Assembly: GCA_017883385.1 (NCBI GenBank)
Contig: JADGNQ010000004.1
Location: 1 to 64,000 of the forward strand
Reading direction: 5' to 3'
DNA from: Candidatus Sulfotelmatobacter sp.
Lineage (GTDB): Bacteria > Acidobacteriota > Terriglobia > Terriglobales > Acidobacteriaceae
Length of the DNA: 64,000 nt
Shown: piece by piece, positions 1-64,000 of the stretch
Position numbering within the stretch: position 1 is the first letter of the stretch
Layout of the letters: the number at the start of each line of letters is the position of its first letter
Notes under the pieces: generated by a model
What the model was told of the DNA's origin: nothing
The model's input: only the letters and a program-made list of their open reading frames with translations
Databases searched by the model: none
Translations under genes and position numbers: made by a program

Positions 1-185
1 GGAATAAGATTCGACTCGATGAGCCGTTCAATGCTCTCCTCGGTTATGCAGACCGCACGTCCGACTTTGACAAAGTCGAGATTCTTACGTTTCAGGAACC
101 AATCGCGCAAAGTAGCCTTCTTCACTCCGAGCCGTTCCGCTGCGCTGTCTAGCCGCACCAATCTGCGCATTTCAGTCTTTGACAT
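1..185 (-). CDS. Excisionase-like helix-turn-helix protein (partial, 3' end off the window)
   Basis: An open reading frame runs leftward from ATG at 185 to the window edge without a stop (61 codons seen). It begins MSKTEMRRLVRLDSAAERLG and continues with a VKKATLRDWF helix-turn-helix and a KVGRAVCITEESIERLI wing. That is the layout of the MerR-like HTH_17 / excisionase DNA-binding fold: a short helix-turn-helix, a 'V.VGR...I' strand and a last helix ending in 'RLI'. It is transcribed divergently from the zinc-finger and integrase genes. Next to an integrase, a recombination directionality factor is the natural reading. Plain transcriptional regulation is equally possible from the sequence alone. 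Confidence 0.7.
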   Translation of the reverse strand, partial: MSKTEMRRLVRLDSAAERLGVKKATLRDWFLKRKNLDFVKVGRAVCITEESIERLIESNLI

Positions 186-220
186 CGACAAGGCTACAAG
201 CGTATTATTTAGCGGTCAAT

Positions 221-1165
221 ATGAATTACACGCATAGTGGTAAGTTACCGCTAAGTCCTTATTCTATGTTCTCTGTCCTGCCTGAACGAGGACGGGACGG
301 AGAAGACTATCCCTCGCTCGCTCAATTCAGGCTGATAGGAACCGCCGTGATAGGCGAGGATCTGGTCGGCATTCGAGGAGGCAACGGTCTATCCGATGGA
401 TACAATCCCTTCGATCTGTACGGTCGGGCAGAGCGCGCAAGAGGCAAGCCGCTTCCCCCACACCTGGTGTTTGCGGAACTGGACGAACGCAACCCGAGTG
501 ACGCATGCGCCTTTCTGAATGCATACGGCCCTTTGGAAGGAACGAGTAACTACCGGCTGTTGAGCCTAGATGAACTACGGCAGTGGAAAAAAACAGCATC
601 CAGAAGTCCCGTCCCAGAGGTGTACTTCGGCTCATTGCTCGGTGAAGTTCCACTGCTACCCGATCTTCCATCTCCACAGGATGACCATTATGAGTACTCT
701 CTCAGGCAGTTTTGGAGAGCCCAAGGAGATTTCGAGTTTAGCCTGCGACTGCATGCGGCGCTAGTTGCCCGAAGGGACCGGCTTCAAAAGCTCAAGCAAG
801 TCCTAGCAACCAAGGAGACAAAATGCGACTTCAGGGGTCCAAATCAAGAACGCCAGTATGTCAACTGGGCGCGGGAATTCGTGATGACGACCATGAATGC
901 GAACCTTTCGACCTTGCAGCCCAGGGTTGCGAGAGTGCCGAACACGGGCGCCGTTACCGGCGTCTGGGGGTGCTACACACTGCTCGAGGCTATGTACTTG
1001 ATGCTGTTCTTGGACATCGCAGGATGGACTGGGCGAATCACACAGTGCGAGAAATGCTGTTTACTGTTCTATACAACCTTGGACAGGGGGAACTATTGCA
1101 GCCCTGTGTGCGAGAATCGCGCCCGTGCACTTCGCGCCTACCACAATAGGAAAGGTGAATCATGA
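221..1165 (+). CDS. Element-borne protein with C-terminal CGNR-like zinc finger
   Basis: About 314 residues from ATG 221; an upstream in-frame start at 179 would overlap the divergent HTH gene. The N-terminal 260 residues resemble nothing I recognise. The C-terminus has a compact metal site, C276-x2-C279 then C293-x3-C297 followed by ENRARALRAYHNRK. This matches the shape of the CGNR zinc finger (C..C, then CS..C.NR.K.R.Y..R), a proposed nucleic-acid-binding module. The gene ends in an ATGA overlap with the integrase, so the two are probably translationally coupled. Codon use is visibly less GC-rich than in the chromosomal genes to the right, as expected for transferred DNA. The function is unknown; an accessory role in the element is inferred from position. 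Confidence 0.6.
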   Translation: MNYTHSGKLPLSPYSMFSVLPERGRDGEDYPSLAQFRLIGTAVIGEDLVGIRGGNGLSDGYNPFDLYGRAERARGKPLPPHLVFAELDERNPSDACAFLNAYGPLEGTSNYRLLSLDELRQWKKTASRSPVPEVYFGSLLGEVPLLPDLPSPQDDHYEYSLRQFWRAQGDFEFSLRLHAALVARRDRLQKLKQVLATKETKCDFRGPNQERQYVNWAREFVMTTMNANLSTLQPRVARVPNTGAVTGVWGCYTLLEAMYLMLFLDIAGWTGRITQCEKCCLLFYTTLDRGNYCSPVCENRARALRAYHNRKGES

Positions 1166-2373
1166 TGGCAATCTACAGACCAACAAAGGACTCCCAAGTT
1201 TGGTGGTACGACTTCATTTTTGAGGGACAGCGTGTGCGAGAAAGCACCAAAACTCGCTCCAAGACCGTTGCCAAGGATGCAGAAAAAATCAGGCGACGAG
1301 AATTGGAGGAGAGTTACAACGGGATCAAGCGTCGCGACCGCGCAAAGCTCTTTTCGGTCGCCGCCGAAGAGTGGCTCGTCCTAAAGGGACTCACTCTTGC
1401 GGCGTCGTCCCAGCGCATCGAGCGCGACAATTTGAAACATCTCCGTCCGAAGTTCGAGAAGCGCCTCGTTACCGACATTCAAGCAAAGGATGTGGCTCAC
1501 TACCAGCAAGGGCGACTCTCCGAAGGCGCTGCACCCAAAACAATCAACCTCGAAATCGGTACGTTACGCGCCATCCTGCGTCGCCATCGTGTCTGGGCAG
1601 AAATACAGCAAGACGTTCGGATGCTCCCCGCCCTCGATGACGTTGGGCACGCCATCACGCAACAAGAAGAGGCCGCCTTGCTCACTGCCTGCCTTCAGAG
1701 CCGCTGCCGCTGCCTCTATGTTGCCGTCATGTTGGCCCTGAACACCGGAATGCGCTATAGCGAAATCCGATTGTTGAGCTGGAGGCAAGTCGACTTTGCA
1801 GCACGGACCCTGACTGTAGGCAAATCGAAGTCGCCGACCAGCACCGGGCGCGCAATCCCGCTCAACGCTCGCATCCATAACGTATTGGAGATGTGGGCTG
1901 GAGAGTTCCCGCACCGTCAAGCCGCGCATTTTGTTTTCCCGCGCGAGAAGTATGGCGCCGCAGGACAAGAGGCTAAGTTCGGCTTCACCGGAGGCTCCGT
2001 TGTTTACGGTACCGATCCGACCCGTCCCATTGGAAACTGGAAGGAAGCTTGGGAAAAAGCAAAACTTCGAGGTGGCGAGATTCTGGGCCGCAAAACGGAG
2101 CAAGAAGAGTCAGAGCCGATCCGGTGCCGCTTTCACGATCTCCGCCATACCGCGGTAACCAGGTTGCTGGAGGCCGGCATTCCCTATCCGGTCGTCGCAA
2201 GTGTCATGGGATGGTCCGCGGCAACGGCTATTCGCATGGCGAAGCGCTATGGCCATATTGGGAACCACGCCCTCCGTGCTGCAGTCGACGTGTTGGGAAG
2301 AACAAGAATTCCTTCGGGGTCCCTCAAAAAGTCCCCAAAGTCGCGGGAGGCAGGAAATGCAGCTATTCAGTAA
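1162..2373 (+). CDS. Tyrosine recombinase / integrase
   Basis: A 403-residue site-specific recombinase. The N-terminal part (about 60-150) looks like a SAM-like core-binding domain. The catalytic domain carries the expected residues: R198 in TGMRYSEIRLLSW, the lysine-bearing beta-hairpin GKSKSPTSTGRAIPL, H325 and R328 in HDLRH, W351 in the position of the second His/Trp, and nucleophile Y363 in KRYGH. The set is complete, so the enzyme should be active. The start may be ATG 1162 (ATGA overlap with the preceding gene) or the adjacent ATG 1165. The gene ends 15 bases from the 3' end of a tRNA-Asn gene, the usual place for an integrase whose attachment site is the tRNA 3' end. Confidence 0.93.
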   Translation: MMAIYRPTKDSQVWWYDFIFEGQRVRESTKTRSKTVAKDAEKIRRRELEESYNGIKRRDRAKLFSVAAEEWLVLKGLTLAASSQRIERDNLKHLRPKFEKRLVTDIQAKDVAHYQQGRLSEGAAPKTINLEIGTLRAILRRHRVWAEIQQDVRMLPALDDVGHAITQQEEAALLTACLQSRCRCLYVAVMLALNTGMRYSEIRLLSWRQVDFAARTLTVGKSKSPTSTGRAIPLNARIHNVLEMWAGEFPHRQAAHFVFPREKYGAAGQEAKFGFTGGSVVYGTDPTRPIGNWKEAWEKAKLRGGEILGRKTEQEESEPIRCRFHDLRHTAVTRLLEAGIPYPVVASVMGWSAATAIRMAKRYGHIGNHALRAAVDVLGRTRIPSGSLKKSPKSREAGNAAIQ

Positions 2374-2388
2374 CCCGCTGAAAAGAAA

Positions 2389-2463
<75 letters not shown>

Positions 2464-2548
2464 GTGTGGTGGACCAGGCTCTGACGGCCCGGCCTACGGC
2501 TATCGGTTCTCATCATAGCATCCCGGGGCAGATCGTGAAAACAGATTG

Positions 2549-2959
2549 CTAATGCACTCCCTGCGCATTCAGGAAGTCGCTGTACCGCTGGTCGATCGTC
2601 TGAATGTGGCTTCGCAGCCACTCCTGCAGGAACGTCATCAACTCCAGCGTGACATTCCCCGTACCTGCGTCGAATTCTTTTTTGAAGGCCACCACTTTGT
2701 CGGTCAGCGCTTTGTGCGCCGCCCGGTGCGCCGGCAGTTGAGGGTATTTGTGCTTCTCCATCAGTCGCTCTTCCGCCGAGAAGTGGTGCACGGTGTAATC
2801 GATCAAACGGTACAGGACGTCTCCTGCAACATCCTTGCCGTGTCCCGAACCCATCGCTTCGTGCAATTCGTTCACCAGGTCGAATAACTTTTTGTGCTGG
2901 TTGTCCATGGCTACCACTTTGACGCTGTAGCTGGGTTTCCATTGAAATAGTGCGTTCAT
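2549..2959 (-). CDS. Bacteriohemerythrin
   Basis: A 136-residue single-domain hemerythrin, an oxygen-binding non-heme di-iron protein of the cytoplasm. All seven iron ligands are visible: H22, H59, E63 (in HHFSAEE), H78 and H82 (HRAAH), H118 and D123 (HIQTID). Length and ligand spacing match stand-alone bacteriohemerythrins, which are thought to store or deliver O2 or to sense it in micro-oxic cells. A ribosome site (GAGAGGAA) precedes the ATG. The gene stands alone, on the opposite strand to the peptidase that follows. Confidence 0.93.
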   Translation of the reverse strand: MNALFQWKPSYSVKVVAMDNQHKKLFDLVNELHEAMGSGHGKDVAGDVLYRLIDYTVHHFSAEERLMEKHKYPQLPAHRAAHKALTDKVVAFKKEFDAGTGNVTLELMTFLQEWLRSHIQTIDQRYSDFLNAQGVH

Positions 2960-3175
2960 CGGTTCCTCTCTCGCGTGTTTCTTGCGACACTCACACCCTC
3001 AGACTAGCCACGAACGGCCGGCGCGGCACAGATCACTTGGGTATATATGCGAAAGGGGCGTTCCCGTTGTGGAGCGTTGTCCCTTTCGGGAAATCCCGGC
3101 CCGCGTTTCTGGTACCCTAACCGGTTGGCCTGGCCACTCCGCTCGCCATGCGCCAACCGCTCTTCCGAGGTATTT

Positions 3176-5452
3176 ATGGCAGGAGGTCTGCGTTTGTTCT
3201 GGGCTCTCTCTTCCCTTTTCCTGGTTGCGGCCGCGGTGTACGCGGGCGATGACTCGCAATCGTCGAATGCTTCTTCCCCCTCAGCGTCTTCTGCTCCGCT
3301 CGCGCCTCCGCAGGCTGAAATCAAGCCCATGGCTGAGATCCTTCACGGCACACGCATCATCGACAACTACCGCTGGCTCGAAGACGGCGCGACTCCCGCC
3401 ACGCAGAAGTGGGTTGCCGAGGAAATGACTTACACTCGCTCCCTGCTCGATCCCCTGCCCGGACGCGAACGCATCCACAAACGTCTGACCGAGTTGCTCT
3501 CGATCGGCAGCGTCACGCCGCCCATGATCGCGGGCAAGCACTACTTCTACACGCGGCGCGAGGGGATGCAGAACCAGCCTATCCTTTATATGCGCGACGG
3601 CCTCAACGGCCCCGACCGCGTCCTGCTCGACGCCAACCAGCTCGCTGCCGACGGCACCATCGCGCTCGACTGGTACCAGCCCAGCGAAAACGGAAAGTAC
3701 GTCGCCTACGGCCTATCGCCCAGCGGCTCCGAGATGAGCACGCTGCACATCATCGAAACCAAAACCGGCACCGTGCTTCCCGACACCATCGAGCGCACCC
3801 GCGCCGCCTCCATCGCCTGGAAGCTCGACAACTCCGGCTTCTACTACACGCGCTATCCGAAAAAAGGAGACGTCCGCGCCGGCCAGGAAATGTACAACCG
3901 CCACGCCTTCTATCACGAACTCTCCAACGATCCCGGCGACACGCATCCCGAAGACAACGACCAGCTCATCTTCGGCGAAGGCCGCGACCCCGAAGACTGG
4001 CCCAACGTGCATCTCTCGAACGATGGCCACTGGCTGCTCATCACCGTCGAGCAAGGCTGGACCAGGTCCGAGCTCTACCTCATGGATCTGAAGGCCGGCA
4101 CTCCGCCCACCCGCGTCACCACCGGCAAGGATTTTCTCTACCGCGCCGAAGTGTACGACGGCAAGCTCTACATCACCACCAACGAGGACGCTCCGCGCTA
4201 CCGTGTCTTCGTCGCCGACGCCGGCAACTACGATCGCGAGGCTTGGAAAGAACTCATCCCGCAATCCGACGCCGTCCTGCAAGGCGTCGCCGTCTTCGGC
4301 GGCAAGCTCTTCGCGCAGTACGAACAGAACGCGTCGTCGCAATTGAAGCTGTTCGATCTCGATGGCAAGAAGATCAGTGACATCGCGCTTCCCGCGATTG
4401 GCACGGTGTTTGGATCGGGCGGACGGTGGGATCGCGACGAGGCTTTCTTTGGGTTTCAGTCATTCACTGTTCCGCCCAGCATTTATCGCATCGATCTCAA
4501 GACGGCACCTCAGGGGCTAAAGCCCGCATCAATGGCGGACTCTGGCGGCACGGCTGGAAGCCGTGCCCTTCCCGAGTCTGCTGGCAATCTGCAGCCGGTC
4601 GTGTGGACCAAGGTCGACGCCCCCTCCATCGATCCCTCCGCCTACGACGTCGCGCAGGAATGGTTCAAGTCGAAAGACGGAACGCGCGTCCCCATGTTCA
4701 TCGTGCACAAGAAGGGTGTTCAGAAAAACGGGAAGAATCCCACGCTGCTCACCGCCTATGGCGGATTCAACGTCAGCCTCACGCCGACCTTCAGCCGCAC
4801 CGCATATTTGTGGATGGAGCACGGCGGCATCTACGCCGTCGCCAACCTGCGCGGCGGGGCAGAATTTGGCGAAGACTGGCACCGCGCCGGCATGCTCGAA
4901 AAGAAGCAGAACGTTTTCGACGACATGACGGCCGCCGCCGAGCACTTGATTGCAGAAAAATATACCGACAAGAATCGCCTCGCCATCCAGGGCGGCTCCA
5001 ACGGAGGCCTGCTCATGGGCGCCATGATCACGCAGCGTCCCGACCTGTTCCGCGCCGTAGTCTGCCAGGTCCCACTCCTCGACATGCTCCACTACCAGGA
5101 TTTCCAGATCGCCAAACTCTGGATCCCCGAATACGGCACCTCCGAAAACCCCGAGCAGTTCAAATGGCTCTACGCCTACTCCCCCTACCACCACGTAAAA
5201 TCCGGCGCAGAGTATCCCGCCATCTTATTCATGACGGCGGACACCGACACGAGAGTCGACCCCATGCACGCAAAGAAGATGTCAGCGTTGATGCAAGCCG
5301 AAGCGAGAAATGGGACGAGTCGGACTCGGCCGATTTTGTTGCGGATTGAGAGTAAGGCGGGGCACGGCGCGGGGAAGCCGGTCACCAAGCAGATTGAGGA
5401 ATTTACGGACGTCTATTCGTTTCTGTTTTGGCAGTTGGGGGTGAGACCGTAG
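3176..5452 (+). CDS. Prolyl oligopeptidase family serine peptidase (S9A), secreted; carries a repeat insertion
   Basis: About 758 residues from ATG 3176, chosen because it begins a clean signal peptide (MAGGLRLFWALSSLFLVAAAVYA) and has GAGG upstream; the longer frame from 3047 adds non-conserved sequence. An N-terminal beta-propeller (HGTRIIDNYRWLED onward) is followed by an alpha/beta-hydrolase domain. The nucleophile is S608 in GGSNGGLL, the acid lies in TADTDTRV, and H730 is in AGHGAGKP. The family cleaves short peptides after proline. The product is probably periplasmic. Compared with the paralogue at 27284-29440, residues about 445-468 are extra and are encoded by a hairpin repeat (4509-4575) that keeps the frame. 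Confidence 0.92.
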   Translation: MAGGLRLFWALSSLFLVAAAVYAGDDSQSSNASSPSASSAPLAPPQAEIKPMAEILHGTRIIDNYRWLEDGATPATQKWVAEEMTYTRSLLDPLPGRERIHKRLTELLSIGSVTPPMIAGKHYFYTRREGMQNQPILYMRDGLNGPDRVLLDANQLAADGTIALDWYQPSENGKYVAYGLSPSGSEMSTLHIIETKTGTVLPDTIERTRAASIAWKLDNSGFYYTRYPKKGDVRAGQEMYNRHAFYHELSNDPGDTHPEDNDQLIFGEGRDPEDWPNVHLSNDGHWLLITVEQGWTRSELYLMDLKAGTPPTRVTTGKDFLYRAEVYDGKLYITTNEDAPRYRVFVADAGNYDREAWKELIPQSDAVLQGVAVFGGKLFAQYEQNASSQLKLFDLDGKKISDIALPAIGTVFGSGGRWDRDEAFFGFQSFTVPPSIYRIDLKTAPQGLKPASMADSGGTAGSRALPESAGNLQPVVWTKVDAPSIDPSAYDVAQEWFKSKDGTRVPMFIVHKKGVQKNGKNPTLLTAYGGFNVSLTPTFSRTAYLWMEHGGIYAVANLRGGAEFGEDWHRAGMLEKKQNVFDDMTAAAEHLIAEKYTDKNRLAIQGGSNGGLLMGAMITQRPDLFRAVVCQVPLLDMLHYQDFQIAKLWIPEYGTSENPEQFKWLYAYSPYHHVKSGAEYPAILFMTADTDTRVDPMHAKKMSALMQAEARNGTSRTRPILLRIESKAGHGAGKPVTKQIEEFTDVYSFLFWQLGVRP
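4509..4575 (+). repeat. Two-hairpin REP-like element inside a coding sequence
   Basis: Two hairpins, GGGCT-AA-AGCCC and CACGGCT-GGA-AGCCGTG, are followed by CCCTTCCCGAG. The same architecture occurs at 38224-38288 and, degenerate, at 61838-61904, both intergenic. Here it interrupts the S9A peptidase gene in frame, just before the catalytic domain, where the paralogue has no equivalent residues. Confidence 0.75.
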
Positions 5453-5524
5453 GGCTTTCACCACGGAGGCACAGAGGCACGGAGAAACCTAGATCAAAGT
5501 GCCCTGGTGCATGCTTTCGTGCTA

Positions 5525-5575
5525 CCCACCCTTTCGCGAAGAATGCGAAAGGATGGGGCACCCGGCTAGCCAGTC
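5525..5575 (+). repeat. Hairpin repeat with GGGGCACCCGGCT tail
   Basis: The stem is CCACCCTTTCGC paired with GCGAAAGGATGGGG, followed by CACCCGGCT. Another copy lies at 52437-52478 with a different but still paired stem (TTCTCGC/GCGAGAA), and a third, interrupted copy lies at 6634-6706. This one sits 3' of the first S9A gene and could also fold as a transcript end, but it has no T run. Confidence 0.65.
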
Positions 5576-5670
5576 GAAGAATCCATTCCAGTTTCGATGA
5601 AGATGAAAATAGGTAAACGTCCCGTCCCTGTATTCCCTCGGTTGGAGTGAAATACTTGTAACCAAACCCT

Positions 5671-6375
5671 TCATGGCTGGCTGCGAGGATCAGCTAGCAG
5701 CCTCCTCGCAAAATTAGCTTCTCCGTAGTGCTGCACTAACGCCAGGGCCATTCGGTACCTGCTTGTAGGGTGGAACACCAGAGTTGGATGAAGCAATTCT
5801 CTGAACATCGCAGCATAGTCTATGAACCGGAACTCCGAGAACTCGTAGTCCTTCCGCGGCATAGCATTCAGAATTGCTGTCAACATCTGGCGGTCGATTT
5901 CCAGTGTTACCAAAGCACAAAGGCACATGTTTAGGACGATGGCCGTGTCGCTCAAGTCGCTCTCGACAAATACCGAAAGTATTCTTACGTTTTGAGTGGC
6001 GTAGGCTTCCTCTCCCAGCCCTAGTTCCTCATTCAAAGCGCGCTTCGCCCAGTGCCTGACGACTTCAACACCCTGGCGACCGTCCTCGAAGTCTTTGAGT
6101 GAGAGGTTTTCCTCAAAAGAACACGACCAGTGTCTCTTATACCATTCTGTCTTGTCGGACCTCTTGGTGATTAGTATCTGGCTATCTCTCGAAATAACCA
6201 CCATCTGCATACTCATCCCGTGAGGAAAGGAAATCGGTTCACCCGACATCAGATCATCGAGAGTACTCGTCAGCAGAGTCGGCGTCGTACGAAGGCACAC
6301 GTCTCGAAAAAACAGGATTTTGCTGAATAGAACCTCCTTTACTTCGAGAATGAGCTTCGGCGCATCTGTAAACAC
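5671..6375 (-). CDS. Nudix-like hydrolase domain protein
   Basis: About 234 residues from GTG 6375. The segment MVVISRDSQILITKRSD starts a typical Nudix strand. ALNEELGL, preceded by ...VVRHWAKR, resembles the RELxEExGL half of the Nudix box, although the first Glu is Ala and the glycine part is unclear. A Nudix fold (hydrolysis of nucleoside-diphosphate-linked compounds, or isopentenyl-diphosphate isomerase-like) is therefore likely but not certain to be active. The gene is noticeably AT-richer than its neighbours. The frame upstream of 6375 is closed by a stop, yet another frame is open to a GTG at 6517 and reads plausibly into this one, so the 5' end may be frameshifted. Confidence 0.55.
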   Translation of the reverse strand: MFTDAPKLILEVKEVLFSKILFFRDVCLRTTPTLLTSTLDDLMSGEPISFPHGMSMQMVVISRDSQILITKRSDKTEWYKRHWSCSFEENLSLKDFEDGRQGVEVVRHWAKRALNEELGLGEEAYATQNVRILSVFVESDLSDTAIVLNMCLCALVTLEIDRQMLTAILNAMPRKDYEFSEFRFIDYAAMFRELLHPTLVFHPTSRYRMALALVQHYGEANFARRLLADPRSQP

Positions 6376-6517
6376 CCGGTGGGTTCTTGGTCAGCATTAG
6401 TAAGTGCCGATCATCTACGAATTTTTTTTCATCGTAGTTTTGACTCTTGTAGGCTGAATAGGCAGGCTGAAGGCCTTGGGTGAACTCGAATTGTGCTGCC
6501 GTGGTCTTAAGGTCCAC
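6376..6517 (-). pseudogene. Possible 5' part of the Nudix-like gene in another frame
   Basis: Read from GTG 6517 this frame gives MDLKTTAAQFEFTQGLQPAY and, further on, HLLMLTKNPPGV, which would join smoothly to FTDAPKLILEV of the downstream frame with a one-base shift near 6375. No ribosome site is obvious for either start. Either the gene is frameshifted or the two frames are unrelated. Confidence 0.3.
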
Positions 6518-6633
6518 CTGCCGTTCGGAAAGCTCCCAGCCCCGGTCCGGCTCAGGACAAGGAACGACAGTCAGGGAGCGATCAACGCCGAAGAAGGGAT
6601 AATGAGCAATTGAAGGGTGCTTCAGGCGCTGTA

Positions 6634-6706
6634 CGACCCACCCCTTCGACTTCGCTCAGGGCAGGCTCTATCTCGTCAAAGGACGGCGAGATAAGGATGG
6701 GGCACC
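6634..6706 (+). repeat. GGGGCACCC hairpin repeat interrupted by the CTCAGGGCAGGCT unit
   Basis: Positions 6642-6667 are one copy of a 26-bp unit that begins CCCTTCGAC and ends CTCAGGGCAGGCT. It is flanked by CCACC on the left and by CTATCTCG...CGAGATAAGGATGGGGCACCC on the right, which is the body of the hairpin family seen at 5525 and 52437. Confidence 0.6.
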
Positions 6707-6733
6707 CGTTCATTATTCTGGGGAGATTGTGTC

Positions 6734-6836
6734 GTCCCTCCGGGACTTGGTTCCACTTTCTCTGCTTACCCCGGACTTACCCTTCGGCTGCGCTCAGGGC
6801 AGGCTGGGGCTAAATTATGCCGCCGCTTTGCGGCTG
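6734..6836 (+). repeat. Composite hairpin repeat (CCCCGGACTTAC family) with nested 26-bp unit
   Basis: A GTCCC-TCC-GGGAC hairpin is followed by CCCCGGACTTAC, the 26-bp CTCAGGGCAGGCT unit (6780-6805), then GGGGCTAA and a GCCGC-CGCTTT-GCGGC hairpin. The uninterrupted form of the same element is at 42073-42119. The whole 6518-7151 gap between genes holds only such repeats; I see no gene in it. Confidence 0.65.
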
Positions 6837-6927
6837 GAGTTTGGTGGAGGTTTAGGTGCGATTCTCCTGTCGCGGGTACGTAGTAGAACTCCTTGAGGCG
6901 ATCATGAAGGCAGAGCGGTGTAGGGAT

Positions 6928-7035
6928 CCCTTCGGCTTCGCTCAGGGCAGGCTTTTCGACTGCGCATGCCGACTCGCTTTGCTCGTCGGCATGCTTCGCT
7001 CAAGATGACAATCGGGTATTGGACGGGGCACCCTC
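6928..7035 (+). repeat. Further 26-bp unit and palindromes upstream of the PD-(D/E)XK gene
   Basis: The CCCTTCGGC...CTCAGGGCAGGCT unit is at 6928-6953. It is followed by a perfect inverted repeat, GCATGCCGAC/GTCGGCATGC, around 6964-6993, then CTTCGCTCAAGATGACA and GGGGCACCC. A related CTTCGCTCAGAATGACA segment is at about 58013-58030. Confidence 0.55.
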
Positions 7036-7151
7036 GCGGGTTCGTGATTTCCACAGGTCCGCTATGTTCATCCAACCTTGACCGAGAAAATCCATTCCCA
7101 AATACTGGCAGCATGAGCCAGCAAAAGAGAGCAGGAGGAAACGGGGGAAAG

Positions 7152-7682
7152 ATGAGGAAAGAGGGCGGCGATTACAGCATGATCTTGCCATGGCTGATGG
7201 CGATGGCGGATCCGGGGGAGGAGTGGTGGAAGCGGTCGAGGAGGAATCCGAAGCGGGCGGGAGAAGTGTCGCAGGTGGCGTTTTTGCTGAAGGCGTCGAC
7301 GTTGGGATTCGGCGTGGCGCTGCCGTGGGGAGACAGCGAGCGCTGGGACTTTGTGGTGTGGGCGCGGGAAGGTGGTCCGATGTTTCGGGTGCAGGTGAAG
7401 GGGACGGGGAGACTGCATCGGCGGGGATATGAGGTGCAGCCGGTGCATGCGACGCGGGGGCAGGGGAAGAAGCGGTACACGAAGAAAGAGATTGATGTGA
7501 TCGCGGCGCATGTGCAGCCGGTGGATGTTTGGTACTTGCTGCCGATTGCCGCGGTGGGGCGGGCGAAGAGTTTGAGGTTCTATCCGGACATCAAGAGCCG
7601 GCGGCCGATGTGGGAGGAATATCGGGAGGCTTGGGATGTGTTGGGAGAACGCGAGGAGAAGGGGCGGCGCAGGAAGAAGTGA
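7152..7682 (+). CDS. PD-(D/E)XK endonuclease-like protein
   Basis: About 176 residues. I chose ATG 7152 because AGGAGG (7133-7138) lies upstream at a tolerable distance; longer in-frame starts at 7113 or 6966 would translate repeat sequence. Residues include GEVSQVAFLLKASTLGFGVA, then GDSERWDFVVW and MFRVQVKGTG. This D-(x)n-QxK arrangement is the core of the PD-(D/E)XK nuclease fold (PDDEXK_5/group-I-intron-endonuclease-like proteins). The conserved helix KKEIDVIAAHVQPVDVWYLLP follows, as in that family. Such proteins are common in acidobacteria as single genes with no known partner. The biological target is unknown. Confidence 0.65.
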   Translation: MRKEGGDYSMILPWLMAMADPGEEWWKRSRRNPKRAGEVSQVAFLLKASTLGFGVALPWGDSERWDFVVWAREGGPMFRVQVKGTGRLHRRGYEVQPVHATRGQGKKRYTKKEIDVIAAHVQPVDVWYLLPIAAVGRAKSLRFYPDIKSRRPMWEEYREAWDVLGEREEKGRRRKK

Positions 7683-7715
7683 GGAGGAGAAAGTGACGGC
7701 TGCGTGATGGCAGCC

Positions 7716-9674
7716 TTAGTCGGACGGCGTGGCGACTGGTTCCTTCCGCTTTTCTACGGAGTCGACCGAGTACAGCATGTAGTGATCGAAGCTGTGGCGG
7801 CGATGATAGCGATGCTTGCGGAAGTCGAAATAAATTTCCGCGCTCTTTGGCAGCCAGAGAGAGACTTGCTTGTGCGGGAAGGGGACCGGGCCGTAATCCA
7901 CGATCTGGTGTTCGCTGAGCAGCAGGATCTCAGGCATGGGCCGGACCATCTCCGCTTCGATGCGCACGATTTGGAATTTGTCGGGGCTGATCCAGGCGCG
8001 CCCCTTGAGTTTGACAGGATAGATCTGGCCGCCGATGTCGTAGCTATGCATCCGGTTGGGACGGTCGTCGCGCTGTCGGAAATGTATCAGCCAGGTTGCT
8101 TGTCCGTTCCACTCTCCGAGCCCTTCACAGCGCAGCTCGAAATTGTCACGGACGTGGGGGTGAAAGACCAGAGCCAGGCTGGAAAAGCCAGTGCTGGCGA
8201 TGCCGCCAGGAAAATCGTAGAACTTCGTCACCGAAGAACGGTATTCATTTACGGCGAGGAAGCCGGGCTCGGTTTCGGCGATGGATGCGACGTAGTCGTA
8301 CTTGCGGCTTTCTGTGCCGATGGGATTGCCCACTTCGTCGAGTGTCTGATGGGTGAGATCCTCGATCGCAGCGAAGCGGGCGACGTCGTCCACGAGTTCT
8401 TCGACGCGCTTTCCGGATTCGTAGATGACTTGGCCGGCCGGGCACTCAACACCCTGCGCGAGCGATAGTTTGACGTCGTCGATGCCGGGCGGTTGCCATG
8501 CGGTCACTGCAAGCCGGGGCGCTGCCACGGCGTCCAATGCGTTTACGCCTGTGAGTTTGACCCTTGCGTCGGGATCAGCCTCCGCGAGCTTCGTGGTGGC
8601 GGGCATGTTCTCGAAGCGCGTGACGAGATCGCGAACCTGCCCGGCAACTGGATTGTGGGGCGACTGATCGAGGAACACCTTGAGGGCCTCAACTCCGTCG
8701 TGAAACTGGCCAAGATTCAGCAAGGCCTGCCCCAAAACGAGTTGGGCGGGACTGGCCGCTGTCAGGCCCTTGGTCACCGCCTTGTTCGCTTCGACCTTGG
8801 CACTCTCGTAGTTTTTCTCATGCAGGTAGGTATCGGCCAGAAGATCGTGAGACAGCCAGTTCTCCGGGTCAGCCAGAACAGCCTGCTCCAGGGCCGAGCG
8901 GGCGGCTGGATAGTTCTGTCTTTCCATCCCGGTGCGTCCCAATAGAGTGAGCGCCTGAGCGTTGTGTGGATTCAGGGTCGAGGCGCTCGCCAGGTATTTC
9001 TCGGCTTGGGCGTAATCTCTTTTCTCGAAGAAGAGATACCCCAGAAGGAAGTTGATATTCGAACTGTTGGGCGAGGATTGGTAGGCTTGGTTGAGATGTT
9101 TCTCGGCCTCTGGGAGGGAATGGGATTTGAGCGCGGAGACTGCGCGTTTGAGTTCCTTGCGAGTCTTCGGCGAAACCAGTGCGTCGGTGACGTCGAGATT
9201 GACGGCCGATGGGTCGCGTTGAAGAATAACCTCGAAGCGTTCCTGGGCCAGGCTGGTGCTGATCCGCACTTCCTGATGAGCGCTAAGGAAGCCAACCGCC
9301 GTGATCTCGGCGTCGTACACACCCAGAGGAACGTCGATGAAGACAGCCTCGGCTCCAGTTACAAGATTCTCACTGGCAGGATCCCGGCTCGTGGTTTGCC
9401 AGGTGGAGAACTGAGTCGCGGGATTCGTGAGTTTCAATACCGCCTGGCGATCAAGAAGATGTCCCGTGCGCTCTCCGAACACTTTGAAAATCACCACGGC
9501 CGTATTGGGCGCGGTGTTGTAGTCGCGCATCATGTCAGCGGTGAGTCTGCGAGAGTTGATTCCGAGAGGATCGGCGGGAACCTGGGCATGAAGTGAAACC
9601 AGCAGGCATGCGCCCAGAAGCGGCAGGATCAATGTCGGTCGCGGAACAAATCGGATAAGAGCGCGACGCGTCAT
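7716..9674 (-). CDS. Secreted tetratricopeptide-repeat protein
   Basis: About 652 residues from ATG 9674, which starts a signal peptide (MTRRALIRFVPRPTLILPLLGACLLVSLHAQ); the frame extends to 9764 but without a sensible leader. After an N-terminal beta-rich region (about 50-160, resembling a carboxypeptidase-regulatory-like domain), TPRs run from about 180 to 350 (for example NINFLLGYLFFEKRDYAQAEKYL, ENWLSHDLLADTYLHEKNYESA). The C-terminal 250 residues (GIDDVKLSLAQGVECPAGQV onward) form a conserved acidobacterial-type domain of unknown role. It is probably an exported protein-interaction scaffold. Confidence 0.75.
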   Translation of the reverse strand: MTRRALIRFVPRPTLILPLLGACLLVSLHAQVPADPLGINSRRLTADMMRDYNTAPNTAVVIFKVFGERTGHLLDRQAVLKLTNPATQFSTWQTTSRDPASENLVTGAEAVFIDVPLGVYDAEITAVGFLSAHQEVRISTSLAQERFEVILQRDPSAVNLDVTDALVSPKTRKELKRAVSALKSHSLPEAEKHLNQAYQSSPNSSNINFLLGYLFFEKRDYAQAEKYLASASTLNPHNAQALTLLGRTGMERQNYPAARSALEQAVLADPENWLSHDLLADTYLHEKNYESAKVEANKAVTKGLTAASPAQLVLGQALLNLGQFHDGVEALKVFLDQSPHNPVAGQVRDLVTRFENMPATTKLAEADPDARVKLTGVNALDAVAAPRLAVTAWQPPGIDDVKLSLAQGVECPAGQVIYESGKRVEELVDDVARFAAIEDLTHQTLDEVGNPIGTESRKYDYVASIAETEPGFLAVNEYRSSVTKFYDFPGGIASTGFSSLALVFHPHVRDNFELRCEGLGEWNGQATWLIHFRQRDDRPNRMHSYDIGGQIYPVKLKGRAWISPDKFQIVRIEAEMVRPMPEILLLSEHQIVDYGPVPFPHKQVSLWLPKSAEIYFDFRKHRYHRRHSFDHYMLYSVDSVEKRKEPVATPSD

Positions 9675-9755
9675 GGGGTTAACGGGACAGTGTGGCACAC
9701 CCCTTCCCAAGCGGTCAATGAGGCTGATGAGATAACCAAGGAAAGAAACAATCAG

Positions 9756-9776
9756 AGTGTTCAATTGTGAGCATTC
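9756..9776. promoter_or_regulatory. Candidate operator shared with 14144-14164
   Basis: This segment starts AGTGTTCAATT and ends in ATTC. It matches the segment at 14144-14164 at 18 of 21 positions, including a TTCAATT core. It lies in the divergent space between the TPR gene and the small gene at 9876. Confidence 0.35.
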
Positions 9777-9875
9777 ACCGTTTCATTCGAAATAGGATCA
9801 TGTCGTAATGAAAACTAGGGAACTCGCTGCCGGAGAGAACTATCTTGATCCTCAAGGACAAACTGGAGAAAGGTA

Positions 9876-10070
9876 ATGAGTTATAGCGAAGCAAGAAATC
9901 ACTTTGAGAAAGCCAAGAACACTACCACTGACAAAACGATCCTTGACTTGTTGGACGGCCTCAAACACCTATCACACTCGATTGAGGAGGATCTCATAAC
10001 GTTGGGGAAAAGCATCCGTGACATTCGTGACCTCCAGAACGGCAAACGAATACCGGATTCATTTACTTAA
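9876..10070 (+). CDS. Small helical protein of unknown function
   Basis: 64 residues, MSYSEARNHFEKAKNTTTDK onward, predicted almost wholly helical with no cysteine, signal or membrane segment. GGAGAAAGG lies directly upstream of the ATG at good spacing, which supports real translation. It stands alone, divergent from the TPR gene and followed by the large secreted protein. I do not recognise a family. Confidence 0.6.
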   Translation: MSYSEARNHFEKAKNTTTDKTILDLLDGLKHLSHSIEEDLITLGKSIRDIRDLQNGKRIPDSFT

Positions 10071-10316
10071 CCCACGTCCTCTTCACCGCCTCTTCCAAAG
10101 CGCCGCTGCCCCCACCCTGTCCCGATCATCCCACTTCAACGGGGTATTATTCCCGAATGTTTCTCTTGTAATCGATCCGGCTTGATAGCATAATTGCCCC
10201 CGAAAAGCAGCAAGGGACGGCATAAATTCCTCCCCCCTGGGATAGAGTCTTCCCTTCGATTTCGGTTCCCGACAGCGTCCGCTTTCCCTCGCGCTCACAG
10301 AACCGACGGAGGCGTC

Positions 10317-13300
10317 ATGAAATCACACCAGGGGCTGGCACCGCTCGCTCTCGTTCTCCTTTCGTTGTCCTTCGCTCAAACCTCAAGCGCTCAGGCCGTG
10401 CACCTGTCGCACACCAGCCTGAGTTTCTCAGGCCATGCTGTCGGCCAACCTAGCTCTCCTCTCACCGTTACGCTCGTCAATCCTGACGCTTTCACTCCTC
10501 TGTCCATCAGTTCCATCACCGCCAGCGGCGACTACTCCGAGACCGATAACTGCAATGGCTCCGTTGCGCCCTCCGGAAGTTGCACCCTGAGCATCGTTTT
10601 CAAACCGAACGCAGTCGGACTGCTCCCCGGAGTCATCACCCTGAACGACGACGCCAATGACAGCCCGCAACTCATCGCCGCAACCGGCGCCGGACTTCTC
10701 CCCGTCAACCCTTCGCCTGCAACGGTCACATTCGGCACGGTCGCCGTCGGCAGCACGAGTTCGGCTCAAACCGTCACCATCACGAACGGCTTAGCCAAGA
10801 GCGTCTCCATCAAGTTCAGCGCCAGTTCCGACTTCACTGCCGCCGCCGGCGGAACCACTCCCTGCGGTTCCTCTCTGCCCGGCAAGTCCGCTTGCACCGT
10901 CTCGGTGAAATTCGCGCCCACCGTCGCGGGCACAGTGAATGGCGCTCTCTCCATCAAGCAAAGCATCAACGCCACTCCGGCGGTCGTCCCTCTATCCGGC
11001 ACCGGCAGCGGAGGTTCTACCCCACCTCTCAGTTTCAGCCCTGGCAATGTGGCCTTCGGAAACATAGCGGCCGGAACCAGCAGCCAGAAAACCGTATCGG
11101 TCACCAACACCAGCGCCAGCACCGTGACCATCTCCGCCCTCGCCGCCAGTGGAGACTACACCGTAGCCGGTGTCTCGCCCTCTCCTTGCGGCGGCGCGCT
11201 TGCTCCCAACGGCCACTGCTCCATCGCCATCACCTTCCAGCCAACAGCCACAACCGAGGTCGACGGCGCCGTCAGCATCACCAACAACAGTTCGGTCAGA
11301 ACGCAGATACTGAATCTATCGGGAAAAGGTATTCAGGCCGTCAGCCTCTCTCCGAACAGCCTCACCTTTGCCGCCCAGCAGCAAGGGACGTCGAGTGCCC
11401 CGCAGTCCGTTACCGTCACCAACCACCTGCGTACCCCGCTCACGCTTAACAGTACGAGTCTCACCGGCGGCTACAGCATGACCACGAATTGCGGGAACAC
11501 TCTCGCGGCCTCGGCGACCTGCACCATCGCCGTCACTTTCACTCCCATCGCCAAATCTGGCGCGGTCAACGGCACTCTCACCATCAACTCCAGCGCTCCA
11601 TCCAGTCCGGTCCTGCTGCAACTGCACGGACAGTCGACAGGCTCGCTCACCCGCTTCGCCTATGTCGCCAACCGCGGAGACAATACCATCTCCATGTACA
11701 CGGTCAATCTTCACACCGGACAACTCCGTTCCAACGGATACGTGCTCGCGGCGCAACAACCGAACACGATCACGGTCGCGCCCTCGAACAAGTTCGCCTA
11801 CGTGGTGAACTCCCAGGACAACACCGTTTCCGTATTCGCCATCGATTCCGCCACCGGCTTCTTGACGCAAAACAGCGCCCTCACCGTTGCCACAGGCTCC
11901 ATCCCCACATCTCTCAGCCTGACTCCTTCCGGAACTTTCGCCTACGTCTCCAACGACGACGGCACTGTATCCGGCTACGCCGTCGACGCCGGCACCGGAG
12001 CTTTGACGGCCGCTCCAGGTTCGCCGTTCCCTGCCGGCAACAATCCGTACTCAGTTGCGGTGTCGCCCTCAGGCAACTTCGTCTACGTTGACAACCTGGG
12101 AGACGCCACGGTCTCCGCATTCCAGATCGATGCTTCCACCGGCGCATTGACCCAGATCGTCGGGTCCCCTTTTCCCGCCGGCACGCTGCCCGCGGGTATA
12201 GTCGTCGACCCGTCCGGCAAGTTCGCCTATGTCGTCAATTTTTTCGATAACACAATCTCTGCTTACCAGATCAACGCCTCTACAGGAGCGCTAGTTCAAG
12301 TCCCAGGCTCGCCATACCCAACTGGTACCGAGCCGGATGGCGTCGCCATCGACAATTCCGGACGCTACGTTTTTGTCGCCAATGGATTCGGCGGCAGCGT
12401 TTCCGTGTACAGCATCAATCTCAGTACCGGCGCTCTCGCCACCGTTCCCGGTTCGCCGTTCGCCACTCCCGGCAACGATCCCTTCAGCGTCACCGTGGAC
12501 GCCACGAATCAGTTCGTGTATGTCGGCGATCCCGGCTTCGACAATGTTTCCACTTTCGCGCTGAACGGCGCCACCGGTGCTCTGGCCCTGGTAGCGATTG
12601 CTCCCACGAGGGTCTCGCCCTACGCCGCCGCCGTGGTTGCCGGTCCGGCTCCCATTGCATACCTGCCCAAGTTTGCCTACGCGACCGACACCCCCGATCA
12701 AAGGGCTGACGCGTATCTCGTCGGTACGGTTACCGGCGAATTGTCGAACATCTCGGCTACTCCCACCGGTGGCTATCCTTACTCGGTCTCTGCGGATCCC
12801 TTCGGTCGATGGGCCTTCGCCGTCAACCAGGGCACTCAGACCATATCTGTCTACAGCATCGATCCCGTCACCGGTTCCTTGACCCCGGTTCCCGGTTCTC
12901 CGTTCCCCGCTGACGTGGGCGCCTTTATCGGTGCCGTCGATCCCTCGGGCCGGTTCCTGTTTGTCAGCGCTGACCCCAATGTTTCTGCCTACACAATCGA
13001 TCAGGCGAGCGGAGCGCTTACTCCGGTTCCCGGTTCGCCATTTCCCGGCAGTGGGGTAGCGCCGATATCTCTTGCTGTCGATCCCTCGGGCAGATTCCTC
13101 TATCTTGCCGACACCGGCACTTCCATTACGCCTTCCACCGTGTCCGCTCTTGCCATCAATCCCGTGACTGGAGCCTTAACCGCCGTTCCCGGATCGCCGT
13201 TTCCTGCCGGCACCGAGCCCTTTTCCGTGGTCGTGGAGGCCTCCGGCCGATTTGTCTACGTAGCCAACGCGGGGGATAGCTCCATCTGTGCCTACTCCAT

Positions 13301-13691
13301 CAATCCGGCGAGCGGAGCCTTGACAGCGATCGGTTCTCCCCTTCCAGCCAGCGGTGTCGAAACGCTGGCCGTGCATCCCTTCGGGTCCTTTCTATATGCG
13401 ACTCTTGTCCCCCAAACCACCAACAACACCATCGGAGGCTACTCCATCAATCCCGTTACCGGATCTTTGACGGAAATTCCCGGCTCTCCCTTTGCCACCG
13501 GCGAGCAGCCTGAGTGGGTGGCCATTGATCCATCCGGCAAGTTCCTCTATGCGCCCAACGCAAACGACAGAGACTTCAACAGTATCTTCGAATACTCCAT
13601 CGATCCGGCCAGCGGAGCCCTGAGCCAGTTCGACGTTTTCAATCCAGCGCAATACCCCGGGGTCATGACCGTAACCGGCGTCTACCATTGA
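10317..13691 (+). CDS. Secreted choice-of-anchor-D / beta-propeller repeat protein
   Basis: About 1124 residues from ATG 10317 (GGAGG upstream; signal peptide MKSHQGLAPLALVLLSLSFAQTSSA). Residues about 25-440 hold four Ig-like choice-of-anchor-D (ASH/HYDIN-type) domains, each with VSxTNxxxxxxTISSxxxSGDY and SCTISITFxPT signatures. Residues about 445 to the end are a lactonase/YncE-type beta-propeller region whose units read roughly 'GALTxVPGSPFPAGTxPxSVAVDPSGRFVYVAN', repeated a dozen or more times. It is exported and probably an extracellular structural or binding protein; no catalytic residues can be assigned. The high internal repetition makes assembly or copy-number variation plausible. 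Confidence 0.82.
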   Translation: MKSHQGLAPLALVLLSLSFAQTSSAQAVHLSHTSLSFSGHAVGQPSSPLTVTLVNPDAFTPLSISSITASGDYSETDNCNGSVAPSGSCTLSIVFKPNAVGLLPGVITLNDDANDSPQLIAATGAGLLPVNPSPATVTFGTVAVGSTSSAQTVTITNGLAKSVSIKFSASSDFTAAAGGTTPCGSSLPGKSACTVSVKFAPTVAGTVNGALSIKQSINATPAVVPLSGTGSGGSTPPLSFSPGNVAFGNIAAGTSSQKTVSVTNTSASTVTISALAASGDYTVAGVSPSPCGGALAPNGHCSIAITFQPTATTEVDGAVSITNNSSVRTQILNLSGKGIQAVSLSPNSLTFAAQQQGTSSAPQSVTVTNHLRTPLTLNSTSLTGGYSMTTNCGNTLAASATCTIAVTFTPIAKSGAVNGTLTINSSAPSSPVLLQLHGQSTGSLTRFAYVANRGDNTISMYTVNLHTGQLRSNGYVLAAQQPNTITVAPSNKFAYVVNSQDNTVSVFAIDSATGFLTQNSALTVATGSIPTSLSLTPSGTFAYVSNDDGTVSGYAVDAGTGALTAAPGSPFPAGNNPYSVAVSPSGNFVYVDNLGDATVSAFQIDASTGALTQIVGSPFPAGTLPAGIVVDPSGKFAYVVNFFDNTISAYQINASTGALVQVPGSPYPTGTEPDGVAIDNSGRYVFVANGFGGSVSVYSINLSTGALATVPGSPFATPGNDPFSVTVDATNQFVYVGDPGFDNVSTFALNGATGALALVAIAPTRVSPYAAAVVAGPAPIAYLPKFAYATDTPDQRADAYLVGTVTGELSNISATPTGGYPYSVSADPFGRWAFAVNQGTQTISVYSIDPVTGSLTPVPGSPFPADVGAFIGAVDPSGRFLFVSADPNVSAYTIDQASGALTPVPGSPFPGSGVAPISLAVDPSGRFLYLADTGTSITPSTVSALAINPVTGALTAVPGSPFPAGTEPFSVVVEASGRFVYVANAGDSSICAYSINPASGALTAIGSPLPASGVETLAVHPFGSFLYATLVPQTTNNTIGGYSINPVTGSLTEIPGSPFATGEQPEWVAIDPSGKFLYAPNANDRDFNSIFEYSIDPASGALSQFDVFNPAQYPGVMTVTGVYH

Positions 13692-13770
13692 CCGGAACCT
13701 TCATCGCTCACGGAGGGGATCGCCGGTTGCCCGGCTTTCGCCGTTCTTCGAAAGGTGGGAACTTCTCCAA

Positions 13771-13881
13771 CTAGACGCTACTCGGTTGCATCACCGTGAT
13801 TCCGTTGTAACGGCTGAAGTCCGTGACGTTAAGCGTGAGTATGTGCCTCACACCATGAACCCGCATAGCCGCCATGAACCC
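13771..13881 (-). pseudogene. C-terminal remnant of a VapC-type PIN-domain toxin
   Basis: The minus strand reads FMAAMRVHGVRHILTLNV, then TDFSRYNGITVMQPSSV and a stop. This matches the C-terminal part of PIN-domain toxins (HGxxHILTxNxxDFxRYxGITVxxP), in which the aspartate of the DF pair belongs to the acidic cluster. The rest of the toxin and any antitoxin are absent upstream, so it is a decayed fragment. The remaining 13692-14220 gap holds a GGCCG...CGGCC hairpin near 13977-14005 with a T run on the minus strand, and another hairpin at 14061-14080. Confidence 0.6.
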
Positions 13882-14060
13882 GGAGAAGGTTCGTAAAGAA
13901 ATCAGCGACCTGGTACGGAAAGAGTTCTTCCCAGGCTTCCCGTCGACAGGAGGCTCTTCATCGAGCGGCTAAACAAAAAGGGCCGAACTCTTGGTGAGTC
14001 CGGCCAAAAATGTGCATTTGTCAGAACAGCTACCTGAGGTGAGGTGGGTTGTTAGGGCCA

Positions 14061-14080
14061 ATGTCGGCTTTTTCCGACAT
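14061..14080. other. Perfect hairpin upstream of the response regulator
   Basis: ATGTCGG and CCGACAT pair around a CTTTTT loop. No T run follows, so it is not a terminator. It could be an operator or part of the leader of the gene at 14221. Confidence 0.35.
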
Positions 14081-14143
14081 GAACCATGACTGTCCCTTAG
14101 GTATTTTCCGCTTGAAATACAATATATGTTGACCATCTTAACA

Positions 14144-14164
14144 AGTGTTCAATTTTGAACGTTC
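14144..14164. promoter_or_regulatory. Candidate operator: GTTCAA-TT-TTGAAC palindrome
   Basis: A perfect 6-bp inverted repeat (14147-14160) lies about 60 bases before the response-regulator start. The longer surrounding segment matches 9756-9776 at 18 of 21 positions. Confidence 0.4.
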
Positions 14165-14220
14165 CGTAAAATAGTTATAGGTCACACTGGTATCTGGTTC
14201 GAGAAGAGAGGTGGTGCTGT

Positions 14221-15075
14221 TTGGCTCCGACCGAACACCCTATTCCCCAAAAGGTCCTGCTTGTAGATGACGACGAATCCGTTCGCGTCATGATGACGAT
14301 GACCCTGGAACGCAAAGGGTTTGACGTGACCGCTGCTTCTAACGTGACCGAGGCTTTGCGGCTCATCACGACTGACACCTTCGATGCGCTCATCACCGAC
14401 CTGCACATGCCCAACCCCAGTGACGGGTTCGCCGTGATCACCGCGATGCGCCACTCCCAGCCCAACGCACTTACCGTGTTAGTAAGTGGATACCCCGACG
14501 TGCAGGGCGCCATGGGCGCGCTCCTGCTCGAAGCCGACGAAATCCTGGTGAAACCCTTCGAAGTTGCGACCCTCGCGGAGCTTCTTCGCGAAAAAATGAC
14601 GAATCGCAAACCTGCCGCTCGTGTGGAAAAGGAAAGAGTCGCCGCGATCCTACAGCGTTGTATGCACAGTGTCGTCGAAGACTGGCTTGCGCGCGCAAAA
14701 CAGAGCAAGGAACTGAATCACCTTTTACTGAGTGACGAGCAGCGTACGGGACATCTTCCCAAGCTGGTCGAAGACCTGATTGTCCGGCTCATGAAACCCA
14801 GCGCCACCTCGAAGGACAGCGATGCTATCTCTTCCGACGCGGCTGTAGCCCATGGCATGCTGCGATATCTGCAGGGCTACACTCCCGCGATGCTGGTACA
14901 CGAATCGCGGATACTCCAGGTAACTCTCTTCGGAACTCTGCAAAGCAATGTGAGCCTTCTCGACTTTAGCCTGCTGTTACCCGATGTTATGACCATCGCC
15001 GACGAAGTGGACGCGCAGTTGACCCAGTCCATGGAAAGCTACATGAACACCATGCGGCAATCGTCTGCAGCCTAG
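14221..15075 (+). CDS. Response regulator with C-terminal RsbRD-N-like domain
   Basis: 284 residues. The only sensible start is TTG 14221, since the receiver fold begins ten residues later; GAGAGG lies about a dozen bases upstream. The receiver domain (about 10-125) has the acidic pair D16-D17, phospho-acceptor D60 in ALITDLHMP, S89 in LVSGYP and K111 in ILVKPF. Residues about 135-280 form an all-helical domain resembling the RsbRD N-terminal/stressosome-type sensor domain (WLARAKQSKELNHLLLSDEQR onward). It has no DNA-binding or enzymatic output, so it probably signals by protein contact. It converges with the GGDEF-EAL gene, but no histidine kinase is adjacent. Confidence 0.8.
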   Translation: MAPTEHPIPQKVLLVDDDESVRVMMTMTLERKGFDVTAASNVTEALRLITTDTFDALITDLHMPNPSDGFAVITAMRHSQPNALTVLVSGYPDVQGAMGALLLEADEILVKPFEVATLAELLREKMTNRKPAARVEKERVAAILQRCMHSVVEDWLARAKQSKELNHLLLSDEQRTGHLPKLVEDLIVRLMKPSATSKDSDAISSDAAVAHGMLRYLQGYTPAMLVHESRILQVTLFGTLQSNVSLLDFSLLLPDVMTIADEVDAQLTQSMESYMNTMRQSSAA

Positions 15076-15115
15076 TTAAAACCAGATTGATTTGGGATGC
15101 GTAACGCGGGAGATG

Positions 15116-18100
15116 TTACACCCCTGTTTTTGCTGACAAGGCGCGCCCTGCGCCGCCTCGTAGTTTTTCGGGTACCTTGTCCACCGCCAGGGGCTTGCTG
15201 AAGTAGTACCCTTGAATCTCGTCGCACTGATTCGCCCGCAGGAACGACAGTTGCGCCTCGTTTTCCACGCCTTCCGCAATGACTCTGAGATTGAGGCTTT
15301 TGGCCATGCTGATGATTGCGGTTGTGATCGCTGCGTCATCCGGCTTCACCTCGACATCTCGGATAAATGAGCGGTCGATCTTGAGCCGGTTGACCTGAAA
15401 CTGCCGCAAGTAGCTGAAACTGGAATAGCCAGTGCCGAAGTCATCAATCGCCAGCGTCACCCCCATCGCCTTCAGTTCCTGAACCACGGATAGCACCAAG
15501 TCAGGATTCGCCAACAGTAAGCTTTCCGTTAGCTCCAGTTCGAGGTATTGCGCGGCGAGGCCAGTGTCGCGGAGCACGCTTCGAACGAGTTCGCAAAAGC
15601 CCTCCTGACGAAACTGGACCGCCGATACATTGACTGCCACGGTCACAGCAGGCAGACCATCCTCTTGCCATTTCCGCGCTTGCGAACAGGCTGTCCTGAG
15701 CACCCATTCACCGATGGGTACGATCAGTCCACTGTTTTCGGCAATGCGTATGAACCTGTCCGGAGGCACAAGGCCCAGGTCCGGGTGCTGCCAGCGCAGG
15801 AGCGCTTCCAATCCAGTGATCCGTCCACTGGCAATTTCCATCTGCGGCTGGTACATCAGAAAGAGCTCGTTCTTGTCGAGTGCCAGGCGCAAGCGGTTCT
15901 CCAGAGTCAATCGCTCCACCACCTCAGCATTCATGTCCTCCGCGAAAAACTTGACGTTGTTGCGCCCGCTTTCCTTGGCGCTGTACATGGCAGCGTCGCC
16001 GTTCTTGATCAGCGTCTCGCAGTCCGCGCCATGTTCCGGAAAGAGGCTGACGCCGATGCTGCAACGAACACTGAGGGAATGCCCCTGGACCTCAAATTCC
16101 GCGGTCATCATATTCACAATCCGCTCAGCCGCAATGGCCGCGCCGGAGACATCGATCAGGCCCGTCAGCACGATCAGGAATTCGTCTCCTCCAACCCGAG
16201 CCACGGTGTCCTGATCCCGCGCCAACGTCCTGAGCCGCTCTGCAACTTTTTGCAGAAGAAGATCGCCGACCGAGTGCCCGAGCGAGTCGTTGATATCTTT
16301 AAACCGGTCCAGATTGAGGAACAGAAGGGCGACTTTTTCGTTCCGCCGGCGAGCATTGGCAAGAGCCTTGGCCAGGCGATCCTGAAGAAGAACCCGATTG
16401 GGTAATCCCGTCAGCGCATCGTAGTATGCCAGGAACTGGATTCGTTCCTCGGCGAGTTTGCGATCGGTGATGTCGCGAAAGTACCAGATCCTTCCCCGAT
16501 AGCATCCTTTCGAGTCCACCAGAGGCGCGGAGTACCGGTCGAAGATCGTTCCGTTCTTGAATCGGATCTCATCCCTGCTCTTTTCGTCCCGATGCGTGTT
16601 GAGATACTTGACCCTCTCGACGAAGTCGGCGGGGCCTTCGATCTTGTCCGCCACGTGCCTCAGCACAATACGATCGTCGCCGGTGCTCAGCAGTTCCTCC
16701 GGTATTTCGAAATGGAGCGCAAACTGCTTGTTTGCGAGAACGATGTGATCGGACTCGTCCACGACCAGGATGCCGTCGATGGTCGTCTCCGTTTGTGCCT
16801 CCAGCAGGGCAGTTTTGAATGACAGCGCTTCCTCGGCCTTCTTGCGGCCGGTAATGTCTTGCTTGATGGCAATGAAGTATCGATTCGCCGGATTGCGAAC
16901 GTCCCGCGTTACAGGCGTGATCGTCATCTCTTCGGTGTAGGTTGTGCCGTCCTTCCGCCGGTTGACAATCTCGCCTTTCCAGACCATGCCTGACGAAATG
17001 GTCGACCAAAGATCGGCATAGAAAGTTCCGGCCTGCAGTCCGGATTTCAAGACGCGAGCGTTCTTGCCCAATACTTCTTCCGCGGTGTAGCCAGTCATCG
17101 TCGTGAACGCACGATTGACCCACACGATGTTGCCTTCGTAGTCGGTGATGACGATTGCATTGGCCGCCGCTTCAAGGGCTGCGGATTGCAATTTCAGTTG
17201 CTCTTCAGAACGTTTATGCAGAGTGATGTCGCGAGCAATGGTCGAGGCTCCTGTGATTCGTCCGGTTGCGTCTCTTATCGGCGAAATAGACATGGACATG
17301 TCTAGAAGAGAGCCGGTCTTGGTGAGTCGTTGAGTCTCCAGGCACTCGATTGACTGTCCACTCGCGATCCGCTCCATGAGGGCTCGCATCTCGGGGTGCT
17401 TCTCAACGGGGAACAGGAAGCATAAGTCTCGGCCGACCACTTCAGCCGCCGTGTAGCCATACATCTTCTCCGCCGCCCGGTTCCAACTCGTGATCACGCC
17501 GTCCATGTTTTTCCCGATGATGGCGTCGTCCGAGAACTCCACGATGGATGCCAGCCTCTCCACCGTTTCTTCTGCCCTCTTGCGCTCGGTAACATCACGC
17601 GCTGCCACCAACTCGGCTTCGATTCCATGAAAGTCCACGTCATGCGCGACAATCTCGACATCGATGATTGCGCTGTTCTTCTTCCGATGTCTCCAGGTCG
17701 TGGGTTCCTGCAGTCCGTGGACTGGGTTGGCGGTCGCTGCCAACAGATCAGGAATGTCTTCCTCGGGCCTGATGTCCGCAATGGTCATCGCCAGGAATTC
17801 CTGACGTGAAAAACCATACTGTCGAGACGCCGCTTCATTCACTGCCAGAAACTTGAGAGTTTTGCGTTCAAAAACCCACATCGGAACCGGATTGCTGTCA
17901 AACAGGAGCCGATACTGAATCTCCGACTGGCGCAACGCGCCTTCCGCTTCCTTCTGGAGAACTGCGAAAGTAACGAGGGCAGCCACTAACGAGGCGAACA
18001 GAATCGTGACGGCATTGCTTGCAAAGATCGACGTCCCCGGATAAAGGGCGTGCTTGGCTGCTTCAAAAGCCAGAATGATGCAGCCGGATGCAGCCGCCGC

Positions 18101-18238
18101 TCTCACCGCGCGCAGCCGGGTGCTTAACCCGGCGCGACTGGGAAGAATGAGTTTTTTGAGTGCCGCGAGGCGAGCCTCTACAAACAGCGCAATGGTTGCG
18201 CCGCGAAGCGGCCGAATCGAGGGGTCCCGCTTGAACAT
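15116..18238 (-). CDS. PAS-GGDEF-EAL protein (c-di-GMP synthesis/degradation)
   Basis: 1040 residues. Two hydrophobic segments lie at about 45-95. Four PAS/PAC units follow (about 105-225, 230-350, 355-480 and 485-605), each ending in DITxRKxAEE-like linkers. The GGDEF domain has an intact catalytic motif, GGDEF at 683-687. The EAL domain has E811-A812-L813 and the DDFGTGYSSFSYL metal-site segment, so both diguanylate cyclase and phosphodiesterase activities are possible. The protein probably sits in the inner membrane and sets cyclic-di-GMP levels in response to a PAS-sensed signal. I see no ribosome site before the start, and the true start could be somewhat downstream. Confidence 0.9.
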   Translation of the reverse strand: MFKRDPSIRPLRGATIALFVEARLAALKKLILPSRAGLSTRLRAVRAAAASGCIILAFEAAKHALYPGTSIFASNAVTILFASLVAALVTFAVLQKEAEGALRQSEIQYRLLFDSNPVPMWVFERKTLKFLAVNEAASRQYGFSRQEFLAMTIADIRPEEDIPDLLAATANPVHGLQEPTTWRHRKKNSAIIDVEIVAHDVDFHGIEAELVAARDVTERKRAEETVERLASIVEFSDDAIIGKNMDGVITSWNRAAEKMYGYTAAEVVGRDLCFLFPVEKHPEMRALMERIASGQSIECLETQRLTKTGSLLDMSMSISPIRDATGRITGASTIARDITLHKRSEEQLKLQSAALEAAANAIVITDYEGNIVWVNRAFTTMTGYTAEEVLGKNARVLKSGLQAGTFYADLWSTISSGMVWKGEIVNRRKDGTTYTEEMTITPVTRDVRNPANRYFIAIKQDITGRKKAEEALSFKTALLEAQTETTIDGILVVDESDHIVLANKQFALHFEIPEELLSTGDDRIVLRHVADKIEGPADFVERVKYLNTHRDEKSRDEIRFKNGTIFDRYSAPLVDSKGCYRGRIWYFRDITDRKLAEERIQFLAYYDALTGLPNRVLLQDRLAKALANARRRNEKVALLFLNLDRFKDINDSLGHSVGDLLLQKVAERLRTLARDQDTVARVGGDEFLIVLTGLIDVSGAAIAAERIVNMMTAEFEVQGHSLSVRCSIGVSLFPEHGADCETLIKNGDAAMYSAKESGRNNVKFFAEDMNAEVVERLTLENRLRLALDKNELFLMYQPQMEIASGRITGLEALLRWQHPDLGLVPPDRFIRIAENSGLIVPIGEWVLRTACSQARKWQEDGLPAVTVAVNVSAVQFRQEGFCELVRSVLRDTGLAAQYLELELTESLLLANPDLVLSVVQELKAMGVTLAIDDFGTGYSSFSYLRQFQVNRLKIDRSFIRDVEVKPDDAAITTAIISMAKSLNLRVIAEGVENEAQLSFLRANQCDEIQGYYFSKPLAVDKVPEKLRGGAGRALSAKTGV

Positions 18239-18802
18239 AATTCACAAGATCGGCATGAACTGATTTGCCGATGAATCGCGGCCGGGGGAAGGCTGCGCCT
18301 GCGAAGGAGTGATGCATCCGGATAACCAGTCCCAATTCCGCTCTAAGCTATTGATTCAACACGTTCTGGGGGAGCGGGGCGAACGGTTAAGAGCAGTCCG
18401 GGTTGTGCCTGGTGTGGACACGGTTCCAGTTCTTGGACGGTGCGCGTTTTCCGGGGCCGGGCAAGAAGCTGGACCGACTGGTAAGGAGCGCGGCTCACCG
18501 GAGACGGCATGCAATTTCGTGCATAGTCTTGCCAGCGACGGCACCCAGAGACTTCCTTCTCTATTCTCAACCGGAGCAAGTCGTGGTAGGCTTCCGAGCG
18601 TTTTGAAAACGGGATTGGCAGAGTATTCTTCCGTGAACTGAAAAAAAAAGCTGAAACAAAAAAGGTTCATGCTGCACTATCCCCATGATTAGCCCATACG
18701 GGCCATTTGTGAATGGCGTCCATTCCCCCCGGCCAAGCGCATGGCCATAGCACGATCACTCCTCCCTCTTAAGGGGAGAACCAACTTTTAAGGAGATCCT
18801 CA
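18239..18802. other. Gene-free leader region between divergent genes
   Basis: No coding frame here looks real. The last 100 bases before the S53 gene contain small inverted repeats (ATGG-CGT-CCAT, GGCC...GGCC and CCCTCTTAAGGGG) and end with TTTTAAGGAGATCCTCA before the ATG. The same TTTTAAGGAGA ribosome-site context precedes the secreted protein at 44486. Promoters for both flanking genes must lie here, but I cannot place them. Confidence 0.4.
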
Positions 18803-21718
18803 ATGCTGCATCGCAAGCAGTTCACCCGCGGCCGTGTGTCCGGGAATTGGACCGTTCCATGTGCCCTGTTTGGGGCACTGTTGGCTGTATTGCCGGGGAC
18901 CGGCAACGCACAGACCGACGAAGCCTTTTCCAAGCCAGCTTCCGCTCCCGTAGTTACAGCGAACCCTTTCGTGAACACCCACGCGTCGCCGAAAGGGATC
19001 ACACCGAACGAAGTCATGGCCGGTTCCGCCAGCCTGCAGGGACCACTCGATGGAACGCAGAAGTTGAGACTGGTCATCGCGCTCTACCCGCCGAACCTCG
19101 AGAAGGAAAACAAATTTCTGGAAGACCTGCAGACGAAGGGGTCGCCCTCGTATGGCAGATTTCTGACGGCGGCCGAGTGGAACAAACGCTTTGATCCGAC
19201 GCCGGCGCAGGAGAAGGCGGTGATCGACTGGGCGGTGAGCCAGGGATTCACGGTCTCCCAACGGTATCCGAACCGGTTGCTGGTGGACGTGGAAGCGCCC
19301 GTGGCAGCGATCGAGTCGGCGTTCGGACTGAAGATGAATAACTATTTGACCGCGGACGGAAAGCAGCGGTTCTCCGCCGATCGCGATCCGGTTCTGCCCT
19401 CCAGCCTGATCGGAATTGTGCAGAATGTGCAGGGTCTGAACAACATGCGGACGCTGCATCCGATGAATAAGAGCGCGGTACTGCCGGAATTTCCGACGTA
19501 TGCGCCCGGGCCAGTGGTGGGAAAACCATCTGCGGCGTCGGCGCGCTCTACCGGCGCAAAGCCGGCGTCTCTGACCGGCAAGAAGAGCGTGAAGCCTCCG
19601 ATCACGGGCGGAGCATACGATCCGACGGATATTTACAGCTCGGAAGCGTACGACGTTGCGGCGCTCTACAATCAGGGGCACTGCTGCAATCCGTTCCACG
19701 TATCCAGTGGTTCTCCGCGAGAAACGACGATCGCGATCGCGACTGCCGGAGCGCAGGACTGGAACGATATCGCCGGGTTCCACAGCACATATCCTTACAT
19801 CGCCTACAACATGTTGCAGATTCCGATTGACGGCACAACCGTGCCCTGCAATCCCAACAACCAGGCGTGCGACGGCGAAGGCACAATGGACGCGGAGTGG
19901 TCGACCGCCATGTCGAACAGCTTCGGCAGCCAGTTCGACACTTCGTCCGTGTTTCTCTACGACGGCATAAATCCGCAGTTCAGCACCTTTGACGATATTT
20001 ACAACCGCATTCTGAGCGACAACAGCACGCGCATCATGAGCACGAGCTGGGGTTGCGCGGAAGTGAGCTGCTACGACACCACGGACATCAATACCACGCA
20101 TGGAATTTTCGCCAGCATGGTGGGGCAAGGCTGGACGCTGGTGGCGGCCTCAGGCGATCAGGGCGCGACCGCGGGTTGCGGGGACGCAGAGCGCGTGCAG
20201 TATCCCTCTTCGGATCCGTTCGTTGTCGGAGCGGGCGGGACCACACTTACCCTGGACAGCAGCGGTAATTTCGTGAGCCACCAGACGTGGACCGGCGGAC
20301 CGTTCGGATGCGGCTCCAACGATGGTGGAGGCACGGGCGGCGCCAGCGCTGTATGGGGAATTCCAAGCTGGCAGAGCTACGTCACCTTCCTGACTTCTCG
20401 CGGCGTGCCGGACCTTTCGCTGAATGCCGACTGGTACAACACTCCGCAGAATCTGTACTTCGGAGGGTTTCTCTCAGGCAACGGAGGCACGAGCATCGTA
20501 GCGCCGGAACTGGCGGGCATCTTCGCTCAGTTCAACGCCTACCTGCTGACGCTCGGGAACAACTGCAAGAATGAAGGTGGACCATGCGCACCCATGGGTG
20601 GCCTGGTGAACCAGATGGACTACTGGTTTGCTCAGGTTCCCACGTATGCGCCGCACTACCCGTACTACGACATAACCAGCGGCTGCAACAACAATGACGT
20701 CACCGCGTTCTACGGACTCAGTTACTACTGCGCAATCACGGGCTATGATCGTGCTACTGGATTGGGCTCGTTCAACGCCCTGCAACTTGCCTGGGCGATT
20801 AACACCTACCGAGCGGGTGACTTCGGTGATCCGTTTGTGAACTTCAGTGGGCCGACCGTGAACCACTGGTACAACACCGACCAAACGGTAAGCTGGACGG
20901 TGGGAGATACTTCCGGACTCAGCGGATACTCGCCGAACGGCGTTGCCGGCTTCAGCCAGGGTTGGGATTTTGATCCGGGTGACCCCACCAGCGAAGCGAC
21001 TCCTGGTTTCGGGAATTCATTCTACAGCGGTCCACAATTCCCGAATGCCACGAGCGGATACCTGAATGTGTCCTGGATTGGCCAAGGTTGCCACACGGCG
21101 AATGTTCGTCCGTGGGATAACTCGGGCTTCTCACTCGACGCAGCCTACGGTCCGGTCTGCTACGACATCGGGCCGCCGGTTTCCAAGGCTACCCTCAACG
21201 GAACCAAGCAGGGGAGCATCTACATCACTCCTGTCACGGTTAACATGAGCGCGACCGACAGCCTGAGCGGAGTTTCCGGGATTTTCTATATCAACAGCTC
21301 CGGGACTCACGCCTACACCGGACCGTTTAACGTATCGACGACCGGTCAACACTCCTTCACCTACTACAGCACGGATGTGGCGGGGAACGTGGAGACGGGC
21401 AAGAAGGTAAACTTCACGATCGAATCGCCGACGAAGACGGCACTGACTTCTTCGGTGAATCCGTCGAAGAAGGGTCAGCAGATTTCCTTCTTCGCGGTGG
21501 TTACCACATCGTTCGGCGGCGCGGCCAGCGGTACCGTTCAGTTCAAGGACGGCACCAAGCTGCTCGCCAGCAGAACGCTCAACACGACCACCCACCAGAC
21601 GCGGTACCAGACGTCCAATCTGGCAGTGGGCAGCCACAACATCACGGCTACCTACCTGTCGAATGGACACGACGAGACCAGCGTCTCGAACGTGGTGGTG
21701 CAGGTAGTGACCAACTAA
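18803..21718 (+). CDS. S53 family (sedolisin/kumamolisin) secreted serine-carboxyl protease
   Basis: 971 residues with AAGGAG upstream. A signal peptide ends near GNAQ (about 36). A pro-kumamolisin activation domain covers about 60-215. The catalytic domain has E359-x3-D363 (GEGTMDAEW), the oxyanion D452 in SGDQG and nucleophile S564 in GGTS, so the full sedolisin set is present. C-terminal additions are an OmpL47-like/chitobiase-type beta domain (about 800-870, SATDSLSGV) and an Ig-like domain (about 875-970, SGTVQFKDGTKLL). These enzymes hydrolyse proteins at acidic pH after self-removal of the propeptide. It is an extracellular degradative enzyme, followed by a strong terminator. Confidence 0.93.
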   Translation: MLHRKQFTRGRVSGNWTVPCALFGALLAVLPGTGNAQTDEAFSKPASAPVVTANPFVNTHASPKGITPNEVMAGSASLQGPLDGTQKLRLVIALYPPNLEKENKFLEDLQTKGSPSYGRFLTAAEWNKRFDPTPAQEKAVIDWAVSQGFTVSQRYPNRLLVDVEAPVAAIESAFGLKMNNYLTADGKQRFSADRDPVLPSSLIGIVQNVQGLNNMRTLHPMNKSAVLPEFPTYAPGPVVGKPSAASARSTGAKPASLTGKKSVKPPITGGAYDPTDIYSSEAYDVAALYNQGHCCNPFHVSSGSPRETTIAIATAGAQDWNDIAGFHSTYPYIAYNMLQIPIDGTTVPCNPNNQACDGEGTMDAEWSTAMSNSFGSQFDTSSVFLYDGINPQFSTFDDIYNRILSDNSTRIMSTSWGCAEVSCYDTTDINTTHGIFASMVGQGWTLVAASGDQGATAGCGDAERVQYPSSDPFVVGAGGTTLTLDSSGNFVSHQTWTGGPFGCGSNDGGGTGGASAVWGIPSWQSYVTFLTSRGVPDLSLNADWYNTPQNLYFGGFLSGNGGTSIVAPELAGIFAQFNAYLLTLGNNCKNEGGPCAPMGGLVNQMDYWFAQVPTYAPHYPYYDITSGCNNNDVTAFYGLSYYCAITGYDRATGLGSFNALQLAWAINTYRAGDFGDPFVNFSGPTVNHWYNTDQTVSWTVGDTSGLSGYSPNGVAGFSQGWDFDPGDPTSEATPGFGNSFYSGPQFPNATSGYLNVSWIGQGCHTANVRPWDNSGFSLDAAYGPVCYDIGPPVSKATLNGTKQGSIYITPVTVNMSATDSLSGVSGIFYINSSGTHAYTGPFNVSTTGQHSFTYYSTDVAGNVETGKKVNFTIESPTKTALTSSVNPSKKGQQISFFAVVTTSFGGAASGTVQFKDGTKLLASRTLNTTTHQTRYQTSNLAVGSHNITATYLSNGHDETSVSNVVVQVVTN

Positions 21719-21740
21719 GAGTAAAGGTTACAAAAACTCG

Positions 21741-21780
21741 AGCCCGGCAGGCCGCGATCTGGCCCGCCGGGCTTTTTTTA
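21741..21780 (+). terminator. Rho-independent terminator after the S53 protease gene
   Basis: A GC-rich stem, AGCCCGGC...GCCGGGCT, with inner GGCC pairs is followed directly by seven T residues. It lies 22 bases after the stop codon. Confidence 0.9.
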
Positions 21781-21910
21781 TTCGTCATTTTCGACGGATG
21801 GGAAATGTGCACGCGAATGAGAACACCCAGGCGCTCGGGAACGTCGCTGACCGCGAGGCTCTGGTATGCGGCTGGACCGAGATCTTGCGAATACACGGAA
21901 GCAGATTTCG

Positions 21911-23038
21911 CTATGCCTTGGTGACGTTCGCGGCCGACCAACTTTTGACAAATTCTCCCAGCCGGTTCAGGGCGACAGGAAATTTGTCGGTCATGGCCGT
22001 GAAGCCAAGGCGAAAATGCGAGGGCGCATCCCAACAATCCCCGGGGGCGAGCAGAATGCCCTGTTCCGCAGCCGCCTGGCAAAAGGCGCGGCTGTTCTCT
22101 CCACTGACCAGCCATGGGAAGGCGGTCATTCCGCCACGAGGAGGAATCCAGGCAAGCGTCTCACGATGCTCGGACATGAAGGAGGCAAGCTGCCGAAGAT
22201 TCTGAGTTGCGATTTGCTGCGTTCGCCCGAGGACGATATCGCGGTGGCGCATGGCAGTCTCCGCCAGCATTTCTCCGGCAGTATTGTTGGAAATGGAAAA
22301 AATCGTGCGCGCATTCCAGTAGCGCTCGCGGCGCTTGGAATCGTGCTCGATCATCCAACCGGTCCGCACTCCGGCTAAAGGGAAAGCTTTCGAGAAATCA
22401 TGGATGACGGTGGCATGCGGGAGACGGGAGGCCGATCTTGTCGCCTGTCCATGATAGATCGGATGGTAGACCTCATCGCTGACCAGTTGAATTTCACGAG
22501 ACGCTGTGAACTCGTGCAAGCTGTCCAGTTCGGCATCGCTGATCGTGGCGCCCGTGGGATTGTGGGGACTGTTGACCAGAATCAACTTGGTATTTCGATC
22601 CGCGAGTTGCTTGATCTCCTCGAGATCGATACCGAAGTCGTTCTCTTTCCGAACAGCGTAGTAGCGAATCTCGATCCCAAGGGATTCGGGCAGGGCGGAA
22701 AAGGGAGGATAGCCTGGTTGAGGCAGGACAACATTGGCTCCGGGCTCCGTGGCCAGCCACATCAGAATAAGAAGTGCCTCAGAGGCACCGGTTACGACTT
22801 GGACAGCGTCGACATTCACAGCCTGCATGTCAGCGATGGCTGCGCGTAAGCCCTCTGCACCTGCTGGGCGGCTGTAGCCCAACTTGTGATTCAAGAAGCG
22901 CTCCCGCTCCTCCTCACTGGCGAGGTTCAGGATCTCATTCAGGGTCCAGCGCGGTCCTTCGCTTGCGGCCAGGTTGAATTCGATGTCGTGCTCGTAGGTG
23001 TCCAGCCACATGTCCAGCAGGAAGGGCTTCAAGCGCAT
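21911..23038 (-). CDS. Pyridoxal-phosphate aminotransferase, class I/II
   Basis: 375 residues, the usual length for fold-type I aminotransferases. Visible features are TGASEALLILMWLA (phosphate-binding turn), SPHNPTGATISDAEL (the NPTG motif), SDEVYHPIYHG, the PLP lysine K217 in HDFSKAF and the substrate-carboxylate arginine in HFRLGF. It transfers an amino group between an amino acid and a 2-oxo acid; the substrate cannot be told from the sequence. GAGGTG precedes the start. The gene stands alone in the minus direction, with its end close to the S53 terminator. Confidence 0.9.
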   Translation of the reverse strand: MRLKPFLLDMWLDTYEHDIEFNLAASEGPRWTLNEILNLASEEERERFLNHKLGYSRPAGAEGLRAAIADMQAVNVDAVQVVTGASEALLILMWLATEPGANVVLPQPGYPPFSALPESLGIEIRYYAVRKENDFGIDLEEIKQLADRNTKLILVNSPHNPTGATISDAELDSLHEFTASREIQLVSDEVYHPIYHGQATRSASRLPHATVIHDFSKAFPLAGVRTGWMIEHDSKRRERYWNARTIFSISNNTAGEMLAETAMRHRDIVLGRTQQIATQNLRQLASFMSEHRETLAWIPPRGGMTAFPWLVSGENSRAFCQAAAEQGILLAPGDCWDAPSHFRLGFTAMTDKFPVALNRLGEFVKSWSAANVTKA

Positions 23039-23182
23039 GTCGCACCTCGAGGGGTTAGATTAGCCGATCGTCAGGCCGGTCTCAGAAAACTTTCATGCGC
23101 TCGCTTTGGGATTGGCATGGCGATCATGACCGACCCACTCTCTTCGTCGCAGTCCGCCACTCAAGGTGAACTCAGGCGCCCG

Positions 23183-23325
23183 TCACAGATAGCTGAGCCA
23201 AGTCCAGTTACGATGCCGACTCCGGAATTCCATGAACCACAGACACGGCAAGTAGAGAATTGCCACAGCCCAAACCCACATGGCGTAGATAAAGGGCAGA
23301 CCGTGGCCAGAGACCTGTTGAATTG
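23183..23325 (-). pseudogene. C-terminal remnant of a DUF1624-type membrane acyltransferase
   Basis: The minus strand reads GHGLPFIYAMWVWAVAILYL, then PCLWFMEFRSRHRNWTWLSYL and a stop. This is the last membrane helix and the signature WLSYL end of DUF1624 / heparan-alpha-glucosaminide N-acetyltransferase-like proteins. Only about 45 residues survive and no start or catalytic part is present, so this is the tail of a deleted gene. It lies between the aminotransferase and the beta-helix gene. Confidence 0.55.
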
Positions 23326-23384
23326 ACTTTCCGCGCCGAGTGGAGAGGAACGCGCGGGGACGCGCCAGTCTCTGAGTTGCCTCC

Positions 23385-24542
23385 CTACGGAATGGTCACG
23401 GTGTCACCGGCCAGTAGGTTGTCACACTGCACGCTGGTGGCGTTGCCGATGTTCGCTCCCCCAGTAGTGAGCGATCTCGCATCGCAGAAGAGATCGGTGG
23501 CGTTCCCGCTAATTACGGTGGGTGGATGGGACGACCCCACTGCAGTGCTGGACTGGTTGACCACGACCAAGCCTCCGTGCTGGCTCCCGGTGATGATGGA
23601 ACCGTCGAGGTCCGCGTGTGAGTTGTTCGTGACGAAGACACCATGGCCCTGGCTGCCTGACACGACGAGGTTGGCTCCCGCGTTGAAGGAACTGCTGTTG
23701 GAGACCAGCACGCCACCCGTGTTCCCACCCCAAGTCTGGCCGGGGTTGGTGATGCGGAGCTTCGCACTGGAGACATTGACGGATGCGCCACCGGCGAGTG
23801 AAACGCCGTAAAAATTCGTGCGGGCTGGGTTTTCGATGACGACATCGGTTGGTCCACCAAGCGGGAAATAGGTGTTGAAGTCGACCAGGTCGATGATCCC
23901 GCCTCCATACACATTCATGCCCACCTGCATGTTGCGAATGATGGTGCCGTACATGGTCACGTGGGAAGAGCCTACGTCCATGCCGGCGTGCCACGCCACC
24001 CCGGTCGAGTCCTCGAACAGACTGCGCTCCACGTGCACATCCGAGAGGTCGTAGACGCCGAGAGGAGAATATCCCGGATCGCGCGCGGTCACATGGGCGA
24101 TCGATACCTGGCTGGCCTCGAAAATAATGATCCCCTCGGTTCCGCCCTGGATCGTCAAGTTGCGCAGCCGGATGTCGCTGCTGCCGTGGCCAATCCCGAT
24201 CGCCGGGACAGTCGTAACGTCGGCTTGGACGCTGAACCCATCGACGGTGACGCTCTGTGAGGACTCGATCAGCAACAGGCTGAGCGGGAGAGTACCCGGA
24301 CCTACAGTCGGCTGGTGTAGCGCGGCTCCAGGGAGCGCTTTCAGTGTAAGCCGATCGAACCCGGTGATTCGAACGTACTCGGTGCAGGTCCCGTTTACCG
24401 TTACGGTGTTCGGCGTGTTCCTGTCCAGCTTGGACAATGCCTTATTCAGTGACTGGCCTGCGTTGCAGTCCACGGCAACCTGTGCGGCCCATAACGAGTT
24501 GACCACGAAGGTAAGTGCTATCAGAGTAAGTGCTCGGATCAT
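23385..24542 (-). CDS. Secreted right-handed parallel beta-helix protein
   Basis: 385 residues with AGGAG upstream and a signal peptide (MIRALTLIALTFVVNSLWA). From about 85 onward the chain has short repeats typical of pectin-lyase-like beta-helices (SVTVDGFSV, DIRLRNLTIQG, QVSIAHVTARD, DVHVERSLFED and so on). Cysteines near both ends (VDCNAGQ, FCDARS, VQCDN) may form disulfides. Such proteins bind or cleave polysaccharides. I cannot identify catalytic residues, so a binding or structural role is equally possible. Confidence 0.75.
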   Translation of the reverse strand: MIRALTLIALTFVVNSLWAAQVAVDCNAGQSLNKALSKLDRNTPNTVTVNGTCTEYVRITGFDRLTLKALPGAALHQPTVGPGTLPLSLLLIESSQSVTVDGFSVQADVTTVPAIGIGHGSSDIRLRNLTIQGGTEGIIIFEASQVSIAHVTARDPGYSPLGVYDLSDVHVERSLFEDSTGVAWHAGMDVGSSHVTMYGTIIRNMQVGMNVYGGGIIDLVDFNTYFPLGGPTDVVIENPARTNFYGVSLAGGASVNVSSAKLRITNPGQTWGGNTGGVLVSNSSSFNAGANLVVSGSQGHGVFVTNNSHADLDGSIITGSQHGGLVVVNQSSTAVGSSHPPTVISGNATDLFCDARSLTTGGANIGNATSVQCDNLLAGDTVTIP

Positions 24543-25113
24543 GTGAGGTATCTCCTGTAGCCGAAGAGAATTGGTGGAACCAGGGCCGGAGAGAGCCGCT
24601 CAACCAAGGGTCAAAGGCTGAGCGAACGGAGACATGCTCCCTAGCAGGTGGGAGTATTGTGCCAGGAATCGATAAAGTCAAGAGGCAAGTATTTGCACTT
24701 TTCCATGATTCACAAACGGCTCTATGGCGCGGGGATCGGGACCGGCGCAGACCGCCTGGCGGTGTTCGCAGTTGGCGCTGCTGGCGAGCTTGCTCCCGCT
24801 TCCGGTCGCGCTCCGCGTCGACCGTTCGAGAACGTTGCTTTCCTTATTCTCTTTGTTCTTGTTCTCCTTAGTTCTTCTTATTCTCCTAGTGCCGTCCGTT
24901 TGCTCATCGGATTCCTTCGCTTCTGGGCAAACGGTCGGCTTTGTACGCACTGTCACACGCATGCGTGATTGAGATCACCAGCATCCCGCTTCATTCTCAA
25001 TACACACGACTTGCGACACGCTCCTGACCGATTCTGGTGTCGGTTGTTCGCGAGCTAATAGATTCGTAGTAATGATTGGGGTAGTCGCGACTCACTAGAA
25101 TGTCGCGACGCTC
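24543..25113. other. Intergenic region with pyrimidine-rich tract
   Basis: I see no convincing gene in this 570-base gap. The plus strand carries a long T/C-rich stretch at about 24838-24890, built of TTCTC/TTCTT units, which makes spurious low-complexity frames. A Crp/Fnr-like palindrome follows at 24965. Confidence 0.5.
24965..24978. promoter_or_regulatory. Crp/Fnr-like palindrome upstream of the tetraheme cytochrome gene
   Basis: GTGA-TTGAGA-TCAC is an inverted repeat with the spacing of Crp-family sites (TGTGA-N6-TCACA). It ends 135 bases before the cytochrome start. Similar sites occur at 40377 and 52567. Confidence 0.45.
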
Positions 25114-25521
25114 ATGATCTGCAAGCAGAACAACTCGTTCTCCCGGTTTGATATCGTCGCAGTCTTTCTGCTGCTACTGGCGGCGATGTCAGCGTGGGCG
25201 GTTGAGCACCCGGGCGTTGTCCCGAAGGATGCTGAATGTTCCTCGTGTCACGAGGCTAAGATCACTGGCAGGTCGGTGCATTCCGCGATGGCGATTGCGT
25301 GCACGGTGTGCCATCTGGCGAAGACGCAGGGCGACATGACCATCGTGAATCTGGTGATGCCGAAGGCGCAGATCTGCTTCGCGTGTCATGAGAAGTCCGC
25401 GGAACTACAGCAACACTCGACCCCTTTGAAAGGACAGTGCGTGGACTGTCACGATGCGCACAGCAGCGACCGGCGCATGTTGTTGTTGCGAGATGCGCCT
25501 GGAGCGCGCGGGCGGCCGTGA
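25114..25521 (+). CDS. Periplasmic tetraheme c-type cytochrome
   Basis: 135 residues with a hydrophobic N-terminal signal (FDIVAVFLLLLAAMSAWA). Four CxxCH heme sites are present: CSSCH, CTVCH, CFACH and CVDCH, each with further histidines nearby for axial ligation (HSAM, HSTP, HDAHSS). The arrangement resembles 'doubled CxxCH' cytochromes of respiratory chains. It is likely a periplasmic electron carrier. Unusually it stands alone, with no reductase, membrane quinol oxidase or porin genes beside it. I see no ribosome site before ATG 25114. Confidence 0.88.
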   Translation: MICKQNNSFSRFDIVAVFLLLLAAMSAWAVEHPGVVPKDAECSSCHEAKITGRSVHSAMAIACTVCHLAKTQGDMTIVNLVMPKAQICFACHEKSAELQQHSTPLKGQCVDCHDAHSSDRRMLLLRDAPGARGRP

Positions 25522-25539
25522 AGGATTCTGTGTCGTAGC

Positions 25540-25716
25540 TTCTCTTTCGCCCATCGGGTGAGCGTCAAAAAACAGTGCCGTCCCTTCGACGCGCTTTCGC
25601 TTGCTCAGAGCACGCTCTGCGGGACTCTGTCTCACTCGCGTCGCCTACCCCGGACTTACCCTTCGACTGCGCTCAGGGCAGGCTGGGGCTAATGAATATC
25701 GCCCCTTCGGGGCTCA
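25540..25716 (+). repeat. Composite hairpin repeat block with nested 26-bp unit
   Basis: From 25647 the block reads CCCCGGACTTAC, the 26-bp CCCTTCGAC...CTCAGGGCAGGCT unit (25659-25684), GGGGCTAATGAAT and a GCCCC-TTC-GGGGC hairpin. The preceding part (CTTTCGCCC..., CGTCCCTTCGACG..., GCGGGACTC) is a further variant stem, also seen at 26790, 42029 and 52668. No gene lies between 25522 and 25760. Confidence 0.65.
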
Positions 25717-25760
25717 TTTACTACCGCCGACCACTACTCTCCTAGTACTACCGCCGAGGG

Positions 25761-26168
25761 CTACTCCAGGGGACGGCCGATCTCCCAGTGATGGCCGAAG
25801 GGATCAACGACACGTCCTAAGCGCCAGCCGTGCTCTTCTCCGACGGGAAAGATCTGCTTGGCACCGGCGGCCAACGCGCTCGCGAAGACGGCGTCGGGAT
25901 CGGCCACCGTCAAGATGATTCGAACCGTGGCGCCGCCGAGAGACTCGGGACTGAAGTTGCCATGCTCGGGAGACTCGTCGCTCAGCCAGAACTCGGCGTC
26001 CGCCACGGAAAGGCGGGCGACTACGCTGCCGCCGTCGCCGTCAAGACGAAAAACCTCCGTCGCCCCGAATGCGGACTTGTAAAAGTCGACGGCGCGCGCA
26101 CTGTGGCGAACCGACAGCCACGGTGCAATCGTGGTGGCGATTTTTGCGGCAGGGCTATGGTTCGTCAT
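25761..26168 (-). CDS. VOC (glyoxalase/bleomycin-resistance) family protein
   Basis: 135 residues forming one vicinal-oxygen-chelate domain: IAPWLSVRHSARAVDFYKSAFGA, SVADAEFWLSDE, VADPDAVFASALAAGAKQIFPV and VDPFGHHWEIG. It belongs to the PhnB-like branch, whose members include metal-dependent dioxygenases and isomerases but are mostly uncharacterised. Its start overlaps the end of the preceding VOC gene by 14 bases, so the two are co-transcribed and may have arisen by duplication. Confidence 0.85.
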   Translation of the reverse strand: MTNHSPAAKIATTIAPWLSVRHSARAVDFYKSAFGATEVFRLDGDGGSVVARLSVADAEFWLSDESPEHGNFSPESLGGATVRIILTVADPDAVFASALAAGAKQIFPVGEEHGWRLGRVVDPFGHHWEIGRPLE

Positions 26169-26628
26169 GTGCCCTCTTTAAGGCTGCAATGTCGAGCTTA
26201 TCCATTTGCAGCATGGCCTTCATGACTCTGCCCGATTTCGCGGGATCTTTATCCTGCAACAACTGTCCCAAGACCGAGGGGATGATCTGCCATGACAAGC
26301 CAAATTTATCTTTGAGCCAGCCGCATCTTTCTATTTTTCCGCCGGCGGAGAGCTTCTCCCACAACTCGTCGAGCTCCGCCTGTGTCTCGCAGTTCACAAA
26401 GAACGAGATGGCTGGCGTAAAGCTGAATAGGGGTCCGCCGTTTAAGGCCATAAAGTGCTGGCCGTCGAGCTGGAAGGTCGCGGACATGACGGATCCCTTC
26501 GTTCCCGGCCCAGCGGCTCCATAGCGAGTAACGGTTCCAACCTTGGAGTTCTTGAAGATGGAGACGTAGAAGTTCATGGCATCTTCGGCTTGGTTGTCGA
26601 ACCACAAAAATGGGGTGATCTTTTGCAT
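26155..26628 (-). CDS. PhnB-like VOC family protein
   Basis: 157 residues with AGGAG upstream. [42 protein letters not shown] and [21 protein letters not shown] are characteristic of the PhnB / '3-demethylubiquinone-9 3-methyltransferase' VOC group. The chain ends with a helical tail ([22 protein letters not shown]), as is usual in this group. The enzymatic role is not established for the family. It is the first gene of a two-gene VOC operon. Confidence 0.88.
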
Positions 26629-26789
26629 GTTTTGCTCCTAGTGTTTTGTCTTCGGGCGGTCCCGCGGCTGCAATGGCGGCGACAAGTTCTTCACGCGCAA
26701 AAGGCATTTGTAGCACTTCGATGTGGACCCTCAGTGCGTCGGCCACTGTGCGGAAGATTTCGATTTCTGACCATCCCGTAAGAGTCTGT

Positions 26790-26910
26790 GTCGTAGCTTG
26801 TCTTTCGCCCCTCCGGGGCTTGCCCATTTCCCACTATCACCCACGGCTTGCGCCCCTTCGACAAGCTCAGGGCAGGCTGTGGGCTGCATTCTATCGCCGC
26901 TTCGCGGCTT
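26790..26910 (+). repeat. Composite hairpin repeat with nested 26-bp unit
   Basis: A CGCCCC-TCC-GGGGC hairpin is followed by CCCACGGCTTGCG, the 26-bp unit (26853-26878), GTGGGCT and CGCCGC-TTC-GCGG. The outer stem (CCCACGGC/GTGGG) differs from the CCCCGGAC stem of the copies at 6768 and 25647 yet is still paired. Confidence 0.65.
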
Positions 26911-27022
26911 GGAGCTGGGAAAGATACTGAAACAGTTTGTTGACCGCGTTTTGTTGCACCGAGTCTTGACCGGACGTGATCGCTTCAACCACTCTGGCGA
27001 CATCGAAAGAGTTGCTTGCCAT
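26891..27022 (-). CDS. Possible small protein truncated by a repeat
   Basis: ATG 27022 opens a 43-residue frame, MASNSFDVARVVEAITSGQD then SVQQNAVNKLFQYLSQLQAAKRR, with the amphipathic helical pattern of a real protein. Its last codons and stop lie within the GCCGCTTCGCGGC part of the repeat at 26839-26910, so the original C-terminus may have been lost. There is no clear ribosome site. It may be a decayed gene or a short helical protein. Confidence 0.35.
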   Translation of the reverse strand: MASNSFDVARVVEAITSGQDSVQQNAVNKLFQYLSQLQAAKRR

Positions 27023-27135
27023 GTCTTAGCAGCGTGGCCCGGACGGCGCACGTCTCGGCTCAAAGTATAGGGTTAAAATGCCCGCCGTTGCTCAGCGAAG
27101 ACATCGGGCAGTTAGCCCCTACTGACCGCGGGCGA

Positions 27136-27179
27136 TCGAGCTTCGCTCGACGGACAGCCGAAGGCGGCTGTCCCCACAT
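27136..27179 (+). repeat. Two-hairpin repeat, copy A (GGACAGCCG...CGGCTGTCC-CCACAT)
   Basis: The first stem TCGAG-CTTCG-CTCGA is followed by GGACAGCCG-AAGG-CGGCTGTCC and CCACAT. It lies upstream of the second S9A gene. Other copies are at 35513 (degenerate), 44317, 55087, 56211 and 61050. Confidence 0.75.
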
Positions 27180-27283
27180 GGGTAGCTCCGCCGTTGCCTG
27201 CCGAAATATTCACAGGGTGTACTTGGCGGTCGAGATCAGGCAGAATGAACGTCTTCATTGGATTCAATAGCGAGGAGCTCCTG

Positions 27284-29440
27284 ATGAGACTGGTTCTTGC
27301 GGACATAGTGTTGTTTCTTACGCTCGCCATGATCGCGTGCGCGCTGACGTTCTCGGCTGTCGCCCAGGCAGACGGCGCGCCGCTGGTTTATCCGAAAGCG
27401 AAAACGGTCGATCAAGTGGATGACTACCACGGGGTGAAGGTTGCCGATCCTTATCGCTGGCTCGAGGACACGGACGCCGCCGATACGCACGATTGGGTCG
27501 AGGCTGAGAACAAGGTGACGTTCCGCTACCTCGAGCAGATTCCGTACCGCGGGGCCATTCGCGATCGCCTGCTGAAGCTGTGGAATTACGAGCGCTTCAC
27601 GGTGCCGGAGCAGCAAGGCGGACGATATTTCTACCAGCACAACAACGGATTGCAGAACCAGAACGTGCTGCTGGTGGCGGAATCGCTGAACGCGGAACCG
27701 CGGGTGCTGCTGGATCCGAACACGCTGTCGTCGGATGGCACGGTCGCGCTGGTGGGCTCGGCGTTGTCGGACGACGGCAAGCTGATGGTCTACGGAACCG
27801 CGACTTCGGGCTCGGATTGGACGGAGTGGCACGTGCGCGACGTGGATACGAGCAAGGATCTTCCTGACGACATCAAGTGGGTGAAGTTCTCGGGCGCGTC
27901 GTGGACGAAGGACAACAAGGGCTTCTACTACAGCCGCTACGATGAGCCCAAAGAAGGCACGGCGATGCGTGGGGCGAATTATTTCCAGAAGCTTTATTAC
28001 CACCGGCTGGGCACGGCGCAAGGGGAAGACAAACTCGTCTACGAGCGTCCTGATAATAAGGAGCTGGGCTTTGCCGGAGGCGTGACCGATGATGGGCATT
28101 ATCTTGCCATTTCGGCGTGGCAAGGCTCGTCACCGAAGAACCGGCTCTACTATAAGGATCTGACGCAGCCGGATTCGCAAGTTGTGAAGCTGCTGGACGA
28201 CTTCGACGCGCAATATCAGTTCGTCGACAATGACGGCCCGGTCTTCTTGATCCAGACCGATCTGGATGCTCCGCGGGGACGTTTGATTGCGATCGACATA
28301 CGGCATCCGGAGCGGGCCAACTGGAAGACGATCGTTCCTCAAGGAGCGGACAAGTTGGAGTCCACCAGCGTGGTGGACAATGTAATGTTGCTGGGATATC
28401 TGAAAGACGCGCGGACCGAGGTTCGCGCCTACGACCTGCAGGGCAAACTCGTGCGCACCGTGGACCTGCCGGGCATTGGCACGGCCTCCGGTTTCGGAGG
28501 CAAGCGCAAGGACAAGGAAACTTTCTACTCCTACACCAGTTTCACTTCGCCGACCACGATCTATCGCTACGATCCGCAGGCGGGCAAGAGTTCGGTATTT
28601 CGGCAACCCAAGGTGGACTTTGATCCTACGAAATATGAAACCAAGCAGGTCTTTTACAACAGCAAGGACGGGACGCGAGTGCCGATGTTCCTGACGTACA
28701 AGAAAGGACTGAAGCTCGACGGTCAGAATCCGACGCTGCTCTACGCGTACGGCGGATTCGATATTTCGCTGACACCTGCGTTTTCGGTGTCGAACCTGGT
28801 GTGGCTGGAAATGGGTGGCGTGTATGCGCAGCCCAACCTGCGCGGCGGTGGCGAATACGGAGAAGACTGGCACCTGGCGGGCACGCATGCGAAGAAGCAG
28901 AATGTGTTCGACGATTTCATCGCCGCTGCTGAGTGGTTGATCGCGAACAAGTACACGTCTACGCCGAAGCTGGCAATTCGCGGCGCGAGCAATGGAGGGC
29001 TGCTGGTCGGCGCCTGCCTGACGCAGCGTCCTGAACTCTACGGCGCAGCGTTGCCGGAGGTCGGAGTGATGGACATGCTGCGCTTCCACAAGTTCACGAT
29101 CGGCTGGGCGTGGACTTCGGACTATGGATCGTCCGACAATCCCGAAGATTTCAAGGCGTTGTACGCATACTCTCCGCTGCATAACCTGAAAGCGGGAACG
29201 AAGTATCCACCTACGCTCATTGCAACTTCGGACCATGATGACCGCGTGGTGCCAGGACACAGCTTCAAGTTTGCTGCGACGATGCAGGCGGATCAGGCTG
29301 GACCTGCTCCGGTACTGATTCGCATTGAGACCAAGGCCGGTCACGGAGCGGGCAAGCCGATCTCTAAGGTGATCGATGAGACGGCGGATGCCTGGGGATT
29401 TCTGGCGCACAATCTGAACATGCAGGTGGCGCTGCAGTAA
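27284..29440 (+). CDS. Prolyl oligopeptidase family serine peptidase (S9A), secreted
   Basis: About 718 residues from ATG 27284, chosen for GAGGAG upstream and the signal peptide MRLVLADIVLFLTLAMIACA. The beta-propeller domain begins at KVADPYRWLED. The hydrolase domain has nucleophile S569 in GASNGGLLVG, the acid in SDHDDRVVPGH and H687 in AGHGAGKP, a complete prolyl oligopeptidase triad. It is a paralogue of the protein at 3176-5452, with the same GFYYSRY and KDGTRVPMF segments, but it lacks the repeat-encoded insertion. It is likely a periplasmic or exported peptidase acting on proline-containing oligopeptides. Confidence 0.93.
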   Translation: MRLVLADIVLFLTLAMIACALTFSAVAQADGAPLVYPKAKTVDQVDDYHGVKVADPYRWLEDTDAADTHDWVEAENKVTFRYLEQIPYRGAIRDRLLKLWNYERFTVPEQQGGRYFYQHNNGLQNQNVLLVAESLNAEPRVLLDPNTLSSDGTVALVGSALSDDGKLMVYGTATSGSDWTEWHVRDVDTSKDLPDDIKWVKFSGASWTKDNKGFYYSRYDEPKEGTAMRGANYFQKLYYHRLGTAQGEDKLVYERPDNKELGFAGGVTDDGHYLAISAWQGSSPKNRLYYKDLTQPDSQVVKLLDDFDAQYQFVDNDGPVFLIQTDLDAPRGRLIAIDIRHPERANWKTIVPQGADKLESTSVVDNVMLLGYLKDARTEVRAYDLQGKLVRTVDLPGIGTASGFGGKRKDKETFYSYTSFTSPTTIYRYDPQAGKSSVFRQPKVDFDPTKYETKQVFYNSKDGTRVPMFLTYKKGLKLDGQNPTLLYAYGGFDISLTPAFSVSNLVWLEMGGVYAQPNLRGGGEYGEDWHLAGTHAKKQNVFDDFIAAAEWLIANKYTSTPKLAIRGASNGGLLVGACLTQRPELYGAALPEVGVMDMLRFHKFTIGWAWTSDYGSSDNPEDFKALYAYSPLHNLKAGTKYPPTLIATSDHDDRVVPGHSFKFAATMQADQAGPAPVLIRIETKAGHGAGKPISKVIDETADAWGFLAHNLNMQVALQ

Positions 29441-29605
29441 GGGCCGGATTTAGAGCGATTTGTATCAGGGCTTCGCTTCAGCGATGCCGCAGACGATTAC
29501 AATGCTCCCGGAGCTTTATCCGCTGGGCGGTGGAGGCAACAACCTCGGCCTGTTGCAGTGTCGGATATGTAACGAACCCTTCAGGCCGTTTTTGATTACC
29601 AACAA

Positions 29606-30373
29606 CTATGGCATAGTAACTTTGACGATATTACTGGCTACACTCGGTGGCAGCAGAGTGTAGTCTTCAAACAAACTGAGTGCCTCCACTTTGTAGTAAC
29701 AGGTAGCCTTGCTCTTGCACGGGCTCTGATCAGTGAAAGACGTTTGCCAGCTTGGAGCGTAGCCGATTCGCGGAGCAGTAAGCAGTGCTGGTGTGGTTCC
29801 ACGAAATATCTCAGTTGCCAATACATCATAACCATTCTGCTGCACTGGAGCGTTCCAGAATAGGGGGACCTGATTCTTACTAATTGTTCCCGCAGCCAGT
29901 CCGGTCGGAGGATTAGGTGCTGCGTCAGCAGGTATAACCTCTGGACCTAATTCATTGGATGGTACAGATAGTGTTGGGTTACAGGTTGGGCAGTACGATT
30001 TGGCGATGTACCAATATGTATTTGTTCCAATAACTGTTCCATCAATCCAGGCGCAAGTAGCTGTTGGAGTACTATTCAACGCAGTTGCGCTCTCCCCACC
30101 TTTCGTGGCACCGGAGTAGAAATTATATCCAGTAACACCTGGAGAAGTTGACGCAGAGCAAGTCAAACTGACTGAATGTCCGTTGATAGGAGGATTAGAT
30201 GAAGTATTGATAGTAGCTTTCAAATTTTGCCCGGCAACTTTAGTTTGCAACTTAGCGGCACCTCGTTGAGGAGGTTGACTAGGAGTTGATTTCGGAGAAG
30301 CTGGTTTGGCTTGCGCCATTGAAAAGAGAGATAACAGCAGGAACAGAACCACAGAGAGAGAAGATCGCGTCAC
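29606..30373 (-). CDS. Secreted Ig/fibronectin-like protein, AT-rich gene
   Basis: About 255 residues. GTG 30373 is chosen because AGGAGG lies just upstream and a signal peptide follows (TRSSLSVVLFLLLSLFSMAQA); the longer frame to 30460 lacks both. After a proline-rich linker come an Ig-like unit (LKATINTSSNPPINGHSVSL, SPGVTGYNFYSGA) and a fibronectin-III-like unit (PNPPTGLAAGTISKNQVPLFW). Cysteine pairs may form disulfides. Base composition is clearly lower in G+C than in the flanking peptidase and chitinase genes, suggesting acquisition from elsewhere. The role is unknown; possibly a surface or binding protein. Confidence 0.65.
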   Translation of the reverse strand: MTRSSLSVVLFLLLSLFSMAQAKPASPKSTPSQPPQRGAAKLQTKVAGQNLKATINTSSNPPINGHSVSLTCSASTSPGVTGYNFYSGATKGGESATALNSTPTATCAWIDGTVIGTNTYWYIAKSYCPTCNPTLSVPSNELGPEVIPADAAPNPPTGLAAGTISKNQVPLFWNAPVQQNGYDVLATEIFRGTTPALLTAPRIGYAPSWQTSFTDQSPCKSKATCYYKVEALSLFEDYTLLPPSVASNIVKVTMP

Positions 30374-30739
30374 GACTGCCTCCTCGGAAACCACTCTGGA
30401 ATCGACAAAACCCCTGGCCTGGGCCCTTTTCACGTGCAGTATGTTGTCGAGAATGTACAACGCTGGATTACTTAGTGTCTGCTCACAATTGCACGCTCTT
30501 GAGATACGGTGCTTTCTGGCGAGTATCCGGATTGTGCCGAATCGTCTGCCTCATCCGTGATTGCGGCATCCCGCAGCGATGCCCTGATACGGACCTACAT
30601 TAAAGTACGTACCTGCTACCCCTACGCGCTTTTGTTCGTGTGTCGGTTTGTCTCGGCGTGGTAGAATCCTCGGACTTCAGGCTGAACGCCGCTTCCCGCC
30701 CCTGTCTCGGCCTTCAACCTCTTCCAGGAGGTGCGCTCC
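30374..30739. other. Divergent promoter region
   Basis: 366 bases between the divergent Ig-like and GH18 genes. It must contain promoters for both. I can place only the AGGAGG ribosome site at 30726-30731 for the GH18 gene and a GTACGTAC palindrome near 30605-30612. I see no further gene. Confidence 0.4.
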
Positions 30740-31888
30740 ATGAGTTCCCGTTCCCCGTGGTTCACGCGTGTGGCTTTCTTCGCATTGGCCGGGTTTGTGG
30801 CCGCTTTGTCTCTCCCCAGCGTCCGCGCCCAAGAACCGAACGCGCATCACCTTCCCAAGCGAATCGTGGCGGACTACGGTTATTGGAGCAAATATCAGAC
30901 CCCGCCCTACGGGCACGCGCAGATTCCCTACAACGAACTGACGCACATCAACCACGCGGGAGTGTCGTTCAACGCGGATGGGAGCCTTGCTGTCCCCGAT
31001 GGATTTATCGAGCCGGAACTCAATAACCTGGCTCATGCTGCGGGTGTGAGAGTCATGCTGCTGCTGGGCGGCGACTTCAACGGACTCGAAACCAGCGGCG
31101 CGGTGCAGACGCTGGTCGACAACGTGGCGGCTTTCGCCAAGCAGTATCGCTATGACGGCGTCGACATGGATTGGGAATACCCCGAAACCACGGCCGACCG
31201 GAATCTTCTGGTCGAAATGATGGCCCTGTTGCGGAAATCGAACCCGGAGTACACGCTCTCCATCGATGCCGCGCCCTGGGGCGGTTACGGATACGATGTG
31301 AAAAACCTGCAGCTTTCGCTCGATTACATCAATATTATGATGTTCGACTGCGCCGGTCCCTGGACCGCCTACGGCCAGCTCAATTCGCCTATCTTCTGGG
31401 ACACGCACGACCCCGCGCCCTGGGAGTGTCAGCCCGGCGGAAGTGTGAACAACACTGCGAACATTTTTCTGAAGAAGGTTCCAGCGAAACAGTTGAACAT
31501 GGGAGCGCCGTTTTACGGCTACCACTACACCAATATCACCCAGCTTTTTGGGCTGTGTCCGAATGCGGCAACCACCGAGGATGAGGCCTGCGATAACACT
31601 GTGCTCACGGTGAGCTACGGCACAGACTTGAAGCAGCGCATCAACAAGCGAGGTTGGCAGACGTATTACGATCCTGTCGCGTTCGTGCCGTACATGGTGA
31701 GGACGGACGGAAGCAATGGTTACATCACGTACGATGACGCGTTCTCGACTTATTTTCGGACCTGGTACTCGGACTGGCAGCGCGGACTGGGCGGAATGTT
31801 CATGTGGTCGCTCGATGCCGACTATGATGGGCACTCGCAGGATCTGCTGGACGCGATGTATCAGGCTACGGTCGCCGGAGGGAAGTAA
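30740..31888 (+). CDS. Glycoside hydrolase family 18 (chitinase-like), secreted
   Basis: About 382 residues from ATG 30740 (AGGAGG eight bases upstream; a GTG at 30731 is less likely). The signal peptide ends near VRAQ. The TIM-barrel signature DGVDMDWEYP gives D139, D142, D144 and the catalytic acid E146, the complete DxxDxDxE set. Other GH18 features are VMLLLGG (strand 3), INIMMFD (strand 6) and GGMFMWSLDADYDG (strand 8). It hydrolyses beta-1,4-N-acetylglucosamine polymers by substrate-assisted catalysis. No separate chitin-binding domain is present. It fits a secreted polymer-degrading lifestyle together with the peptidases here. Confidence 0.92.
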   Translation: MSSRSPWFTRVAFFALAGFVAALSLPSVRAQEPNAHHLPKRIVADYGYWSKYQTPPYGHAQIPYNELTHINHAGVSFNADGSLAVPDGFIEPELNNLAHAAGVRVMLLLGGDFNGLETSGAVQTLVDNVAAFAKQYRYDGVDMDWEYPETTADRNLLVEMMALLRKSNPEYTLSIDAAPWGGYGYDVKNLQLSLDYINIMMFDCAGPWTAYGQLNSPIFWDTHDPAPWECQPGGSVNNTANIFLKKVPAKQLNMGAPFYGYHYTNITQLFGLCPNAATTEDEACDNTVLTVSYGTDLKQRINKRGWQTYYDPVAFVPYMVRTDGSNGYITYDDAFSTYFRTWYSDWQRGLGGMFMWSLDADYDGHSQDLLDAMYQATVAGGK

Positions 31889-31915
31889 TTCGGAGCAACC
31901 TCGAAAGGGACGCAC

Positions 31916-32446
31916 ATGAACCTCACCCGGTCTACTCGAAGAGATTTCTCGGTGCGCTTGGCGGCGATGCTGCCGGTAGTCGGCATGGCGGAGACCGCCT
32001 TTGGCGTTCCGGTTCCGCAGGCCGATCGAGAGGGAATCTCGCACACCAGTGAAAGCATCCATCAGGAGGTGGTTTTCAAGGCGTCGCGGAAACGCGTCTA
32101 TGAAGCGCTCACCGAGGAAAAGAGATTCAGCCAAGTCACCGATTTCATTATGAAAGGCGCTTCCACGGAAACTAGCCGTGAAGTGGGCGGCGCGTTCTCC
32201 ATCTTTGGCGGCGTGATCCTCGGCCGCCACATCGAACTGGTTCCGAACGAGCGCGTTGTTCAGGCATGGCGCGAAAAGGATTGGACTCCGGGCGTCTTTT
32301 CGATTGTGAGATTCGAACTCGACGAGCAGGGAGCCGAAACGAAACTGGTTTTCGATCATACGGGCTTCCCGCAAGGCGCAGCCGTGCACCTCGCGCCGGG
32401 ATGGTGGTCCCATTACTGGGAGCCGCTGCAGAAGTATCTGGGATGA
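31916..32446 (+). CDS. SRPBCC (AHSA1-like) domain protein with Tat-type leader
   Basis: 176 residues. The N-terminus TRRDFSVRLAAMLPVVGMA has a twin arginine and a hydrophobic stretch, suggesting Tat export of a folded protein. Residues about 45-175 form a START/Bet-v-I-like domain of the AHSA1 type (HQEVVFKASRKRVYEALTEE, REVGGAFSIFGG, WTPGVFSIVRFELDEQGAETKLVFDHTGFP, and WWSHYWEPLQKYL at the end). The family binds hydrophobic ligands; the specific ligand is unknown. It starts 27 bases after the GH18 gene and is probably co-transcribed with it. Confidence 0.82.
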   Translation: MNLTRSTRRDFSVRLAAMLPVVGMAETAFGVPVPQADREGISHTSESIHQEVVFKASRKRVYEALTEEKRFSQVTDFIMKGASTETSREVGGAFSIFGGVILGRHIELVPNERVVQAWREKDWTPGVFSIVRFELDEQGAETKLVFDHTGFPQGAAVHLAPGWWSHYWEPLQKYLG

Positions 32447-32541
32447 GGCGGGCGGCGTCCGCAAGCCGCGCCAGACGGCCTGGAAAGGCGCTTCTTGTGG
32501 CCAATCTGGGAAATTGACCCCGTATGCTCACTTTCATGGGT

Positions 32542-32569
32542 TTGACCCCGCTTACCTGACGTGTTATAA
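32542..32569 (+). promoter_or_regulatory. Sigma-70-type promoter for the pyrophosphatase gene
   Basis: TTGACC and TTATAA are separated by 16 bases. Transcription from here would give a leader of about 155 nt before the hppA start at 32731. Confidence 0.5.
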
Positions 32570-32576
32570 ACGCCTG

Positions 32577-32730
32577 TTTTGCGTAGGGGCACAGGGAGTA
32601 GGGTCCTACTTTGCCTGTAATTCGGTCGGCTCGAACCCTGCGCAAAATCCGACTTCGATGCTGCATCCGGAAAGCAGTACCTAAAACGTTCGCTAATTCC
32701 TTAAAACCGTCATATTTAGGAGGACTTTAT
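32577..32730 (+). other. Possibly structured 5' leader of hppA
   Basis: The leader contains CAGG-G-AGTAGG-GT-CCTACT-TTG-CCTG, a nested perfect hairpin (about 32595-32617), and ends with AGGAGG (32718-32723). It does not match any riboswitch class I can recall. It has no T run, so any control would more likely act on translation. Confidence 0.35.
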
Positions 32731-35220
<2,490 letters not shown>

Positions 35221-35237
35221 GCGCTTGCGGGAAACAT

Positions 35238-35272
35238 CAACGCCATCCGGCAAAACCCGGATGGCGTTTTTT
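35238..35272 (+). terminator. Rho-independent terminator after hppA
   Basis: AACGCCATCCGG and CCGGATGGCGTT form a perfect long stem around a CAAAAC loop and run into TTTTTT. It lies about 18 bases after the stop. Confidence 0.93.
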
Positions 35273-35293
35273 ATGTGTAGCGGAAGCGGCAGA

Positions 35294-35384
35294 TCGTAGA
35301 GACGTTGCTTGCAACGTCTCTCTCTCCACGGGCGGCATCGAGCGCGCCGGCGGAGACGTAGCAAGCTACGTCTCTACGATTGTG
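35294..35384. repeat. Large imperfect palindrome of AGACGTTGC/GAGACGTAGC hairpins
   Basis: ATCGTAGAGACGT at the left and ACGTCTCTACGAT at the right are inverted copies. Each arm also folds on itself (AGACGTTGC-TT-GCAACGTCT; GAGACGTAGC-AA-GCTACGTCTC). It is an intergenic repeat of a type common in environmental bacteria; no gene lies between 35273 and 35546. Confidence 0.6.
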
Positions 35385-35512
35385 GGGGCTCGCGCGTTTC
35401 ATGTCTTCTTCCTCCGGCCGCAATCAGCGGTTACAGGATAGAACACGGGACGCGGAGAGGAGTTTCGGAGGTAATTGCTCCGGGACCATTGAGGCGAAGG
35501 AATTTAGCGTCT

Positions 35513-35542
35513 GAACGGTCGAGAGGGCGGCTGTCCCCACAT
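35513..35542 (+). repeat. Two-hairpin repeat, copy B (degenerate)
   Basis: AACGGTCGAGAGGGCGGCTG followed by TCCCCACAT keeps the 3' half of the element at 27136. The 5' stem has decayed. Confidence 0.5.
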
Positions 35543-35546
35543 TCTT

Positions 35547-35924
35547 TCAGTTTGGGCCCTTCATCTTGTCTTTAACACTCTTCGCGAGCTTTTCGATTTC
35601 TTCGGCTTTCTTGATTACCTCCAGGGATAGAACATTTTCGTCGGACTTGTCGACGTAGGCTTTCAGTTCCACTGAGAGCTTGAGCAACTTGTCGGTGTCG
35701 TTCTTGAGCGCGGCCACACGCTCCTTGGCGGCCTTCTTCTCCATCTCGCGAGTGATCCGGGCGCGGCCTTCATCTTCGTCCGCCGGGGGATTGAGGTCTC
35801 CGGTGTGCGGAGTAGATTGGTGCGGAGGCTGCGGCGTCTGCTGCGCGACCACTGGAAACTGCGCAAGAATGAGGAACGCGAATAGGCAAACGGAGAAGAC
35901 GCAGGTGCGAATTCGGGGGAGCAC
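35547..35924 (-). CDS. Secreted coiled-coil protein of unknown function
   Basis: About 125 residues from GTG 35924 (GAGG upstream), which begins a leader LPRIRTCVFSVCLFAFLILA. An upstream ATG at 36047 would translate a repeat and is disfavoured. After a proline-rich linker the rest is charged and helical (ARITREMEKKAAKERVAALK, DKLLKLSVELKAYVDKSDEN), probably a periplasmic coiled coil. I do not recognise a named family. The stop is immediately beside repeat copy B. Confidence 0.6.
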   Translation of the reverse strand: MLPRIRTCVFSVCLFAFLILAQFPVVAQQTPQPPHQSTPHTGDLNPPADEDEGRARITREMEKKAAKERVAALKNDTDKLLKLSVELKAYVDKSDENVLSLEVIKKAEEIEKLAKSVKDKMKGPN

Positions 35925-36144
35925 GGGAACCTCGCAGAGAGTCAACCAGCACTCTTCCCCGCAAATTATACTTCGCGGGGAATCCGCGGAAAAAGGTGGT
36001 TCGCGCAGGGGAATGGGCAGAAGAGAACCTTCAACCACGAAGGACACTAAGGTACACGAAGGAAGGCTGTATAGCGCCAGGCAAAAAAGCCAGAGCTTAG
36101 GCTCTGGCTTCTCTTCGTTTCTGGCTTTCGCTTCTGGCTGACGA

Positions 36145-37395
36145 TCAGAGCGCGCTCATGTTAGCCAGGAACTCTGCGTTCGACTTGGTCTTGCCCATTC
36201 TCTCGACCAGGAGTTCCATCGCTTCCACGGGCGAGAGCGGGTTCAGCACCTTGCGCAGGACCCAGATGCGGGACAGATCTTCTTTCGGGATCAGCAACTC
36301 TTCCTTACGCGTGCCGGAGCGCTGAATGTCGATGGCCGGGAAGACGCGCTTATCGACGAGTTTGCGTTCGAGGATGATTTCGCTATTGCCCGTACCTTTG
36401 AATTCTTCGAAAATCACGTCGTCCATGCGGGAACCGGTGTCGATCAAGGCGGTGGCGATGATCGTGAGCGATCCACCTTCTTCGATGTTGCGGGCAGACC
36501 CGAAGAAACGCTTCGGACGCTGCAGGGCGTTGGAGTCGACGCCGCCGGAGAGCACTTTGCCGGAGGGCGGGACGATCGTGTTGTAGGCGCGCGCCAGACG
36601 GGTAATGGAGTCGAGCAGGATCACGACGTCGCGTTTATGCTCGACTAATCTCTTAGCCTTTTCGATCACCATTTCGGCGACCTGGACGTGACGGGCCGCA
36701 GGCTCGTCGAAGGTCGAGGAAATAACCTCGCCTTTTACCGAACGCTGCATGTCCGTAACTTCTTCGGGGCGCTCATCGATGAGCAGGACCATCAACACGA
36801 CTTCGGGATGATTTGCGGTAATGGAGTTGGCGACGTTCTGCAACAGCATGGTCTTGCCGGCGCGTGGCGGCGAAACGATCAAGCCGCGCTGTCCTTTGCC
36901 GAGGGGCGTGAGCAAGTCCATGACGCGGGCGCTGGCGTTTTCGCGCGTGGTCTCGAGCTTGAGGCGCTCCTGCGGATAAAGGGGCGTGAGGTTGTCGAAC
37001 AGAATCTTGTTGCGGGCTTCATCGGGCGATTCGAAGTTGACGGCTTCAATCTTGACAAGCGCGAAATACTTTTCGCCTTCGTGCGGAGGACGCACCTGGC
37101 CGCTGATGGTGTCGCCGGTCTTGAGATCAAATTTGCGGATCTGGGAGGGCGAGACGTAGATGTCATCGGGGCCCGGGAGGTAGTTGTAGTCGGGAGAGCG
37201 GAGGAAGCCATAGCCGTCAGGCAGGATTTCGAGGACGCCTTCGGCAAAGATGTGGCCTTCTTTTTCGCTCTGCGCCTGCAGGATTTTGAAGATGAGATCC
37301 TGCTTGCGCATACCGCTGGCACCGGGGAGATCCAAGGTCCTTGCGATCTTGGTCAGCTCAGTGATGTTCTTTTCTTTTAGTTCAGCAATGGTCAT
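36145..37395 (-). CDS. rho: Transcription termination factor Rho
   Basis: 416 residues, the full length for Rho. The N-terminal helical and cold-shock-like RNA-binding region has [20 protein letters not shown]. The ATPase domain has the Walker A segment [23 protein letters not shown] and the Q/R-loop region [11 protein letters not shown]. The hexameric RNA helicase ends transcription of untranslated RNA. The 5' leader of about 110 bases ends with an AGGTGAATC ribosome region. It lies downstream, on the same strand, of the omega-like small gene. Confidence 0.98.
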
Positions 37396-37508
37396 GATTC
37401 ACCTGAACCCGTGCACTCGAACGCAATCGTTAGTGTCAACGGGAGATTTTCAAAAGGAGGGGACTCAGGAAAAACGCAGACAGCACCAGGCAGGGAGGCG
37501 GGGCTGGG

Positions 37509-37724
37509 TTAAGCAGCCCGCCGTTGTGCCTCAGCAAAATTCTCTGGTTCCGACAAAACTTCTTGCCGCTCCGCGCCCGCAATACGATCCAAAACACCGT
37601 TCATCGTTTCCTGGATTCTGGTGCTCGGCCGGTGGAATTTCCGCGTGGCCTTGGAGGCAAGCTGACACAGCATATAACGGTTCCGCAGAGTCTGTAAAGC
37701 GTCAAACACACGATCAGAGCGCAT
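37509..37724 (-). CDS. Small protein resembling RNA polymerase omega subunit
   Basis: 71 residues with AAGGAG upstream of the ATG. RYMLCQLASKATRKFHRPST then RIQETMNGVLDRI resembles the omega core helix (RA.QL..G..P.....), and proteins of this form in acidobacteria are, as far as I recall, annotated as omega-like. Omega binds the beta' C-terminus and helps polymerase assembly. The neighbouring rho gene on the same strand gives a transcription-related context. The resemblance is weak over so few residues; an unrelated helical protein remains possible. Confidence 0.5.
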   Translation of the reverse strand: MRSDRVFDALQTLRNRYMLCQLASKATRKFHRPSTRIQETMNGVLDRIAGAERQEVLSEPENFAEAQRRAA

Positions 37725-38391
37725 GAGCTTTATCTCTCCTTATACTTTATGATGGTGGCCTTCCGCCTTCGTCCTTTCGCCACAGGAGGGTGACCAGAAA
37801 CCCCATAGTTCGGCCAAGTCACTGATTCCGAGTGGGTTGTAAAGGAGTTAGCGTTAAACTCACTTTGAATAGATGCGTGACAGGTCACCGAAGATGCTCA
37901 ATTTTCTGGGCTTGGCTCCGTGGGCGCAGGCAACTCAGACAGCGGCCCAGAAGTTTCCGGATGTACCTGGAACTCGCTAATGTAGCTGCAAGGGGAGAAG
38001 AGGTCAAGTGTTTATTTGTCAACGAAGGGCAATTCCGAGTTGCGGGATTCCTTTTCGATACCCCCACCCCCCCTCCCCCGAGTCTATTGGAATCATCGGG
38101 TTAGCGAGAAGTTGTGGAAAAATCCAAGAGCAAGAACAAGTAGGGGCAAGATATTCTATTCAAAGGAGTTAGAGGTCTATTCCTGTTATCATTAGTTTTC
38201 CTCAGAATTCAGAATTGACGATGCCCCAGGGCTTAAAGCCCGGGTCTCTATTGACTCTGAGCGGCACGGCTGAAGCCAGACCCTTCCCAAAACCGTTCAC
38301 GAGGGAGCTCCTCACAATTTCAACGACCTTGCGAAGCGATAGGCTCATCTTTTTCCAAGCTCGGCAGAAGTAGGCATCCGCCCGACCTGCG
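37725..38391. other. Gene-free stretch with a REP-like element
   Basis: I see no coding frame with protein-like composition here. A C-rich run (CCCCCACCCCCCCTCCCCC) lies at about 38058-38079 and a REP-like element at 38224-38288. The remainder shows nothing recognisable. Confidence 0.5.
38224..38288 (+). repeat. REP-like element (GGGCTTAAAGCCC...CGGCACGGCTGAAGCC)
   Basis: It has the same two-part layout as the insertion inside the S9A gene at 4509-4575: GGGCTTAAAGCCC, a spacer containing GACTCTG, then GGCACGGCTGAAGCC and CCCTTCCC. The second stem is decayed (GCCAGACCC in place of GCCGTGCCC). Confidence 0.7.
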
Positions 38392-39162
38392 CTAGCTCAC
38401 CGACTTCTTCTCGAACTGGTGCAAGCCGACGACCAGCAGGAGGACGTCGAAGAAAACCAGCGCGATGAGTACGGCTGTGACTGCCAAATGTGGGGACTGT
38501 GGAACCAGAGTGGCGCGGAGTCCTTCGCTGGCATACACGAGCGGGTTGATGAGAACAAGTTTTTGCAGGATGGGGAACGTCTTCAGGGCGCTCCAGGGAT
38601 AGTACGTGCACCCGAAGAAGATCATGGGGGTCATTACCATGCTGAACATCAGCCCAATATGCTGCTGATTGATACTGCATCCCAACGCCAAGCCTCCGCA
38701 GGCGGAAAAACCTGCTACCAGCACGATGATCAGAGCGAAGGTCAACGGCGAGCGGATACTGATCTCAACTCCGGGTCGAAGCACGAGCCAAGCGAGCGGG
38801 ATTACCGCTAGTCCGGCCACCAGCGCTTGCAGCATTCCGGCGATGATTTTCTCGATTGCGATCCAGCCGACGCTGATGGGAGCGAGCAGGCGGTCTTCGA
38901 TTTCGCGGGTCCATTGAAACTCGGCGATGAGCGGCATGGCCACGGCCCAGATTCCGGTGAAGGTCATGCTGATCGCGATGATGCCGGGGAGCAGGAGGCT
39001 CTTGTACGCGGCGGGCATATAGCCGCTGCCCACCATGACCCGGCCGAAAATGAAAACGAAGAGCAATGGCTGCAGGAAGGTCTGCAGGAAGAGTTGAATC
39101 GCGTTACGCCGCGCTACGTGGGCGTCGCGTGCCAGCATCGCGCCAAAGGTCTTCCAGTTCAA
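38392..39162 (-). CDS. ABC-2 type transporter permease
   Basis: 256 residues with six predicted membrane helices: PLLFVFIFGRVM, LLLPGIIAISMTFTGIWAV, ALVAGLAVIPLAWLVL, LTFALIIVLVAGFSACGGLAL, HIGLMFSMVMTPMIFFG and LAVTAVLIALVFFDVLLLVVG. Family features include the segment TREIEDRLLAPIS and the terminal NPLVYASEGLR motif of ABC-2/DrrB-NodJ-type permeases. It forms an exporter with the ATPase encoded by the preceding gene, which it overlaps by four bases (ATGA). The substrate is unknown; drugs, lipids or polysaccharides are typical. Confidence 0.9.
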   Translation of the reverse strand: MNWKTFGAMLARDAHVARRNAIQLFLQTFLQPLLFVFIFGRVMVGSGYMPAAYKSLLLPGIIAISMTFTGIWAVAMPLIAEFQWTREIEDRLLAPISVGWIAIEKIIAGMLQALVAGLAVIPLAWLVLRPGVEISIRSPLTFALIIVLVAGFSACGGLALGCSINQQHIGLMFSMVMTPMIFFGCTYYPWSALKTFPILQKLVLINPLVYASEGLRATLVPQSPHLAVTAVLIALVFFDVLLLVVGLHQFEKKSVS

Positions 39163-40175
39163 TCGCGCAGACTCCTTCCGGTGTGGTGCAGGAAGAGGTT
39201 TTCCAGACTGGGCTCGGAAATATGAACGTCCGACAATTCCGCGCCTGCATTCGCGGCCAAAGTTGCGATTTCCGGGATGAGGGAACCGCCGCGGTCGGCG
39301 TAGACGTCGGCGCCCGTGCTGTCGGCAGCGCGCACCTCGCGGACGCCGGCCAGCGCCTGCAAACGCTGAAGCAGATCGGCCGTCTGATTCCCGAAACGCA
39401 GGCGCAGCAGGTATCCGCCGGGGATCGATGCTTTCAAGTCCACGGGTGTGCCCTGTGCGATCACATGGCCATGGTCCACGATGGCGAGGCGCTGGCAGAG
39501 GGCGTCGGCCTCTTCCATGTTATGCGTGGTCAGCAGCACGGTTTTTCCCGCCTGGTGATATTCGCGAATGATCTCCCAGAGGAGGATTCGGGTTTGAGGG
39601 TCGAGCCCGGCGCTGGGTTCGTCGAGAAACAGAACTTGCGGGTCGTGCATCATGGCACGGGCAATGGACAGGCGCTGCATCATGCCGCCGGAAAAGCCGC
39701 GCACCATCTGGTGGGCGCGCTCGGTCAGCTTGAATTTTTCGAGTAAGGCGTCGGCGCGGTCGTTTCTCTGCTTGGAGCCGATTCCGAAGTAGGCAGCGTG
39801 AAAGATGAGAATCTCGCGTGCGGTCAAGGAAAAATCCAGGTTGGGACGCTGGGGCACGACGCCGATCAGGCGCTTGACCTGGGCCTGCTCCTTCCATACG
39901 TCGTGGTCGCCGATCCAGGCTTGGCCGGACGTTGGCCGCACTCGCGTGGTCAGGACTCCGACCGTGGTGGACTTGCCTGCACCGTTGGGACCCAGAAGAC
40001 CGAAAATTTCTCCGGGAAGGATCTCGAGGGAGAGTCCGTCGAGGGCTGGAATTTGAGTCTTGGGCTGTTTCCCGCCTTTGGCATCGGCGCGCGCGATAAA
40101 GCCACCGGCCGCACCTGCGGGTGGAGAAGAGTTATAGACCTTGCGCAGGTCTTGAGTGCGAACGCCAACAGCCAT
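39159..40175 (-). CDS. ABC transporter ATP-binding protein (DrrA/CcmA type)
   Basis: 338 residues. It has Walker A GPNGAGKST, the Q-loop region VVPQRPNLDF, the signature FSGGMMQRLSIARAM, Walker B QVLFLDEPSAGLDPQ and the switch histidine in LLTTHNMEEAD. The C-terminal extension (about 235-338) matches the DrrA-type DUF4162 region. An unusual 20-residue insertion (AGGFIARADAKGGKQPKTQ) near the N-terminus precedes the LSLEILPGEIFGLLG strand. It drives the ABC-2 permease that follows in the same operon. Confidence 0.93.
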   Translation of the reverse strand: MAVGVRTQDLRKVYNSSPPAGAAGGFIARADAKGGKQPKTQIPALDGLSLEILPGEIFGLLGPNGAGKSTTVGVLTTRVRPTSGQAWIGDHDVWKEQAQVKRLIGVVPQRPNLDFSLTAREILIFHAAYFGIGSKQRNDRADALLEKFKLTERAHQMVRGFSGGMMQRLSIARAMMHDPQVLFLDEPSAGLDPQTRILLWEIIREYHQAGKTVLLTTHNMEEADALCQRLAIVDHGHVIAQGTPVDLKASIPGGYLLRLRFGNQTADLLQRLQALAGVREVRAADSTGADVYADRGGSLIPEIATLAANAGAELSDVHISEPSLENLFLHHTGRSLRD

Positions 40176-40376
40176 TCCCGGGAGTCCTCAATCAGCTAAA
40201 GAGTTCTAGGAGTATACCGTAACCGGGAGACGGCTTTCTTCGGACTATCGGTTTTGCTGCGAGCGAGAAAAAAGCATGAACCACGAAGGATCACGAAGGG
40301 GATTTTCCGTGCGGGGGCTCATCTTTTTTCGGCACAAAACAATGCTGGGAGACTGTCGATCTGGCCACAGCCGCTC

Positions 40377-40390
40377 GTGATTGAAATCAC
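40377..40390. promoter_or_regulatory. Crp/Fnr-like palindrome upstream of the CoA transferase
   Basis: GTGATT-GA-AATCAC is a perfect inverted repeat and fits GTGA-N6-TCAC spacing. It ends 65 bases before the ATG at 40456, close to where an activator would bind. Confidence 0.5.
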
Positions 40391-40455
40391 AGACCGGCAA
40401 AACGTGCGCCGATAACGTTAAGGGGAACTCTTTATACAGAATGTGAGGGCTATTC

Positions 40456-41997
40456 ATGGCTATTGCGTCCCCTACCAGCACGCGTGTGTTGAACCCCAGT
40501 TTAGAGCGGAAGATCATGAGCGCGGCCGAAGCGGCGGCCTTGATTCGGTCTGGCGATCAGATTGGAATGAGTGGGTTTACCGGGTCGGGCTATCCGAAGG
40601 CGGTGCCGATTGAGCTGGCGCACCGCATCGCAGATGCCCATTTCCACGGACAGAAGTTTCAGGTCAGCGTGTTCACGGGGGCCTCCACGGGGCCGGAACT
40701 CGACGGCGCTCTCGCCATGGCGGGAGGGATCCACCTGCGGCTTCCCTACCAGTCCGATCCGGAAACGCGTAAGCGGATCAACGCCGGCGAGATGGATTAC
40801 ATGGATATTCACTTGAGCCATGTGGCGCAGTTCGTGGAGTACGGGTTCCTGGGCAAGCTGGATGTGGCACTCATTGAAGTCACGGCGGTTCTGGAGGACG
40901 GGCGGGTCGTGCCAAGTTCGTCGATTGGCAATAACAAGACCTGGGTCGATCAGGCGGAGCGCATCATTCTCGAAGTCAACTCGTGGCAACCGGCTGCTCT
41001 CGAGGGCATGCATGACATTTACTACGGCCTAGAAGCGCCACCGAACCGCGGGCCGATTCCGCTGGTAAGTCCGGGGCAGCGCATTGGGACGCCATACCTC
41101 AAAGTTCCCATGGAGAAAGTTGTTGCGATCGTGGTCACGGATTCTCCGGATCGCAACAGCGCGTTCAAGGCGCCCGATGAGGCGTCGAAGCGGATCGCCG
41201 GGCACATTCTGGAATTTCTGAGTTGGGAAGTTAAGAAGGGGCGCATGCCGGAGAATCTGCTGCCGCTGCAATCCGGTGTGGGCAACATTGCGAATGCGGT
41301 GCTGTTTGGGCTGGAGGAAGGGCCCTTTGAAGGGCTGACATCCTACACGGAAGTGATTCAGGACGGGATGATTCGGCTGCTGAAGTCGGGCAAGGTGACG
41401 TCGGCGTCGGCGACCGCATTTTCGCTGAGCCCGGAGATGCTCAACGAGGTCAATGCCGATATGGCCAGCTATCAGAAACGAATTGTGCTGCGTCCGCAGG
41501 AGATTTCGAATCATCCGGAGATCATCCGGCGGCTGGGGGTGATCGCGATGAACGGGATGATCGAGGCCGATATTTACGGCAACGTCAACTCGACGCATGT
41601 GATGGGATCGCGCATTCAGAACGGGATTGGCGGGTCGGGAGACTTCGCGCGGAACGGATATCTGTCGATCTTCATGGCACCGTCGTCGGCGAAGAAAGGG
41701 ACCATTTCGACGATCGTGCCGATGGTGTCGCATGTGGACCACACGGAGCACGATGTGCAGGTGCTGGTCACGGAGAACGGGTTGGCTGACTTACGTGGAC
41801 TTTCGCCGAAGGAGCGGGCGAAGCTCGTAATTGAAAAGTGCGCCAGCGCGGAGTACAAGCCGTTGTTGCTGGACTATTTGGCGCGGGCGGAGCAGTTGTC
41901 GTACGGGAAGCATACGCCGCATTTGTTGACGGAATCGCTGAGCTGGCACAACCGGTATTTGCGAAGCGGGAATATGCGTCCTCGGGAAGAGAGCTAG
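40456..41997 (+). CDS. Acetyl-CoA hydrolase/succinate CoA-transferase family enzyme
   Basis: 513 residues, the length of class I CoA transferases of the Cat1/ScpC/AarC group. Features are GMSGFTGSGYPKAVP at the N-terminus, the catalytic glutamate E299 in TSYTEVIQDG that forms the CoA thioester, and the GIGGSGDFARN glycine loop. The enzyme moves CoA between acetate/propionate and succinate or hydrolyses acetyl-CoA; which of these cannot be settled from the sequence. A Crp/Fnr-like site upstream suggests control by carbon or oxygen supply. It is a single gene. Confidence 0.93.
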   Translation: MAIASPTSTRVLNPSLERKIMSAAEAAALIRSGDQIGMSGFTGSGYPKAVPIELAHRIADAHFHGQKFQVSVFTGASTGPELDGALAMAGGIHLRLPYQSDPETRKRINAGEMDYMDIHLSHVAQFVEYGFLGKLDVALIEVTAVLEDGRVVPSSSIGNNKTWVDQAERIILEVNSWQPAALEGMHDIYYGLEAPPNRGPIPLVSPGQRIGTPYLKVPMEKVVAIVVTDSPDRNSAFKAPDEASKRIAGHILEFLSWEVKKGRMPENLLPLQSGVGNIANAVLFGLEEGPFEGLTSYTEVIQDGMIRLLKSGKVTSASATAFSLSPEMLNEVNADMASYQKRIVLRPQEISNHPEIIRRLGVIAMNGMIEADIYGNVNSTHVMGSRIQNGIGGSGDFARNGYLSIFMAPSSAKKGTISTIVPMVSHVDHTEHDVQVLVTENGLADLRGLSPKERAKLVIEKCASAEYKPLLLDYLARAEQLSYGKHTPHLLTESLSWHNRYLRSGNMRPREES

Positions 41998-42028
41998 GTT
42001 CCTCGGCAGGTGGGAGAGTGTGCGGGAG

Positions 42029-42119
42029 AACCAGTGCCGTCCCTGCGGGACTCGTTCGCCTCTCCCGACGGCACCCCGGACTTACGTCCGGGGCTAATGA
42101 ATGCCGCCGCTTCGCGGCT
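42029..42119 (+). repeat. Composite hairpin repeat, uninterrupted CCCCGGACTTAC form
   Basis: A CGTCCC-TGC-GGGACTCG hairpin comes first, then CCCCGGAC-TTAC-GTCCGGGG with CTAATGAAT, and GCCGC-CGCTTC-GCGGC at the end. This is the intact version of the elements that carry a 26-bp insert at 6768, 25647 and 26839. Confidence 0.7.
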
Positions 42120-42169
42120 AAACTTCGGCAGTTTCGTGCCACCGCTCGCCGAGACACTGCGTCTCGGGC

Positions 42170-42670
42170 CTAGTCGTCGGCATGATGGCGGTGGCCGGCT
42201 TGGCCTTCGGCTTTTTCTCCCGGTTCTTTGAGCCAGCCCTTGATGGCGCGCTCGCTGAGCTTCAGTTCTACGACTGTGGCCTCTGAGGATTCCACGTTGA
42301 CGATCATCATGCGCAGCTTACCTCCCGCGGGGCTGGCGTAGATCAGAGTGGTCTCGTCGTCGCCCTTCACCGCATTTTTGGAGCGCACGCGAACAAAGGG
42401 ATACCAGCCGGGGCCGAGAGAATTCTCGACGACGCGGGTTACATCGTCGGCCTCGGCGGGGCCGTTGAAGTTTTCGAAGACCGCGAGTTTCAGGCCACTG
42501 ACGCCTTCGGGGCGGACAAACCACATGGCAAAACCCAACAACGGAATATGCATGTGGCGGACTCCGTAGTGGCCTTCGATGGCGTGCACTACTCCGCGGA
42601 ACTCGTTGTCGCCGGCGAAGGCCAGGGTTGTGGCACAGAGAACCAGAAGAAATATGCGGAGCGATTTCAT
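42170..42670 (-). CDS. Secreted protein of unknown function, last gene of an ECF operon
   Basis: 166 residues with a signal peptide (MKSLRIFLLVLCATTLAFA). A beta-rich middle (GLKLAVFENFNGPAEADDVTR, WYPFVRVRSKN, ETTLIYASPAGGKLRMMIVN) resembles the DUF4252-like protein encoded just upstream, so the two are likely distant relatives. The C-terminus is His-rich (GHRHHADD). It overlaps the preceding gene by four bases (ATGA). The function is unknown; it is probably a periplasmic output or sensor of the sigma module. Confidence 0.7.
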   Translation of the reverse strand: MKSLRIFLLVLCATTLAFAGDNEFRGVVHAIEGHYGVRHMHIPLLGFAMWFVRPEGVSGLKLAVFENFNGPAEADDVTRVVENSLGPGWYPFVRVRSKNAVKGDDETTLIYASPAGGKLRMMIVNVESSEATVVELKLSERAIKGWLKEPGEKAEGQAGHRHHADD

Positions 42671-43254
42671 TTGTGTTCTCCTTTATCGGCCTTGACCACG
42701 GGCTTCGACGATGCCTTGGTATTCAGTTTCGGGATGCCGAACTCGCCGCCCAGGTCGGCGAGTTGATCGACCTCGAGGGGGCCGACGATATTGACGAAGG
42801 TGAGTTCCTTGGGCTCGGCGGAAATGACGACGATGCCGGCCATCTTGTCGTTTTCGAGTTTGAAGAAGACGTCGACATTATCGCCGTCGCGCTCGCTGCG
42901 GACACCCACCACTCTGGACCATCCGGGAGAACGAAACTGGGAACGCAAGGCTTCGACTTCCGCGGCGGAGTAGGCTCCCTCTTTGTCGAACTCGAAGCTG
43001 CGGACGTAGATGCCCTTCAGATTGGCGACCAGCTTGGCGGCCTTTTGCTCCTCAGGATCGTCGGCCGAGAGGAACTTGCTGGCCCAGCGGAGCATGGGGC
43101 CGTCCATGGTGACTTCGACCGTCTCCTTGGCCTTGGCGGAGAGTTTCTCGACATCGGGGGGAATCTTGAAGTCCTGGGCGTGCGCCAGCGCTGAGGACGC
43201 CAGCAGCAGCGCGAGCCAGAGCATCGTCTTTCTTCTAGTGATTGTTCTTGTCAT
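42667..43254 (-). CDS. DUF4252-like secreted protein
   Basis: About 195 residues from ATG 43254 (AAGGAG upstream; the frame extends to 43296 but overlaps the preceding gene). The signal peptide is TMLWLALLLASSALAHAQ. Then follow KAKETVEVTMDGPMLRWASK, LKGIYVRSFEFDKEGAYS and RVVGVRSERDGDNVDVFFKL, the pattern of the DUF4252 family. In acidobacteria and Bacteroidetes such proteins sit in operons with an ECF sigma factor and an anti-sigma-like protein, as here. The role is unknown. Confidence 0.75.
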   Translation of the reverse strand: MTRTITRRKTMLWLALLLASSALAHAQDFKIPPDVEKLSAKAKETVEVTMDGPMLRWASKFLSADDPEEQKAAKLVANLKGIYVRSFEFDKEGAYSAAEVEALRSQFRSPGWSRVVGVRSERDGDNVDVFFKLENDKMAGIVVISAEPKELTFVNIVGPLEVDQLADLGGEFGIPKLNTKASSKPVVKADKGEHK

Positions 43255-43258
43255 GGGC

Positions 43259-43678
43259 TTACTCCTTGACCTGTCGGTTTCTGGTCTGGTTTGCATTCAT
43301 CTCATTAACCTTCGCTCTCGCTAGTTGCAGCTTGCTGCCGGCGACGCGAAGAGCCAACATCAGGCGCTGCTTAGCGGCTTCTCCCTCGGCGCGCTCGCGG
43401 CGCACGTTGTAGACGTGGACTCCAAGAATCATGGCGGTCGCGAATGCGGCCAGGGCCGCCCAGCGCACGATCGGCTGAGTGAGGAATGTGAGCCAGGAAT
43501 CGCGGTGGACTGGTTTCTGAGGCGAATCCTGCTGGGCAACGCGGGCCAGGACGCGGGCGGCAAAGCCGTCAGGGGCTTCCTGGCGGCGGAGCGCATTTTT
43601 CAGGGCGTCATCCATGCCCTTTACGTCCTTGTTCATATCCATATCCATACGGGTCATATCGTTATCCATGCGGGTCAT
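43259..43678 (-). CDS. Membrane protein in anti-sigma position
   Basis: 139 residues, no zinc-finger motif. One membrane helix (IVRWAALAAFATAMILGVHVY) lies at about 70-90, with a cytoplasmic helical N-terminus (DDALKNALRRQEAPDGFAAR) and a charged C-terminus outside. The FAARVLARV segment before a single helix is common in anti-sigma factors linked to ECF genes. The first 18 residues, MTRMDNDMTRMDMDMNKD, are encoded by a short tandem duplication, and several ATGs could serve as start. It overlaps the sigma gene by ATGA. An anti-sigma role is inferred from position. Confidence 0.65.
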   Translation of the reverse strand: MTRMDNDMTRMDMDMNKDVKGMDDALKNALRRQEAPDGFAARVLARVAQQDSPQKPVHRDSWLTFLTQPIVRWAALAAFATAMILGVHVYNVRRERAEGEAAKQRLMLALRVAGSKLQLARAKVNEMNANQTRNRQVKE

Positions 43679-44223
43679 ATCGTTACTTCTCCGATGGCTC
43701 GGGTCACCTTTTCGCGGAGCATGGCCAGCGAGCGCTGCAGGTGGCTCTTGACCGTGGCTAGCGGCATGGCCAAGACGTCGGCAATGTCTTCGGCACGCAT
43801 GTCTTCCTGATAGCGCAGGATCACGACCAGGCGGGGTTTTTCGGGGAGCGAGGCGACCAGCTGTTGCAGCCTTCTTTCCAGGAGCGGATCTGAGGAGTGG
43901 CTTGGCGCGACCGGTTCCGGCGCGTCGTCGAGGCTCACTTGCGGGGGCTTGCGGCGGCGCTTGTAGTCGATGCAGCGGTGAGCGGTCACTTTGCGTAGCC
44001 AGAACTTCATGTGGTCCTCAGACTTCAGGGTAGACAGATTCGCGTGGAGCTGGAGGAAAACGTCCTGAGCGAGTTCCTCGGCGGCGGAGCGATCGGCCAG
44101 AAAGTGCAGGGCAATGCTGAAAACTGCGGACTGGTGGCGGCGCACGATCTCCGCGAAGTCGCTGTCGGCGATGTCGTTCTCGGATATTTCCGCGGATTGC
44201 TCCGCGGGGATGCGCTCGGCCAT
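43675..44223 (-). CDS. ECF-type RNA polymerase sigma factor
   Basis: About 182 residues from ATG 44223 (a GTG two codons earlier is possible). Region 2 reads DFAEIVRRHQSAVFSIALHF, ADRSAAEELAQDVFLQLHAN and FWLRKVTAHRCIDYKRRR. Region 4 reads LVASLPEKPRLVVILRYQED with the helix-turn-helix MRAEDIADVLAMPLATVKSHLQRSLAMLREK. It directs polymerase to stress-type promoters. It heads a four-gene operon (sigma, membrane anti-sigma candidate, two secreted proteins) with ATGA overlaps at two of the three junctions. Confidence 0.92.
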   Translation of the reverse strand: MAERIPAEQSAEISENDIADSDFAEIVRRHQSAVFSIALHFLADRSAAEELAQDVFLQLHANLSTLKSEDHMKFWLRKVTAHRCIDYKRRRKPPQVSLDDAPEPVAPSHSSDPLLERRLQQLVASLPEKPRLVVILRYQEDMRAEDIADVLAMPLATVKSHLQRSLAMLREKVTRAIGEVTI

Positions 44224-44316
44224 GGGCACGGTCTCTGGCTGCCTTGCTCTTACTGCCTCACTTTACATATACGTGGGGGAGGGGGCTGGGGGATGCAGAA
44301 TCTTCGGATTGGCACG

Positions 44317-44361
44317 GTCGAGCTGCGCTCGACGGACAGCCGAAGGCGGCTGTCCCCACAT
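44317..44361 (+). repeat. Two-hairpin repeat, copy C
   Basis: GTCGAG-CTGCG-CTCGAC is followed by GGACAGCCG-AAGG-CGGCTGTCC and CCACAT. It lies between the divergent sigma gene and the secreted protein at 44486. Confidence 0.75.
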
Positions 44362-44485
44362 TCCTTATTTTTTGGGCCAAATGATTTCTGATGGCAAAAA
44401 CCTAGGCGAGCGCCGGGCTGGCCGTGCTAAAGTAGTGATCCCTTCCCCCCGTAGGGCCTCACTGACATTTTAAGGAGAACAAGCT

Positions 44486-45103
44486 ATGAAATCGATTGCT
44501 GGAAGAGTTGGGGTTCTTGGCCTTGGTCTGCTGCTTGCCTTGCCAGCGTTGGCGACCATTCCTGTGCGCGGATCTTCGCGCAATGGCGAAAACAGTTCTG
44601 CGCAATTCTGGGCGTTGTTTGGTCCGACCCAAGCGGCAACTATCAGTAAGGGCACGACGAAGGTCACCTACAAACTGCAGGTCGTCTGCCCAAGCCAGCA
44701 AGTGACCAATGCGTCGAATCCCACCGACGAATTCGACAATGGCGCCTGTGATGACGGCTCGTATCTGTTCATCTTCCAGCTAAAATCGACCGCGACCAAT
44801 GTCACCGTACAACTTTCTGGTATCTCAGGCTTTGTCCCGGATGCGACTTCGCCGAACTACGGAGTAATGCTGTGCGATAACTCGCAGAACACGCTGGAAC
44901 TGTGCACCACGGGGGCCGAGGCGGATTTGCCGGCTATCACATTCAGTACGAACGCCACAAACTCCACAGCAACGTTTGTGATTCCGAGCTTCCCCAATTT
45001 TGCGAATGGAAAGAACCACCAGGGACAGGGGCTCACGCTGTTTATTCTGACGCAGCAAGCCGTACCCCATTCCATCTGGCTGCCGCACATTTCGCTGCAA
45101 TAG
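44486..45103 (+). CDS. Secreted protein of unknown function
   Basis: 205 residues with TTTTAAGGAGA upstream and a signal peptide (MKSIAGRVGVLGLGLLLALPALA). The mature part is beta-rich with few charges (KVTYKLQVVCPSQQV, GSYLFIFQLKSTATNVTVQL, NATNSTATFVIPSFPNF) and has two cysteine pairs. It could be an Ig-like or PEP-like surface domain, but I do not recognise a family. It converges with the Ser/Thr kinase gene, with only 19 bases between the stops. Confidence 0.6.
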   Translation: MKSIAGRVGVLGLGLLLALPALATIPVRGSSRNGENSSAQFWALFGPTQAATISKGTTKVTYKLQVVCPSQQVTNASNPTDEFDNGACDDGSYLFIFQLKSTATNVTVQLSGISGFVPDATSPNYGVMLCDNSQNTLELCTTGAEADLPAITFSTNATNSTATFVIPSFPNFANGKNHQGQGLTLFILTQQAVPHSIWLPHISLQ

Positions 45104-45122
45104 CCCCGCGTCAATTCGCACC

Positions 45123-48100
45123 TCAATGCGCAGGCCTGGCGGAAAGCAGGGCCTGCGCTTTGCGGGAGATGAGCTTGTAATTCAGTTGTTTGGCGTCGTG
45201 ACTGAGCGACTCGAGCCCGGCGCGAGCGCCGTCCACGCCCACCGCGGTTTGAATTTCGCCGACCGCGAGGCGCGCCTGCAATTGATATGGAACCATCCCG
45301 ACGTCCCGGGCACGCTGGGACGTGGCCAGCAGTTTCCGCACTGCGTCCGCGGAACCGCCTTTCGCAGCCGAGGCGCGGGCTTCCGTGATCGCCAGCGACA
45401 TTAAGGTGGGCGGATCGGTTGCTCCCAGGGCTGCTGCGGCTGCGGTCTCCGCGCTGGCGTCGTCGAATTTGTGTTGGGCCAGCAACGCCTGCGCAAGAAC
45501 ATCCCGCGCCCCTGCTTCCTGGTTGGGCAGTTTCTCGAGTTGGAACTCCTGGACCGCTTGTCGCGCCAGGGATTCCGCCTGCGCACCGCGATCTTGCTCC
45601 AGGGCCAGAGCTGCGAGCGACACTTGCGTGCCGGCGATCGAACCTTTTTCTCCCAATTGCGTGCGGATTTCCAGCGAGCGCTGGTAGCGCTTTCCGGCCA
45701 GCGTCAGGTCGTCCTCGGCGAGGGCAATGTCGCCGAGCGCCGCCAGGCAAATCGCTTCGTCGCTCCGCAGACCCAAAGCCTGCGATTTCTGCAGGTCTTC
45801 TTCCAGACTGGTGCGAGCGCCCTCGAGGTCGCCCAGCAGAGTAGCGATGATCCCCAGGTTCAGCCGGGCCTCCAGAGCCCGCCCCTGGTCGCCCAGCGTT
45901 TGCGCGGTCTTTACAGAAGATTCAAGCTGCGTGCGCGCCGCGGCGAAGTCTCCCTGGCCCATCAGATTTGCGGCCAGATTGCTTTCGGCCAGGAGCGCAT
46001 CCGAACTATCCCCGGCGGCCTGCGCGACCGTCAGCGCCTCACGATACCGCTTGCTGGACTCTTCGAGCGGCCCGCTCGTGGCCAGCAGATTACCCAAATT
46101 GATCAATGCGCCGGCGATGTCATTCTGCGCTCCGGTCTGGCGGGCGAGCGCCAGCGCCTTTTCATGCATGGCTTGCGCGTTCGCCGAGTCGCCCTGATTC
46201 CATGCGACGGTTGCCACACAGGTCAGGCTCTTAGCCTGGCTGCGGAAGTCGCCTGCCGTGCGGAAGGTCTGTTCCGCCAGTTCTCCTTTTGATTTCGCGT
46301 CGGCATACTGCCCCAACTGGAGCAGGTCACCACATTGCTCCAGCAACGCCTGCGCGGTGAGGAATCGCTCGCCCAGCTTGTTGGCTTTCTTTTCGGCAAC
46401 CTGTGCCGCAGCGGCCGCCTGCCGGAAATCCGCCAGACTCGCTTGCGACTTTGCTTCCGCGAGATCAATCCGCGGATCGTTTCGCAACGGGCCTGCCAGC
46501 GTGCGCAGGCTGTTCACCGTGGTCATCGCGTTCTGCGCTTGCCCAGCCGAGACTTGTGCATCCGACAGCCGCAGCCCGTACTCCAGATCGTCGGGATAGA
46601 ACGTCCAAAGTGATTTGTACAAATCGACGGCCCGATCCCAGGCCCGCGTTGCCACGCGATAGTTGGCCTCAATCAGCAGGCTCTCTTTGCGGGAAAAATT
46701 GCGCGACAGGTCGTATGCTTTCTTGGCCTCGCTTTCGGCCTTGGTGTCGTATCCCAGTTCACCCCACGCACGCGCGAGGGCCAGGTGAGCCAGCGCATTT
46801 CCTGGTTCCGTGGCTACTGCCTGCTGCAGAAGTTGGCTCGCGCCGAGATTGTCGAAGGCTCGCAGTCTCTCGACTCCCTCGGCATAGAGGCGGGCGGCGT
46901 CCGCCGTCGCAGGCTGGGCCGCTCGAACCGCAGCGGCCTCCTCTACGGTAATCGTGCCGGCAGCGCATTTCACGCGCAGTTGCGCACCCAGGTCCTTGAC
47001 CAGGTCCAGCAACTTCGCGTCGGGCTCGCTGGCCGACAGCGTTACCACGGTTTCGCCCTTGGCCGTGTCCTGCACCCGCACATCGACGCGGGTGCGCCCT
47101 CCAATGTCGATATAGGAACCCAGGACTACCAGATTGCTCCCAAGCCGTTGATAGATGCCGGCCAGCGTCTCCGCAGACATGCTTTCGGTGTCAGGGAGGT
47201 TCAAGTCCGCCTTGGTGCGGGCCACATTCTCACCCGGAATTGTTTTCAGCTTGTCGCCCGCGGACAGTTCCGCCGTCAGCAAGTCCGCGAGCGCACCAGA
47301 GAGCCAATTCTGTTCGGGTTTTCCCGACAGATTCTTGAAGCCCCAGACCGCAACGGAAGTTCGACCGGTCACGGGCTCGACTTGGGAACCTCGACGCCGA
47401 ACGATAACGAAATAGGCTCCCACTAGCAGCGCGAGAAGGAGCAGCCCGGCCAAGCCCAACTTCCAGAGTCGCGGCGTCCCCACTGCCGCGACTGTTGGCC
47501 TCGGTTCTGGCGGCGTCGTGTCCGGCGAACGGCTGGGATGGGTCGGATGCAGAGTACGCTCCAGGTCAACGCACATCTCGACCGCCGACTGGTAGCGCCG
47601 CGCCGGGTCCTTGTCGAGCGCCTTGAGAATGACGTTCTCCAGATTCGCCGAGAGCCCGGATACGAGAGTAGTCGGCGCCGGGGGTTGAGCATTCAGAATC
47701 GAGTCGATCAACAGCGCGGGATTGGTCTGCGGGAACGGGCGCTTGCCGGTCGTCATTTCATATAGGACGGCGCCGGCGGCCCACAGATCGGTTCTGGGAT
47801 CGGCGGGCTCGCCCTTCAACTGTTCCGGCGCCATGTAAGGGAGTGTGCCGGTGAGTTCGGCAGAGTTGGTCACGGTCAGCGTCTGCGCCAACTCATTGAT
47901 GTGGGGAGCAAATTGCGCGAGCCCAAAGTCAAGAATCTTGAGTCGGCCATCGGGTGTGATGCGCAGGTTGCCCGGCTTTAGATCGCGATGCACGATGCCA
48001 TGCTGGTGCGCGGCCGCCAGGCCCTGGGCCAACTGTATTCCAAGTTGCACAACCTCCCTTTCCGGGAGCCGCGTGCCATAGAGTTTCGAATCGAGCGTGG

Positions 48101-48374
48101 TTCCAGGAATGTACTCGGTGACCAGAAAGTCCAGTTCGCCTTCGCTGCCGAACTCGTGGATGGTGGCCACGCTAGGGAAATTCACGCGCGCCAGGGAGAG
48201 CGCTTCCTTGCGGAACCGTTTCCGCGCCGCCGCGTCGGCCAGCAGGCCCGGGGCCAACACCTTGATCGCCACATCGCGCTCCAACTGCTCATCATGGGCG
48301 CGGTACACGACCCCCATCCCCCCGGACCCAATCTGTTCGAGGATGCGGTAACGCGAGATGGTTCTGCCAATCAT
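45123..48374 (-). CDS. Membrane Ser/Thr protein kinase with FlgO-like and TPR regions
   Basis: 1083 residues. The kinase domain (about 8-270) has the glycine loop GSGGMGVVY, K38, the catalytic loop H129-R-D131-LKPGN and D149-F-G. One membrane helix, LGLAGLLLLALLVGAYFVIV, lies at about 310. Next is a TolB-N/FlgO-like segment (TSVAVWGFKNLSGKPEQNWL, LVVLGSYIDIGGRTRVDVRV), then a long run of TPR-type helices (about 500-1070). The layout suggests a receptor kinase whose exterior TPR array senses a ligand or protein. It is divergent from an ECF sigma gene, a possible signalling partner. Confidence 0.93.
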   Translation of the reverse strand: MIGRTISRYRILEQIGSGGMGVVYRAHDEQLERDVAIKVLAPGLLADAAARKRFRKEALSLARVNFPSVATIHEFGSEGELDFLVTEYIPGTTLDSKLYGTRLPEREVVQLGIQLAQGLAAAHQHGIVHRDLKPGNLRITPDGRLKILDFGLAQFAPHINELAQTLTVTNSAELTGTLPYMAPEQLKGEPADPRTDLWAAGAVLYEMTTGKRPFPQTNPALLIDSILNAQPPAPTTLVSGLSANLENVILKALDKDPARRYQSAVEMCVDLERTLHPTHPSRSPDTTPPEPRPTVAAVGTPRLWKLGLAGLLLLALLVGAYFVIVRRRGSQVEPVTGRTSVAVWGFKNLSGKPEQNWLSGALADLLTAELSAGDKLKTIPGENVARTKADLNLPDTESMSAETLAGIYQRLGSNLVVLGSYIDIGGRTRVDVRVQDTAKGETVVTLSASEPDAKLLDLVKDLGAQLRVKCAAGTITVEEAAAVRAAQPATADAARLYAEGVERLRAFDNLGASQLLQQAVATEPGNALAHLALARAWGELGYDTKAESEAKKAYDLSRNFSRKESLLIEANYRVATRAWDRAVDLYKSLWTFYPDDLEYGLRLSDAQVSAGQAQNAMTTVNSLRTLAGPLRNDPRIDLAEAKSQASLADFRQAAAAAQVAEKKANKLGERFLTAQALLEQCGDLLQLGQYADAKSKGELAEQTFRTAGDFRSQAKSLTCVATVAWNQGDSANAQAMHEKALALARQTGAQNDIAGALINLGNLLATSGPLEESSKRYREALTVAQAAGDSSDALLAESNLAANLMGQGDFAAARTQLESSVKTAQTLGDQGRALEARLNLGIIATLLGDLEGARTSLEEDLQKSQALGLRSDEAICLAALGDIALAEDDLTLAGKRYQRSLEIRTQLGEKGSIAGTQVSLAALALEQDRGAQAESLARQAVQEFQLEKLPNQEAGARDVLAQALLAQHKFDDASAETAAAAALGATDPPTLMSLAITEARASAAKGGSADAVRKLLATSQRARDVGMVPYQLQARLAVGEIQTAVGVDGARAGLESLSHDAKQLNYKLISRKAQALLSARPAH

Positions 48375-48584
48375 GCAGGGGATACTGAGAGCGAATCTTA
48401 CGAGGGGGAACGGGGAACGTCAATGAATGCGGGGGGGCACGGCTTAGACGGACGGTTGGCGGTTGAGTTCATTCTGAAAGACGAACAGCAGTTACGCCCA
48501 AGCAGAGCCAGGACGTTCCAGCCTTGGGTTCCCCTCGTCCCCTAAAATGTCTGTAACTTCCCTCGATCTGCAGCGTACTGCTCT

Positions 48585-49208
48585 ATGAACGCCAAAAGGA
48601 ACATGGCGAAAGAAACGCAGCCCCGCAAGGGCGAAACCAGGCAGATGGAGGGCCTCGATTTGGAGAGCGTACTCGAGCGCGCACGGGGCCATGATGCCGA
48701 GGCATTGGGGGAGATCCATCATCGCTATGTCCGGCGCGTACTCGGCTTGTGCCGTTACATGCTGGACTCGCGGGAGAGCGCAGAAGATGCCACCAGCGAA
48801 GTCTTCCTCAAGCTGCAGCGCTCCATCGACAGCTATGACGGTTCGATACCGTTCCCCCGATGGCTGCTGCGGGTGGCTGGCAACCAATGCATTGACGTTC
48901 TGCGGCGCCGTCGACGGGAACGGCAGGTGATTGTGGAAGTTGAAGACGGAGCCGCAGTCATCGAGGCAACCAGCTCGGAGCCGTCGCCGCTCGGCACTGT
49001 CATCCGGATGGCGGAGAAGGCGCAGTTGCAGACTGCCATCGGACGCCTGCCGGAGAACTATCGCGTGCCGCTGGTTCTGCGCTATTACAGCGAACTGAGT
49101 TATGACGAGATCGGGCAGCAGTTGGACCTGCATAGGAACCATGTGGCGGCGCTGATCTTTCGTGCCAAGCAGGAGCTGCGCCGGAGACTGGTTCACGGGA
49201 GCAAGTGA
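48585..49208 (+). CDS. ECF-type RNA polymerase sigma factor
   Basis: 207 residues from ATG 48585; ATG 48603 is an alternative. Region 2 has HHRYVRRVLGLCRYMLDSRE, AEDATSEVFLKLQRSIDSYD and PRWLLRVAGNQCIDVLRRRRR. Region 4 has IGRLPENYRVPLVLRYYSEL and the helix-turn-helix SYDEIGQQLDLHRNHVAALIFRAKQELRR. The stop overlaps the next frame (GTGA), coupling it to a zinc-finger anti-sigma/bactofilin protein that is presumably its regulator. Confidence 0.92.
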   Translation: MNAKRNMAKETQPRKGETRQMEGLDLESVLERARGHDAEALGEIHHRYVRRVLGLCRYMLDSRESAEDATSEVFLKLQRSIDSYDGSIPFPRWLLRVAGNQCIDVLRRRRRERQVIVEVEDGAAVIEATSSEPSPLGTVIRMAEKAQLQTAIGRLPENYRVPLVLRYYSELSYDEIGQQLDLHRNHVAALIFRAKQELRRRLVHGSK

Positions 49209-49210
49209 TC

Positions 49211-50830
49211 ATGGAATGTTATTCGGAACAGATCTGCGCCATCTTCGTGGACGACGAACTACCGTTGGATGAGGCAGGGCGCCTGCGAGACCACCTAGCC
49301 ACGTGCCGGCGCTGCCGGGAGCTGGTGGACGAATTGCGCATTGAGAGCCGCGTTCTGAGCGAAAGCCTGCGCGAACTCCCGGAAGAAGCGGCCAGCCCCG
49401 ACGTCTTCTCCGCTTGGCGCATGTCCTCGGCGTGGGGCGACCTGGCGGCGATGGCCGCGGTGCTGGCGCTAGGTTCGATCGTTCTCGTGGTGATCGATGA
49501 ACTGAAGGTTCCGCAAGCACTGGAATGGTTCAATCCCTTCAGCCTAAACGGCCTCACGAACCTGATGTTCAACGTTTCCGACTACTTTGCACACGGAGGT
49601 ACTGCCATGCTGACTGAATATGCTGCTGTCGTTGGAGGTTTGTTTCTGTTATCGCTGTTGGGCGGCGCATTGCTGCTGGGACGCCGACCACGGCTACGCC
49701 AGCCTGGCTTGCGCCTCCTGATCATGCTGCTTGCTTTGTCGTTGCCCAGCTTTGCCCTGGAGCGGCGCCATGGGGATTTCGTCACCGTACCGGCGAGCGA
49801 GACGGTGGACGACACCCTTGCGGTCGCCGGCAACACCGTTCGCATCGAAGGCGTGATCAATGGGGACTTGCTGGTTTTTGGCGGGACCGTGGAAGTGCGC
49901 GGCAGCGTCAAGGGCGACCTGTTGAGTTTTGCCAAGAGAACCGTGGTGAGCGGAAGCGTGGAGGGTAGCATCTACGACTTTTCGCAGTCGCTCGACCTGG
50001 ACGGGCAATTGGGTCACAGCATCTACGGCTTTGCGCAATCCTTGCGTGTGAATGAGCGGGGCCACGTGGGTGAGGGTGTTGTGGCTGCCGCCGGCGACGT
50101 TAACGTCGAGGGCGAGGTGAAGCGCAGTGTGGACATCGTGACTAGTAGCAATGCCGATGTGAGCGGTACCATCGGCCGCGATCTGACCATGGCCGGAGTT
50201 AACCTTACGCTCACGAACACGGCCCGGGTCGGCGGTAACCTGAGCGCTCGCGTACATCAGCTGAAAGAAGTACACATCGCCGAAGGCGCGACCATTGCGG
50301 GCAAACGTGACATCCAGGTGCAGGAGAGGAAGAGCCGGTTCAGCCAGTTCACGCGCTCCAGATTCTACTTCCACCAAGCGATCTGGCTCGCGGCCGCCAT
50401 GCTGGTGGGATGGCTCGGCCTAGTTTTGTTTCCGGGATTCTTCCGGGCCACGACTCAAGCGGTGGGCTCAGGCTGGCTCAGCCTCGGCCTGGGGGTTGGA
50501 GTTCTGGCGGGCGCGCCGGTGGCCATGGTCGTGATAGCCATCACGCTGGTTGGCATCCCGATCTCGCTCATGTTGTTCCCCGTATATCTGACCGCGATCT
50601 ACCTGGCGAAGGTTTGGGTTGGAGCCTTTCTGGGGCAAATACTTGTGAGGCCAGCCGGAGCCACGAAGGGCGATTGGTTGCTGGGACTCCTGATTGGGCT
50701 GTTGCTCCTCACCATCGTTGGGTTCATCCCGTATCTTGGCGGGCTGGTCCGCTTGGGTGTGGTTTGCCTGGGTTTGGGAGCGTTTGCCGGACAGCTTTAT
50801 CGAGCTTCACGACCGGTAGTAACGGCCTGA
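49211..50830 (+). CDS. Anti-sigma zinc finger fused to bactofilin-like domain and membrane helices
   Basis: About 539 residues from ATG 49211 (GTG 49205 is possible). The N-terminal zinc anti-sigma site is H28-x3-C32-x2-C35 (DHLATCRRC), with C3 and C9 as further candidate ligands. Membrane helices lie at about 75-95, 138-158 and 170-185. Then comes a run of beta-solenoid repeats, VRIEGVINGDLLVFGGTVEV onward to IAGKRDI (about 210-365), of the polymer-forming/bactofilin type. Four or more membrane helices end the protein. It probably binds the ECF sigma factor at the membrane, with the bactofilin part linking it to envelope assembly. This combination is unusual. Confidence 0.8.
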   Translation: MECYSEQICAIFVDDELPLDEAGRLRDHLATCRRCRELVDELRIESRVLSESLRELPEEAASPDVFSAWRMSSAWGDLAAMAAVLALGSIVLVVIDELKVPQALEWFNPFSLNGLTNLMFNVSDYFAHGGTAMLTEYAAVVGGLFLLSLLGGALLLGRRPRLRQPGLRLLIMLLALSLPSFALERRHGDFVTVPASETVDDTLAVAGNTVRIEGVINGDLLVFGGTVEVRGSVKGDLLSFAKRTVVSGSVEGSIYDFSQSLDLDGQLGHSIYGFAQSLRVNERGHVGEGVVAAAGDVNVEGEVKRSVDIVTSSNADVSGTIGRDLTMAGVNLTLTNTARVGGNLSARVHQLKEVHIAEGATIAGKRDIQVQERKSRFSQFTRSRFYFHQAIWLAAAMLVGWLGLVLFPGFFRATTQAVGSGWLSLGLGVGVLAGAPVAMVVIAITLVGIPISLMLFPVYLTAIYLAKVWVGAFLGQILVRPAGATKGDWLLGLLIGLLLLTIVGFIPYLGGLVRLGVVCLGLGAFAGQLYRASRPVVTA

Positions 50831-50861
50831 AGAGGTCATTCCGATGATTCTCTCGCTCGGC

Positions 50862-52409
50862 TTACGCCCAATACGTTCGATCCAAACTACGGTACTGAAT
50901 CGCCTCGGCGATGTGTTTGGGCTCGAGGTTCGGCGTGTCTTCGAGGTCGGCGATGGTTCTCGCTACTTTCAGGATGCGGTCGTGGGCGCGGGCGCTTAGG
51001 CCTTGCTGGGTCATGGCGCGTTCGAGGAGGCGTTCGCAGTCGGCCGAGAGTTCGCAGAAAGCGCGGATGTGGCGGGAGGACATTTGGGCGTTGCAGTAGA
51101 GTTTTTCGCGGGAGGAGGAGAAGCGCGTCAGCTGCTTCTGGCGGGCGCGCATGACGCGTTCGCGAATCTTGGCCGAGTTCTCAGGCTCGTTGGTCGAGCG
51201 CATTTCTTTGTAGTTCACGGCCGGGACGTCGATGTGGATGTCGATGCGGTCCATGAGCGGGCCGGAAATTTTTGAGATGTAGCGCTGGATCATGGGGGCG
51301 GAGCACTGGCAGTCACGCGAGCGGTCATTGTGGAATCCGCAGGGGCAGGGGTTCATGGCGGCGGCCAGCATGAAGCGCGCGGGAAAGGTCAGCGACATAG
51401 AGGCGCGGGCGATGCTCACCGTGCCATCTTCGAGCGGCTGGCGCAGGACTTCGAGAACGTTGCGGGGGAATTCGGGCAGTTCGTCAAGAAAGAGCAGGCC
51501 GTTGTGGGCGAGCGAGACTTCGCCGGGGCGCGGGATCACGCCTCCGCCGATCAGGCCCGCATCGGAAATGGTGTGATGGGGCGAGCGATAGGGGCGCTTC
51601 CCTACCAGGCCCGTGCCCTGGTCGAGCACTCCAGCTACGCTGTGAATCTTGGTGGTCTCCAGCGCTTCTTCGAAGGTGAGAGGCGGCAGGATGGTGGGCA
51701 TGCGTTTGGCCAGCATGGTCTTGCCGGAGCCGGGCGGGCCGATCATGAGGATATTGTGGCCTCCGGCGCAGGCGATTTCGATGGCACGCTTGGCGGTCTG
51801 CTGTCCGCGAACGTCTTTGAAGTCGACGAAGAACTGCTGCGCTTCAGCCAGGAGCGAATCGGCGTTGGCCTTTATGGGGAGGATGCCATTGCCCGAGTTG
51901 ATGAAGTGGATGACGTCGAGCAGGGAGCGGACGGGGTAAACGTCCACGCCTCCGACCATGGCGGCTTCTTTGGCGTTGGCTTCGGGAACGACCATGCGGG
52001 AAATCTTGCGTCCTCGGGCTTCAAGCGCGATGGGGAGCGCGCCGCGAACGCTGCGAACGCCGCCGTCGAGAGAGAGCTCTCCGACGAAAAGGCAGTCGGA
52101 GATTTCTTTCTTGGTGAGGCCGCCATAGGCTCCGACAATGCCGAGCGCCATGGGCAGGTCGAATCCGGAACCTTCTTTCTTGATGTCGGCGGGGGCCAGG
52201 TTGATGGTGATCTGCGTGGGCGGGATGTCGTAGCCGCAGTTCTTGAGCGCGGCGCGGACGCGGTCGCGGCTTTCGCGGACGGCGGCGTCGGGTAGGCCGA
52301 CGGTGTGGAAGTGGTCCTGATCGCACTTGATGCCGGAGCAGTCGACTTCCACCTGAATGATGTTAGCGTCGATGCCGTAGACGGCGGCGCTGAGAGTCTT
52401 GTAGAGCAT
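50862..52409 (-). CDS. comM: ComM-like YifB family Mg-chelatase-type AAA+ ATPase
   Basis: About 515 residues from ATG 52409, which matches the normal family start [20 protein letters not shown]; the frame runs on to 52580 through repeat sequence and should not be used. An N-terminal Lon-protease-like S5 fold (about 1-165) is followed by an AAA+ domain with Walker A G224-PPGSGKT (K230), [11 protein letters not shown] (Walker B) and a C-terminal Mg-chelatase helical bundle. ComM is a hexameric helicase that promotes branch migration during natural transformation. A Crp-like palindrome lies about 160 bases upstream. Confidence 0.93.
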
Positions 52410-52436
52410 AGAGGCGGTACAGCTTCGCTCCCAATT

Positions 52437-52478
52437 CCCCACTTCTCGCAAAGGACGCGAGAAATGGGGCACCCGGCT
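52437..52478 (+). repeat. Hairpin repeat with GGGGCACCCGGCT tail
   Basis: CCCCA-C-TTCTCGC, a loop AAAGGAC, then GCGAGAA-A-TGGGG and CACCCGGCT. The stem sequence differs from the copy at 5525 while pairing is kept. It lies upstream of comM. Confidence 0.65.
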
Positions 52479-52566
52479 CATAACCGTAACCGGCGGGCAC
52501 ACGAAGTCCTGAGTCTCGTTCTGGTATGCCAGGTACCACTCTAGGGATTCAGGGATGGGCGTGGCT

Positions 52567-52580
52567 GTGACGGATGTCAC
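52567..52580. promoter_or_regulatory. Crp/Fnr-like palindrome between comM and the histidine kinase gene
   Basis: GTGA-CGGATG-TCAC has the same half-sites and spacing as the sites at 24965 and 40377. It is about 160 bases upstream of comM and about 310 bases upstream of the kinase start. Confidence 0.4.
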
Positions 52581-52667
52581 CGAGGGCTGTGGAAAACCAT
52601 GCGAACGGTAGGTAGCGATCGCGCGTCTGACGGCTAAGGTCTACGAGAGCCTGCATCGAATTTTGCA

Positions 52668-52773
52668 TTCGCCCCTTCCGGGGCTTGCCTACTCCCACCC
52701 GAGGCTCGCTCACGCGCCACCGGACCGCGCACAGCTTACGCTGTGGGCTACATTCTTTCGCCGTTTCGCGGCC
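52668..52773 (+). repeat. Composite hairpin repeat (CAGCTTACGCTGTGGGCT form)
   Basis: A CGCCCC-TTCC-GGGGC hairpin and GAGGCTCGCTC are followed by CACAGC-TTAC-GCTGTGGGCT, ACATTCTTTCG and a CCG-TTTCG-CGG hairpin. It matches the element at 42029 with a different outer stem. The 52410-52891 gap holds this, the hairpin at 52437 and the palindrome at 52567. Confidence 0.6.
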
Positions 52774-52891
52774 GTGTTCTGGCTCGGGGGTGCGGCCGTC
52801 CTCGCGTACCAAGATGTCCAACAGGGAGGTGTTGGCGGGATACGTATAGAATTAGGATGGCTCTCAGTTAGGATCAGCGAGTTCTCCCCCC

Positions 52892-55012
52892 ATGACCTCG
52901 GACCCGGTTCACGACTCGCGTACGCCTCGCCCTCCTGGAAATCTGGAACGCGAAGAATCCCAGCTGTGGCGGTGGCTGCTTGGGTTCATGATCCTGCTCG
53001 CCGTGGCGCTAGCAGCGCTGCTGTGGGAGCGACTGGAAAACATCCCCTACAATCTTCGCGCCATTCCAATCGGAGTGCTGGGTCTGTCAGTCCTGTTCGC
53101 GGTCTACGCCTTCGGGCGACGCCGCGAAGTCAGCGAGCTCAAAGGCCTGTTGCGCGGGCTGCAGGAGCACGTGGGCGCCGCGCCTTCCGAAGAGCAACTT
53201 GACCAGCTTAGCCAGGTCATCTTGCGCTCGCAGCGCAGCTTCAAAGAGCTGATCGACGCGTTTGATGAGCCTGCGTGCGCGGTGTCGCTCGACGGGACCT
53301 TGCGGACGGTAAACAAGCGCATCGCCGAGATGACAGACATGCCCTATGCCGAATTGGTGGGCCGCAAGGTCTACGATTTTGTCGAAGAACCGACCCGCGA
53401 AGAAGTGGAACGCGGTCTGGGGCGGTTTCTGGAGAAGAAGCGCTGGTCAGGAACGGTGCGGTTACGCCTGAAGAACAACTCCCGGTTCCTTTATTTTGAT
53501 TGCGTGCTGAACGGCATTGTCAAAGGGGACGAAGTAGTAGGAGTGAGCGTGCTGGGGCGCGACGTAACCGAACAGCGGGAAAAGGAACTCCGTTTCACCG
53601 AATTATTCGAGACCTTGCAGGAGGGCGTGTACTTCAGTACGCCCGAGGGACAGTTGCTCGATGCCAACCCAGCTCTGGTCAGCATGTTGGGATACGGGGA
53701 CAAGAGGGATCTGTTGTCGAAGGAGCCGGCCGCGCTGAACTTCGAGCCTGGGCAACAACCGGCGCTGGGGCGGGCGGTTGACGACCGTGGCGGCATCCGC
53801 ACGCGGGAGGTCAGACTCCGGAAAAGGGATGGGAAGATCGCAGTGTTTCTGGATTCCTCGCGGGCGGTGTGGGACACGTCGGGCAACATCATTCGCTATC
53901 AGGGAACGCTGGTGGACATCACCGAGAAGCGGAGCATGGAGCGAGAACTGGTGCAGCAGGAGGAGTTCCGCGCGCGGCTGCTGGAGAGCTTCCCGGATCT
54001 GATTCTGGTCGTGGACCTCGAGGAACGATACACATTTGTCAGTTCACGGGCGCGCGATCTTCTGGGTTACCAGCCTCAGGACATGCTGGGGAAGAAAATC
54101 TCGGACCTGGAAGATCATTCGCCGGACCTGGCTTCGCTTTATCACGTTGTTGTGTCCGGACAGCAGGCCTTCGATGCAGCGGAATATGGGGCACGACACC
54201 GCGACGGAAGCTGGCGGACGATGCGGGCGGCAGGCAGCCAACTGGTCGATGCCGAGGGGAAGATCAACGGAGTGATTATTTCCGTCCGAGACATCACGAT
54301 CGAGCGCAAGCTGGAACAGCAGGTGGTACAGAGCGAGCGACTGGCAGCAATGGGCGCGATGATTGGGGGCGTGGCGCACGAACTGAACAATCCTTTGACC
54401 AGCATCCTGGGTGTGAGCGAATTGCTGCAGGACACCGAGACCAACGAAACCTCGCGCAAGCAACTGGCCATGCTGCAGCAGCAGGCGCGGCGGGCGGCGG
54501 AGATCGTACAGAATCTGACTTATTTCGCGCGTCCACCCGCACCGGGCAAAAGCAGGATCAACCTGGTGGAAGTGGTGGAGCGCACGCTGAACCTGCATGC
54601 TTATTCGCTACGCAAGAACAACATTACGGTGGATTTCCTGAAAGAGCTAGGAGTGCCTTACGCGTTGGGCGATCCTCACCAGTTGATGCAAGTCTTCCTG
54701 AATCTGATTGTGAACGCGGAGCAGGCGATCCGCGAGGCGCGAGATAAAGGAACGCTACGGATTCGGCTGGGCAAAGGGGACCGTTCGGTGTGGGTCAGCT
54801 TTCATGATGATGGGCCTGGAATCCCGAAGGAGAACTTGTCCAGCATCTTCGATCCGTTTTACACGACCAAGCGGCCGGGGCGCGGGACGGGATTGGGGCT
54901 GAGCATCTGCAAGTCGGTGATGAAGGAACACAACGGCAGCGTGGAAGCCGCAAATGCTCCGGAGGGCGGAGCGGTGTTTACGGTGACGCTGCCGGTATCG
55001 CCGGTGGGGTGA
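52892..55012 (+). CDS. PAS-domain sensor histidine kinase
   Basis: 706 residues. Two membrane helices lie at about 27-45 and 57-72. Three PAS domains follow (about 115-235, 240-365 and 370-475). The HisKA domain has phospho-acceptor H496 in GVAHELNNPLTS. The HATPase domain has the N box NLIVNAEQAI, G1 DDGPGIP, the F box IFDPFYTTK and G2 GTGLGLSICKSV. All catalytic boxes are intact. It autophosphorylates in response to an intracellular or membrane signal read by the PAS domains. No response regulator gene is adjacent, so its partner lies elsewhere; the receiver protein at 14221 is one candidate. Confidence 0.94.
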   Translation: MTSDPVHDSRTPRPPGNLEREESQLWRWLLGFMILLAVALAALLWERLENIPYNLRAIPIGVLGLSVLFAVYAFGRRREVSELKGLLRGLQEHVGAAPSEEQLDQLSQVILRSQRSFKELIDAFDEPACAVSLDGTLRTVNKRIAEMTDMPYAELVGRKVYDFVEEPTREEVERGLGRFLEKKRWSGTVRLRLKNNSRFLYFDCVLNGIVKGDEVVGVSVLGRDVTEQREKELRFTELFETLQEGVYFSTPEGQLLDANPALVSMLGYGDKRDLLSKEPAALNFEPGQQPALGRAVDDRGGIRTREVRLRKRDGKIAVFLDSSRAVWDTSGNIIRYQGTLVDITEKRSMERELVQQEEFRARLLESFPDLILVVDLEERYTFVSSRARDLLGYQPQDMLGKKISDLEDHSPDLASLYHVVVSGQQAFDAAEYGARHRDGSWRTMRAAGSQLVDAEGKINGVIISVRDITIERKLEQQVVQSERLAAMGAMIGGVAHELNNPLTSILGVSELLQDTETNETSRKQLAMLQQQARRAAEIVQNLTYFARPPAPGKSRINLVEVVERTLNLHAYSLRKNNITVDFLKELGVPYALGDPHQLMQVFLNLIVNAEQAIREARDKGTLRIRLGKGDRSVWVSFHDDGPGIPKENLSSIFDPFYTTKRPGRGTGLGLSICKSVMKEHNGSVEAANAPEGGAVFTVTLPVSPVG

Positions 55013-55086
55013 GACTGGGTGCACCTTCGAAGCAGGCCGACTGCGTTTCGAATAACTTCTACAAACCAGTTCTCGAATGGGAACGC

Positions 55087-55138
55087 GGAGCTTCGCTCCA
55101 GCTTGGACGGCCGAGGCGGCCATCCCACATCCCCACAT
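55087..55138 (+). repeat. Two-hairpin repeat, copy D
   Basis: GGAG-CTTCG-CTCC is followed by GGACGGCCG-AGG-CGGCCATCC and CACATCCCCACAT, where the ending appears duplicated. It lies between convergent genes. Confidence 0.7.
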
Positions 55139-55154
55139 GCGTGATCTCTATGGG

Positions 55155-55790
55155 TCATCCGTGCATCTGAAGGCGAGTTGTCGCGGCTGATCTGCGCGTT
55201 CGGACGATCACTCCACCGACGACGATCGCCAACGGATCGGCGCATGACCATAAGATCCACGCAACATCCATAGCCTGATGCGTGCCGACCCATACCACCG
55301 CTGTGCCAATCAACGCGCAAATGCCCAGAGCCAGTGTCATCGTGGCCACCATCTCCCGTCCCTTGGCTACAAGTGCGACGACACACCCAAGTGACATCGA
55401 CGCGATGACGTGTGCAATCGCCATTGCGTTAAGCACCCAGATGTAAGCTCTGAAATGGGTCGACCAGAACATCAGGTATCGGTCGGTAACGGCTAACAAT
55501 AGCTTGTCGGGCAACCCGGAGACGAACCGCAGCAGCAAGAACCCTCCGACCACGGTGGCTGCGGTCGACCAGGGAGCAACGCGGAATCCGACGCCGAAAA
55601 GGTGTGCGATGGTCTTCAGGGTCTGTCGCCAGTACCAACTTCGGGCCGAAGCGACTCCCGATTTCGACGCGATGTGGCGGAACTCCTCGAAGAGGTCGCC
55701 CACAATTGATTCTTCTTCCGGAAGTGTAAACAGATTCACGAGCCAGGTGGCAAAGCGCGGCGGCTGAACTAGATCTGCGTGGGCGGTCAT
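55155..55790 (-). CDS. Permease-prefix-domain membrane protein (orphan-permease type)
   Basis: 211 residues. The N-terminus, PPRFATWLVNLFTLPEEESI then VGDLFEEFRHIASKSGV and RSWYWRQTLKTIAHL, matches the 'permease prefix' region that precedes the FtsX/MacB-type part of acidobacterial orphan permeases. Here it is followed by only four or five membrane helices and no FtsX-like permease domain, so the protein is a short, stand-alone form. It overlaps the PadR gene by four bases (ATGA), the same pairing seen for full-length permeases. The function is unknown. Confidence 0.7.
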   Translation of the reverse strand: MTAHADLVQPPRFATWLVNLFTLPEEESIVGDLFEEFRHIASKSGVASARSWYWRQTLKTIAHLFGVGFRVAPWSTAATVVGGFLLLRFVSGLPDKLLLAVTDRYLMFWSTHFRAYIWVLNAMAIAHVIASMSLGCVVALVAKGREMVATMTLALGICALIGTAVVWVGTHQAMDVAWILWSCADPLAIVVGGVIVRTRRSAATTRLQMHG

Positions 55791-56119
55791 GAGTAGCTCC
55801 GAATGAGGTCGAGGCCTTCGGTCATCCTGTGGAGTGCGCGGTGCGTACGATTCACCGCCGTCATTCCCTTGGCTGTGACACGGAAAAAACGCTTCGATCG
55901 CCCGCCACGCTCGGGCGTAGGATCGCCGCGGCGGGACTTGACGTACCCTTTCGCTTCCAGACGATCGAGGGTGGCATAGATGGCGCCGATGGACACCTCG
56001 CGGTTGGTGCGGCGTTCGATCTCCTGACGCACGGTGACTCCGTAGGCTCGATCCTCCAGCCGGAGAAGCGCCAGGACGATGATGTGCTCGAATTCGCCGA
56101 GGTAATCGCGATCAGACAT
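55787..56119 (-). CDS. PadR family transcriptional regulator
   Basis: 110 residues. The winged helix has EHIIVLALLRLEDRAYGVTV, RQEIERRTNREVSIGAIYAT and LDRLEAKGYVKSRRGDPTPER, typical of the PadR fold, and a helical tail for dimerisation. PadR proteins usually repress their own promoter until a ligand binds. A 15-bp palindrome sits three bases before the start codon, where bound repressor would block transcription and translation. No ribosome site is present, so the message may be leaderless. Confidence 0.92.
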   Translation of the reverse strand: MSDRDYLGEFEHIIVLALLRLEDRAYGVTVRQEIERRTNREVSIGAIYATLDRLEAKGYVKSRRGDPTPERGGRSKRFFRVTAKGMTAVNRTHRALHRMTEGLDLIRSYS

Positions 56120-56121
56120 TA

Positions 56122-56136
56122 TCTATACAATATAGA
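56122..56136. promoter_or_regulatory. Palindromic operator/-10 region of the PadR operon
   Basis: TCTATA-CAA-TATAGA is a perfect inverted repeat directly before the padR start codon. Read on the minus strand it also offers TATATT and TATAGAT as -10-like hexamers. Confidence 0.5.
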
Positions 56137-56210
56137 GTAAATGCTCGCCGGTCAAACGATCCCAGGATTACGGCTTAGGCCAGGTGACAGAAAGTCGCGC
56201 TGGGGCTCAC

Positions 56211-56255
56211 GGGGCTTCGCCCCGGTTCGGACGGCCGAGGCGGCCGTCTCCACAT
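56211..56255 (+). repeat. Two-hairpin repeat, copy E
   Basis: GGGG-CTTCG-CCCC, then GGACGGCCG-AGG-CGGCCGTCT and CCACAT. It lies between the thiolase stop and the padR promoter. Confidence 0.72.
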
Positions 56256-56279
56256 GTGTCAGCTCTGAATGAGTCTTGA

Positions 56280-57473
56280 CTAGCGCTCGACCGCCATGGC
56301 TACGGCGTTGCCGCCACCGAGACAGAGGGCGGCGATGCCACGCTTTGCGTCGCGGCGAATCATTTCGTAGATAAGCGTGACCAGGACGCGCGCGCCGCTG
56401 GCGCCGATGGGGTGGCCGATGGCTACCGCGCCGCCGTTCACGTTGACCTTGTCGGGGTTCAGGCCCAACTCGCGCATCACGCCTAGCGCCTGCACGGAGA
56501 AGGCCTCGTTGAGTTCGTAGAGATCAACGTCCTCGTTCTTCCAGCCGGTCTTCTCCCAGATCTTGCGGACGGCGTCGACGGGGGCCATCATCACCCATTT
56601 CGGTTCAACTCCGCTGGTGGCTTGGGCTACGATGCGGACCATGGGTTTCGCGCCGAGGTCCTTCGCCCGCTGCGCGCTGGTGACAACCAAGGCAGCGGCG
56701 CCATCGTTGACGCCGGGGGCGTTGCCGGCGGTGACTGTGCCGTCTTTCTTGAAGGCCGGCTTCAGGGAACGAAGGACTTCGATGGTTGTGTCTTCGCGCG
56801 GGCCTTCGTCTTTTTCGAATATGGTGGGCGGGTCGCTTTTCTTCTTCGCAGGAATCTCGACTGGAACGATTTGCGACTTGAAGCGGCACTCCTTGATCGC
56901 CGCCAGCGCCTTGCGGTGGGAGTGGAGGGCGAATTCGTCCTGCTCTTCACGAGAGATGCCGTACTTCTCGGCGACGTTCTCGCCGGTGATGCCCATGTGA
57001 TAGTTGTTGTAAATGTCCCATAGCCCATCCTGAACCATGGAGTCGACGATCTGCGCGTTGCCCAGGCGGTATCCCTTGCGCGCCTGCGGCAGCAGATAAG
57101 GAGCGTTGGTCATGGATTCCATTCCACCAGCGACGACGATGGAACTGTTTCCGGTCTGCACCGCTTGCGCTGCGAGAGCGACAGATTTCAATCCTGAGCC
57201 GCAAACCTTGTTGATAGTCATGGCACCTGTCGCGGGAGACAGTCCACCGAAAATCGCGGCCTGCCGCGCGGGATTCTGACCGAGTCCGGCGGAGATGACG
57301 TTGCCCATGATGCATTCGTCAATTTCCGCAACCTCGACGCCCGCGCGCTTCACCGCCTCGCGCACGGCGATGGCGCCGAGTTGCGGAGCGCTAAAATCGG
57401 AGAGGCTGCCTTGAAATTTTCCGACTGCAGTGCGGCAGCCGGAGATGATGACAACATCGTCAAAAGAGGCCAT
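56280..57473 (-). CDS. Acetyl-CoA acetyltransferase (thiolase)
   Basis: 397 residues, the usual thiolase length. The nucleophile is C91 in [11 protein letters not shown], with [10 protein letters not shown] (His) and [10 protein letters not shown] (second Cys) near the C-terminus, so the full active site is present. The start [20 protein letters not shown] is typical. It joins two acetyl-CoA to acetoacetyl-CoA or cleaves 3-ketoacyl-CoA; the short-chain biosynthetic type (AtoB/PhaA-like) is favoured by overall resemblance. It is a single gene and may be metabolically linked to the CoA transferase at 40456. Confidence 0.95.
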
Positions 57474-57753
57474 GAATCAAGCTCCCGCGAAGATTTCGCG
57501 AGTTTCATTATAGATGCGCGGGCGCGGGAATGCTTGACGCCGAACCACGCATGCGATGCGCGCCGGCGTTTGAGAGAGAGGTGGAAATGAATTTGACGGG
57601 TGGCGCGTGAGATGGTGTCTTCCTGCGATTTCAGCTCGGCCGTGGATCTCGAAACCGCCCGGCGCTCGACAATTATGTTGACTTTTGCGACGAAAGTTCA
57701 CTCGTCGTGACTTTCGTACATCGACTTCACATGCTTGTATCATCATTTTTCTC

Positions 57754-57782
57754 TTGACTTCATTTTTCATTAACTCTATGTT
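57754..57782 (+). promoter_or_regulatory. Promoter of a micro-transcription unit
   Basis: TTGACT and TATGTT are separated by 17 bases in a locally AT-rich stretch. Transcription would begin near 57789. An inverted repeat, ACGAAAGT...ACTTTCGT, lies about 60 bases upstream (about 57693-57719). Confidence 0.5.
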
Positions 57783-57848
57783 TCAAATAGTTGCAACAAA
57801 ACAACGTTGCGAATTTTCCATGAAAAATGGAAGGGAGAATAGAAACCA

Positions 57849-57890
57849 ATGGCAACCAAGAAAAAGGCAAAGAAGAAAAAGAAGCATTAA
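57849..57890 (+). CDS. 13-residue lysine-rich micropeptide (or part of a small RNA)
   Basis: ATG 57849 to TAA 57890 encodes MATKKKAKKKKKH. GGGAG lies about 12 bases upstream. The frame is framed by its own promoter (57754) and a strong terminator (57914), with nothing else between them, so a transcript of about 155 nt has either this peptide or an RNA as its product. The leader can fold (GCAAC...GTTGC; TTCCAT...ATGGAA). Nine of the 13 residues are Lys, or ten basic residues counting the final His, so a peptide would bind nucleic acid or membrane non-specifically. I know no characterised homologue. Confidence 0.4.
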   Translation: MATKKKAKKKKKH

Positions 57891-57913
57891 GAAAGATCTG
57901 TACGAGTCAAAAG

Positions 57914-57944
57914 GGGGACGCCAAAAGCGTCCCCTAACTTTTTT
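57914..57944 (+). terminator. Rho-independent terminator after the micro-ORF
   Basis: GGGGACGC-CAAAA-GCGTCCCC is a perfect eight-pair stem, followed by TAAC and six T residues. Confidence 0.85.
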
Positions 57945-58051
57945 GGGGCGCGCTGGGCACGGTGGAAACTCTTTTGGAGCCTTCGGCTGTTGGGTACAGG
58001 TAGGGATTCTTCGCTTCGCTCAGAATGACAAAACTTAAAGACTAGTCCGGG

Positions 58052-61030
58052 TTAGTTTGACGGCTTTGATGTGCTCGCCGGTTTTTGAGGAATACGTTTT
58101 TCTTTCTCGGGACACAAGCTGCGATAGGCGCAGAAGCTGCAGTGCATTCCGAGTTTCGCTTCGAACTCGCCGGCGGCAATGCCCTGCGCCGCCGCTTCCA
58201 CACGCTGGCGGGCAGCCAGCAGTTGCGACTCTGTTCGCACGGTGCTGACGGGGATATTCTCTTCCAGGTTATAAAAAATCAGCGCGCCAACGTTGTATCC
58301 CCACTTTTCGCAAGCGGCGATCGCGTACAGGGACAACTGCAAGCTCTCATTGGCGTCTTCCTGATCGCGCGCCTTGCCGGTCTTGTAGTCGACGATAGCC
58401 ACGGTGCCATCGGGGCGGCTGTCGATGCGGTCAATGCGGCCGGCGACGGTAGTCGCGCCCACATGAATATCAAAGGACTGCTCCGTATGAAGGACCTGCG
58501 CCGGAGGAAGTGATCGCGCCGCGGCGAGGAAGTCGGTTAGCTGGGCAATGCCCTGCTTCTCGTACAGCTCATGCTGGTATTTCTCCTGAATCTTGGCATC
58601 GGCCAGATCCTGGCGGAACAGGGCAATGAGTTCTTCCTCGGTCCTGGGGCGCCCCAGTTGCACGGAATCGAAATAGGTTTTGAGGACGCGGTGAATTGCG
58701 GCGCCGTATTGCATTGCCGCAGCAGGTCTCTCGGCGAGGCGCCAGTCCCGGTCGAGCTTGAAGCGCAATCCGCACCGCTCGTAGTTATCGACGGCGGAGG
58801 CGCTCAGGCGGGTGTGCAATCCGTCGAGCACCGGCAACTCGAGCCAGGCGGTCGTTTGCGACTCTGTTGGGTATGCCGGAGAGGTCGCGGCAAAGATGTC
58901 GAGCTTCGCCTGGGCGCCGCTGGCGGGAATCGCAGTCAGCCAGCGAGAGAGGCTGGGGTTCTCGATCAGCTCCCGCATGTAGCCGTCGGGATTCTTGTTG
59001 GCCTTGCCCTTTCCCTGCCGGGAATAAATGCGCAGCGAGTCGCGGGCTCGGGTCATGGCGACGTAGAAGAGGCGGCGTTCTTCCTGGCCGTGGAGTGTCT
59101 TGTCGTCGGCCTCGGTCAGGGAATCCGTGTCGCGCAGTTCCCGGGGAAAAGCGACCAGAGTCTCTTTGAACGAACTGGGGAACGAGTTCGAATTGGCGCG
59201 GAGAATGAAGACGTGGGGAAACTCGAGTCCCTTGGCCCCGTGCACGGTCATCAGGCGAACGGCGTTCTCGGTCTCGCTGGCCTGCAAGGGAATCACACCT
59301 CCGGCTTCGCGGAAGTACGTGAGATAGTCGACCAGTTCTTCCAATTCCGTCGTCTTGTTCACCTTCTTCGTTTCCCAGACAGCTACGAACTGCAGGGCCG
59401 CCTGAAGAATGGGCGAAGTGGCATCGAGAGCGAACTGCTTGACGATCACGTCGAGCGCGGCACGAGCCTTCGCTTTGCTGCGATAGATTTCTTCACGAGC
59501 GCGCTGAACGGCCGACAGGACGTCGGCACCGCCGTCGACCCGATCGAGCGCGGAGGAGAGCGGGACGACATGCGCTTCCCGGTTGTCCCGGGCAATGGCC
59601 CGCATGACCTGTCGAAGTTGCTCGGGATTCACATGGAATCGAGGCAGGGCGGCTACGCGAAACAGGCTGACGTCGTCGCCGGCGGAAACGACCGCATTCA
59701 GGCAGGCGAAGAGGTCGCGAGCCTCGGGGGTGTCGGAGATGTCCATGCTCTCAATGACGAAAGGGATCGCGGCTTCGGCCAGTTCGTGCACGACCTCGTC
59801 ACGCTGGTAGTGAGAGCGGTAAAGGACGCCGAAATCGGACCATTTGCACTTCGACTTCCTTTGCGCGTCGCGGATGAAGGCAACCACATCGGGCCCCTCT
59901 GCGTCTTTGCTGGTGAGCACGACCACCGACACGGGAGGACTGGGAAGCTGCGTGCCGGCCTTCGCAGCTTCCTCTTCCCGGGCGGACTGGAGCGGCACGC
60001 GGTGGTACGCGAGGGTACCGTCGGCGTGCTTGGCGAACACGGGCGGATTCTTGTCAATCAAAGCGAAGGCGCTGCGCAGGATGGGCGTGGTCGAGCGGCG
60101 GTTCGTCTCGAGGACCACGCGTTTGGGATTGGGAAAGTGACGATGGAAGAGCTCGAAGGCTGCGCTGGATGCGCCGCGAAAGCGATAGATGGCCTGGTCG
60201 GGATCGCCAACGGCGAAGATGTTGCCCTCTGCTCCGGCGAGGCGGGCGAGAATCTGAATCTGGGCGAAGTTGGCGTCCTGAAATTCGTCGGCCAGGATGA
60301 AGCGGGCACGGCCACGAGCCTCGGCCAGAACATTTTCGTCGCTGTGCAGCAAGGCATGCGCGCGGGTGATCATGTGGCTGAAGGTGCCAAGATTCTCTTC
60401 CTGGAGCCAGCGCTCCATGGTATTGAACACGCGCGCGATCTCGCGGCAGCGACCGAGAACTTCGGCATCGTCGAGGACGTTTTTCGACTTCATGACCCGC
60501 GGGATGGGGACCTCTTTGCGCTCCAGGCGTTCGACATACTGCGTATATTTTTCCGGAGTGATCAGTTCGTCGTGGCAGCGGCTCACAAAGTCCAGCAGGT
60601 CGTTCAGAAACTGACCGATATTCGCGGCGCGGATATAGTGCTCGAGATGAAGCTCGCGGATACGGCGGCGCAGGTAGATCCAGAGATCCTTGTCGTCGAG
60701 AACGCCGAAATCGTTGTGTACGTGCTTCAGTAGACCGAGGCAGTAGTCGTGGAATGTGGCGGCGTTCACCTCTTCGCCGCCCAGCAGCTTGCGCAACCGG
60801 GCGCGCATTTCCGTGGCGGCGTTGACGGTATAGGTGAGGGCCAGGATCTCGTGGGGTTGCGCGTGGCCTTCGCGGACCAGGCGCTCGATCCGGTACGTAA
60901 GGACCGACGTCTTGCCCGTGCCGGCTCCCGCTACCACCAGCATGGGTCCATGCACATGCTCGATGGCTTCGCGCTGGCGATCGTCTGGAGTAAATGGAGC
61001 GGGACGGGAGTTCGACTTCGGAGACGGCAT
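58052..61030 (-). CDS. UvrD-family helicase fused to PD-(D/E)XK nuclease with Fe-S-type cysteines
   Basis: 992 residues. Superfamily 1A helicase motifs: Walker A GAGTGKT (K40), FILADEFQDANFAQ (Walker B/II), VGDPDQAIYRFRGA (III), LETNRRS (IV), MTVHGAKGLEFPHV (V) and RRLFYVAMTRARD (VI). The C-terminal part has the RecB-type nuclease core GRIDRIDSRPDG...AIVDYKTGK. One upstream cysteine (YERCGLRF) plus three near the end (HCSFCAYRSLC) match the 4Fe-4S clasp of AddB/AdnA-like nucleases. It processes double-strand DNA ends for recombination. It lies downstream of the heat-shock cluster on the same strand. Confidence 0.92.
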   Translation of the reverse strand: MPSPKSNSRPAPFTPDDRQREAIEHVHGPMLVVAGAGTGKTSVLTYRIERLVREGHAQPHEILALTYTVNAATEMRARLRKLLGGEEVNAATFHDYCLGLLKHVHNDFGVLDDKDLWIYLRRRIRELHLEHYIRAANIGQFLNDLLDFVSRCHDELITPEKYTQYVERLERKEVPIPRVMKSKNVLDDAEVLGRCREIARVFNTMERWLQEENLGTFSHMITRAHALLHSDENVLAEARGRARFILADEFQDANFAQIQILARLAGAEGNIFAVGDPDQAIYRFRGASSAAFELFHRHFPNPKRVVLETNRRSTTPILRSAFALIDKNPPVFAKHADGTLAYHRVPLQSAREEEAAKAGTQLPSPPVSVVVLTSKDAEGPDVVAFIRDAQRKSKCKWSDFGVLYRSHYQRDEVVHELAEAAIPFVIESMDISDTPEARDLFACLNAVVSAGDDVSLFRVAALPRFHVNPEQLRQVMRAIARDNREAHVVPLSSALDRVDGGADVLSAVQRAREEIYRSKAKARAALDVIVKQFALDATSPILQAALQFVAVWETKKVNKTTELEELVDYLTYFREAGGVIPLQASETENAVRLMTVHGAKGLEFPHVFILRANSNSFPSSFKETLVAFPRELRDTDSLTEADDKTLHGQEERRLFYVAMTRARDSLRIYSRQGKGKANKNPDGYMRELIENPSLSRWLTAIPASGAQAKLDIFAATSPAYPTESQTTAWLELPVLDGLHTRLSASAVDNYERCGLRFKLDRDWRLAERPAAAMQYGAAIHRVLKTYFDSVQLGRPRTEEELIALFRQDLADAKIQEKYQHELYEKQGIAQLTDFLAAARSLPPAQVLHTEQSFDIHVGATTVAGRIDRIDSRPDGTVAIVDYKTGKARDQEDANESLQLSLYAIAACEKWGYNVGALIFYNLEENIPVSTVRTESQLLAARQRVEAAAQGIAAGEFEAKLGMHCSFCAYRSLCPEKEKRIPQKPASTSKPSN

Positions 61031-61049
61031 TGTGGCTCAGGATATCACT

Positions 61050-61093
61050 GCCGGGCTGTGCCCGGCGGACAGCCGAGGCGGCTGTCCCCACAT
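61050..61093 (+). repeat. Two-hairpin repeat, copy F
   Basis: GCCGGG-CTGTG-CCCGGC, then GGACAGCCG-AGG-CGGCTGTCC and CCACAT. It lies between the helicase start and the rsmE stop. Confidence 0.75.
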
Positions 61094-61109
61094 GATCCTC
61101 TTCCGCACC

Positions 61110-61823
61110 TCAGCTTAGTTCGGAGATCACTACTGCCGTGGCGGCGATGGCCGCGGTTTCAGCGCGGAGAATCGTGGATCCCAGAGAGGCGGAGATCCAT
61201 CCGGCTTTGTCGAAGAGTTGCAATTCGTCTTCGGTCCAGCCGCCTTCGGGGCCGATTGCCAGAATAATCTTGCCGTCTGCAGGATTTGAGGCGAGAACGT
61301 CGCGGAGCAAAGTCTTCTGCTCTGACTCCGCGAGTACGATCCGCAGGGCGCCGGTCAGGCTCGCTGCGTCTTGCAGCTTGATCGGAAGGGTGATCTCAGG
61401 AGGCGCGGCGCGGCGGGATTGCTCCGCAGCTTGCAGCGCAATCCTGCGCCAGCGCTCGGCGCGTTTTGCAGCGGCCGAGGCCAGGTGTGCGTCGGTGCGG
61501 CGCGCGATTACGGGGACGATCCGTGAGACACCGAGTTCCGTGCATTTCTCGATCGCCCACTCCATACGGTCGAACTTAAAGACGGCGAGCAGGAGTGTGA
61601 TGTCGGCGGTGGGCGCGGCGGGGACTTCTTCTCCCAGTTCGAATTCGACCCGGCCGGGTGAGATGGACACGATGCGTCCGCGGCGGACTACGGTACCGGT
61701 AGCGATATCGAATTCCTGTCCTACCTGTGCGCGCAGGACGCGGACCAAGTGATCGGCGTGATCGCCGGTGAGGGCGGCGTGATGGCCAGAGGCTTCATCG
61801 GCGATCCATCGGCGGCGGGTCAT
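61110..61823 (-). CDS. rsmE: 16S rRNA m3U1498 methyltransferase RsmE
   Basis: About 237 residues from ATG 61823; the open frame upstream to 61931 only translates a REP-like repeat. The N-terminal PUA-like part is HHAALTGDHADHLVRVLRAQ. The SPOUT/trefoil-knot part is EKCTELGVSRIVPVIARRTD, then ILAIGPEGGWTEDELQLFDK and ASLGSTILRAETAAIAA, which are RsmE signatures for S-adenosylmethionine binding. It methylates N3 of U1498 in 16S rRNA. Its place directly after dnaJ is the common order in many bacteria. Confidence 0.94.
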   Translation of the reverse strand: MTRRRWIADEASGHHAALTGDHADHLVRVLRAQVGQEFDIATGTVVRRGRIVSISPGRVEFELGEEVPAAPTADITLLLAVFKFDRMEWAIEKCTELGVSRIVPVIARRTDAHLASAAAKRAERWRRIALQAAEQSRRAAPPEITLPIKLQDAASLTGALRIVLAESEQKTLLRDVLASNPADGKIILAIGPEGGWTEDELQLFDKAGWISASLGSTILRAETAAIAATAVVISELS

Positions 61824-61837
61824 GGGGGAGAGTATGC

Positions 61838-61904
61838 CCTCAGCGGCTGAAGCCGCCAGCGAATCTAGACGCGTGCGGCACGACTCGAAGTCGTGCCCTT
61901 CCCG
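61838..61904 (+). repeat. REP-like element, diverged copy
   Basis: GCGGCT-GA-AGCCGC, a spacer, then GGCACGACT-CGA-AGTCGTGCC and CTTCCCG. Both stems are intact but differ in sequence from the copies at 4509 and 38224. It occupies the rsmE-dnaJ gap. Confidence 0.65.
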
Positions 61905-61932
61905 ATTGCGTGACGCAAAGCGGGGCTGCAAA

Positions 61933-63069
61933 CTATCCGAACATGTCCTTCATCTTACCGAGCAGCGATCGCACCAGGGGCTGGTTGTCGACCTTGGAGA
62001 GAGCATCGAGCTCTTGCAGCAGCTCTTTCTGGCGCTTGTTCAGTTTGCTGGGGACCTGCACTCGGACTTCAACGTACAGGTCGCCCTTGCCATGTCCGTT
62101 CAGCACGGGCACGCCTTTGTTGCGGATGCGGAACGTGGTACCGGGCTGCGTGCCATCGGGAATCTTCAGGGTGTGCTCGCCTTCCATGGTCGGCACGCGG
62201 ATCTCGGCGCCCATGGCCGCCTGGGGCACGGAGATCGGCACTACACAGTGCAAGTCGTTACCTTCGCGGGCGAAGAACGGATGTTCCTTCACGTGCAGCA
62301 CAACATATAAATCTCCCGCCGGGCCGCCGAACTGGCCGACTTCGCCTGCGCCCGAGAATCGAATTCTGGTTCCATCCTCCACTCCTGCGGGAACGTTGGC
62401 GTCGACGGTGCGCTGGCGCAGTATGCGGCCTTCGCCTTTGCACTTCGCACACGGATCGGTGATGACACTGCCCGAGCCCTGGCAGGCGGGACAAGTGCGC
62501 GCGATGCTGAAGAATCCCTGCTGGTAGCGGACTTGTCCGCGGCCAGCGCAGGAGCGGCATGTGGTCGGGCCTTTTCCTGGTGCGGCGCCGGAACCGCGGC
62601 ACTCTTCGCAAGCCTCGTGGCGTCGAACCGTTACGCGAGTTTCTTTGCCGAAGAAAGCTTCTTCGAATTCAAGCGTCAGGTCTTCGCGAAGATCGGCGCC
62701 ACGCTGAACCCGGCTGCGACGCCGGCCTCCGCCGCTGCCGCCGAACACGTCACCAAAACCGAAGAACTCACCGAAGATGTCGCTGAAGTCCTGGAACACG
62801 GTGGGATCGAAGCCTGCCGCCTGCCCGGAACTGCCGCCGAGTCCGGCGTGGCCGTAGCGGTCGTACACGGCGCGCTTGTCTGTGTCCGCGAGTACGGCGT
62901 ACGCTTCGCTGACCTCTTTGAATTTGTCTTCCGCGTCGGGATTGTTGGGATTGCGGTCAGGGTGGAACTGCAGCGCGAGCTTGCGATAGGCGCTCTTGAG
63001 CTCCTGTTCCGTCACCGTGCGGGCCACGCCCAGCACCTCGTAGTAATCGCGTTTTGCGTTCGTGGTCAG
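61933..63069 (-). CDS. dnaJ: Chaperone DnaJ
   Basis: About 378 residues if started at CTG 63069; the first ATG/GTG/TTG in frame (GTG 63036) would cut off the start of the J domain (TTNAKRDYYEVLGVA). AAAGG lies seven bases before the CTG. The J domain has QFHPDRNPNN. A Gly/Phe-rich linker follows, then four zinc repeats (CEECRGSG, CRSCAGRG, CPACQGSG, CAKCKGEG) and the two substrate-binding beta domains. It stimulates DnaK ATPase and presents unfolded proteins. It is located between grpE and rsmE. Confidence 0.95.
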   Translation of the reverse strand: MTTNAKRDYYEVLGVARTVTEQELKSAYRKLALQFHPDRNPNNPDAEDKFKEVSEAYAVLADTDKRAVYDRYGHAGLGGSSGQAAGFDPTVFQDFSDIFGEFFGFGDVFGGSGGGRRRSRVQRGADLREDLTLEFEEAFFGKETRVTVRRHEACEECRGSGAAPGKGPTTCRSCAGRGQVRYQQGFFSIARTCPACQGSGSVITDPCAKCKGEGRILRQRTVDANVPAGVEDGTRIRFSGAGEVGQFGGPAGDLYVVLHVKEHPFFAREGNDLHCVVPISVPQAAMGAEIRVPTMEGEHTLKIPDGTQPGTTFRIRNKGVPVLNGHGKGDLYVEVRVQVPSKLNKRQKELLQELDALSKVDNQPLVRSLLGKMKDMFG

Positions 63070-63145
63070 GATAGACCTTTCTTCAGAAACATTATGTGGG
63101 GCAAACCGGGGCCGGTTGCTTGAACGTGTCGCGCAGTTCTAATCT

Positions 63146-63754
63146 TCAGGGATTCTTGGCGACCTTGACCATGGCTGGACGCAGCAGCCGGTCTTTGAGC
63201 TTGTAGCCGCGCTGCAATTCTTCGAGCACCTCATGGTCGGCAGCGTCCGAGGTTTCCACCATCTCGATTGCCTCATGAACATGCGGATCGAATGGCTCCC
63301 CCTTAGCAGGAATGGCTCGTACGCCGATCTTCGCAAGAGCATCCTGCAACTGCTTGTAGATGAGTTCCACACCGCTGCGAAAGTCGCCGGGATCGGACTT
63401 CACCTGGAGCGCTCGTTCGAAGCTGTCAATGACCGGGAGCAAGGATCTGATGGCGTCGGCCGCGGCGTAGTCGCGGAAGTCCTGCTGCTCTTTGGTGGCG
63501 CGGCGGCGGGCGTTTTCGAATTCGGCCTGCGCCCGCGCCAAGCGGTCAAGCAGGGAATCGCGTTCGGCCTTCAGCTTCTGCAATTCTGCTCCGGCACCGG
63601 CCTCCCCGGCCGCGGCTCCGCTGGAAGCAGTGTCCGAAGCGTTCTCATCGCCGTCCGCGGGAGGCAGTTCGTGCTCCAGATCGAGCCCGGCCATTTCTGT
63701 TTCCGATTTTCCGTTTGCTTTCTTCATAACTGCGTGTGCATTACTCCGACTCAT
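63146..63754 (-). CDS. grpE: Nucleotide exchange factor GrpE
   Basis: 202 residues from ATG 63754, overlapping hrcA by 14 bases; ATG 63727 is an alternative. An acidic, disordered N-terminus is followed by a long coiled coil (ELQKLKAERDSLLDRLARAQ, AEFENARRRATKEQQDFRDY) and the C-terminal beta domain (GVRAIPAKGEPFDPHVHEAI, EVLEELQRGYKLKDRLLRPA). Both are characteristic of GrpE. It releases ADP from DnaK. Probably co-transcribed with hrcA and dnaJ and so controlled by HrcA. Confidence 0.95.
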   Translation of the reverse strand: MSRSNAHAVMKKANGKSETEMAGLDLEHELPPADGDENASDTASSGAAAGEAGAGAELQKLKAERDSLLDRLARAQAEFENARRRATKEQQDFRDYAAADAIRSLLPVIDSFERALQVKSDPGDFRSGVELIYKQLQDALAKIGVRAIPAKGEPFDPHVHEAIEMVETSDAADHEVLEELQRGYKLKDRLLRPAMVKVAKNP

Positions 63755-64000
63755 TCAGGATCTTGTCAAACAAACGCGCGATATACGATACGGCGGTCAT
63801 GGTGTGCTGGTAATCCATGCGCATGGGACCGATCACGGCGAGCGAGCCCATGACTTCGTTTCCGGCGTGGGCCGGGGCACCGATCAAAACGAAATTCTGC
63901 ATGGAGGGCAATGTCTGGTCCAGTCCAATGACCACGCGCACCGCTTCCTGCTTTACGTCGAGGTAAGCGCCGAGAAGCTGGATGACTTTTTCCTTCTCCT
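63741..64000 (-). CDS. hrcA: Heat-inducible transcription repressor HrcA (C-terminal part, 5' end off the window)
   Basis: The last 86 residues are present, open to the window edge: QEAVRVVIGLDQTLPSMQNF, VLIGAPAHAGNEVMGSLAVI and GPMRMDYQHTMTAVSYIARL, ending FDKILNESE. The GSLAVIGPxRMDYxxxMxxV segment is diagnostic of HrcA. HrcA binds CIRCE operators and represses the groE and hrcA-grpE-dnaJ genes until heat stress. The CIRCE site would lie outside the window. Confidence 0.95.
   Translation of the reverse strand, partial: EKEKVIQLLGAYLDVKQEAVRVVIGLDQTLPSMQNFVLIGAPAHAGNEVMGSLAVIGPMRMDYQHTMTAVSYIARLFDKILNESE

Follow-up and report, generated by a model that had tools for sequence, protein, structure and literature searches.

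Dual-function RNAs, which serve both as mRNA and as functional RNA, can occur in versions that lack the encoded peptide. For SgrS/SgrT, the closest described counterpart of the locus analyzed here, a passage of one report places the sgrT ORF in only a subset of species (PMC8672173), and part of another describes Yersinia SgrS homologues without sgrT (PMC4021124). For Acidobacteria, a section of a 2022 review counts 4 distinct annotated sRNAs (PMC9029176). The RNA motifs Acido-1 (RF01686) and Acido-Lenti-1 (RF01687), described from Acidobacteria according to part of a further paper (PMC2864571), do not overlap our locus at the gathering score. Among the papers listed by our searches of the open-access literature for this gene or for small RNAs and small proteins of Acidobacteria, none describes it.

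Here we describe a short unit in a 64,000-nucleotide stretch of DNA (the window). An independent unit with its own promoter and intrinsic terminator is conserved over the family at the sequence level, and we consider it probable that it is a free-standing gene for an RNA of ~155 nt that is both an mRNA, for a lysine-rich micropeptide, and a functional RNA.

Results

Layout of the unit and its neighborhood

A sequence-only reading of this DNA had proposed a promoter, a foldable leader, the frame MATKKKAKKKKKH and a perfect terminator, together forming a complete stand-alone unit flanked by thiolase and helicase genes. Scanning, folding and translation located the first three as claimed. The terminator is present too, with 3 nt between stem and U-tract, which makes "perfect" slightly too strong. 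The features are as follows.

56280–57473, − strand: thiolase, neighbor (Pfam PF00108/PF02803; neighborhood conserved)
57708–57722, + strand: conserved upstream box, possible activator site; TGACTTTGGTAC in most same-genus copies, TGACTTTCGTAC in the window (alignment)
57754–57782, + strand: sigma-70-type promoter, TTGACT-N17-TATGTT (scan; −10 at 17-nt spacing recognizable in 145/150 family units)
57791–57812, + strand: leader hairpin HP1, near the predicted 5′ end (folds; covariation in 60 non-redundant leaders)
57814–57834, + strand: leader hairpin HP2, its 3′ arm overlapping the start of the ribosome-binding site (folds)
57831–57842, + strand: AAGGGAGAATAG, Shine-Dalgarno sequence plus conserved extension (alignments)
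57849–57890, + strand: micro-ORF MATKKKAKKKKKH, stop TAA (translation; synonymous-only variation in 35 same-genus copies)
57913–57944, + strand: intrinsic terminator, stem-loop GGGGGACGCCAAAAGCGTCCCCT followed by a U-tract (scan; stem conserved)
58052–61030, − strand: UvrD-type helicase with PD-(D/E)XK nuclease domain, neighbor (Pfam PF00580/PF13361/PF12705)
61110–61931, − strand: RsmE-type RNA methyltransferase, neighbor (Pfam PF04452/PF20260; adjoins the unit in many genera)

TTGACT (57754–57759) and TATGTT (57777–57782), separated by a 17-nt spacer, form the sole sigma-70-like match within 57000–58700. They agree with the consensus at 9 of 12 positions; since 0.9 such matches are expected per shuffle, the scan alone is worth little. 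The leader (~60 nt) begins near 57788 and ends before the ATG (57849), and the ORF occupies the middle of the predicted transcript of ~155 nt. The terminator stem (57913–57935) has 9 pairs, 7 of them G-C, and the U-tract (57939–57944) follows after the 3-nt gap.

Beyond the helicase gene in the window lie the gene at 61110–61931, which we take to be rsmE from its Pfam family, and then dnaJ. The proposed thiolase and helicase flanks hold within the genus; in many other genera the neighbor is rsmE instead. rsmE and dnaJ (61110–63036 in the window, and in relatives) share a strand in some lineages and face opposite ways elsewhere, marking a local inversion next to the unit. A 30-nt match (90%) to positions 58001–58030, with TTCTTCGCTTCGCTCAGAATGACA, lies past the unit in L035; this stretch is perhaps a dispersed repeat. 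Elsewhere in the window, Acido-Lenti-1 RNA (RF01687) matches at 42074–42119 and at 26840–26909, the second just above the gathering score.

At the gathering score, Rfam 15 gave no family overlapping the unit in the window or in 8 loci (5 of them without the ORF), and a permissive Rfam scan of 401 bases returned only matches far below gathering (E 0.95–8.5). No match over the curated cut-off was obtained for the peptide in Pfam (23-aa form) or NCBIfam (23- and 30-aa forms), in which peptides this short are hardly able to score.

Conservation in the genus and spread through the family

A 201-bp query matched once per genome in 36 of the 37 genomes of the genus, including the window's own. The other copies matched at 82–92% identity over ~190 bases (over 139 only in G025), and the single unmatched genome, G022, is 76% complete. 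Among the 34 copies with full flanks, mean pairwise identity was 0.92 for the promoter, 0.85 for the leader, 0.87 for the ribosome-binding site and linker, 0.94 for the ORF, 0.65 for the 3′ UTR, and 0.86 for the terminator, compared with flanking values of 0.20 (far upstream), 0.37 (upstream) and 0.07 (immediately downstream); a value of 0.47 further on corresponds to the end of the helicase gene. It is this conservation, rather than the single sequence, that excludes a chance origin. The shared promoter, frame and terminator in these close relatives bear out the proposal of a complete stand-alone unit. In the same 34 copies, a box ~30 nt before the −35 element has an identity of 0.85, versus 0.37 upstream and 0.56 downstream of it; this box (57708–57722) is a candidate activator site, a possible function suggested by its conservation.

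To define the wider spread, we derived a covariance model, extending from the promoter through codon 4, from 60 non-redundant units. It matched 229 of 248 sampled family genomes at E 0.01 or better, in 60 of 62 genera, with two matches in three genomes; the units lie mostly at one syntenic place. Under laxer filters, a second search of nine of the 19 unmatched genomes brought matches in G320, G403, G527 and G529 (E 0.018–0.031) with the same anatomy as the unit, and the remaining five (G270, G442, G308, G421 and G514) gave no match to it even with these filters. In a sample of the phylum, the model matched 39 of 297 genomes, 36 inside the family; the 3 matches outside are weak (E 2.5e-4 to 4e-3). 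Most sampled members of this large family, which consists of soil bacteria, keep the gene, mostly as a single copy at one place, and at 12–32 codons it would be too short for ordinary protein annotation.

A short pattern running from the ribosome-binding site through the start codon matched 52 of 399 class genomes and none in a reversed-sequence control, some of the matches being starts of longer proteins. Once translated, L088, L089, L092, L101, L105, L118 and L122 from this class search were not units. L122 comes from a genome (G364) that also has a normal unit, and is an additional Lys/Ala/Val repeat frame, 48 aa long, behind AAGGGAGAATAACC. Outside the window's family, L052/L093 (family f3) and L090 and L091 (family f6) are Lys/Ala-rich micro-ORFs of 14–29 aa with AAGGGAGAAT leaders, possible distant relatives. 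In a named collection the pattern found at least 118 stretches, and 7 of the 80 matches listed were named outside Acidobacteria and set aside: L152, L161, L167, L180 and L216 proved to be the beginnings of longer proteins, L213 contains an unrelated frame of 28 aa, and the frame of L174 runs off its locus.

CTTGAC stood at the proper distance in 150 of 159 short units; 6 of the others lie at contig ends, and L090, L091 and L213 lack it. A recognizable −10 element followed at exactly 17 nt in 145 of these 150, which were chosen for CTTGAC, so the −35 element is partly selected for. The window's own −10, TATGTT, is rare (3 of 150), TATACA being found in 130.

The frame varies as a coding sequence

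The sequence-only reading had offered a choice between a peptide, which should show synonymous variation of the lysine codons, and a small RNA, whose stems should covary. The lysine codons do vary synonymously. The 35 same-genus frames that share one length have 8 variable sites out of 42, each a third position and each synonymous (ACC/ACG, AAG/AAA, GCA/GCG/GCT, CAT/CAC and TAA/TAG; Fisher p 2.5e-5), and the 36th same-genus copy, L039, has one lysine codon fewer, in frame. Comparison of 282 close pairs from 159 short frames, which include the outsiders L090, L091 and L213, revealed 76, 90 and 930 changes at codon positions 1, 2 and 3, respectively; the pairs are not independent, so their p-value is untrustworthy. 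Across relatives the peptide has 12–32 residues, and the drift in length stays in frame. The 159 frames encode 52% lysine and 28% alanine, with 2 acidic residues, both from L213, and nearly all end in His (73) or Lys (85). Together, these patterns indicate that purifying selection maintains the frame for a peptide made almost purely of Lys/Ala(/Thr/Ser/Pro). Selection here clearly acts on a product with little to it beyond charge and length.

The same frame occurs in a second gene, B, in 31 of 37 same-genus genomes, with a different promoter (TTGACA), leader (GTTCACGGAGGAAC) and terminator (GCCTCTCAGGAG..CACCTCTTGAGAGGC) (L044–L051, L058–L087 and L353–L355); B had no match in the window's own genome. 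Its peptide, MATKKKAKKKK(K)H, is 12 aa in 29 and 13 aa in 5 of the 34 rows read from 30 genomes, a few of these rows being one place twice. Since two different RNAs encode the same peptide, the peptide would be the selected product in same-genus genomes. A B-like leader pattern was found in 5 of 399 class genomes; 3 are B genes and 2 are in family f6.

These data bear on the alternative that the unit is a regulatory RNA only, its lysine-rich frame being incidental to an AAR-rich, ARN-repeat Hfq-binding sequence. ARN repeats bind the distal face of Hfq. Among 31 genomes of the genus and order, 30 have an Hfq match over the cut-off; its presence in the genus permits an Hfq-dependent role, and units without the ORF do exist. 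However, the confinement of variation in the genus to synonymous third positions, the in-frame length changes, and the encoding of the same peptide by a different RNA, gene B, make this explanation barely credible.

Hairpins of the leader and terminator

In 60 leaders, 84.0% of the HP1 cells are paired, versus 77.7% in shuffled alignments, and covariation is 0.353 versus 0.237, a value as high in 0 of 500 shuffles; with the partner slid, covariation was at most 0.107. In most leaders the innermost pair (columns 53–68) does not form, and of the five measures one, further pair types, was matched or exceeded in 55 of 500 shuffles. For HP2, a hairpin ending at most 6 nt from the ribosome-binding GG was present in 52 of the 60 leaders (mean score 8.3 versus 4.5 in shuffles); 8, including L137, L184 and L116, lack a hairpin in this position. 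HP2 stems vary (for example CCAT/ATGG, CCAC/GTGG, CGATG/CATCG and CGAC/GTCG); the 19 that were read include many trimmed versions of a few cores, such as the first three of these. The invariance of AAGGGAGAATAG is partly owed to the search pattern.

A hairpin follows the stop codon in 147 of 150 units, with the stem GGGGACGC in 116 of the 147 and at least 4 T in the 9 bases after it in 127. In the window's genome the unit is the single place with the terminator palindrome. The palindrome is present in 47 of 60 family genomes, elsewhere than in the unit in some (such as G156 and G441), in a search that counts each place on both strands.

In coding lineages, translation and stability alone could suffice to explain why the leader is conserved. 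A narrower reading is that the unit is only a micro-mRNA, whose hairpins and terminator serve the stability and translation of the peptide; its frame would have decayed in genera g22, g24 and g30 and in one g20 genome, and the leftover transcript would have been co-opted for an unrelated purpose. The strong coding signature, the occurrence of the same frame in gene B, and the contact of HP2 with the ribosome-binding site all fit this reading, which we weigh below against the units without the frame.

Units without the frame

In 35 genomes read (16 from g24, 15 from g22, 3 from g30, and G188 from g20), the promoter, HP1 and GGGAG are kept and the lysine-rich frame is missing; 97 genomes read carry the frame, these counts are no census, because a word that includes the start codon served to retrieve many of the coding loci. 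By genus, 30 of the 34 read have only units with the frame, 3 have only units without it, and g20 has both (13 with, 1 without). All 35 ORF-less units contain GGGAG, part of them the AAGGGAGAATAG extension, and 34 the terminator, the exception, L326, being cut by a contig end before the terminator. A frame of at least 8 codons ending before the terminator end was found only in L295 (GTG start, 11 aa, 18% K+R). In 7 of the 16 g24 units, a basic ATG frame, M(R/Q)(S/R)GGK(G/D)R..., runs through the terminator stem; we judged it to be chance, not a gene.

We also searched 26 ORF-less genomes for a relocated peptide. The strict pattern MA-x-KKA-x-KK, which recovered the unit from three of the 4 coding controls (missing G083) and is blind to the MATKKKAKKK form, matched in 8 of these genomes, each time at the start of a longer protein (71–509 aa). 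In relatives, proteins of 71–121 aa begin with MATKKAAKK or MATKKATKK. L356–L360, L367 and L368 share a MATKKA start, and 6 of the 7, L368 having been read in part, continue into a common stretch with QAIAI(G/A)L(S/N)EAR; they are histone-like tails that begin as the micropeptide does.

Conservation of the ORF-less units differs between genera. Among 14 units of g22, the body (TGGGAGCGCAGGCAAACGCA and following) is 0.85–0.99 identical, compared with 0.09–0.53 upstream, 0.12–0.40 downstream and 0.65–0.78 for the start of rsmE; HP1 and HP2 are 0.55–0.62 identical. In the alignment of these 14, pairing survives changes on both sides at 8 of the 30 predicted pairs, 1 in HP1 and 7 in the terminator. 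In g24, identity is 0.34–0.87 for the unit, 0.59–0.67 for the body, 0.24–0.58 upstream and 0.11–0.37 downstream; conservation of the body barely exceeds that of the stretch upstream (up to 0.54–0.58). The bodies of g22, g24 and g30 differ from one another.

Stems therefore covary as the small-RNA half of the original choice had anticipated, in HP1 of the 60 leaders and in pairs of the ORF-less g22 units. Because lysine codons vary synonymously and stems covary, peptide and RNA are not exclusive: each half of the choice gained support, and the choice itself did not stand, given genomes with and without the frame.

Relationship of the coding and ORF-less units

We compared 21 ORF-less loci. In 20 of them, rsmE follows the unit in the same orientation; at L297 (G188), only the thiolase gene upstream was matched. 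Coding relatives have the same neighbors, and the shared position indicates that coding and ORF-less units are orthologues. The position of rsmE raises the alternative that the unit is a leader or attenuator of this next gene, with the terminator as a switch. Co-directional rsmE lies downstream in many lineages, and the 20 ORF-less loci leave room for a cis role there. However, the unit persists where the first matched downstream neighbor is the convergent helicase gene (75 of 180 loci compared, the window included), and where rsmE itself is convergent (g32, g41 and two relatives), which renders an rsmE attenuator quite improbable. For the window we rejected an amino-acid attenuator with a leader peptide, as the gene that follows the unit there lies on the opposite strand; in lineages where rsmE is adjacent, such a role may exist.

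We placed the units on an rsmE tree of 112 rows (one short protein, quick method, midpoint root; G188 absent). The 33 ORF-less rows need 2 changes, versus 28.8 in shuffles; the starred branches of the tree force only 1, so a single change may suffice. The 30 rows of g22 and g24 form one clade (support 99), and g30 forms another (95). As the 30 rows make up one supported clade, the RNA would have long persisted without the frame. Since the frame is found on both sides of the midpoint root, its loss in the ORF-less lineages is the simpler reading. G188 is probably a further change, because the 13 other g20 genomes have the frame.

The distribution of the frame about the root also agrees with the micro-mRNA explanation. 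Set against it, promoter, HP1, GGGAG and terminator persist frame-free across the 30 rows of one clade, g22 shows compensatory changes, and the g22 body exceeds the start of the neighboring gene in conservation. We consider a micro-mRNA alone unlikely, although it is the strongest of the rivals. The conservation in lineages without the frame points to an RNA kept under selection there, and an RNA kept without its peptide frame probably has a job itself. As the ORF-less bodies differ, coding and ORF-less RNAs may differ in role, and this function may have been gained only after frame loss.

Discussion

We favor a dual-function transcript, probably one that works like SgrS/SgrT. In this model, the RNA would be transcribed from the predicted promoter, its 5′ end protected by HP1, and translated from the AAGGGAG site. 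The peptide, presumably unfolded, would bind nucleic acid (DNA, rRNA or RNAs) as a small polycation. The RNA may also be a regulator in trans, acting by way of its U-poor and mostly unpaired GGGAG/GGCAA body and possibly on Hfq, a step for which we have less support. The existence of coding and ORF-less versions in related genera provides a natural experiment on a dual-function RNA with and without its peptide, a question that is commonly addressed in single strains.

A bolder version is that the unit is a family-core riboregulator with its own portable RNA chaperone: the lysine-rich peptide would bind RNA and help this and other RNAs anneal or pack, and fixation of a GGCAA-rich element in the body would have made the peptide dispensable, so that it would have been lost with the RNA retained. 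We regard this version as doubtful. If true, one RNA would be both a regulator and the encoder of its own RNA-annealing helper, across the whole family.

AlgP and Hc1 are histone H1-like proteins rich in lysine and alanine. The peptide resembles such proteins in composition; unlike them, it is free-standing, has 12–32 aa and carries no further domain.

Like VcdRP of Vibrio cholerae, as portrayed in part of PMC8672173, the unit would be a dual RNA with a small ORF (29 aa in VcdRP), a conserved RNA element and a terminator. It differs in that, by the same passage, the ORF and pairing element of VcdRP are conserved in all species tested, whereas our ORF is missing in some lineages.

The likeness to SgrS/SgrT, at the level of sequence, is closer: a short, independent predicted transcript, a small ORF, a Rho-independent terminator, and retention of the RNA in ORF-less species. 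The two share no locus. Membership of the SgrS family was rejected, since the neighbors are thiolase, helicase, rsmE and dnaJ rather than sgrR, and the unit had no Rfam match. The products also differ, SgrT being a protein of ~40 aa and likely a PtsG inhibitor, and our peptide a polycation of 12–32 residues. What would be new relative to known dual-function RNAs is this polycationic payload, absent in several genera that keep the RNA.
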